Positions 1-39,484 are shown, numbered from the stretch's first letter. The stretch is DNA of 39,484 nucleotides from Clostridia bacterium (GCA_029060065.1 JAIDUT010000014.1:1-39484), one strand, 5' to 3'. Program-made: numbers and translations. Notes: a model not told the origin generated them from the sequence alone.

Positions 1-223
1 TTGCCGCTTCGTATGGCTTTTCATTTTCCGTCGTCTTTGCCGGTTCGGTCTTCTTTGCGGTTGCCGTTGTCTTTGCAGGCTCGGCTTTCTTCGCGGTTGC
101 CGTAGTCTTTGCAGGTTCGGCTTTCTTCGCAGTTGCCGTAGTCTTTGCAGGTTCAGTCTTCTTCGTAGTCGCCGTTGTCTTTGCAGGCTCGGCTTTCTTC
201 GCAGGGGCTTTCTTCTCTGCCAC
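1..223 (-). CDS. Lys/Ala/Pro/Thr-rich repeat protein, N-terminal part (runs off window edge)
   Basis: Minus strand: GGAGGA RBS then GTG start at 223; open to the edge. Translates as VAEKKAPAKKAEPAKTTATTKKTEPAKTTATAKKAEPAKTTATAKKAEP..., a 12-aa/36-bp tandem repeat. Not in the ORF track because it is truncated. Confidence 0.7.
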   Translation of the reverse strand, partial: MAEKKAPAKKAEPAKTTATTKKTEPAKTTATAKKAEPAKTTATAKKAEPAKTTATAKKTEPAKTTENEKPYEAA

Positions 224-390
224 AGTAATATCCTCCTAAAAACTAAAAAATTGTATACAGATATATTTTATTATATGATAAAAATTTTTGCAAGCGTAAT
301 TACAGACTATTATTTACTATTCTTTATATGTTTACATATAAAGTTCGTTTTTGCCTAATCCAAATTTTTCCAATAGGAACCTAAAATAAA

Positions 391-432
391 TGTAAACAAA
401 TGTTTGCATTATGCTAATTTGTGTGATAATAT
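391..432 (+). promoter_or_regulatory. dinB promoter with overlapping palindromic operator-like site
   Basis: TGTAAACAAATGTTTGCA imperfect palindrome (391-408) overlaps -35 TTGCAT (404-409); 17-bp spacer; -10 TAATAT (427-432); CDS starts at 439. Confidence 0.5.
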
Positions 433-438
433 ATAGGT

Positions 439-1662
439 ATGAGAAAAATTCTTCACTGCGACGCTAATAATTTTTACGCTTCCGTCGAATGTATGCTCGA
501 TCCTAGCTTAAAAGACAAGTATGTTGCCGTATCGGGCAATCCCGATAAACGACACGGTATCATTTTGGCTAAAAATCAAAAGGCTAAAGAATGCGGAATT
601 AAGACTGGCGAAGTCATATGGGAAGCCAAGCGAAAATGTCCTCAGCTTGTGCTTGTACCTCCACAATATGACAAATACGTATACTACTCCGACAAGATAT
701 TCGATATATATTGCCAGTACACAGACAGAGTCGAACCGTTTGGAATCGACGAATGCTGGCTTGACGTAACGGGCTCTATGCGACTTTTTAAGAGCGCGAC
801 GGCAATCGCCGAAGAACTGAGAGAGCGTATCAAAAAGGAAATCGGCATCACTATCTCCGTAGGAGTATCTTTCAACAAAATCTTTGCCAAACTTGGCTCT
901 GATATGAAAAAGCCTGACGCCACCACCGTAATTACGCCACAAAACTTTCGCCAAAAAGTGTGGCCACTTGACGTAAGCGACTTGCTGATGATTGGCAGAA
1001 AGACATCCGATAAATTAAAGGATTTAGGTATTAAGACCATAGGAGATCTTGCGTGTACAGACCCGCAAATTCTCATTAAAAAATTCGGAATAAACGGACA
1101 AAAAATGTACGACAACGCCAACGGACTAAATGACGATGACGTACGTCTATATTACGATAAGCATATCCCAAAAAGCATTGGCAACTCTACTACTATGCCA
1201 AAGGACGTCACGTCCCGCGACGAAATCAAAGCCGTAGTTATGGCTCTCAGCGAAATGGTAGCGGTAAGACTTAGGAAATACGGATTTGTGGCGGGTGGCA
1301 TACATTTCGGCGTGAGATACAACGATTTGACTTACGCCGGCAAACAATGCAAACTCCCCTTCAAAATTAATTCCGCAAGCAGTCTTTGCGACGGCGCTAT
1401 GGAAATATACGACTCGATAAAGCACCCATGCCCAATAAGACTTTTGTCAGTGACCGCATTCGACCTCTCTAGCGGTGACGAAGTACAGCAGTTGTCTTTC
1501 TTCGACGACGAAAAGTCCCAAAAACTCCGTCGGCTTGACAAATCTCTTGACGAGATAAGAGGAAAGTACGGCTACAACGCATTGAAGTCGGCATCGCTCC
1601 TTGAGCACCCTTTCATTACGGACGGTCTAGAGGATAGCGACTTCTTGCCGTTTAAGAAATAG
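439..1662 (+). CDS. dinB: DNA polymerase IV / Y-family DNA polymerase
   Basis: 407 aa; HCDANNFYASVE and EPFGIDECWLDVT motifs typical of Y-family polymerases. Confidence 0.92.
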   Translation: MRKILHCDANNFYASVECMLDPSLKDKYVAVSGNPDKRHGIILAKNQKAKECGIKTGEVIWEAKRKCPQLVLVPPQYDKYVYYSDKIFDIYCQYTDRVEPFGIDECWLDVTGSMRLFKSATAIAEELRERIKKEIGITISVGVSFNKIFAKLGSDMKKPDATTVITPQNFRQKVWPLDVSDLLMIGRKTSDKLKDLGIKTIGDLACTDPQILIKKFGINGQKMYDNANGLNDDDVRLYYDKHIPKSIGNSTTMPKDVTSRDEIKAVVMALSEMVAVRLRKYGFVAGGIHFGVRYNDLTYAGKQCKLPFKINSASSLCDGAMEIYDSIKHPCPIRLLSVTAFDLSSGDEVQQLSFFDDEKSQKLRRLDKSLDEIRGKYGYNALKSASLLEHPFITDGLEDSDFLPFKK

Positions 1663-1744
1663 CGGTAACGATTATTTTAAGAAAATATTCAAAAACATTT
1701 GACAACTCATAATATTTAATATAATATTAGGTATGCAATGATTT

Positions 1745-1827
1745 GCGGTCATGGCGGAATAGGCAGACGCGTACGTTTGAGGGGCGTATGGGAGACCATC
1801 CGGGTTCAAGTCCCGGTGACCGCACCA
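1745..1827 (+). tRNA. tRNA-Leu (anticodon GAG), CCA encoded
   Basis: Acceptor stem GCGGTCA/TGACCGC, long variable arm, TTCAAGTC T-loop, anticodon loop TTGAGGG, 3' ACCA. Confidence 0.92.
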
Positions 1828-1833
1828 TAACTA

Positions 1834-1878
1834 ACCTGAATCAAAACATAGACTAATGGTTTGATTCAGGTTTTTTTA
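1834..1878 (+). terminator. Intrinsic terminator after tRNA-Leu
   Basis: ACCTGAATCAAAAC...GTTTGATTCAGGT followed by a T-run. Confidence 0.85.
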
Positions 1879-2025
1879 TTACTCTTTCAAAGTACAAATG
1901 TTAGTACCATACGGCAGTGCTCCCCCATAGGCAGTAAGCACAAGCGGACACAAAAAACTATCGTACACTTACTTAAAAAATACTTGACCTTACTTTAATA
2001 TTATGACGCGCTATAGACAAAACGC

Positions 2026-2067
2026 TTGACTTTATATAAACAATGTTATATAATTCATATTATATAA
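2026..2067 (+). promoter_or_regulatory. TetR-gene promoter with a three-fold TTATATAA operator-like array
   Basis: TTGACT (2026-2031), 17-bp spacer, TATAAT (2049-2054); TTATATAA at 2032, 2046 and 2060. Confidence 0.65.
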
Positions 2068-2096
2068 ATATGTTTATCAACATGAGGTCTATTACT

Positions 2097-2651
2097 ATGC
2101 CTAAACAACGAATTACAAAAGAAATGATATTAGACGTTGCCTTTAATTTGGCAAGAGAAAAAGGCTATGAACAAGTTGTTGTCAAAAACATAGCCGATGA
2201 GATAGGTTGCTCGGTACAGCCGATATACAGTTATTTTAACAATATGGATACATTGAGAGAAGCTGTACTCGGCGTTGCTATGCAATTCTACAATCAGTAT
2301 ATTTATTCTCGCGTAAATAAGGACGGTATTTTGGAAAGTATGGCGCGTGCGAACGTAGCTTTTGCAAAATATGAAACAAATCTTTTTAAGTTGTTATTTT
2401 TGCAAAAGTTGAATGGATTGAATAGCTTTAATGATATTTACGAATGGATGGGTGATAAACAGGCTACAAAACAACTTGCCGAAAAACTCTTACTTCCGGA
2501 AGAAAAGGTAAAAGACGTCTATATTATGCTCATAGTTTTCACGCACGGCGTAGCAACAATGATAGCAACCGGTGGCGCTAATATTTCGGACGACGAAAGC
2601 GCGTCTATACTGGAAAAAGCATATTTAGCTTTTGTAAAAGCACAACAATAA
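2097..2651 (+). CDS. TetR/AcrR family transcriptional regulator
   Basis: N-terminal HTH ITKEMILDVAFNLAREKGYEQVVVKNIADEIGCSVQPIYSYF. Start moved from 2043 to ATG 2097 because a promoter overlaps the upstream codons. Confidence 0.88.
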   Translation: MPKQRITKEMILDVAFNLAREKGYEQVVVKNIADEIGCSVQPIYSYFNNMDTLREAVLGVAMQFYNQYIYSRVNKDGILESMARANVAFAKYETNLFKLLFLQKLNGLNSFNDIYEWMGDKQATKQLAEKLLLPEEKVKDVYIMLIVFTHGVATMIATGGANISDDESASILEKAYLAFVKAQQ

Positions 2652-2664
2652 AAGGAGATAAAAA

Positions 2665-3348
2665 ATGAACAACAAAACCATGCTAAATTATCTTGCGGAA
2701 CTTTCAGCAAACAACAACCGTGAATGGTTTCACGAACACAAGAAAGAAAATAAAGAAGCCAACGCGCATTTTGAGCAAATTGTTCAAGAACTTATTTACG
2801 GCATTGGAACATTTGACCAAAGCGTTTTACACAATGTCCCCAAAGAACTTACATTCAAACTTGTGCGAGATACAAGATTTAGCCACGATAAATCACCGTA
2901 CAATCCGTCTTTCAGAGCTCATATATCGTCTAAAGGCAAATTGCCTATTCCTGTCGGATACTACTTAATGATAAAACCAAATGGAGGCACATTTTTAGGT
3001 GGCGGTTTGTTTGCGGATATGTTTTCTAATGCCACTTCAATGGTACGCAACTATATAACGGCACACCCTGACGAATGGAACGCTATAATAACCAATGCGG
3101 AGTTTGAAAAGTATTTCACTGTAAAAGGCACGGTATTGAAAAATGTCCCTGCCGGTTATGACAAAGAACACTCACAAGCCGAATATCTGAAACACAAATC
3201 GTGGTATTTGGAGTATTTTATGGACGATGACGAGGTAGCTGACGAAAAAACATTTTTGCAAAAATCGGTTGAAATATTTAAGATTATGAAACCTTTTAAC
3301 GATTATCTCAATAAGGCACTAAAAGATTTCAAAATGCCGACAAGATAA
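2665..3348 (+). CDS. DUF2461 (TIGR02453) family protein
   Basis: NNREWFHEHK, KLVRDTRFSHDKSPYNPSFRAHIS and GGGLF motifs; AAAGGAGAT RBS just after the TetR stop. Confidence 0.85.
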   Translation: MNNKTMLNYLAELSANNNREWFHEHKKENKEANAHFEQIVQELIYGIGTFDQSVLHNVPKELTFKLVRDTRFSHDKSPYNPSFRAHISSKGKLPIPVGYYLMIKPNGGTFLGGGLFADMFSNATSMVRNYITAHPDEWNAIITNAEFEKYFTVKGTVLKNVPAGYDKEHSQAEYLKHKSWYLEYFMDDDEVADEKTFLQKSVEIFKIMKPFNDYLNKALKDFKMPTR

Positions 3349-3460
3349 AACCTATGTAATCGTGCAATTCCTTATGTATTAATTACAAACAAGACAAAAC
3401 GTTAGTAGTCTAAATACTCAAACTTTGTCTTGTCGCACTTATTTGTAAAATATACTGATA

Positions 3461-3490
3461 AAAGAGAGAGGTAAACCTCTCTCTTTTATT
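3461..3490. terminator. Bidirectional terminator between convergent genes
   Basis: AAAAGAGAGAGGTAAACCTCTCTCTTTT near-perfect palindrome. Confidence 0.85.
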
Positions 3491-3507
3491 TTTACTTTTA
3501 CCTTAAA

Positions 3508-4044
3508 TCACGCTTTCACTCCCATATCAAAAGCCTTTTGCGGAAAGTCGGTACTATCTATATCCCCTTTGTCTGTCACGCCTATAGCGCGAAGAACGCC
3601 TTTGAGTTCTACTCCGTCAAAGCAATCTATCCAACCTTGAATATCCTTGACTGCTCCGTCCATTGCGCTCTCGTCCTCCTCTGCCGACGTAGCCAAGAGA
3701 TATACTTCCCTAAACTTATTGTCGCGAGGATAAAGCGGATTAAGCCTGTCTAAGAAAGTCTTGAGCTGTCCGCATACTGCGTAATAATAAATCGGCGTAG
3801 CAAATACGAGCACGTCGGCATTTTGGAATTTATCGTACAGACCGTTCATACCGTCTTTAAGAACGCATCCGTCATGAGATTGGCAATACATGCAACCGAT
3901 GCAAAACTTCAAATCTACGTCGCGTACGGCTACGACCTCCGCCTCGTTGCCTGCGGATATTGCGCCGTCGGCAAACTTTCTCGCCAAGGTCTCGGAGTTA
4001 CCGCCCTTTCTTGGCGAACTTGTAACTATAATTATCTTTTTCAT
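3508..4044 (-). CDS. Flavodoxin-fold / NADPH-dependent FMN reductase family iron-sulfur flavoprotein
   Basis: MKKIIIVTSSPRKGGNSETLARKFADGA FMN-binding start; CIGCMYCQ motif. Confidence 0.85.
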   Translation of the reverse strand: MKKIIIVTSSPRKGGNSETLARKFADGAISAGNEAEVVAVRDVDLKFCIGCMYCQSHDGCVLKDGMNGLYDKFQNADVLVFATPIYYYAVCGQLKTFLDRLNPLYPRDNKFREVYLLATSAEEDESAMDGAVKDIQGWIDCFDGVELKGVLRAIGVTDKGDIDSTDFPQKAFDMGVKA

Positions 4045-4211
4045 GATATTCTCCTTTTGTATCTGCGTTGACGTTTTTATTATATCAATTATATAGTAAT
4101 GACCTCAATATGTCAATGCGTAAAATCGCAATAAAATAATCTAAAACTTTTAACAATACTATGGCTTACTTCATATACTGTATTGAAACGTAATACCGCC
4201 TTTAATTGAAT

Positions 4212-4262
4212 AATGCTACATATTTACTCTTAACAACTTAGGAGTTATATGTAGTATTTTTT
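4212..4262 (+). terminator. Terminator-like hairpin in the DUF11 operon 5' leader
   Basis: ATGCTACATAT..ACTC..GAGT..ATATGTAGTAT followed by TTTTTT, just upstream of AAAAGGAGATT and ATG 4279. Confidence 0.55.
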
Positions 4263-4278
4263 ACAAAAGGAGATTATT

Positions 4279-5982
4279 ATGCCTTTCATTCAAAGATATT
4301 CCGACGTCAAAAAAGGCGGAGTTGTATTTACGGGCAACACGCTCGGATTGAGTAAAGCCAGCAACCAAAATGCTCCCGGCACGGAAGGTTCTATAGGCGC
4401 GTTTACCAGTCTGAATACCGCTTTGCAAGTTGGTACATTCCCGGCGGGTACTACTCTTAATTACACGCTTAACGGCTCGAGAGCTATACTCACTCTACCT
4501 GCCGGCTCTACCGTACTTTACGCGGAACTAATATGGGGCGGACTTTTCCGCTCATCTGTCAACAACATCTCTGCGCTAATAAATAACAGCGTCAACTTCA
4601 CTACACCTCTCGGCGCCACTGCCGTAGCGCCCGACCCTGCCACGGCTCAGACTTTCAATATACCCGCAGGCGACATTACGGTGGGATTTTACGTGAGGTC
4701 TGCCAACGTAACACCGCTAGTGCAGTCAGCTCTTGGCGGTACGTATTCTCTCCAAGGCGTCCCCGCTCTTATAGAGGCCATTGACGATAGAACCGCCGAC
4801 ACCAACCATGCAGGTTGGACGCTTGCGGTAGCGTACGAGAACGCAAACGAAACACTGCGTAATATCACCGTATGGAGCGGAGGTACTGTGGTATCGCCAA
4901 ATACGGGAAGCACTACGATAACCGTATCGAATTTCCTTACTCCCGACGTCTTGCCAATCACGGGTAAAATCTTCGTATCCGCGCAGGAAGGCGACGCAGT
5001 ACTCACGGGAGACCAAATGATGTTCGGTCAAAGCGTAGCCGACCTTGAAAACCTTTCAGGCCCCAACAATCCCGAGGACAATTTCTTTGCCTCGCAAATC
5101 AACAACTCGAGCGGAACGCTCGATACGACGGGTACCTTCGGTAACCGTAACGCCAACGCGAGCGCAGGAACAAACACGTCGGCATGCCGTCAAGGTTGGG
5201 ACATTACCGCCGTAGACGTGTCCGACAAACTAGTCGCAAGTCAAACTAGCGCAGTAATAAGATTTACCAGCGACGGAGACCTTTACGTCCCCAACGCCTT
5301 AGCATTGCAGGTCGATAGCAAAGGCGCAAACCTTACTGTGACGAAATCCGCCGACAAAACTTTCGCCGACGTAGGCGAAGAAATCACCTATACCCTTGCA
5401 ATACAAAACACGGGAAGCGTAGACGCAACCAACGTAACTATAAACGATATGCTACCTGCGGAAACAACTTTAGTGCCAAACTCCGTGACTGTAGACGGCG
5501 TAGCGTACGCAGGCGCATTGCCTGTAGTCATTGCCACCATAGCTCCCAATCAGACGGTTACGGTGACATTCAAAGTTACTGTCAATTCTCTGCCTGCCGT
5601 CAATCCTATTTTCAACATTGCAAGAGCCGACTTTGAGTTCTTCCCATTTGCGGGCTACCCTGCTACGAGCTTTTCAAATTCCAATCCCGTAGCCGTGTAT
5701 ATCATATCCCGTCAAATGAGTATTGTAAAAAGCGTAGACAAAGCCTTTGCTATCCAAGGCGACGTCTTGACTTACACTTCGGTTATTAAAAACACGGGAA
5801 GCGTACCCGTCACCGACGTGATATTCAAAGACGAGATACCCGCGGGTACGACTTTCGTCGACGGCTCTGTGACAATAGACGGAGTGAGCTATCCGACTTA
5901 CAATCCCGAGACGGGATTTTTCGTGGCGAACCTGACGCCACAGGCAAGCGCAACAGTAACCTTTCAGGTGAAAATAAACTAA
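4279..5982 (+). CDS. DUF11 domain repeat protein
   Basis: Two C-terminal DUF11/TIGR01451-type repeats (KSADKTFADVGEEITYTLAIQNTGSVDATNVTINDMLP; KSVDKAFAIQGDVLTYTSVIKNTGSVPVTDVIFKDEIP). No evident signal peptide. Confidence 0.85.
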   Translation: MPFIQRYSDVKKGGVVFTGNTLGLSKASNQNAPGTEGSIGAFTSLNTALQVGTFPAGTTLNYTLNGSRAILTLPAGSTVLYAELIWGGLFRSSVNNISALINNSVNFTTPLGATAVAPDPATAQTFNIPAGDITVGFYVRSANVTPLVQSALGGTYSLQGVPALIEAIDDRTADTNHAGWTLAVAYENANETLRNITVWSGGTVVSPNTGSTTITVSNFLTPDVLPITGKIFVSAQEGDAVLTGDQMMFGQSVADLENLSGPNNPEDNFFASQINNSSGTLDTTGTFGNRNANASAGTNTSACRQGWDITAVDVSDKLVASQTSAVIRFTSDGDLYVPNALALQVDSKGANLTVTKSADKTFADVGEEITYTLAIQNTGSVDATNVTINDMLPAETTLVPNSVTVDGVAYAGALPVVIATIAPNQTVTVTFKVTVNSLPAVNPIFNIARADFEFFPFAGYPATSFSNSNPVAVYIISRQMSIVKSVDKAFAIQGDVLTYTSVIKNTGSVPVTDVIFKDEIPAGTTFVDGSVTIDGVSYPTYNPETGFFVANLTPQASATVTFQVKIN

Positions 5983-5995
5983 GGAGAATTTAACA

Positions 5996-6769
5996 ATGAT
6001 AATACCAAACCAATCCAATATAGCGTTCAACTACGTTCTGCCTGACGGCGACACTCTTTCCGCCAATCTCGACAGTAACATTGTCAACACGGAAGTATTG
6101 ACCTACTCTGTCCCCAAGGTGAAGAGCGGTGATAAGACCTTTTTGCAAGAGGGCGAAACGTCCGAGCATACCGTAGTAATCACCAACAATTCGCAGACGC
6201 AACTTTTCAATCTCTTATTCAAAGACGCGATGTCCAACGGCGCAACCTACGTCGCAGGAAGCGTAAAAGTAAACGGCGTAGCGCAACCAACTTACGACCC
6301 AATCGCAGGCTTTGCTTTGCCGGCGCTCAACCCTGCTCAGGCAGTTACCGTAGCGTATACGATACAGGCGAACAATCCAATGACGCAATCTCCAGTAACG
6401 AACCTAGCTACACTCAACTATACCGTAAACGACCCTATAAGAGGCAACGTAAACTTTGCCGAAAATACAAATACGGTATCAGTGCAAATTATATCCAACA
6501 GAATTACCAACGTCAAGAGTGTAGACAAGGCCTTTGCCGTAAAAGGCGATACGTTGCACTACACTTCGGTAATCAGCAACACAGGTACGCTTGCAAAGAC
6601 CGACCTCGTATTCACAGACCCAATTCCTGCGGGAACGACCTTTACAGCGGGCAGTGTAAAGATCAACGGCGCAAGCTATCCTGCTTACAATCCGCAAACG
6701 GGATTCGACTTACCCGACCTTGCGGTAGGCGAAGCGGTGACGGTAGAATTTGACGTAACGGTGAACTGA
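5996..6769 (+). CDS. Second DUF11 domain repeat protein
   Basis: 257 aa; AAGGAGAATTT RBS; two DUF11-like repeats similar to the preceding ORF. Confidence 0.82.
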   Translation: MIIPNQSNIAFNYVLPDGDTLSANLDSNIVNTEVLTYSVPKVKSGDKTFLQEGETSEHTVVITNNSQTQLFNLLFKDAMSNGATYVAGSVKVNGVAQPTYDPIAGFALPALNPAQAVTVAYTIQANNPMTQSPVTNLATLNYTVNDPIRGNVNFAENTNTVSVQIISNRITNVKSVDKAFAVKGDTLHYTSVISNTGTLAKTDLVFTDPIPAGTTFTAGSVKINGASYPAYNPQTGFDLPDLAVGEAVTVEFDVTVN

Positions 6770-6770
6770 T

Positions 6771-6989
6771 ATGAGAACTATAATCAATTTATCCAACGTA
6801 GTAGATAATTCAGGCGAGTTTCCGGTCATAACTTACAGCAACACCGTAACGACGCTTGTAACCGACCCGACGCCGATAATGCCCCGTATCGCGCCATGCT
6901 CTTCCTGTAACTCTTGGCAATGCCGTAGCGCTTGCCAAAGCTGTTGTAACTGCAATAACTGCTGTCGTTGCAACCAAAACAACTTCTAG
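6771..6989 (+). CDS. Small Cys-rich protein, coupled to the DUF11 gene
   Basis: 72 aa; ATG lies 1 bp after the upstream TGA; tail CSSCNSWQCRSACQSCCNCNNCCRC has 10 Cys. Confidence 0.65.
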   Translation: MRTIINLSNVVDNSGEFPVITYSNTVTTLVTDPTPIMPRIAPCSSCNSWQCRSACQSCCNCNNCCRCNQNNF

Positions 6990-7010
6990 TAGAAAAACCT
7001 AAATGACAGC

Positions 7011-7042
7011 AATACGGCAAACGCATTTGCGTTTGCCGTATC
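7011..7042. terminator. Bidirectional terminator
   Basis: ATACGGCAAACGCA-TT-TGCGTTTGCCGTAT perfect inverted repeat between convergent genes. Confidence 0.8.
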
Positions 7043-7047
7043 TTATA

Positions 7048-8676
7048 TTACTTAGCTATACTTTGTCTTATCGCGTCGTTTATTCTCTCGCGCATTTGCA
7101 ACTGCCATTCGTCGCTGTGCGGATATTCGGAGAAAGTAATAGGCGTATCGATTCCCTGCTCAAGAAGTTCTATCGTCTTTTCTCTGCCGATTAAACTTTC
7201 TAAAAGTTGCAACGCCATCATATCTTGGAATGCGTCGTAAAATACTTTTAGGCGCAAAGACAAAAGAGGCTTACCGTCCTGTCCGGGATAAACAACGTAA
7301 GAATCGCCAGACGGGAATTCCTTGCCTGCGTCGGTTTCCGTAAACGGGTCTACTCTCCTCTTGGAAAGTCTGGTGTACCAAAAATTATATCCCCATTGCA
7401 AAAAGCCTTTTATATCAAATTTATACATTTGACAGCCAAGTACTCTGTTGCGTTGAGATGGCATTGAGAAAAATCTATTGGACACTTTAACGGTCTGACC
7501 GCAACTATAGTACGTCCAAGGCTCTTTTACCTTGCCGAGAAATTCGTGTATGTGCGTAATACCGGTTATAGGATGCTCTAAAATGCCTTGCTCAAAGAAT
7601 TTGATATTGCTTAGCGCATCCATAATTTTGAACTCGCCGAAATTCTCTTTGACAATGGCGCTAGTCTTACGGTAGTTACGCAATACCATTGGATAAGGCT
7701 CGTCGGACACGTGGAAGAATACCTTGTCGGCAATGCCTTTTTGCCTTAAATACTCCTTAAGTTTTGGAGCAAGAGCAGATAAGAAAGTCTTATATTTCCT
7801 GCCGGTTGCGGACGTATGCCAACCGAAAATTTTCTTTTCCTTGCCCTTTACAGTGGCGATTATCTTGGGACATCTCCATGCGCCCCATTGAGTAAAGAAA
7901 TGCGCCATTTCAAAATACTCCACGCCTACTCTGTGACACATATCAATCCACTTGTCAAGATTGGAAAAATCAAAAGAATACTCTTTGTCCTTTACGCTCA
8001 CGCCTATCAACTGAACGGTAGGTCGCTCTCCGCCTATTCTGGTGTCAAGCGGTGGAGTAAATATCGGCGTAAGCACGGCGTTCATTCCGTAATCATGCGC
8101 AGTCGTAAGATAATTCTCCACTATCTCCCAATACTTATCGGAAAATACGGGCGCGTTGTAGTACGTCGATAGACAATCGGTATGAAACCAATTTGTATAC
8201 TTTAGCGTCTGCTTTGGCAAATCGCAATCAATGACGTCAAAGGTCAACTCGACTTTTTCGTCAACTCCATCGCCTTTGAATGATACCTCAACCTTTTGCT
8301 CTCCGCTAGGCAACTCTCCCTTTGGCTCGGTTGAAACCCAAAGACTGCTCCACGCATTCGCCTTTAGACTTATCTCGCCCTCAAGCGGTCTAAGCAGTTC
8401 GGGAAACATACCCGGCTCTTTTCTCAACGTATAATCATCCTGATTCTTGCCAAGTGGTAAGCCTGCGTAAATCTCTTCGACGACGTACGCCTTGAGCATA
8501 TCGCCCATTGCGGAATTTATCTCAACCGACAACTTGCAATCAACGTCGCTCATCAACGCAATTTGCATACTCGACTTTTCGTTGCGGAAAATACTAACTC
8601 TGTCAAAGGACTTTGCTTTCGGCTCTTCGTCTGAAAATACTTTGACAAGACTGCTTAACGGTTTAACTTTTAACAT
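7048..8676 (-). CDS. DUF4091 domain (GH123-like) putative glycoside hydrolase
   Basis: 542 aa; FFHVSDEPYP, YYSCGQTVKVSNRFF and FLQWGYNFWYTR segments match DUF4091-type proteins; GGGGGAGAA RBS. Confidence 0.75.
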   Translation of the reverse strand: MLKVKPLSSLVKVFSDEEPKAKSFDRVSIFRNEKSSMQIALMSDVDCKLSVEINSAMGDMLKAYVVEEIYAGLPLGKNQDDYTLRKEPGMFPELLRPLEGEISLKANAWSSLWVSTEPKGELPSGEQKVEVSFKGDGVDEKVELTFDVIDCDLPKQTLKYTNWFHTDCLSTYYNAPVFSDKYWEIVENYLTTAHDYGMNAVLTPIFTPPLDTRIGGERPTVQLIGVSVKDKEYSFDFSNLDKWIDMCHRVGVEYFEMAHFFTQWGAWRCPKIIATVKGKEKKIFGWHTSATGRKYKTFLSALAPKLKEYLRQKGIADKVFFHVSDEPYPMVLRNYRKTSAIVKENFGEFKIMDALSNIKFFEQGILEHPITGITHIHEFLGKVKEPWTYYSCGQTVKVSNRFFSMPSQRNRVLGCQMYKFDIKGFLQWGYNFWYTRLSKRRVDPFTETDAGKEFPSGDSYVVYPGQDGKPLLSLRLKVFYDAFQDMMALQLLESLIGREKTIELLEQGIDTPITFSEYPHSDEWQLQMRERINDAIRQSIAK

Positions 8677-8748
8677 AATTCTCCCCCTATTTAATCGGTT
8701 AACACCCGAACGAATAAATTATATCATACAATTAAATATAAATCAATA

Positions 8749-11700
8749 TTAATCTTCAATTTCTCTCAATATTGCGGTATCTTTTATTGCATCGTCATTT
8801 GCAAGCACGATTGCTTTGCTTATAATATCTGCCGTCATTGGGTCTTCGTCTACAAAATCGAGAAGAATCGGCTTATCTACGCTATACACGGTATCAAGCG
8901 CAAGATTGCCCTTGCCTTCCTTGAACACAAGTCCCGTGCGGATATTGACGACGTAAGTCCCCAACTTGCCTTGAACCTTGATATTGTCCTTCAAGAACGA
9001 TACGTTGTTAAGTCCAAGTATAGCTACGATAGATTTGAGTACTTCGTGGCGCATCTCCACCGTAGACATAGCCAAATCAAAGTCGTAAATAACTTTGGAA
9101 CTTATAGATACCATCAAATCCACGTCGCGCAGAGTTTCTGAGAAAGTTATGTCGTCCACGTCCTTTATCGGAATAATTTCACCGCTCTTGCGCTTCAAGA
9201 AAAATATTCCGTGGAGTTCTCTATTGACGTTGGTATAGTCTGCTGTATAGAACAAATCGAACTCCCTAAAGATTGCCGAAACAATGTCGCTACGATAATA
9301 TATCTTTCTAAGTCCTATCTCTTCGCACACTCCCCAGCCCTTGCCTTTAAGCGCTGATACGCATTTCTTAAGGTCTACTTCAAATCCCCTAAAACGCAAC
9401 ACTTCGTCTTGTTGAAGTTCCAATTCCGTCTTGGTATAAATTTCCCTCATGACTTGCTTGAAAGGCTGACGTATATTATGCCTTGCCACATACTCTATTG
9501 CGTCTTGCAAAAGTCCCAACTTCTTTAATTCTACAGGGTGAGCAACGTAGATGTCGTTCGCCTCGATAAGTGTGCCGTCAATACTCTTAAGTTCTTGGTC
9601 GAATACGCATAGTTTACCGTCCGCAACAAATATCAATTTGTCAAGCGCGGTAGCCATAATACGTTCTTTGCGCATTCGCTTCAACTGCTCAAGCGTAAAC
9701 GCAACGCGGTTATTCATAGTATTTTCCAAGCTTGCGATAACACGGCGGAACTTTTGATTAAGCCTCTTTATCTCTTCGCGCATGGTTACGACAGCTTGGG
9801 CTTTGCCGTACTTGCTAGGTATTGAAGTAAGCGTTTTGCCGTTCTTTTGGACGCTATACGATACTTTGAATTTACTCTCGTCAATATAAGGCGTGATAGC
9901 GATATCGTCCAGAGTAAACGTCTTGAAAATATCGCTTGGGTTTTCCGCTTCCATTTCAAAAATAAATATATCGGAGCTTGCGTACCCTGCGACGCGCGCA
10001 AGATTTTCCATGGCAATATCCACTGTTCTGCGCTCGCTCAACTGACGTTGCGCTCCGAACTGTTTTCCGCTTCTTATAAACTCCGCAAGTACATTATATC
10101 TCGTAAACAAATCTTCTCTGTTCTCTATAGGAATAAGGCTGTAGATAAGACAGTAGTCTTTATTGCGAGTACCGCTCATTTTCTCCAAACACTCGGCTTT
10201 ATCGATGCGCCCGTTTAGCGCGTCAAAAAACCTCTGAGCGCGCTTATGCAAACCGCCTATAGTGACGTACTTAGCATTGTCGTACACGCGCGAAAGCATA
10301 TCTTTAGGCACTTTATCCACCATTTCTTGATACCACTTACAGTCGAAAGCTCCGTCCTTAAAATCGGGATAGCTTATATCGGAAAACTCCTTTATCTGCT
10401 CAATGCGTTTTTCCTGTCTGCTTTCTTCGAGATTTTCATTGAGGTGCGCGATAAACCAAAATACTGCAATCTTGAGGTTGGGTACGCCTAAATACTTCGC
10501 CGTATAGTCCACAAATTCCGGATTGAAGAGCGTAGCTTTAATAAGTTCGTCGTCGGTAATCTTATACTCTTTGACAAGTTGAGTAAACTTGTCGTAGTCA
10601 TCGCCCTCTGCTTTCACGCAATACTTGAGAACATAAGAAAATACGTTGTCTTTCTTAGTTCCGAACGGCGAGCGTACCCAAGTAATGCCTCTAAGCGCAA
10701 CTATGGCTTTGCAGAACTTCTCCACTCCGTAGAATCTCTCGGCGCGCGCCAAAAGATGGCTATACTGCGTTTCCAGACTTCCGCGACTAAACTCCGCTTC
10801 CAATGCGCTGTCAACGAAGTCAAGAAGCAAAGTCTTGAACTTTTGGTACTTGTAGTCGGGACGCATTATGCACTCGGTAGAAGACGGCATAACTAAAGAG
10901 CCGATATATTGGCTTTTGAGAATAAAGTAGCGCGCGAGTTCTTGCGAAATCAGATTGTACTCGTAAGCCTTTGCCGTCAAATTTATATCGGGAGCATAAT
11001 CGGGTACTGCGTCTATCATCACGCACGCAAATCGCAAAGCCTTGTTAATAGTTTCGATATCGTCGGTTTGCTTTATTAATAGTCTGCTGAATTGAGCGGG
11101 ATACCAATACGACTTTTTGTATTTGTCAAGTGCGCCCTTGTTTGCAAAGGCGGACATAAGCGCAAGAAATTGTTGCTCGCCCAGCAAATCGCTGACAATC
11201 GAGTTCTTGAAATTATAAATTATGTTGTACTCGTTGGTGCAATACCAATACCCCTTTATAAGCGATAAAACGTAGTCGAAATTCTTTTCAGCCTCTTTTA
11301 ACGACTTGCCGTCGTAAACACCGCAATACAAATTCTTGGCGTCTTTTTCTATGCAGTGTATAATCACAACTACTCCTGCAATCTCGTCTTTAGTAAGATT
11401 ACTCTCTATCAGCGCTTTTATCTCAAGTCCCAAGGGGTATGCTTCCCAGTCCCTAGAGCCTACTTCCGTGTCCTTTAGCCTTTCAAAGTTAGAGCCGAAC
11501 TGCTTGAGTCCCTCGCTCAAACCCGACGCGTATTCATAGTCTTTATTTGCTTGAATAAAATCGCCTAAGGCTTCAAAGAACGCTTTCAATCGCTTGTACT
11601 CAATGATTTGCAATGGCTTGACGTCAATCTTTTGATTGGCTATACTTTTGATTTCGCCGTCGGGTCTTTCGACAATAAATACGCTCTCGTTTCCGAAGTA

Positions 11701-13263
11701 TGAGTACTCGTCCTTCTTTTTCAATTTCTTGTCGTCTACCTTACCTCGACTTTTTTTCATTTCTTCGCCTACGGCTACCTTATAATCCTCTTTGCAAGAT
11801 AATAGATACTGCTCGATTTTGTCGCTGTCTTTTGACTTGAGATACATCTTGACAATCTTAGATTTGACACTTTCTTTTTTGGATTTCAGATAGTCAGATA
11901 CGCTTACAGCTTCGTCGTAATTCAACTTTACATTTTGTTTGTCAAAATACTTTTGCGCAGTATAGTTGTCCGTCTTTAAGAACTTTATCGCGCATTGCCT
12001 AGTATCAAGCGTAGTCCTTTCCTTTACAGTACACAAATAATACGCTTGCGCTTCTTCTTTCAAAGTATCGTATATTCCGTCAAGTCGCTTGACGTACCTA
12101 TCGTCATTTACCTGTATCGCTATATCGCCGAGTGTGGATATCATCATCGCCTTTGACAAATCTCTTGCGAACGTCACGTCGTCGTCAACCTTGAAATGGT
12201 AGTTGAGCTTGTCCATAGAATTGAGTATGTCAAAAAGTCTTTCGAATACAATGGGTATATCGTCGGGACGTATTTGGTCGCCGTGTATCTTATTGACGAA
12301 TATACTCAAGTCGTCTATCTTCAACTTGCTTGAGTATACGTATCTTGCGTATTCGCCGTTGAGCAAGCGCGCGGGAAGCAAATAGAATAACGCCCACCTT
12401 GTCTTATCTGTGGCGCGCTCAAACGCGTCGATTGCAAAGTCGCGAAATTTATCTTTATATACCCTTTTGCATGCGCTGATAAAATGATACGCTTGCTTAA
12501 AATTTGCGTTGAGATATTTCTCCCAACGATTGTCAACTACGTCGCGAAGTACCGCCACAAGTTCTTTTGGCGCAAGACATACGCTATAATCCCCTATCAT
12601 AACGCAAGCGTCGTTCATCGCCTTAAAGCGATAATAGTTGTTGCTCTCGATTTCGTCAAGACAGCGCGCCAACATCTTTTCGTCGGACGATTTCAAGATC
12701 TCTTGGAATACGCGTACGCGAATACTGTCTTCCAACCCGGACGAAACTATATACCGTGTCAACGCTTGAGAAAATACGTCGCTGTCAACGGAGCAAATCA
12801 GCGGTAGAAAGTAAAATAGATACTTGGGATTTTTGTCGACAAATTCAATCAACTTCTTATCGCCGTCTTTAAGTTTCAACAATCCGTCTTTGAAAATATC
12901 CGTTGAATTCAAACTGAAGAAGAATATCGATTCGTCCAAATTGCCCCCGACAGAGGCAAAGTTGACTACGCTGGTGAAATCGTCGGGATCGATTATAGAG
13001 TGCTGCAAACACGCGTAGAGCAAAAAGTTATCTTTTCCCACTACGTAGTGAATTCCGTCGTCGCAAGTGCCGAAGTATCTATACTCATCCTTGAACCTAT
13101 CGAAATAGTCGGGAATTACTGAGCGAAAAGCCTCCTCGTGTTCCTGCAGAAATTTAACGGTGCACAAATCGCAATCATTCTTGAGCATAACAGCCCGCGC
13201 CTTCGCGTCCTTTACTTCGCCGATTACTTTAAGAAACTTTTCGTTGGTTATCTTCTCTACCAT
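8749..13263 (-). CDS. Giant 1504-aa DUF4132-like protein
   Basis: C-terminal region with QPFKQVMREIY and FDLAMSTVEMRHEVLKSI resembles DUF4132; the N-terminal ~1000 aa are unassigned. Confidence 0.65.
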   Translation of the reverse strand: MVEKITNEKFLKVIGEVKDAKARAVMLKNDCDLCTVKFLQEHEEAFRSVIPDYFDRFKDEYRYFGTCDDGIHYVVGKDNFLLYACLQHSIIDPDDFTSVVNFASVGGNLDESIFFFSLNSTDIFKDGLLKLKDGDKKLIEFVDKNPKYLFYFLPLICSVDSDVFSQALTRYIVSSGLEDSIRVRVFQEILKSSDEKMLARCLDEIESNNYYRFKAMNDACVMIGDYSVCLAPKELVAVLRDVVDNRWEKYLNANFKQAYHFISACKRVYKDKFRDFAIDAFERATDKTRWALFYLLPARLLNGEYARYVYSSKLKIDDLSIFVNKIHGDQIRPDDIPIVFERLFDILNSMDKLNYHFKVDDDVTFARDLSKAMMISTLGDIAIQVNDDRYVKRLDGIYDTLKEEAQAYYLCTVKERTTLDTRQCAIKFLKTDNYTAQKYFDKQNVKLNYDEAVSVSDYLKSKKESVKSKIVKMYLKSKDSDKIEQYLLSCKEDYKVAVGEEMKKSRGKVDDKKLKKKDEYSYFGNESVFIVERPDGEIKSIANQKIDVKPLQIIEYKRLKAFFEALGDFIQANKDYEYASGLSEGLKQFGSNFERLKDTEVGSRDWEAYPLGLEIKALIESNLTKDEIAGVVVIIHCIEKDAKNLYCGVYDGKSLKEAEKNFDYVLSLIKGYWYCTNEYNIIYNFKNSIVSDLLGEQQFLALMSAFANKGALDKYKKSYWYPAQFSRLLIKQTDDIETINKALRFACVMIDAVPDYAPDINLTAKAYEYNLISQELARYFILKSQYIGSLVMPSSTECIMRPDYKYQKFKTLLLDFVDSALEAEFSRGSLETQYSHLLARAERFYGVEKFCKAIVALRGITWVRSPFGTKKDNVFSYVLKYCVKAEGDDYDKFTQLVKEYKITDDELIKATLFNPEFVDYTAKYLGVPNLKIAVFWFIAHLNENLEESRQEKRIEQIKEFSDISYPDFKDGAFDCKWYQEMVDKVPKDMLSRVYDNAKYVTIGGLHKRAQRFFDALNGRIDKAECLEKMSGTRNKDYCLIYSLIPIENREDLFTRYNVLAEFIRSGKQFGAQRQLSERRTVDIAMENLARVAGYASSDIFIFEMEAENPSDIFKTFTLDDIAITPYIDESKFKVSYSVQKNGKTLTSIPSKYGKAQAVVTMREEIKRLNQKFRRVIASLENTMNNRVAFTLEQLKRMRKERIMATALDKLIFVADGKLCVFDQELKSIDGTLIEANDIYVAHPVELKKLGLLQDAIEYVARHNIRQPFKQVMREIYTKTELELQQDEVLRFRGFEVDLKKCVSALKGKGWGVCEEIGLRKIYYRSDIVSAIFREFDLFYTADYTNVNRELHGIFFLKRKSGEIIPIKDVDDITFSETLRDVDLMVSISSKVIYDFDLAMSTVEMRHEVLKSIVAILGLNNVSFLKDNIKVQGKLGTYVVNIRTGLVFKEGKGNLALDTVYSVDKPILLDFVDEDPMTADIISKAIVLANDDAIKDTAILREIED

Positions 13264-13574
13264 ATAATACCCCTCACGTATTTAAGTTTGACGAGCATAA
13301 TCTCGTCGCCGTCGCAAAGATTGAGTTTTTCGTCCAAATCAGCGTACTTGATATTCTGCGTAGCGTTGACAATATAAAAACACCCGTCGGAGAAATCGTC
13401 CAAAGCTACCTGTACGCAATCTTCCAACTTGTCCTCAATGGGACGAGCCTTGTAGTTTCGCTCAACCATTTCGCTTAAAAACTCACGTACTGTCACAGCG
13501 TGAGTCAGGTACTCTTTTCTCTCAATGGGAGTTTTAAGACTAGATATTGATTTCCGCAGAATATGAATTTTCAT
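13257..13574 (-). CDS. Small protein of unknown function overlapping the DUF4132-like gene
   Basis: 105 aa; its TGGTAG end overlaps the downstream ATG by 7 bp; GGTGGGAAA upstream of ATG. Confidence 0.6.
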   Translation of the reverse strand: MKIHILRKSISSLKTPIERKEYLTHAVTVREFLSEMVERNYKARPIEDKLEDCVQVALDDFSDGCFYIVNATQNIKYADLDEKLNLCDGDEIMLVKLKYVRGIIW

Positions 13575-13732
13575 TTTCCCACCTTATATAAAGTCAACGT
13601 CAATTTGGAATGGAATAACGTTATTGCAAGACACTCCTTAAACATAATTAAGCGTCCTACTCTGCCGTTGCCGTCTTGGAAAGGATGAATTTTTTCAAAA
13701 TATTTATAAAAGTCAATATTTTCTCCAAAATA
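13572..13732 (-). pseudogene. Fic domain protein fragment
   Basis: Minus-strand translation GENIDFYKYFEKIHPFQDGNGRVGRLIMFKECLA contains the Fic HPFxxGNGR motif; no start, truncated, and frame-disrupted after CLA. Confidence 0.8.
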
Positions 13733-13755
13733 TTATTGATAATATTATATACCGT

Positions 13756-13800
13756 TATCGGCAAAAAATCAATAGTATCACACTATGATTTTTGCCGATA
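13756..13800. terminator. Long hairpin / terminator-like palindrome
   Basis: TATCGGCAAAAAATCA-ATAGT-ATCAC-ACTAT-GATTTTTGCCGATA, near-perfect inverted repeat. Confidence 0.6.
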
Positions 13801-13806
13801 GAATTT

Positions 13807-14133
13807 TTAATTAGACTTCAACTTTTCGGCAAGCATTTCGTCAAATAGACAATTACGGTATTCTTTGTAAAATTCGTTTATTGAGTCCTCTATCCTATCG
13901 CATAGGTCGGAAAGCATATTGTCTTCCGTCTTTTTATAAGGTATTGCCTTGAATTCAAAGTTAAGTTCAGTCTTGGGCATAGATTTTACGATTTGTAATA
14001 ATACGTCCTCTAAAAGGTCCGCATATTCCTTTTTCTCCTCTCCTGCTTTGCGGTATTCGTTGATTACCAAGTTGCCAAGATAGATACACTGCACCAACTG
14101 CTTGTAATTTTCTTGTTTGATTTGTAGTTCCAT
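13807..14133 (-). CDS. Hypothetical helical protein
   Basis: 108-aa ORF; AAGGAG-like RBS upstream of ATG; no family recognised. Confidence 0.55.
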   Translation of the reverse strand: MELQIKQENYKQLVQCIYLGNLVINEYRKAGEEKKEYADLLEDVLLQIVKSMPKTELNFEFKAIPYKKTEDNMLSDLCDRIEDSINEFYKEYRNCLFDEMLAEKLKSN

Positions 14134-14374
14134 AAATTTATACTCCTTATGTAATTTAATTTTTTTTCATTGTGTTTTTATGAGTTTCAATGGATATACT
14201 CGGTATAAGGAATAATTACTTTCCTATTGTTCCGAACTATAACAATTTACTCTTGAATACTATATCGATATTATATTCATTTTATTAATGTATTTATTAT
14301 AGCATACAAAAGATAAGTAAATCGATATCTATATCATACGAATTTTGTCGAAAAAGAAGAAAAAAGGAAGAAAA

Positions 14375-14854
14375 ATGTCGAAATCACCTGAAAATAGTCA
14401 ATATAAAACATCTACAGCCTTTTCAAAACGTATTAAACATCTTATTTATGAAAACGAATGTGATTCAAATACGGATTTAGCAAAACTCATTGGCGTAGGA
14501 CCTATTATAATATCTAATGCTGTAAATTATGGAATTATACCAAGCACAAGAACTCTTATTAAGATAGCCAACAAATTTGATTTGTCGTTAAAGTATCTTT
14601 TAGGAATTGATAACATAAATAATTTTATTCCATCTGCAAATCCATCTAATTTTCCAACTCGCATTGCTCAACTTACTGAAGAAAATAATTTGAATTATGG
14701 CAAAGTTGCATCACAAACGAGTTTTACTAGAATGTATATTTATCAATGGAATAAAAAATGTACTATACCGTCTTTAGACTATCTATTTGAAATTGCAGAT
14801 TATTTTAAGGTTTCGCCCGATTATCTACTAGGCAGAACTGATTATAGAAATTAA
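14375..14854 (+). CDS. Double-HTH XRE-family regulator, copy 1
   Basis: 159 aa from ATG 14375 (ORF track starts at TTG 14345); N-terminal DLAKLIGVGPIIISNAV and C-terminal RMYIYQWNKKCTIPSLDYLFEIADYFKVSPDYLLGRTD are XRE-like. Confidence 0.8.
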   Translation: MSKSPENSQYKTSTAFSKRIKHLIYENECDSNTDLAKLIGVGPIIISNAVNYGIIPSTRTLIKIANKFDLSLKYLLGIDNINNFIPSANPSNFPTRIAQLTEENNLNYGKVASQTSFTRMYIYQWNKKCTIPSLDYLFEIADYFKVSPDYLLGRTDYRN

Positions 14855-14857
14855 GCG

Positions 14858-14958
14858 GTTGAGATTTCTCCATTCCGCTTCGCTACAGTCGAAATGACAT
14901 AGGGGGTGTTATTATCACTATTAAATTTGTCATTTCGAGCGCAGTCGAGAAATCTCTA
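14858..14958. repeat. Palindromic interspersed repeat (two inverted arms)
   Basis: GGTTGAGATTTCTCC...GTCGAAATGACA facing TTTGTCATTTCGAGCGCAGTCGAGAAATCTC. Confidence 0.75.
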
Positions 14959-14983
14959 CCGATTTTTTATACAAGGAGGAAAA

Positions 14984-15463
14984 ATGTCGAAATCACCTGA
15001 AAATAGCCAATATAGAATGTCAGAAAATTTCTCTAAACGAATTAAACACCTAATTTATGACAATGAATGTCAGTCAAATGTAGAATTTGCAAAACTTTTA
15101 GGTGTCAGCGAGCCAATAATTTCAAAGGCTGTAACATTCGGTATATATCCTAGTCTAAGAACTTTAATAAAAATTGCCGATAAATTAGATATTTCGATAA
15201 AGTACCTTATGGGTATTGAGGATAATAATGAATTTATAATGTCGACAAATCCTACAACCTTTCATACCCGACTTGCCGAATTAACAACAGAACATAAGAC
15301 AAAGTTTGCCCGTGTTGCTTCTAAAACCAGTTTTCAAAGAACTTATATTTATCAATGGAATAAAATAGGTACTCTGCCCTCTATAGATTATTTATTTGAA
15401 ATTGCAGATTATTTTAAGGTTTCGCCTGATTATCTACTGGGCAGAACTGATTATAGAAATTAA
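14984..15463 (+). CDS. Double-HTH XRE-family regulator, copy 2
   Basis: 159 aa from ATG 14984 with ACAAGGAGGAAAA RBS; same length as copy 1, with identical first 10 and last 24 residues. Confidence 0.8.
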   Translation: MSKSPENSQYRMSENFSKRIKHLIYDNECQSNVEFAKLLGVSEPIISKAVTFGIYPSLRTLIKIADKLDISIKYLMGIEDNNEFIMSTNPTTFHTRLAELTTEHKTKFARVASKTSFQRTYIYQWNKIGTLPSIDYLFEIADYFKVSPDYLLGRTDYRN

Positions 15464-15499
15464 GCGGTTGAGATTTCTCCACTTCGGTCGAAATGACAT
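15464..15499. repeat. Interspersed repeat copy
   Basis: GCGGTTGAGATTTCTCCACTTCGGTCGAAATGACAT, also at 17456-17488. Confidence 0.75.
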
Positions 15500-15538
15500 T
15501 TCATTACTTCTTCCCTATTCACTTTTACTTGTTACTTT

Positions 15539-15626
15539 CCAAAATCGACAAATTTTTAGTGAAGAGTGAAAAGTGAAGAGGTAATAGGTAAATCGACAAA
15601 TCTCTGGCGTAATTTGTCGATTTTGG
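15539..15626. repeat. Inverted-repeat-bounded element (16-bp perfect IRs)
   Basis: CCAAAATCGACAAATT (15539-15554) and AATTTGTCGATTTTGG (15611-15626). Confidence 0.65.
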
Positions 15627-15644
15627 AGCTACTGGCCAGATTCG
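15623..15644 (-). repeat. Duplicated 3' end of tRNA-Thr (att-like)
   Basis: TTGGAGCTACTGGCCAGATTCG identical to 15803-15824, where it forms the tRNA 3' end. Confidence 0.7.
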
Positions 15645-15736
15645 TAAGGAGCGTAGCGACGGCATAGCGAGTTTACGAGCGTCACTGTTCGGACTGTCTG
15701 AGCCTGTTTTAAGTCAAAGAAAAGCGAGCGTCATTT

Positions 15737-15782
15737 GGAGCATAAAAATAGAAGGGCGATAACCCTTCTATTTTTATGCTCC
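15737..15782. terminator. 20-bp perfect stem hairpin
   Basis: GGAGCATAAAAATAGAAGGG-CGATAA-CCCTTCTATTTTTATGCTCC. Confidence 0.65.
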
Positions 15783-15806
15783 TCTTTAGCGAGCCTTTTC
15801 TGTTGG

Positions 15807-15879
15807 AGCTACTGGCCAGATTCGAACTGGCGACCTGTTCATTACGAGTGAACTGCTCTACCTGCTGAGCCACAGTAGC
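15807..15879 (-). tRNA. tRNA-Thr (anticodon CGT)
   Basis: Minus strand GCTACTG...CTCGTAA...GGTCGCCAGTTCGAATCTGGCCAGTAGC; cloverleaf arms present. Confidence 0.92.
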
Positions 15880-15972
15880 GAATTGCGACGCAAGTCGCAT
15901 ATTTATTAAATTTAAGCCCTCTTATTATACTACCCATTTTTTTATATGTCAACGACTTAAATGGGAAATTTT

Positions 15973-17367
15973 CTAAAAGTCTGCATTACCTGTCGTACGG
16001 GCGAAAGGTATTACGTCCCTGATATTTTGCATACCTGTGAGGTACATAATCAATCTTTCAAAGCCCAGTCCGTAACCTGCGTGCTTTACGCCGCCAAAGC
16101 GTCTTAAGTCGAGATACCACCAATAGTCCTCTTCTCTAAGACCAAGTTCTTTGATACGCTCGATAAGCAAATCAAGACGCTCTTCTCTTTGGCTTCCGCC
16201 TATTATTTCGCCTACGCCCGGGACAAGCAAATCGACTGCCGCGACGGTCTTACCGTCGTCGTTAAGGCGCATATAGAACGCCTTGATTTCCTTTGGATAG
16301 TCGGTGACGAATACAGGCTTGTTGAATATCTTTTCCGTGAGGTATCTCTCGTGCTCGGTCTGCAAATCCGCTCCCCAATATACAGGGAATTGGAATTCGT
16401 CCTTATGCTGTTCAAGCAATTTAATTGCCTCGGTATAAGTGACTGTAGCAAAGTCGCTGTCAACTATGCCTTGCAATCTCTCGATAAGACCTTTGTCCAT
16501 AAAGTTGTTGAAGAATGCCATTTCTTCAGGGCACTTCTCCAGTACGTCTTTAATTACGTATTTGACCATATCTCTTGCCAAGTTCATATCGTCTTTTAGG
16601 TCGGCAAAGGCAATCTCCGGCTCTATCATCCAAAATTCCGACGCATGGCGATTGGTATAACTCTTCTCCGCTCTAAAGGTAGGTCCAAAGGTATATACGT
16701 TCTTGAAAGCCAAAGCAAAGCACTCTGCGTTGAGCTGTCCGCTTACGGTCAAGCCAGCCGACTTGCCGAAAAAGTCCTTGGAATAATCTATCTCGCCCGT
16801 CTTAGTCTTTGGCGGATTGCTGAGGTCCAAAGTAGTGACTTTGAACATCTCTCCCGCGCCCTCGCAATCGCTGGTAGTGATAAGAGGTGTATTGACGTAA
16901 ACAAAGTTGCGTGAAGCAAAAAACGCGTGTATGGCTTGCGCCGCAACCGACCTGACTCTAAATACCGCTTGGAAAGTATTGGCTCTTGGTCTTAGGTGCG
17001 CTATCTCACGAAGATACTCCATGGTATGTCTTTTCTTTTGCAAAGGATACGTCGGCGTAGACGTAGCCTCAATCTCTATACTTGTGGCTTGAATTTCAAA
17101 AGGCTGTTTCATTTGAGGCGTAAGCACGACTTTGCCTACTACGCTCAACCCTGCGCCTACGTTCTGCGAAATGACGCTCTTGTAATTTTCCAGTTTGCTT
17201 TCGTCTGCAATAATCTGCGTTGACTTGAAATAAGTTCCGTCATTGAGTTCGATAAAAGCAAAGCTCTTGCTATCTCTTATCGTCCTTACCCAACCGCAAA
17301 CGCTGACTTCTTGGTCTGCGTACTTCTCAAAATTTTGCGCTAATTCTTTTAATGAAAGTTTTGCCAT
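15973..17367 (-). CDS. asnS: Asparaginyl-tRNA synthetase
   Basis: 464 aa; class II motifs [21 protein letters not shown] and [28 protein letters not shown]. Confidence 0.95.
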
Positions 17368-17455
17368 AAAAAACCTGCCTAACTATATATTTCATAATCA
17401 ATATATTATAATATAACACAATATGCTAAAAAATACAAATACTTTTTAGCAATAG

Positions 17456-17488
17456 GTTGAGATTTCTCCACTTCGGTCGAAATGACAT
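17456..17488. repeat. Interspersed repeat copy
   Basis: GGTTGAGATTTCTCCACTTCGGTCGAAATGACA, same family as 14858 and 15464. Confidence 0.7.
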
Positions 17489-17561
17489 GAATTAGACTTA
17501 TACGCTAGTAAAAGTATGTTTTGTACACGGAGATTGTCCGTAAAATTTTTTTAATTAGGTA

Positions 17562-17590
17562 TTGATTTTACTTAAAATGTATAGTATAAT
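17562..17590 (+). promoter_or_regulatory. Strong sigma-A-type promoter for the ncRNA
   Basis: TTGATT, 17-bp spacer, TATAAT. Confidence 0.8.
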
Positions 17591-17593
17591 AAA

Positions 17594-17763
17594 TGTACAC
17601 AAACGGGTAGCACATTGTACCGCACTCTTGAAAAGGGAATCCGGAGTTGAAAGTCGGCTGGCGTGCCTTACCGCTTAAACGGTTCTTAAGGATTACAAAA
17701 GACTTGCACAGGATACCCACCTGCTACAAAGCGGGTTCAGATTGGCGCTCGTCTGTGTACCAT
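17594..17763 (+). ncRNA. ssrS: Probable 6S RNA
   Basis: ~170 nt; ends pair (TGTACACAAACG with CGTCTGTGTACCA) in a long closing stem; no ORF; internal ACCCACCTGC..GCGGGTTCAGATTGGCG resembles the 6S 3' arm; own promoter and terminator. Confidence 0.62.
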
Positions 17764-17765
17764 TA

Positions 17766-17796
17766 AAAAGTCCACGCTATTAGCGTGGACTTTCGT
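17766..17796 (+). terminator. Intrinsic terminator of the ncRNA
   Basis: AAGTCCACGCTATTAGCGTGGACTT hairpin. Confidence 0.75.
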
Positions 17797-17924
17797 ATAT
17801 ATTTTCAGTCGTTCGTCTGTCGCCTATGTATAGGCGCGCTTGCCATAGCGTATAGATAGACGCTCCTCTCGGTCTCTTACGCGAGGTCTTACGCTTGACG
17901 TTAGACAATGTCTAAAGCTAAGTA

Positions 17925-18167
17925 TTATTTACTTTCTTCCGTCTCTTGGGCTTCTTCAGTCGAAGTATCCTCTGTCGGCGCGTCAACGCTTCCCGTCGGC
18001 GGGTCGCTCTTCTTTACTATTCCCGCAACTGCCAGTATACCCAAAAATCCCATTACCGTTTCTTGAATATACGGCAAGTCGAATTTGAGGGATAGGCTCT
18101 GCAGTACCACCATAACGGCGCTGACGATAGATACCCAAAATTCATAGCTTTTAAGTTTTTCTTTCAT
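17925..18167 (-). CDS. Phage holin-like protein (phi LC3-like small membrane protein)
   Basis: 80 aa; MKEKLKSYEFWVSIVSAVMVVLQSL..VMGFLGILAVAGIVKKSDPPT. Confidence 0.7.
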   Translation of the reverse strand: MKEKLKSYEFWVSIVSAVMVVLQSLSLKFDLPYIQETVMGFLGILAVAGIVKKSDPPTGSVDAPTEDTSTEEAQETEESK

Positions 18168-18496
18168 GCGCTCTCCTTTACGGCTTCGGGAGTTGTTTCG
18201 ACAGTTAATTCGGCTTTTTTGCCGACGGCTTTCTTTTTCTCTGACTTACCGTCTTTGACGATACTCTCCATACACTCCTTTACCGCATTACTCATCTGCT
18301 CTATATCCTCGTCGATTTCCTTTATCTCCTCGTCAATATCTTTGACATATTCGAGGTCTTTTGCGAGAGAAGATATCGTATTTTGATATTTCGTCTCTCG
18401 AGCTCTGCTGTCCTTTAGTTCATATATCAACAATACGCAAAATAGCAACGCCCATAAGCCGTCGCCTATAGCAAGTTCTAAAATTCTATCCCACAT
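18164..18496 (-). CDS. BhlA/UviB-like holin-type protein
   Basis: 110 aa; single N-terminal TM (GDGLWALLFCVLLIYELKDSRARE) then a charged coil, as in BhlA/UviB proteins. Confidence 0.65.
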   Translation of the reverse strand: MWDRILELAIGDGLWALLFCVLLIYELKDSRARETKYQNTISSLAKDLEYVKDIDEEIKEIDEDIEQMSNAVKECMESIVKDGKSEKKKAVGKKAELTVETTPEAVKESA

Positions 18497-18497
18497 A

Positions 18498-19499
18498 TCA
18501 ACCTTTTGACCTGGAAATATCGGTTACCAACTTGCCGTAGTACGTACCGAGATAATCCTCGAGTTTTTTATTTTCTTGCAACATTTTCAATGCTACGTCT
18601 TGCGGAAGCGAAGTGTAGTACTCATAAGCTAAGTCGTAGCGCTGTTTGTAATTTTCCTTTTTCTCCCCCGCATACCCGTATTTGTTTTCAAGATTATTTA
18701 TCTCGAGCTGGTCTTTGATTCTTTGCGCAAGTTGCGCCTCGATAGCCTTGGCTCTGTCTTGAATATATTTGACTTCCTTTTCTTTTAGCGTATTGTTGTA
18801 TTTGTCTATACTTTCGATTTCTTTGGCGCGTTTGTCAATCAAGCGCTGGATTTCCGTATCGAGTTTGCTCGCATAGGATATGTCAAGCTGTTGTAGCGCG
18901 GTATTTGCTTCGCCTTGCAGTTTTGCAATCTCGCCGTCGAGTTTGCTCAAATCTATATTGCGCTTATTCGCCAACTCGCCCGTTTCCCAAGCTCTGGCTT
19001 GCTCGTTGGCATCCGTCTGTCCCTTCTTGATAGAAGAGCGGTACAGCCCCTTTTTGACGAGTTCTTGCATGAGCGCTTTTTGGAATTCGTCGTAATCCTT
19101 ATCGACTTGCGCTTGCTTTTGGTCGTAATCGGCGTTGGTTTCGTCTTTTTTATTCTCAACTACTGCCGTCTTGACGTCATAGCTGTCGTTGACCTTTTGC
19201 TTTTCGTCATTTAGCAAGCCGTCGTACTTTTCTTTGGTATTTTGTCTTATTGTATCTTCGTCGTCACCCTCATATTTGAGGTACTCGAAAGTCTGTTCTT
19301 CAGGCAACAAATCCGACAGATCTTCATACCCATTACCGGGGTCATACGCCCCGCTGTTTTTATATTCTTCGTCAAGTTGTCCCAGCTTGTCCAGCAATTC
19401 GTTTTCGCCGTCAACATACGGTGAAGTATCCACGTCGTCCGCTACTTTTTTGCCTGTAAAAAACGCCTTGACCTTATTTGTAAAATCACTCCAAGTCAT
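18498..19499 (-). CDS. Coiled-coil putative virion protein
   Basis: 333 aa, extended charged heptad-like region; in the structural operon. Confidence 0.55.
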   Translation of the reverse strand: MTWSDFTNKVKAFFTGKKVADDVDTSPYVDGENELLDKLGQLDEEYKNSGAYDPGNGYEDLSDLLPEEQTFEYLKYEGDDEDTIRQNTKEKYDGLLNDEKQKVNDSYDVKTAVVENKKDETNADYDQKQAQVDKDYDEFQKALMQELVKKGLYRSSIKKGQTDANEQARAWETGELANKRNIDLSKLDGEIAKLQGEANTALQQLDISYASKLDTEIQRLIDKRAKEIESIDKYNNTLKEKEVKYIQDRAKAIEAQLAQRIKDQLEINNLENKYGYAGEKKENYKQRYDLAYEYYTSLPQDVALKMLQENKKLEDYLGTYYGKLVTDISRSKG

Positions 19500-19520
19500 A
19501 ATTTCTCCTTGTATATATAT

Positions 19521-19895
19521 CTAGTTTTCAAGTATAGTCGCTCCCGATATACTTCCCTTTATGCGCGCTCTTCCCGACGATAAATTCCGTGCGATTATCT
19601 CCACTGTCCGCCAGCCTTTCGATAGCGATATCGGAGCTATTGTTATAGTTCCCTCTCGCTCGTCCACAACTTCTCCGTCTACTCTTATTTGACAACTCGG
19701 TCGTTCGCCGTCCGCGGGGAAAGCCAATATTTCGAGTTCGGCATTCCCACCCTGAGAATATAGCCTTATTGACAGTTGGCTTTCGCCGTCAACTGCCGTC
19801 AAAACAAAATAGCAATTCTCCGACGAAGCCGAGATATGTCTGTCTAAATTCTCGCTCACTTCTTCAATCATAACTTCCATTCTCTTAATATTCAT
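19521..19895 (-). CDS. Hypothetical beta-rich virion-associated protein
   Basis: 124 aa; syntenic in the phage operon; no family recognised. Confidence 0.5.
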   Translation of the reverse strand: MNIKRMEVMIEEVSENLDRHISASSENCYFVLTAVDGESQLSIRLYSQGGNAELEILAFPADGERPSCQIRVDGEVVDEREGTITIAPISLSKGWRTVEIIARNLSSGRARIKGSISGATILEN

Positions 19896-19925
19896 ATTTT
19901 CTCCTTCAAGAGTTCTTTAAGAGCT

Positions 19926-21353
19926 CTATTTCAAAAAGTCGATTTCCAGTATCGGCGGACGTATATTTTCGTCCACGTTGTCCGAGCGAATATAAAATAC
20001 GAACTTATCGGACTTGACGTATATGCTTTGGCGATTCTCCAACGGCGAAAGAACATATTCTCTTCTCTCACCGTTGGCAAGTATTCCGAGCACGTATTGA
20101 CTATCCGCGCTGTACTCTACTCCGCGAACTACTTTCAGCCTGGCGGGTCTGTCGAAATCTATCTCGGGGCTTTGCCAATACTTTTGATACGGCTCTCCCA
20201 AATAAAGTCCGCTTTCGTCGAGTTGAACGGGTGAAGAACAATCCTTGGACAATCCTATTATCTTGCCCTCGCCGTAAGCTCCGACAGTCTTGATATCAAA
20301 GAGAGATATACCTCTCATAAAGTCCACCGATTTGTCAGTCAAGTCAAAGAGCATGACAACATTGTTTTCCTGCTCTTTAGAAAAAATTCCATAATCGCAA
20401 TCTATGACGTTGGTAAACGACAAGATGTATTTGTGATGAGCATAGCACGCCGAAACGTCCTTGAATCCGCCTTGCAACAAATCGTTGGTCTTTACTGAAT
20501 ATCTATTGACGTCGTATCCGTCGAAGAGATATATTCCGTCCTCGCTTGCAAAAGCCACGTACTCACCGCATTGCGTAATCGAGTTCGCAAATATTCTTCC
20601 GCTAGAGGCGTACACTTTCTTCATAGTGAATTGGGTCTGGTCAGCGTAAGCAGTCAATCTGTAAATACCGAATTCGCAAAAGACGTAGAGATAATTGTCA
20701 AAACTCTTAATAGCGTTGACGTTGCCGAGCGAGCCGTCGAAGTCTATGTAACCCCCCTCGTCCAGCGACACGTTCCAGTTGAAAGGATCGAAGTCGTCGC
20801 TAAACCAAAGGCTGTTGCGAACGTCCTCCACGACGGCGTAAATTCTCTCGTAGTGCGCGCACATATCAAGCACTTTCACGCCGTCTTTTATTTCGACAAG
20901 TTGCTCGCCAGACAAAGCCTTAAGTCCGCTCTCTCCCGACAGCAACAGCAAATCGGCGTCGCCGTAAAGATAATTGACGCCCACGTCAAAGATACCCTCG
21001 CCGTCGATATGCACCCATTCCCTATCGCCTGCCGTCAAGTATTCCAAGCCCTTTTGATGCGAGATTATCAGCCTACTTTTAAGTCTGCCGTCCCTTTCTG
21101 TCTTTGTGATAAAGAGTTTGACTTCGCCCAAGCCGTCGGGAATAGGCGGAATCACTTCTCCGTCGAACTCCAAAGCGCTTATGCCGTAAGGCGTTACCAA
21201 TCGCGAATTTTTGAATTTGTAATTATAGACGCAATCAACGTAGTCGCAGGGCAAATTGCGAGATAATTTGGTTTCGTCATACCCCTTAAAGTTGGAAAGT
21301 ACAACTCTTTTCCGCTCGGGTTTTGCGAGCGCGTAATCTTTGTCGTAAAACAT
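19926..21353 (-). CDS. Beta-propeller-like tail hub / DNA stabilisation protein (P22 gp10-like role)
   Basis: 475 aa with repeated YLYV/YVAFASEDGIYLFDG-type blades; lies directly after the connector gene. Confidence 0.55.
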   Translation of the reverse strand: MFYDKDYALAKPERKRVVLSNFKGYDETKLSRNLPCDYVDCVYNYKFKNSRLVTPYGISALEFDGEVIPPIPDGLGEVKLFITKTERDGRLKSRLIISHQKGLEYLTAGDREWVHIDGEGIFDVGVNYLYGDADLLLLSGESGLKALSGEQLVEIKDGVKVLDMCAHYERIYAVVEDVRNSLWFSDDFDPFNWNVSLDEGGYIDFDGSLGNVNAIKSFDNYLYVFCEFGIYRLTAYADQTQFTMKKVYASSGRIFANSITQCGEYVAFASEDGIYLFDGYDVNRYSVKTNDLLQGGFKDVSACYAHHKYILSFTNVIDCDYGIFSKEQENNVVMLFDLTDKSVDFMRGISLFDIKTVGAYGEGKIIGLSKDCSSPVQLDESGLYLGEPYQKYWQSPEIDFDRPARLKVVRGVEYSADSQYVLGILANGERREYVLSPLENRQSIYVKSDKFVFYIRSDNVDENIRPPILEIDFLK

Positions 21354-21354
21354 A

Positions 21355-21906
21355 TCAATACCACCTTCTGGGTTTGATTTTTATCTCCCCTTTCTTTCTC
21401 ACGGCAGTGCGCATATCCTGCTTGAATCTGTCGGAGTACGTAACCGATTGCTCGTACATACCCGAAATGAGGCTGTACTCTGCGCATATACCGAGCGCAA
21501 GCGTCTTGGCGGAAACGAGCGGAGGCAGAGGACACTCTTCTTCGATATCAATATCAAGCGGTATATAACTGTATACTATCCTTGCTCTTTTTACGCCGTC
21601 GTTGACTACTCTGCAATAAGTCGGCGTATGATAAAAGTCAGACGTCAATCCGCTGTCTAAATCCTCGACTTTGCGCATCTCCAGCAACTTGTGTGTCAGT
21701 CCTTCGTAATTTATCTTGCCGTCTTTAACTTCGACTTCCTCTTCTCCAATCAATGGGAGATACTCGCCTGTTATTTCTTTTATTACGAGATTGGCGCAAT
21801 TAACCAAGAGTTTGAGTTTGGGGTGTTGAGCCGTCTGCGTATTTATGTTGGCGTCCTCGTCGCCGAGATACGTCAAACAAATTTGTATGGCTTCTTTAAG
21901 TTGCAT
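21355..21906 (-). CDS. Head-tail connector/adaptor-like protein
   Basis: 183 aa; size and position downstream of MCP; LGICAEYSLISGMYEQSVTYSDRFKQDM helix typical of gp6/gp4-like adaptors. Confidence 0.55.
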   Translation of the reverse strand: MQLKEAIQICLTYLGDEDANINTQTAQHPKLKLLVNCANLVIKEITGEYLPLIGEEEVEVKDGKINYEGLTHKLLEMRKVEDLDSGLTSDFYHTPTYCRVVNDGVKRARIVYSYIPLDIDIEEECPLPPLVSAKTLALGICAEYSLISGMYEQSVTYSDRFKQDMRTAVRKKGEIKIKPRRWY

Positions 21907-21951
21907 ATATCTCCTTATTTGAACCTATGCTAAAGTTACTAATCATAGATT

Positions 21952-22266
21952 CTAAATTCTTAAATTTCCTATAGCATTGTTAATTATCTCGTCTTGACGC
22001 TGTTTTTCAAGTCGAGCGTTGTGAGCGTCGATTTCGGCAAGAATAGCGTCCTTGTTTTTGACGCGACTTTGCATTGCGAAATCAAGCGCTCTTTTGTCAA
22101 GAGATGAATATGGAAAGACCGCTTGAAACGTAGGCGTCTTTGACGAGTTGTGCAACTCATATCTGCAAGTTCCCCTATTGAAATAGATTTTGTAATTTTC
22201 GTCTATGCTCTTTATCCTTGAAGATATATCAAAAAGGTCGTCCTTAATCTCAATCAGTCTTTCCAT
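21952..22266 (-). CDS. Hypothetical phage structural-operon protein
   Basis: 104 aa, between MCP and connector, with RBS. Confidence 0.5.
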   Translation of the reverse strand: MERLIEIKDDLFDISSRIKSIDENYKIYFNRGTCRYELHNSSKTPTFQAVFPYSSLDKRALDFAMQSRVKNKDAILAEIDAHNARLEKQRQDEIINNAIGNLRI

Positions 22267-22318
22267 ACTTTTACCTCTTACCTCTTCACTCTTACCTCTT
22301 AACTCTTAACTCTTACTC
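22266..22318. repeat. Degenerate 7-8-bp tandem repeat (minus: TAAGAGTTAAGAGTTAAGAGGTAAGAG...)
   Basis: Fills the MCP-to-104-aa intergenic gap; similar GTGAAGAGTGAAAAGTGAAGAGGTAA at 15559-15590. Confidence 0.7.
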
Positions 22319-23476
22319 CACAGTAATACCCGAGAGCTTAGCCTGTCCGATAGGTTTGTCGCAAATCATGTCGGCATACTTGACAAGCGTTGCGCCGTAG
22401 GTTGCGCTACCTGCTTTTTGCTTGATTACTTTGCCGTTGTCGCCCTCAAGCCATCTCCAATCGCAAAGTTGGTGCAACTTAAAGTCACCGCTGTTGAGCA
22501 AGTACATAGTTCCGCTCTCTATGAATCTGTCCGCGGTGAGCGGTATCCCGTTGTAAGACAAAGCCTTAAAACCGCCGTCAAGATTCATATAGTCTACGTT
22601 GGTTCTCGTCAATGCGAGATAGTCAAGATAAGCTCTTCTTACGTCGTAAGAACATACGATAAAATCGATTTGCGAGCCTGCAACTTCGTCAATGTAGTCG
22701 ATTGCGCTCTGAATCTTTGCAGTGTTGATACTGCCTACGTTTTCGTATTGCTTAGGCTTGAGCCAGCTTCTGCCCTCTCTTGACAAGCCGTACAAATCTC
22801 TGTCCGAAAAGATTGCGCCAAGACCTGTCAACTCGTTTTCTCTAGAGCCTTGAACGGTGACAATATCGCCGTCTGCTACTGTAGTAGATACGTTTGCAGA
22901 CACTGTTATAGAATTGTTTACTCTATCTACGCTGACGATTCTCACGCCCTTAAGGTCTGGGTATACCGTACCCGATTGAGAATAGACGTCAACTACCATA
23001 CCCTCCATAACGTTGCGTACGCTATCGAGAACAATTACGTTACCGTTATTTGCCTTGCAGGTTGCAAGACTACCGCTACCGTCGCCGTACAACATTCTGC
23101 CGAGATTGAATTTAGATGCTTTGAGCAAACCTTCCATCTCCGCGTTGAGAAGATTTACGAACGCTCCTGTATTTGACTGAGATGCTCTGATAGCTTTGTC
23201 GGAAAGCTCTATCGTGCCGTAAAGGTTCTTGAGTTCCAACTTGAATCTGTCGTAGTTGTTGGAAGCCGGAGTGGGAAGCTCTCCCGTTTCCGTACCCGCT
23301 CCGATACCGCCGTTGATTCCGTAAGGTACGAGTTTGATTATCTCCTTACCCCATACGTCGCTCGTCGTCTGCTCTATCTTTGCAAGAAGCGGATTAACGC
23401 CCACGTTAAGTTGATCTGCTACCACGTTTAAGTACACGCTTTTAAGCGCTTTTTCTGCTGTTTCTAACGTTACCAT
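22313..23476 (-). CDS. HK97-fold phage major capsid protein
   Basis: Start set to ATG 23476 behind AGGAGG; MVTLETAEKALKSVYLNVVADQLNVGVNPLLAKIE..., Ser/Gly-rich loop, FIVCSYDVRRAYLDYL; follows portal and scaffold. Confidence 0.8.
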   Translation of the reverse strand: MVTLETAEKALKSVYLNVVADQLNVGVNPLLAKIEQTTSDVWGKEIIKLVPYGINGGIGAGTETGELPTPASNNYDRFKLELKNLYGTIELSDKAIRASQSNTGAFVNLLNAEMEGLLKASKFNLGRMLYGDGSGSLATCKANNGNVIVLDSVRNVMEGMVVDVYSQSGTVYPDLKGVRIVSVDRVNNSITVSANVSTTVADGDIVTVQGSRENELTGLGAIFSDRDLYGLSREGRSWLKPKQYENVGSINTAKIQSAIDYIDEVAGSQIDFIVCSYDVRRAYLDYLALTRTNVDYMNLDGGFKALSYNGIPLTADRFIESGTMYLLNSGDFKLHQLCDWRWLEGDNGKVIKQKAGSATYGATLVKYADMICDKPIGQAKLSGITVE

Positions 23477-23483
23477 TATTATG

Positions 23484-24077
23484 TTATATCCTCCTGTTGT
23501 TGAACATAGCCTTGAATACACTGCCCGCCTCGGCTATGCTCGTCGGTCTTGAAGGCGGTGTGAGTGTGATTTGTCCCCTCGAAGAAATCGACTTAGGGGG
23601 AAGATTGCGTTGCAAACTCTCGAGATACTCTTCGATAATTCTGTCTTTTACTTCTTGATTGCCAAAGACGTATTTTTGCAAAAAGTCCTCGTCGCTTGCA
23701 ATTTTTTCGGGAGCTACGTACGCTTTGGCAAGCGCTGTCGCCAATGCTTTTTCCAAGCAATTTTCATCTTGCGATAGCTCCTTGCTATCGGCTATGATTT
23801 CGCCGATTTGCGAAGAAAAGTCCTTGGCTATCGGATAGACTTGCAAAAACTCCTGCACTTTAGTCTTCCAACCGACTTGCTCGAATACGGGGATACTTTC
23901 CTTCTCGGGAGCGTCGTTTATATCCTCCCCTTTTGCCCCGTCGCAAGCGCCATTGTCGGCGGACTTTTCCTCCTTTGGTTCTTCTTCCCCCTGAAGTTCT
24001 TGGGGTATATTCTCAAGCTCTTTAGCGTCTGCTTCCAAGCCGTTGAGATCAGTTTGTCGGTATGATTGCGTTTCCAT
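23484..24077 (-). CDS. Putative scaffolding protein
   Basis: 197 aa, acidic N-terminus, short C-terminal basic tail; between portal and MCP. Confidence 0.6.
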   Translation of the reverse strand: METQSYRQTDLNGLEADAKELENIPQELQGEEEPKEEKSADNGACDGAKGEDINDAPEKESIPVFEQVGWKTKVQEFLQVYPIAKDFSSQIGEIIADSKELSQDENCLEKALATALAKAYVAPEKIASDEDFLQKYVFGNQEVKDRIIEEYLESLQRNLPPKSISSRGQITLTPPSRPTSIAEAGSVFKAMFNNRRI

Positions 24078-25938
24078 TTTGTCCTCCCTCGTCCGGCGAT
24101 TGCGCCATATCGATAGTTTTCATCATCTTGTGCTGTTTGATATGTTCGTCTATTATGCTCGCAAGGTTTTCGTCCTTTTCTTCAAGCAAGCGCTTGAGGT
24201 GTTCGTCGATATGCAAGTCGTGGTCGTCATACTCCGCTACTTGAACGTCCTCTTTGCCAAAGTCAAGGTTTTCTTTCATGGCCTTTTTGCGATGGCTTTC
24301 GTCGATATCTCTGCTTGACTCCCAGTTGCCGAAGCCCAAAATCTCAAGAATCTTGAGTTTATTTCTCGAAGATATTGCTCCGCTTTCGTCGTTGAAAATA
24401 CCCATTTTCACAAGTTCGATGACCATATTTCTCTTGTTTTCCAAAGTATCGGTGAGTTCGTTTTCATTGTCGAATACAAGGTCGTCGCTTTGTAAGTCGC
24501 TCGCCGTGAAATAAGCAAGCTCCACTTCTCCGTTGTCGCCCGAAAATCTCTTCATACGCTTGCTCTGACAAAACTGTTTATACAGTCTTAGCATTTGCTC
24601 GCATATTCTCTTGATACCCATTCTCAAAGACGTCGTAGCTATAGACAATCGCGTGTCGTCCTGCTCGACAAGCAAACCTATTGCCTTACCCGACATTTGA
24701 TTGAATACGTTGGAATACTTACTCAATTCGCTTACGCCGGATATTGTGGTAAACTCCGAAAGTATTCTCTCCTCTTCGTATTGGAAGTCTACCGGAACTC
24801 TTCCGCTCTCCAAGAGCTTTGGTGGCGTAGAGCCTTGACGGTATATCAAAACTTTGCCGGGAGAGAGACCCTCTTCCTCAAGATTGTCCGTATCGACAGA
24901 CCCGTCCTCTATGCTGAGTACGCCCATCGACAGTCTGTTGATAAATTCGTGTTTGCGATTTTTGACTGCGTTGTACGCTCTTTGCAGTGGGATAAGTCTT
25001 TCTATTATGCTACTGCCGTAAAAACATCCTAACTTATCAAGACAGATTATCCTTGTGAATGGATAGCCTCGACTTTCGTTGACGCCGTTGATATATGGCA
25101 AATCGCCGTGGTACAGCAGTTTGTCGCCTGCTACTATACTCAACTCTCCGTTAGGCTTGTCCGCCGTAGGTCGGGAGTACCTCTCTATCACAACGCACAT
25201 ATCGTGCGCCACGCCGTTGAGCGTATTGAAAGAATTGTCGTATACTATACCGCTTTGAGCCGAATCGAGCGAAAATACGTTGACGTCCTCGCCGTTGACT
25301 TCTACGCCCCAAATGTCCTTGATTTCATCTACATGATACGCTTTGGCGTGTATGATACTCATACAGTCGTCAATGTTGGATGTGCCTATATTGTCGGGGA
25401 AAATCTCGTACGGCGGAACAACGGATATATCCACGTCGCCCTCGCGCACCTCGCCCTTCTTGCTTTGTCCGATAACTCTTCCCTTTTCGCCTGCCCATAC
25501 CGTCTTGAAGAAGCAACTGCCCGTAACTTCGCTCCAACTGCTCGCTTCATTGAGCAAGCGCGGTAAGTCGTTTTCTTCGCACAGCGCCTTGACTATTTGC
25601 GTAGATAATTTTGCCGTCTGCACGTCGCTATCGTCGCTACTGAAAGGACGTACGCTGATTCCGCACTTTAGACGGTTGAGTTTGGACAGCCTCGTTTCGA
25701 CAATAGACGCGATATGATTATATACTTCTCTCTCTTGCCAATAGTATTGCTTGCCGTACTGCTCTACGTCGCCCACGGGAGTTATCTCGGCGTATTGATT
25801 ACCGCTGAAAAAATTCATATTAAGACGCCACTGCAACTCAAGCGGTTTGCGCTCCTGTCTGCGTCTTTCAAAATCTTTGCGTACTTCCTTGACTATGTCC
25901 TCGCTGAATTTTCCGTTAAACTTTGTCATTTTCCGCAT
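24049..25938 (-). CDS. Phage portal protein
   Basis: 629 aa; RPLELQWRLNMNFFSGNQY, NHIASIVETRLSKL and LGCFYGSSIIERLIPLQRAYNAVKNRKHEFIN typical of podovirus-like portals. Confidence 0.82.
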   Translation of the reverse strand: MRKMTKFNGKFSEDIVKEVRKDFERRRQERKPLELQWRLNMNFFSGNQYAEITPVGDVEQYGKQYYWQEREVYNHIASIVETRLSKLNRLKCGISVRPFSSDDSDVQTAKLSTQIVKALCEENDLPRLLNEASSWSEVTGSCFFKTVWAGEKGRVIGQSKKGEVREGDVDISVVPPYEIFPDNIGTSNIDDCMSIIHAKAYHVDEIKDIWGVEVNGEDVNVFSLDSAQSGIVYDNSFNTLNGVAHDMCVVIERYSRPTADKPNGELSIVAGDKLLYHGDLPYINGVNESRGYPFTRIICLDKLGCFYGSSIIERLIPLQRAYNAVKNRKHEFINRLSMGVLSIEDGSVDTDNLEEEGLSPGKVLIYRQGSTPPKLLESGRVPVDFQYEEERILSEFTTISGVSELSKYSNVFNQMSGKAIGLLVEQDDTRLSIATTSLRMGIKRICEQMLRLYKQFCQSKRMKRFSGDNGEVELAYFTASDLQSDDLVFDNENELTDTLENKRNMVIELVKMGIFNDESGAISSRNKLKILEILGFGNWESSRDIDESHRKKAMKENLDFGKEDVQVAEYDDHDLHIDEHLKRLLEEKDENLASIIDEHIKQHKMMKTIDMAQSPDEGGQNGNAIIPTN

Positions 25939-26143
25939 TTTCTCCCATCGTAGTTTTTTTCGCCTTTTTGCGTTTGGGCGTAAGCGCCAAAGCTATCTCT
26001 CCGTACAGTTGTCGCATACATTTCTCGCACAGGTTGATGTACTGTCCCGCTCCCACTCCGTCGGGCGCAACGGAAAATCCTGCTAGGTTTCGGCAGTTGC
26101 CTACGTCACACCTGATTTTGTTTGTTTGAATTATTACTTTCAT
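25916..26143 (-). CDS. Small Cys-containing (putative zinc-binding) phage protein
   Basis: 75 aa; CDVGNC...CEKCMRQ; overlaps portal start. Confidence 0.5.
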   Translation of the reverse strand: MKVIIQTNKIRCDVGNCRNLAGFSVAPDGVGAGQYINLCEKCMRQLYGEIALALTPKRKKAKKTTMGENAENDKV

Positions 26144-26411
26144 TACTTTCTCCTTTCGTCAAGTCCTTGAGTTGACCCAACAATTTTGTTTTGAGTTGAA
26201 TAAGTTCTTCATCGCTCATTTTAGCCAAGTCGTTTTGCTGACCTTTGAGTTCGAGTATCGTCTTAATTGCCGTCATGTCGGGCGGTAGATGCTTGCTACT
26301 GACTTTGCGTTTCAACAACTCGTTTTCTCCCGAATACTCCTCTACTATCTCCTGCACGTCGTAACCCACGGCTTTGCGTAAAATGGCAAGTTCTATGTCT
26401 TCGTTTTCCAT
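26106..26411 (-). CDS. Small phage protein
   Basis: 101 aa; between TerL and portal, overlaps next ORF. Confidence 0.5.
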   Translation of the reverse strand: MENEDIELAILRKAVGYDVQEIVEEYSGENELLKRKVSSKHLPPDMTAIKTILELKGQQNDLAKMSDEELIQLKTKLLGQLKDLTKGESNESNNSNKQNQV

Positions 26412-26626
26412 ATATCTCCGTCGTACGCTGTCAATTTATTAAATTGCAAGCGTGTGTTTTATTATTACTATCGCGTTAAATACGATAGCTAGGTGAATAC
26501 GGATAAGTTTGCGTAAGCAATTTGCGTAATAAGAAGGATACGCATTGCAGGCGTACTGGATGTACGTCAAAATGCGTAGACGAACTTAGTGCGTAAATGG
26601 ATAGCAAAATTGTCGTATGAACTTAG

Positions 26627-27103
26627 CTACCGTCTTTTATTCATCAGGCGTCTTTTGTCTTTTTGAATTTCGCTTACTTTGGTTTGTGGCAGTTTAGGCG
26701 GTTGAGGTTTAGATACGATATAATACCGTAATGCGTCCAGCGCATGGTCGTCCTTTTTAATAGGTCTATCGCCCTTGCCCCACCAATAGCTTTTGAGTTC
26801 TCTGATAAGATTTACGCAAGTTGAAAATATCTTTATTCTCCCCTCGGCAAAATAGCTTTTGACGCTTGCGATACCGCTAAAGAGTTGTTTGTCGACGTTG
26901 GTATTGACGAGTATACCTCTGTCGTAAAAGAGTTCGCTCACGCTCTTGCGAGAAGCAAGCGTATGCTGATCTGCTGCGCTGTCAATCAAGGCAGTAAGTC
27001 TGCCCTTGCAATCGGTATGCCAGTTCAACTTTTTAGCAAGCTCCTTTATATGCTCGGCGTGATAATCAATATCTTTTCCAGCCATATACCACTCTCCCAC
27101 CAC
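26627..27103 (-). pseudogene. Terminase large subunit, C-terminal nuclease part (frame-shifted)
   Basis: VVGEWYMAGKDIDYHAEHIKEL..LIDSAADQHTLASRKS..DHALDALRYYI; continues the upstream ORF in the -1 frame. Confidence 0.75.
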
Positions 27104-28110
27104 GTAGACTTGCCGTCATAGTCGGTCGCAAAAAACAAGCACGCCAAAGGGTTATTTAATCCGGGGTCGATAGATATCTCGTCTTGCCACTCAAAAGGCA
27201 CGTCAAATGGCGAGATTACGTCGCGTTCAGGTAAAAACTCTTTGTATACTATTCCCTCCGCTTCGCAAAATCTGCCGTATCTACGGGAAGCCAAAGTCTG
27301 CTCGTCCATATTCGCCGATAGACTTACCACTTCCTTTTCGTCAAGAAAAGGATTGTCCGCCCACTCTATGTGTTCGTGCCATACCTCGTCGTCGCCTGCC
27401 GAGTTGAGATATATCTCGTCGTATACCCAAGTTAAGCCCTTAAGCGGAGTCATAGTTCCCCATATCTCGCCCACTCTGTCGATTACGCGCATCCTACACT
27501 CGTCATAGACGTCCTTGGGCGGTTCTTCGTCAAACCATACGAAGTCAAGCGACGCGCCTTGAAATTTTTCTCTGCCTTGGTCGCAACTTTTGAACGCGAC
27601 TTTAGAAGTACCTCCAAACACGTTTTTAATAAGCACGTAGTCAATGATACCGTATTCGGCAGAACCTTTTTTGCCTGAAAGCATAACGACGTCCTCTATC
27701 CAATCGGGATTGAGATAGGACAAAAATTTGCTTTGCGCAACCTCTCTTTGAACCTCATACGACAGCGAAACTATCCACCCCGACACGTTTTTGCGATTGC
27801 GCCTATATGGATGAATACCTCTCGCCCACCACACCGCCTCGACTGCTCCGCACTCCGTCTTGCCCGAGCGGTTACCTCCAAATACCCAACGGTTACGCTT
27901 AAGGCATTTGTGGAAGTCAAGTTGCTTTTGATGCACCTTATCGCCCGTATTGTAACTCGCCAATCTATCGCCCGCTTTGCGCCTTAATTGTTCTTTCTCT
28001 ATTGATAACAACGTAAAAAGTATTTCTTTTTCTCTCATAATTCGCCAAATTTTACTGATATTTTTTTTATTTATTACCGCAATAGTATTGTAAAAATTTT
28101 CCAAATGCAA
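27046..28110 (-). CDS. terL: Terminase large subunit, ATPase part (frame-disrupted)
   Basis: Walker A VFGGNRSGKTECGAVE, Walker B LDFVWFDEEPP, SIDPGLNNPLACLFFATDYDGK nuclease start. Confidence 0.85.
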   Translation of the reverse strand: MHLENFYNTIAVINKKNISKIWRIMREKEILFTLLSIEKEQLRRKAGDRLASYNTGDKVHQKQLDFHKCLKRNRWVFGGNRSGKTECGAVEAVWWARGIHPYRRNRKNVSGWIVSLSYEVQREVAQSKFLSYLNPDWIEDVVMLSGKKGSAEYGIIDYVLIKNVFGGTSKVAFKSCDQGREKFQGASLDFVWFDEEPPKDVYDECRMRVIDRVGEIWGTMTPLKGLTWVYDEIYLNSAGDDEVWHEHIEWADNPFLDEKEVVSLSANMDEQTLASRRYGRFCEAEGIVYKEFLPERDVISPFDVPFEWQDEISIDPGLNNPLACLFFATDYDGKSTWWESGIWLEKILIITPSI

Positions 28111-28161
28111 TATAATTAGATTATTACAACGGTCTAACGAATTACTACGATTGAGGTATAT

Positions 28162-28974
28162 ATGAAAAAAGTAATAATAATTGCAATGCTATTGTCGCTA
28201 CTATGCGTATGTTCACTGTCCGCAGGCGTTTGCTTTGCCGACGAGGCTTCGACTTCAACGACGCAAAGATATTACTTTGAAGCGTCGGTTACAACTCCCA
28301 ATCTTTATTTAAGAGCGTCTGCAGACGGAGAAAGCAGAATTTTACTCTATATCCCCCACTCCTACGCTTTTGAAAAAATCGAAGAAGCAAACGGAGCTTT
28401 TGTCAAAGTAAAATATAACGAAATCGAAGGATATATCCAAACCAACGCTTTCACTAACAACTGTAAGCAGGTTACGTCAAAATGGGGCAACAATGCCTAC
28501 GAATATGAGTTCCCTAATATTACGGTTACCGCAAGTCAAATTACGCTCTATAGTAAAAATGATATGACTGCCATTGGCTCAGAAGAGCAAAACAGATTTA
28601 GAATCGACAAAGTATACGGATATTATTATAAAGATAACGAGTATTACTTTCTAGCCGATACATCAAGCATATCAATGGGTTCGTATAAATCAAACGAACT
28701 TGGATATATTAAAGCCACTGATACTTCGCTTGCAAATTTCAATGAGAATTCTATCCCCGAAAGCGCAGGTTATAAAGCCCAAACAACAGCGGATAATAAT
28801 CCCCCTACAAGCGGTAATATAAATTCCGGCAACCCCAACGGTGGCAATAACGGAACTACCCCAAAAGATACTTCCAACTCTTTCGAGAGATATATCCTTA
28901 TTGCCGTAATTGCCGTCTTGTGCGTAGTGATTATTATTTTGATTTTCGCGCCTACAAGAAAAAGACAACACTAA
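28162..28974 (+). CDS. Secreted/membrane-anchored bacterial SH3-like domain protein
   Basis: Signal peptide; SH3_3-like VTTPNLYLRASADGESRIL..GAFVKVKYNEIEGYI; C-terminal TM YILIAVIAVLCVVIIILIF. Confidence 0.7.
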   Translation: MKKVIIIAMLLSLLCVCSLSAGVCFADEASTSTTQRYYFEASVTTPNLYLRASADGESRILLYIPHSYAFEKIEEANGAFVKVKYNEIEGYIQTNAFTNNCKQVTSKWGNNAYEYEFPNITVTASQITLYSKNDMTAIGSEEQNRFRIDKVYGYYYKDNEYYFLADTSSISMGSYKSNELGYIKATDTSLANFNENSIPESAGYKAQTTADNNPPTSGNINSGNPNGGNNGTTPKDTSNSFERYILIAVIAVLCVVIIILIFAPTRKRQH

Positions 28975-29008
28975 CAGCATACTTTAACGCAACATAAATA
29001 TCCTTAAC

Positions 29009-29045
29009 TAAAAGCAACTTATCTCATCATAAGTTGCTTTTAGTT
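29009..29045. terminator. Bidirectional terminator
   Basis: ACTAAAAGCAACTTATCTCATCATAAGTTGCTTTTAGT. Confidence 0.8.
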
Positions 29046-29055
29046 TTCAATCCGC

Positions 29056-29637
29056 CTATAATATTGTCGCCACTCTTTGCTCTGCTCTTGAAGTTGCGCC
29101 TAGCGCGACGGCTATGCCCTTTGCCAAATTTTCTTTATATTTATTTTGTTTTTGCAGACTTCTTCGCTCTTCTCGCTCCTGTTCTTCCCTTTCGGCGCAA
29201 TATCTAAAGCACTTTACAAATACGGGATCATCCGCATAATATTTGCTAAGCCATTCGTCGTCGTAGCCCTTCATAATACGTAGGCTTGAGAATTGTTTTA
29301 GCGCAAGTTCGTGCCACCTAAACACACTACGCAAGCATATATTCATAAGCGTGGCAATCTGCTCAAAGCTCTTGCGCTTTATGTACCTCATTTCCAATAC
29401 GAGCTTGTGTTTCGGCTTTAACATAGCAAGCGTATTGTCTACAATAACTTTAGCATTTATCAACGCCTCTTTTCTTGCGTTGTTGGCAATCATTTTATTC
29501 ATAAGGTCTAATGCGTTACCTTGATATGAAAAACTGCCCAGCGCCATTTGCATATTACTTCTGTCAATGCACTTTACTACTAACGGTAGCGCATTGTATG
29601 TGGCAAGTAAGCTCTTTGACCACGTTTCTTGATCCAT
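29056..29637 (-). CDS. Sigma-70 region-4-like / phage transcription regulator-like protein
   Basis: LKPKHKLVLEMRYIKRKSFEQIATLMNICLRSVFRWHELALKQF resembles a sigma region 4 / ArpU-like HTH. Confidence 0.55.
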   Translation of the reverse strand: MDQETWSKSLLATYNALPLVVKCIDRSNMQMALGSFSYQGNALDLMNKMIANNARKEALINAKVIVDNTLAMLKPKHKLVLEMRYIKRKSFEQIATLMNICLRSVFRWHELALKQFSSLRIMKGYDDEWLSKYYADDPVFVKCFRYCAEREEQEREERRSLQKQNKYKENLAKGIAVALGATSRAEQRVATIL

Positions 29638-29968
29638 TAAATCACCTCCCTCGCCCTCTACTCCGCCAAGTGAGTTTTGGGTATGTATCTTAATATATTT
29701 CTCTTATTAAGTCGCATTTTTTGCTTGTTTATCTCTTCCCTTGCGACAACTCAATTATAGGACCGTATTTTTCAAAAATGCAAACTTATGTGACACACTT
29801 TTGAACATTTGTTCGTATTTCTAACAATTTTTACTCATATTTTTTCTACTTGTATCGTTTTAAGGACATTTAGAAGATTATTTAATGAAAATTACAATTT
29901 ATAATCGCAATTATACGAACGTGGAGAATGTATAATCTCAATTATATATCTATAATTAATGATTACAA

Positions 29969-29998
29969 TTGACATAATACACTATTAAATGGTAAAAT
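29969..29998 (+). promoter_or_regulatory. Promoter of the GH95-like gene
   Basis: TTGACA (29969-29974), 18-bp spacer, TAAAAT (29993-29998). Confidence 0.6.
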
Positions 29999-30035
29999 AT
30001 GGACATAAAAATATTAAAGTTATTGGGGTAAATTT

Positions 30036-32714
30036 ATGAGAAAACACATCTTAAAATTCTTATGCGCGCTAGTGTTGGCTTGTACGCTGGCAATTTGCGC
30101 CACAGCATGCGACTCTAAGGACGGCGACGACTCTCTAGCCCATAAAAGTTCTTTCGCCACAACTTATTCGACGCTATTGGAAAAAAATAATTCGACGAGC
30201 AAATGGCGAGATGGAATGGTATCCGGCAACGGACTTCAGGGATTTATAACAAGCGGTTCGCCTTATAGCGACACTTTGATTTATCAAAATATCCACTTTG
30301 TTATGCCCAACACAAACTCCAGAACAAATCTTATTACTTACCAAGAACTCGATTCCGTAAGGCAAAGTATCGTCAACGGTAGGGATATCGTCGACACTCA
30401 AACGTACGACCACTTATATACCTATCACCCCGGCGCTACGCTAAGAATATCGAGTACCCTTAAAGAGGCTAGCGATTACAAGCGTTATACCGATTATACC
30501 ACCGCATGCGTAGGCGTACAGTACACCGATTCGCAAGGAAAATGGGAACGCGTAAGTTTTACGTCTCAATGCGACGGCGTATCCATCACCAAATTAAGCG
30601 CGTCCAGTACGGGTTCTAAAATCAACGTTAAACTATCTATGGATAACATTTCCGCTATGGCTAATTTCGGCAAACCTTACGACAGCGACAGCGAATGCGG
30701 TGAAGTGGATATGCTTTATAAAAAACTGGTTGACGAAGACGCTAACGCATTGACATTTATTGCTCATTACCCCAATTACGAGAACAGCGAACTCAAAGAC
30801 GGAGGCTACTCTACCGTTAGTTTTGTAGTATGCGAAGGCGGAAAGAAAGAACGAGTAACAGGCGATATGCCTAAAGAATCTCAATATGTCGGCGCGGATA
30901 ATCCCGCAATCTCAATCACCAACGCTGACAAAGTATATATCATAAGCGTATCCGACCGCACTTACGAAATGGGCAAAATCGACGACTTTGCCAATAAAGT
31001 TAACTATGAACTAGCAGACGAACTTTATAATAAGGTAAACGCGGTGGCTGAAAAATATACCGAAAACTCTAAGTTTAATTTTGACAAAGCGCTCAAAAAC
31101 CATACCGATATTTTTACGCCGATGTTCAACGCTGTATCATTAGATTTGGGAGCAGACACCAGCATTTCCAACAACAATCTAATTAGTAGCGTAAAAGTTA
31201 AAAAGACCTTGTCTAATACGCTTGCAGAAAGAGCTTATTATGCCGGAAGATACGCTTATCTATGTTGTTCAGGCGTTACCACTAGCAGACTCTACGGAAT
31301 GTGGACGGGAGAATGGAATGCCCGTTGGGGATCTAAGTATACTATGGACGCGAACGTGAATTTGCAAACATCGTCAATGAACACAAGCAATTTTATTTCT
31401 GCGCCAATCGGCTATGTCAACTTTATATTAAGACAAGTGCCGGATTGGGAGGAAAACGCTTATGCTACCCACGGTATGAGCAACGCTTTGCAAGCGCCCG
31501 TTAACAGCGACGGCGATAAGGCGATTACTGAAAGTTGCTACGGCTATCCTTTTAGATATTGGAATGCCGGAACGAGCTGGATGTTGCAACCTCTTTACGA
31601 AACGATACTTTGCTATGGCAATCTTCAAGTACCCATTTGCGACGAATTTGACCTTGACAAATTAAAAAGCATCCTATCTCCGTCGCAAACTCCTTTGTCC
31701 GAGGATAAAATCAACGCTCTTAAAGATAGAGGCTATCTAATGCTTAAAGAAGATATACTCTTCCCGCTTCTTATCAAATCGGCAAATTATTGGGAACAAC
31801 TTATGACCCCCGAATATTATACGGACGCCAACGGCTACATCAAATATCAAAAGGGCAAGACTTCTCTTGAAGCAGGAGAAACTTATTGCATAATCCCGTC
31901 TTATTCGCCTGAGAACAATCCGTCCAACTATCCAAGCCCTTCATGCGCAAATTCGGCTATAGATATATCGGCTTGCAATAGCAACATAGAAATGCTTTTG
32001 GATATCGCTAAAGACGTTGACCCGCAATACGATACGTCAAAATGGATTGCATTGCAAGACAAATTACCAAAACTGCTTTACGACAAAGACGGTTCGTTGA
32101 AAGAATGGGCAAGCTACTCTTTTACAGAAAACAACACTCATAGACATCTAAGTCACCTATACTGCGCTTGGCCACTCTCTGACACAAGATACGACAGCGA
32201 CTTATACAATTCGGCTGTACGTGCCATAGAAAATAGAGCAAGTGAAAACGAAGCAAGCCACGCTTTAATTCACCGTACGTTGATATCTGCAAGACTAAAA
32301 GACAGAAAAAGCGCAACCGAAGCAATGGTCGGACTTATGAACTCAATGATTTATTACAATTCGCTTATGACAAATCACCATACCAACAAATCAAGCGGAT
32401 ACTGTACCGATTTCAGTATAGGCTATGTAGGTATGATTAATGAATGTCTGGTATTCTCAAACAGAGGCGAAGTAGAATTACTCCCCTGTCTGCCTACAAG
32501 CGGTTTCGATAAGGGAAAACTCAGCGGATTAAGATTGCGTACGCAAGCAACGTTGACGAATATGGAATGGGACGTAAATAAAAAGACAATAAGCGCAACG
32601 ATAGTATCCGATATAGACCAAAGCGTAACTATCTCGTGCGGACTGTCCAACGAAACCAAAACCGTCAACTTAGAAAAGAACAAAGAGTATAAAGTAAAAT
32701 TCACAATTAAATAA
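30036..32714 (+). CDS. GH95-like (alpha-L-fucosidase family) lipoprotein
   Basis: Lipobox LAICATAC; GNGLQGFITSG, WTGEWNARWGSKYTMDANVNLQ, YWNAGTSWMLQPLYE and HRHLSHLYCAWP match GH95-type motifs. Confidence 0.75.
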   Translation: MRKHILKFLCALVLACTLAICATACDSKDGDDSLAHKSSFATTYSTLLEKNNSTSKWRDGMVSGNGLQGFITSGSPYSDTLIYQNIHFVMPNTNSRTNLITYQELDSVRQSIVNGRDIVDTQTYDHLYTYHPGATLRISSTLKEASDYKRYTDYTTACVGVQYTDSQGKWERVSFTSQCDGVSITKLSASSTGSKINVKLSMDNISAMANFGKPYDSDSECGEVDMLYKKLVDEDANALTFIAHYPNYENSELKDGGYSTVSFVVCEGGKKERVTGDMPKESQYVGADNPAISITNADKVYIISVSDRTYEMGKIDDFANKVNYELADELYNKVNAVAEKYTENSKFNFDKALKNHTDIFTPMFNAVSLDLGADTSISNNNLISSVKVKKTLSNTLAERAYYAGRYAYLCCSGVTTSRLYGMWTGEWNARWGSKYTMDANVNLQTSSMNTSNFISAPIGYVNFILRQVPDWEENAYATHGMSNALQAPVNSDGDKAITESCYGYPFRYWNAGTSWMLQPLYETILCYGNLQVPICDEFDLDKLKSILSPSQTPLSEDKINALKDRGYLMLKEDILFPLLIKSANYWEQLMTPEYYTDANGYIKYQKGKTSLEAGETYCIIPSYSPENNPSNYPSPSCANSAIDISACNSNIEMLLDIAKDVDPQYDTSKWIALQDKLPKLLYDKDGSLKEWASYSFTENNTHRHLSHLYCAWPLSDTRYDSDLYNSAVRAIENRASENEASHALIHRTLISARLKDRKSATEAMVGLMNSMIYYNSLMTNHHTNKSSGYCTDFSIGYVGMINECLVFSNRGEVELLPCLPTSGFDKGKLSGLRLRTQATLTNMEWDVNKKTISATIVSDIDQSVTISCGLSNETKTVNLEKNKEYKVKFTIK

Positions 32715-32726
32715 ACTTAAAACAAA

Positions 32727-32757
32727 AAAGCGCGTTATCAAAACGCGCTTTTTATTT
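32727..32757. terminator. Bidirectional terminator
   Basis: AAAAAGCGCGTTATCAAAACGCGCTTTTT between convergent genes. Confidence 0.85.
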
Positions 32758-32772
32758 TACCTATCCTTTCAA

Positions 32773-33966
32773 TTAATTTGTCTTACAGCCCCACTCAACA
32801 ACAAAGAGCTTATAATCTGTCCAGTTGTCCCATTGGCTATCCCAACCGCTGGGTTGCTCTTCGGCTTCGCAATATACTGTCATTTCACAAGCGAAGAATA
32901 CGTTTTTCCCCATACGCTTCACACTAATAGGTATTTTAATTTTCGTCAAATTCATACAACAGGCAAAAGCGAATTCTCCAATCTGCTCTACGCTACTAGG
33001 CACTTCGATTCTCGTCAAATTTATGCACAAGGCAAAAGTTTCTTGTCCGATTATAGTTACACCGTTTGGAATAACTACGCTTTCAATATCGTTAACCGAT
33101 ATGAATGAACAATCGTCAATTTCCGTCACTAGGTAAGTCTTATTTTTATAATCGATACTGCTGTCAATAACAATATCTCCCGACAAGTTAGCGTGTCCGC
33201 TGACTTTTGCAAATCCGTCTTTAAGCGCATATTGAATGCCATTTCCCGCCACGACGTAAATATATCCGTCATTGGCAATTTCATTGTTCTCGCAATCTAA
33301 AATAATCGGAATTGACATTTCGTCGCTCCACCGCATCTGGCTACTCAACTCGCTGGGCAATTCGCTACCTTGATATTTGATTACAAGACTATAGCATAAG
33401 TCAAAAGGATAGCTCCCTAACTGCGTTAAGCTCATCGATATTTCTAGATTTGTTAGACTATAACAGCAGTAAAAGGCATAGTCGCCAATCCTCGTTACAC
33501 CGTCTGGAATTGATACGCTCGACAACTTACTGCATTTATAGAAAGCATAGTCGCCAATACACGTCACGTAATCTGGTATTACGCTATTCTTACAACCTGC
33601 TATTACTGTATTCGTATCTTTTTCAATAATACAGTTGCCGTCACTTGCATATTTTGTATTTTCGCTATCTATCGAGATTTTCTCTAAATTTACGCAATCT
33701 GCGAAAACTTTCGATGGAATATCAATTACGCTACTTGGGATATACAAGCTCGTCAAACGAGCTTCGGAGAAAGCTTTTTCACTAATACCCGTGACACCTT
33801 CGGGGATTCTTACATTTTCCAAAGTTCTTCCATAGTCAGTTAGGTTAACGATAGTATTATCCTCTATCAAAAAAGGTGTCTGAAATTTTGTACAAGCGGA
33901 AAATACTAACGACGCGCACAATACGCATACGATTAAAACTAACACCAAAATAGTTCTCTTTTTCAT
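32773..33966 (-). CDS. BspA-like leucine-rich repeat (LRR_5) lipoprotein
   Basis: Lipobox LVFSAC; repeats such as IGDYAFYKCSKLSSVSIPDGVTRIGDYAFYCCYSLTNLEI. Confidence 0.85.
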   Translation of the reverse strand: MKKRTILVLVLIVCVLCASLVFSACTKFQTPFLIEDNTIVNLTDYGRTLENVRIPEGVTGISEKAFSEARLTSLYIPSSVIDIPSKVFADCVNLEKISIDSENTKYASDGNCIIEKDTNTVIAGCKNSVIPDYVTCIGDYAFYKCSKLSSVSIPDGVTRIGDYAFYCCYSLTNLEISMSLTQLGSYPFDLCYSLVIKYQGSELPSELSSQMRWSDEMSIPIILDCENNEIANDGYIYVVAGNGIQYALKDGFAKVSGHANLSGDIVIDSSIDYKNKTYLVTEIDDCSFISVNDIESVVIPNGVTIIGQETFALCINLTRIEVPSSVEQIGEFAFACCMNLTKIKIPISVKRMGKNVFFACEMTVYCEAEEQPSGWDSQWDNWTDYKLFVVEWGCKTN

Positions 33967-34126
33967 ATCCCTATCCCCCTAATCATATATTTATATCTAC
34001 AAAGCCTTACTCGAAGTGAGCTTTTGTTCGACAAAATATTCGCTTCCCCTAGCTAAATTATATTCTATTAAAAACACTTTGTCAATACTGAATTTACGCT
34101 GAATTCATAACTAAAAATCTTAATAA

Positions 34127-34156
34127 AAAAGACAGAACCTCTTAAGTTCTGTCTTA
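34127..34156 (-). terminator. Intrinsic terminator of parC
   Basis: AAGACAGAAC-TTAAGA-GGTTCTGTCTT then T-run on minus strand. Confidence 0.85.
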
Positions 34157-34177
34157 ATTGACCTTTCCAATTATTAT

Positions 34178-36655
34178 TTACGCCAAGTTATGACGTTTTG
34201 CATCGCTTATAGTCATTACGTTCTTATCTTTAGCGACGGCTTTAATTATGTTCTTACCCTTGTTAGTTCTGTCGTCGATAGGAATTTGTTCGGTATTGAT
34301 ACTGCGTACTTCACCGCCCGGGAATATAAGCGCAATGTCGTAAGGTATCGTCACAAGGTCTGCGTAGATACATTCGCCCGCCTTGGAGTCGCTTAGCTTA
34401 ACGCCCTTTGACATTCTCATTCTAGGCTCGATACAACCCAGAATTACTCTCTTTGCGTAACCGCTATCCGAAATATTGATAACTTCTCCGCTACCGTCGT
34501 TATGCTGAGCAAAGATAATTCTATCCTTATCGTCTAGCTTCATCAATTTGACACCGCTTGCCTTTTTACCCTGAGTAGGTATATCGTCATAAGAGTTAAG
34601 CACCATCCCTTCGGCGCTTATCGAAAGCACGAAACCTCTTGCCTCGCGTGTGCCGTCGTCAAACTCCGGCGGAGCAACCGCAGTTACGCTTACGACAAAA
34701 TCGTCATCGTCCTTAAAGGTCATAGCCGTAGTTAGCGATTTCCTGTCAAAGACAAATTCGGATATATCGACGTACTTTGCCATACCCATAGAAGTCACGA
34801 TGAGCAACTTATTGCCTTTTAATTCTTTTTCGGTGAATATATCAAGCAACTTATCGTCGCTGTCAACCTTAGCAATCTTGTTGATACCCATACCTCTGCT
34901 CTTCCACTTATCCTCGCCCAGCGCAGATACAGGGAAAGTAACCGCATTGCCCTTAGAAGTTATACCAAAGAGCAAACTCTCGCTATCGCTCTTGATTACC
35001 TTCTTTGCGATATCGTTAGGAGCGCAGTTGACTATTGACTTCACAGCTGTATTATAACCTTTTTCCGGTACAAATTTGATATTGCCGTTGTAATGCAATA
35101 CTACAAAACCGTCTTTCTTTATCTTCGCGTTGAGGTCTACCTCGACATCGTTAAGCGCATGTTCGTGCACAATCTTAGAAAGTCTTTTGTCGGGATATTT
35201 TTTCTTGATTTCCAAAAGTTCTTTGCGTACTACACCGTACTGCTTAGCCTTTGAATTTGTAATTTCCTTGAGATTGGCAATTTTCTCAAGTAATTCTTTC
35301 TGCTCTTCGAGCATTTTGTTTATATCCAGTTTATTAAGTCGTTTGAGCGGTATATCCAACACTGCGATAGCCTGCTTTTCGCTTAGGCTGAATCTCAACA
35401 TCAATCTTTCCTTCGATTCTGTATACGTCTTAGAGTCAAGAACTATATCGACGACTTCTCGCACGTTGTTGACGGCAATCAGCAAGCCTTGAAGAATATG
35501 TTCTCTCTTTTCCGCGACCTCCAGGTCGTACTTACTTCTTTTATAAATAACTTGTCTTTGGAATTCTACGTAATGTCTGATTATATCCAATAATCCCAGT
35601 TGCATCGGGCGGTTATTGACTATAGCAGTCATATTTGCGGAAAAATTGACTTGCAAACTCGTCTTTTTGAAAAGAAGCGCTATCATAGTATCCGCGTCGA
35701 CTTCTTTTCTCAACTTGATTACGCAACGCATACCCATTCTGTCCGACTCGTCTACGATATCCATAATACCGCCGAACAAATCTTTGTTGGTTTCTCTCAA
35801 ATCGTTTATTCTTGCTAAAAGCTCGGCTTTGTTGACCTGATAAGGTATCTCGGTGATGACTATATTCTTTCTTCCGCCCTCTTCCTCGATATGCAGATTG
35901 GCTCTAAGTATAATCTTGCCCTTGCCTTCTTTATACGCATCGTATATTCCATGATTGGCTACGATAATTCCGCCTGTAGGAAAATCCGGAGCGGGAATAT
36001 ACTTCATCATCTCCTCAAGAGTGATATTTTTGTTGTCTATATACGCGACAATACCGTCTATAGATTCCCCTAGAGAATGAGGTGGGATATTGGTAGCAAG
36101 TCCGACTGCAATACCGCTCGCGCCGTTGACAAGCAAGTTGGGTATTCTGCTGGGCAGTACGGCAGGCTCTTCAAGACTATCGTCGAAGTTGAGCGTCATC
36201 GGAACGGTATTTTTCTCCAAATCTCTCAACATCTCAAGAGCAAACGGCGTCATTCTCGCCTCGGTATATCTCATTGCAGCGGCGCTGTCGCCGTCTACCG
36301 AACCAAAGTTACCGTGTCCGTCAACTAGCAACATTTTTGTATTAAAAGGTTGCGCCAACTTGACCATTGCGCCGTATACGGAACTATCGCCGTGAGGGTG
36401 ATATTTACCTAGACAATCGCCGACAATACGGGCAGACTTACGGTGAGGCTTGTCCGGCGTCGTACCAAGCTCCATCATCGTATAGAGTATCCTTCTTTGA
36501 ACAGGCTTCAATCCGTCCTCAACTCTTGGCAAAGCTCTGTCAAGAATGACGTGCTCGCTGTAAGGCAACATCGAAGTGTGCATTACCTGCTCAAAAGATC
36601 CGTCGATAATCTTTGAATTGTCTATAATTTCTTGGTTTTCTTTCTTCTTAGCCAT
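34178..36655 (-). CDS. parC: DNA topoisomerase IV subunit A
   Basis: 825 aa; [50 protein letters not shown]. Confidence 0.9.
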
Positions 36656-36799
36656 ATCTGTCCTTTACTTTATCCGTCGTTACTCTTTCAGGCTCGTCTG
36701 CAATTTCTAATACGCGTTTATGTTATTATATATATGCGCGCGTTTATTTTATCAATAATTTGTTTATTCTAATACGGCATTTCTATCATTGAACATTGT

Positions 36800-38791
36800 T
36801 CAACCGTTATTATGGCGCTTATTTTCCGCCTTTTTAGTAGTCTCTGCCAAAGAGTCTTCTTTGTTAAACTCGGCGTACTCGAAAATATATTCTCTCCTCA
36901 AATCCGCGCTGTCACCCATAAGCGTGACGATTAGGCTCTCCGCCTCCGCATTGTCTTCGATTGACACCTTCATAAGCGAACGCGTCTTGGGATTCATAGT
37001 CGTTTCCCAAAGTTGCTCAGGGTTCATCTCGCCAAGTCCTTTATATCTTTGGAGCGTATAATTTTTGCCTACCGTTTCCAATATCTTCTTGAGTTCTTCA
37101 TCGTCATATGCGTACTGCACCTTATTCTTTTCGGTAATTTTATATAGCGGTGGCATACCGATATACAAATATCCGCCTGTGATAAGTTCTCTCATGTATC
37201 TATAGAACATCGTAAGCAAAATTGCTCTGATATGCGCTCCGTCTTGGTCTGCGTCAGCGAGAATGATAACTTTGTGATATTTGAGATTGCTTATATTGAA
37301 TTCATTGCCAAAACCTGTACCCAACGCGCTTATAATCAACTTGATTTCTTCGTTTTTGAGTATATCTTCGATTTTTTTCTTTTCGACGTTGAGCGGTTTT
37401 CCTCTAAGTGGCAAAATGGCTTGCGTAGCTCTATCTCTGCCTTGCTTTGCGCTTCCGCCTGCGCTATCGCCCTCAACAATGAAAATCTCGTTAAACTCCG
37501 GCTTTCTGCCCGAGCAGTTCGCCATTTTACCTATAAGAGCGGAAGAAGTCATGTTGCTGATATTTCTTGCTACGCTCTTTGCCTTAGCGGCGCTCTCTCT
37601 TGCCTTTGCGGCAACTCTCGCCTTTTCATAGATTGCGTCTATGACGTCTTTCTTGGCTTTATTGAGATAATCCTTGATGCCGTCGGTAAGCAAGTTCTCT
37701 ACAAGCGATTTGACCTCAGGATTGCCGAGTTTGGTCTTTGTCTGTCCCTCGAATTGCATATTCTGCATCTTGACGGTCAATACGGCGGTCAATCCTTCGC
37801 GATAGTCCTCTCCGCTGAAATTAGCTTGCTTTTCTTTGATGATATTCTTAGCTCTGCCGAAGTCGTTGAGAGCTTTCGTCAATGCCGACTTAAAGCCTGT
37901 TTCGTGCGTTCCTCCCTCCGTGGTAGGAATATCGTTGACGTATGAAAATACGCTTTCCGTATATGTGTCCGTATGCTGGAAAGCAAGTTCTACAATAAAT
38001 TTATCTTGTTTCTTCTCGATGTATATCGGCGGATTGTATTTCGGCGTCTTGCCCTCATTGAGGTGTAGCACGAAGTCGCTAATACCTCCGTCGTAACAAA
38101 ACTTGCGTACCTTAGGTCTTCCGCCCTCGCTCAGGCTTCTGTTGTCCGTCAAAGAAAATTTAACTCCGCCGTTGAGGAAAGCCAGTTCCTTGAGTCTTTT
38201 AGCTATCGTATCGAAAGAAAATTCTTCATTGCCGAATACCTTTGGGTCGGGCTTAAACGTTACCTTAGTACCTTTGAGTTTAGAATCGCAAGGTTCTGAT
38301 TTGAGTTCTTGAACTTTTGCTCCGCTGGCAATATCTCCGTTGGGCAATTCAACGGAAGCAAACTTCATATTATACCTTAAGCCTTTTTTATATACGTCTA
38401 CGGTGAGCCACTCGGATAGCGCGTTGGTAACCGACGCTCCGACGCCGTGCAAACCGCCCGACACCGTATAGTTCTTGTTGTTAAATTTACCGCCCGCGTG
38501 CAAAGTAGTAAATACAAGCTCGACGCCGGTGACTTTCTCCGTCGGGTGCATATCCACAGGAATACCTCTTCCGTGGTCAGTGACGCTTATGCTGTTGTCG
38601 TTGAAAATCTCAATTTCAATAGAGTTGCCATAGCCGTTGAGAACTTCGTCCATACCATTGTCGACGATTTCCCATAGAATATGGTGCATACCTTTAATGC
38701 CCGTAGTGCCTATGTACATACCCGGTCTTTTTCTAACCGCGTCCAGTCCTTTAAGTACGGCTATGTCTTTAGCTCCGTAATCTCTCTCCAT
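36800..38791 (-). CDS. parE: DNA topoisomerase IV subunit B
   Basis: RKRPGMYIGTT, GGLHGVGASVTNALS, EGDSAGGSAKQGRDR; ATG 38791 behind GAGGAGAG preferred to TTG 38803. Confidence 0.9.
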   Translation of the reverse strand: MERDYGAKDIAVLKGLDAVRKRPGMYIGTTGIKGMHHILWEIVDNGMDEVLNGYGNSIEIEIFNDNSISVTDHGRGIPVDMHPTEKVTGVELVFTTLHAGGKFNNKNYTVSGGLHGVGASVTNALSEWLTVDVYKKGLRYNMKFASVELPNGDIASGAKVQELKSEPCDSKLKGTKVTFKPDPKVFGNEEFSFDTIAKRLKELAFLNGGVKFSLTDNRSLSEGGRPKVRKFCYDGGISDFVLHLNEGKTPKYNPPIYIEKKQDKFIVELAFQHTDTYTESVFSYVNDIPTTEGGTHETGFKSALTKALNDFGRAKNIIKEKQANFSGEDYREGLTAVLTVKMQNMQFEGQTKTKLGNPEVKSLVENLLTDGIKDYLNKAKKDVIDAIYEKARVAAKARESAAKAKSVARNISNMTSSALIGKMANCSGRKPEFNEIFIVEGDSAGGSAKQGRDRATQAILPLRGKPLNVEKKKIEDILKNEEIKLIISALGTGFGNEFNISNLKYHKVIILADADQDGAHIRAILLTMFYRYMRELITGGYLYIGMPPLYKITEKNKVQYAYDDEELKKILETVGKNYTLQRYKGLGEMNPEQLWETTMNPKTRSLMKVSIEDNAEAESLIVTLMGDSADLRREYIFEYAEFNKEDSLAETTKKAENKRHNNG

Positions 38792-38809
38792 TTCTCTCCT
38801 CAAATTATA

Positions 38810-39484
38810 CTAATTTGCGACGGCAAGCTCAGGCTCTTTTTTTACTTTAGTTTCTACAACGTCAGCTACTGCTTCGTTATCTTGGGTATTCTTTGTAGCC
38901 GATACCAAATTATCCAACCAATCCAATACGTCTGCGTAAACCTCGTCTTTATTGAGCTCGTTGACAATCTCGTGACGCGCGTCTTCATATAGCTTTATTT
39001 TGACGTTCTCTATCCCCAACTGATTATACATGTCGTAAAGTTTGCTTACCGACTTGCCCATTTTACCCACTGGGTCTTTGTCGCCCGAAATAATAAATAT
39101 AGGCAGTTTTTTATCTATTCCGGCAAGTCTTTCCGGCTTGTATATTCTGCACAAACCGTCGAAAAAGTTCTTATAAAATCCCACCGACATAGTGTAGTTG
39201 CAATACTTGTCAGAGTTATATTTTTCGCACTCGCCCGCATCTCTATTGAGCCAAGCATTCTGTCTGTTTTCTTTCTTAAAAGGCCTCTCGTAAGCACCGA
39301 AAGTCATATTTTTAATAAATTCAGCAGTTTTATCTTTGCCATAGAGTTTGTGTTGAATATTAGCCACAAATCTACCGATTTTAGGCTCAATACCGCTCAT
39401 GTTTCCCGATCCGCTCAAAATACAGCCGTCAATATTCTCGGAATTTTGCTGAATATATCCCTGTCCCAAGAAAGAGCCGTAAGA
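38810..39484 (-). CDS. Alpha/beta hydrolase (lysophospholipase-like), truncated at window edge
   Basis: Open to edge with SYGSFLGQGYI upstream of the listed Met; IISGDKDPVGKMGKSV and YEDARHEIVNELNKDEV acid/His motifs. Confidence 0.8.
   Translation of the reverse strand, partial: SYGSFLGQGYIQQNSENIDGCILSGSGNMSGIEPKIGRFVANIQHKLYGKDKTAEFIKNMTFGAYERPFKKENRQNAWLNRDAGECEKYNSDKYCNYTMSVGFYKNFFDGLCRIYKPERLAGIDKKLPIFIISGDKDPVGKMGKSVSKLYDMYNQLGIENVKIKLYEDARHEIVNELNKDEVYADVLDWLDNLVSATKNTQDNEAVADVVETKVKKEPELAVAN

Follow-up and report, generated by a model that had tools for sequence, protein, structure and literature searches.

Gene transfer agent (GTA) clusters are known for few lineages, mostly Alphaproteobacteria, and RcGTA is siphovirus-like. 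Criteria for a GTA include particles that hold random host DNA without preference for their own genes, a capsid too small for the gene cluster, delivery of the DNA to recipients, and lysis of the host by holin and endolysin; the genes may be distributed over more than one chromosomal locus. In the P22 gene order, the place after the small tail-tip gene is occupied by ejection proteins. A single podovirus-like case, FpGTA of Faecalibacterium, was reported in 2026; its gene set is similar to the one described below, and its capsid and portal proteins are RCH50849.1 and RCH50851.1, respectively (PMC12946183). According to a review, all known GTAs have a putative TerS in which no DNA-binding domain is detectable (PMC11841831), and work on RcGTA proposes that a TerS without this domain explains random packaging (PMC6854486). 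PBSX is described as tailocin-like and non-injecting, and random packaging of host DNA has been reported from faecal particles for Christensenellaceae HGM11616/QANA01, with no gene cluster named (PMC12946183).

The window analyzed in this study is the whole 39,484-nucleotide contig G000:C17 of a metagenome-assembled genome of 1.57 Mb from a Clostridia bacterium. It carries a cassette of approximately 15 phage-derived genes, intact in its lineage, which is flanked by asnS on one side and a GH95 glycosidase gene on the other (Table 1). No published description of this cluster was found in the literature searched. The virion genes run on the minus strand, and the ORFs, order, and strand of the ~11.7-kb virion cassette were as given in a preliminary description of this DNA, with identities provided by profile matches. 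The P22-type order proposed there was also borne out, with portal, scaffold, capsid, adaptor, and nozzle in an order common to the cassette and P22-like podoviruses. The same inventory was correct for the minus-strand genes but omitted the plus-strand ORF at 28162–28974, a kept member located between TerL and the regulator, and the start of the capsid protein was moved from 23521 to approximately 23476 on the basis of an alignment of relatives. A 6S RNA beside asnS (17594–17762, plus strand) is plausible, but its score of 30.2 bits did not reach the Rfam cut-off of 46.4 bits. Because an identical gene order recurs in dozens of genomes, the cassette stands far above chance.

Table 1 Features of the cassette in the window, listed from the regulator to the lysis genes
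Feature	Position	Strand	Evidence
Sigma-70 region-4/ArpU-like regulator	29056..29637	-	phrog_36 1e-12; PF08281 6e-7
SH3-domain protein, predicted to be exported and membrane-anchored	28162..28974	+	SH3_3, weak, 8e-4
TerL (large terminase: motor and nuclease), split here	26627..28038	-	Terminase_6N 6e-13 and Terminase_6C 6e-6, one per piece
TerS, C-terminal core only, without DNA-binding domain	26106..26411	-	phrog_309, partial match
Small Cys-containing ORF in the TerS-portal interval	25916..26143	-	Place conserved order-wide
P22/SU10-type portal protein	24049..25938	-	PF16510 7e-24; phrog_156 2e-34
Scaffold-like protein	23484..24077	-	Position; weak phrog_12880
Major capsid protein	22313..23476	-	phrog_14242 4e-58; start from alignment of relatives
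Small ORF adjoining the capsid gene	21952..22266	-	Place kept in cassettes and related phages
Head-tail adaptor (connector) candidate	21355..21906	-	Conserved position between capsid gene and nozzle
Tail nozzle (P22 gp10/T7 gp12/VP1/Pa223 type)	19926..21353	-	AlphaFold2 and Foldseek
Small tail-tip/needle candidate; N-terminal helix, beta C-terminus	19521..19895	-	Directly after the nozzle, the place of the P22 needle
DUF7934 coiled-coil protein; ejection/cell-wall candidate	18498..19499	-	PF25588 2e-47
BhlA/UviB-type membrane protein (lysis)	18164..18496	-	PF10960 2e-14; phrog_2429 8e-12
Holin-like protein (lysis)	17925..18167	-	phrog_297 5e-10

By description, the cassette resembles FpGTA I/II, which is likewise from gut Clostridia and podovirus-like, has a compact cluster of ~10.5 kb with TerS lacking the DNA-binding domain, TerL, portal, scaffold, and capsid protein, is without replication genes, and has further genes at a second locus (PMC12946183). 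FpGTA has been described only in Faecalibacterium, whereas the host of the cassette belongs to another order, and the main cluster of the cassette differs in holding the nozzle, DUF7934, holin, BhlA, the SH3 protein, and the sigma-like regulator. A search of the sampled genomes with the MAM protein of Faecalibacterium, meant to allow a comparison with FpGTA, identified no genome of this genus. The likeness to RcGTA and other alphaproteobacterial GTAs lies in vertical inheritance, purifying selection, a truncated TerS, and ectopic loci, but the portal of the cassette is of the P22 type and its nozzle that of a podovirus. Its portal family, TerL nuclease relatives, and nozzle fold are those of P22, Sf6, VP1, Pa223, and SU10; unlike P22-like podoviruses, it is without integrase, repressor, replication genes, tailspike, and endolysin, and its TerS is without the DNA-binding domain. 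Like PBSX of Bacillus subtilis, which packs host DNA (PMC12946183), it is a phage-like element fixed in the chromosome of a Gram-positive host, but its tail is of the podovirus type and it is not known to act as a tailocin.

TerL is interrupted in the window by a frame change near 27,100, which leaves two ORFs (27046–28110 and 26627–27103). In every complete copy from the relatives, TerL is a single open frame of ~475–500 residues, which rules out a programmed frameshift; the change is private to the window and is either a true recent lesion or an assembly error. An alignment of TerL showed conservation of Walker A (GGNRSGKT), Walker B (DE), and the nuclease acidic residues, and the protein is related to 5oe8 and to 4dkw of P22. 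In both the window and the relatives, TerS matched only positions ~191–262 of the 319 in phrog_309. The homologue in f33, the basal lineage in the cassette tree and the gyrA tree, is longer (positions 105–252) and keeps the N-terminal part. The reduction of TerS to its C-terminal core, a trait of known GTAs, is a mark of domestication. The regulator gene is retained upstream of TerL throughout the order and is the probable switch of the cassette.

The gene following the adaptor candidate had been read as a beta-propeller hub; by fold, its product is instead a podovirus tail nozzle. The AlphaFold2 model of this 475-residue protein, built with an alignment of 34 relatives, had a pLDDT of 88, and Foldseek matched it over its full length to VP1 (8zkk, TM 0.77), Pa223 (9nwi, TM 0.74), Sf6 gp8, and P22 gp10, and partially to T7 gp12. 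The next ORF is small and beta-rich in the host family, is exchanged for three proteins (~330, 600, and 80 residues) in f18, f29, and one f32 genome, and is exchanged for a 493-residue protein in f33; because it is so variable between lineages, it is likely to be the tip or a receptor-facing part. DUF7934, which holds the place of the P22 ejection proteins, bears a LysM domain at its N-terminus in f33 and has a homologue in one phage contig, and this family (PF25588) gains a functional context from the cassette. The absence of a tape-measure gene, as stated in the preliminary description, is true but trivially so for a podovirus-type tail, for which the nozzle was found, with small tip-like and ejection-like proteins in the expected places.

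Profile searches detected no integrase, repressor, or replication gene in the cassette, and those of the cassette and its flanks agree with the earlier claim that integration and replication genes are lacking. No integrase was found within ~35 kb of the cassette in 11 of the 12 genomes checked; the exception, G232, has a 113-residue integrase fragment at a distance of 8 kb. The searches likewise confirmed the lack of an endolysin in the cassette, where BhlA and holin are present. No clear receptor-binding protein was recognized in the cassette, and profile searches of it revealed no toxin-like ORF.

The stripped-down cassette recurs in related genomes, where it was found in 41 of 41 genomes from five genera of the host family. 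The capsid gene is present as a single copy in 40 of the 46 genomes of this family (six genera), and one incomplete genome, G030, was added as a carrier through its portal gene. In the sixth genus, g6, the capsid and portal genes are both absent from all five genomes. Across the order, 237 of 396 genomes, representing 72 of 142 genera, have the capsid gene, almost all of them in one copy, and 18 of 33 families are positive as counted from the genome listing. A class-wide sample gave matches in about 12 of ~370 genomes outside the order; most of these matches were more remote and stood in a different genomic setting. Gene order and open frames are alike in ~37 loci of the family and in 20 loci from the order's other families; the latter keep nearly all gene positions, including those of the opposite-strand SH3 gene and the regulator, and the exceptions are some f28 loci and lineages that lack individual small genes for lysis or the tail. 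Since ~40% of the genomes in the order and the whole of genus g6 are without it, the cassette is dispensable.

A FastTree phylogeny of the portal, capsid protein, and TerL was compared with one of host gyrA for 59 genomes. The two trees have 36 of 56 splits in common, where 0.15 would be expected with shuffled labels, and no conflict was observed among splits with support of at least 0.95 in both. Mantel r for the distances was 0.85 for all genomes, 0.90 for those of the host family, and 0.47 for those of the remaining families, each exceeding all 999 shuffles, and the five carrier genera are monophyletic in both trees. These results argue for vertical inheritance and co-divergence with the host, and the trees suggest that domestication preceded the diversification of the order. 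Neighboring genes were named by reading their protein sequences. In f1, most loci on contigs of sufficient length have a pair that we take to be gyrB–gyrA next to the cassette or close by, and genes presumably encoding RNase J, an O-methyltransferase, and a peptidase U32 follow the cassette in f19 and f28. Gyrase linkage was only partly usable as an order-wide ancestral marker; the neighbor in f13 is the other gyrase/topoisomerase pair.

Purifying selection on TerL, portal, and capsid is close to that on host gyrA (median dN/dS of 0.057, 0.059, and 0.068, respectively, compared with 0.046). The dN/dS check on capsid and portal envisaged in the preliminary description, run together with TerL, thus returned low values and no sign of relaxed selection. 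The accessory parts ranged from 0.10 to 0.28, with values of 0.27 for the fast-evolving scaffold-like protein and 0.28 for the SH3 protein. ORF lengths are nearly constant over the ~37 loci of the family, where two frameshifts were the only ones found, both private: that of TerL in the window and one of DUF7934 in G025. Relatives were checked for a full prophage at this site and for many lesions, and the domesticated reading withstood both checks.

Six f28 genomes carry the regulator, SH3 gene, and TerL as a separate trio, 24–104 kb away from the locus of the TerS, portal, capsid, and tail genes; housekeeping genes fill the interval, and each part is present once with open frames. In G355, the trio remains at the RNase J locus, which is the site of the whole cassette in f19 and G363. 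A virus divided in this way could be neither excised nor inherited as one unit; such scattered but intact loci are a mark of domestication, and the two loci would act together. The regulator gene travels with TerL in this family, and the SH3 gene is regarded as a cassette member because it retains its TerL–regulator position in nearly every locus and moves along with them. Nearly all SH3 homologues have an N-terminal signal-like segment and a C-terminal hydrophobic segment.

The closest complete relative with the same head genes is an ordinary prophage in f76, which has an integrase, an S24-type repressor (CI), a replisome organizer, DnaB, a full TerS (Terminase_2), and an amidase; this relationship is a third mark of domestication. 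In the portal tree, the branches of true phages (L303, L308, and others) lie outside the host cassettes. Most cassette-bearing IMG/VR contigs hold the whole cassette and nest among the host cassettes; we rejected them as free phages on account of this nesting, and they are probably chromosomal fragments. In some IMG/VR contigs, the cassette is interrupted by a prophage.

The cassette is likely a host-owned, vertically inherited podovirus-type GTA, a reading that fits its anatomy, its vertical inheritance across the order, the strong constraint on its genes, and the scattering of its loci better than any rival does. Independent support comes from the random host-DNA packaging reported for Christensenellaceae and from the podovirus-like GTA of Faecalibacterium (PMC12946183). 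Counted against this reading are the lack of an endolysin and of a clear receptor-binding protein in the cassette, the frameshifted TerL of the window, the many genomes of the order without the cassette, and the copies in IMG/VR contigs that a prophage interrupts. Its probable role is to carry the cell's own DNA to other cells inside small virus-like particles. It would thus work like a GTA, and membership in the strict sense rests on packaging and transfer. As judged from its family, the sigma-region-4/ArpU-like regulator would turn the cluster on in a few cells, and the scaffold and capsid protein, from their known family function, would assemble a head on the portal. TerL, together with a TerS devoid of the DNA-binding domain, may then pack any chromosomal DNA by a headful mechanism, as the RcGTA work would imply. 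The adaptor, nozzle, tip protein, and DUF7934, of which the nozzle is assigned by fold and the rest by position, would make up a short tail by which the wall of the recipient is opened. Lysis of the producer would fall to BhlA and holin, aided by an endolysin encoded at another place in the genome, and the DNA could thereby reach sibling cells.

Three readings had been offered in the preliminary description, of which a domesticated GTA-type producer is supported, a decayed prophage is contradicted by open ORFs, low dN/dS, and co-inheritance, and a satellite or packaging island is disfavored. For the lineage as a whole, decay is excluded by the order-wide extent of that co-inheritance; the TerL frameshift in the window and the DUF7934 frameshift in G025 are what a remnant would predict, but both are private, dozens of genomes have all genes open, and we give this explanation almost no credence. 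An island of the satellite type is hard to reconcile with the lack of mobility genes, the absence of conflict with the host tree, and the distribution of its parts over two loci in f28. Much the same evidence bears on a slow-moving prophage or satellite lineage that has co-diversified with its hosts while still excising and replicating. The structural genes are all of phage origin, and some relatives, found in f33 and in other orders, are true prophages, but a lineage without integrase, repressor, or replication gene, whose gene set lies at two distant loci in f28, whose trees agree over 59 genomes, and whose neighbors are conserved (gyrase in f1 and RNase J in f19/f28) is extremely unlikely to be of this kind.

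The remaining alternatives accept domestication and differ in what the particle does. A conserved antibacterial, PBSX-like particle would pack host DNA and kill relatives but deliver no genes. The retention of head, motor, and short tail is compatible with it, as are the lack of a recognized receptor-binding protein and tip proteins that vary as strongly as killing or targeting proteins would; however, TerL, portal, and capsid, which are needless for killing alone, are the most constrained genes, and the cassette contains no toxin-like ORF, so that we consider such a particle unlikely. Alternatively, the particle genes could be kept for programmed lysis, as an empty shell, or as a wall-puncturing device, with no transfer of DNA. 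BhlA and holin in the cassette and the SH3 membrane protein as its constant member would suit such a role, but TerL has conserved motor and nuclease residues and is under selection nearly as strong as that on gyrA, which makes this explanation very improbable.

Under the GTA reading, intermediates on the path from phage to host machine can be recognized, from the phage through f33 with its longer TerS and the other lineages with a truncated TerS to the split loci of f28. The cassette is possibly the missing cluster behind the packaging of host DNA in Christensenellaceae. In its fullest form, the proposal is that an ancient podovirus-type GTA was captured once near the root of the order and has been passed down as a fixed, organelle-like machine, to which belong an order-specific SH3 partner anchored in the membrane and, in one family, a stand-alone regulator–motor locus, and that it is a main avenue of gene exchange within species for many uncultured gut Clostridia and the cluster behind host-DNA packaging in faeces; we regard the case for this whole picture as evenly balanced. 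If true, it could supply the genes missing from the reported Christensenellaceae packaging events, and its presence in 72 genera of one gut order would turn the GTA from a curiosity into a common trait of gut Clostridia.

In three diverged lineages represented by IMG/VR contigs, the capsid gene of the cassette was interrupted at an identical spot, in its 3' end around the motif RPIGQAKL, and the break was followed by a foreign element with genes of the methyltransferase, restriction, or SLOG kind. In two of the three, phage replication genes and an ORF of the P27-like TerS type were present as well. In lineage 1, two large serine recombinase-like ORFs lay at the far end of the element, followed by the remaining 3' end of the capsid gene and intact tail genes, approximately 59 kb downstream. 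The capsid gene of the cassette seems to serve as an integration site of other prophages.

Coordinates of interrupted capsid genes and of additional features of the window
Feature	Location	Strand	Source or score
Broken capsid gene with foreign element, lineage 1	L255 4377-5588 with L335 709-4543		IMG/VR contigs
Broken capsid gene with foreign element, lineage 2	L261 with L336		IMG/VR contigs
Broken capsid gene with foreign element, lineage 3	L034 with L337		IMG/VR contigs
6S RNA candidate	window 17594-17762	plus	30.2 bits, below the Rfam cut-off
Two adjoining, mutually related genes	window 14345-15463	plus	

In genome G743 of family f107 (L175, 9384-11420), a related capsid gene was accompanied by a scaffold gene alone; housekeeping genes flanked the pair, and neither a portal nor a terminase gene lay near it. 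Genome G133 of family f28 possessed a tandem pair of different capsid genes (L182, 8035-10370) in an otherwise normal cassette.

The 6S RNA candidate of the window is probably genuine, though it scored below the Rfam cut-off of 46.4. The two related genes adjoin a low-GC stretch and a tRNA-Thr gene, and the second contains two HTH stretches of the Cro/CI type.

Genome G077, from the basal family f33, encodes a homologue of the coiled-coil protein DUF7934 with an N-terminal LysM domain (L139, 4491-5486). Near 2.21 Mb, that genome also carries a second relative, which is prophage-like and includes an integrase. At the position 3' of the tail nozzle gene, which is occupied in the window by the small tail-tip candidate (19521-19895), unrelated or larger gene sets were substituted between families, one of which (L126) has a protein of 1580 aa following DUF7934; it looks as though diversification were under way at the particle tip.
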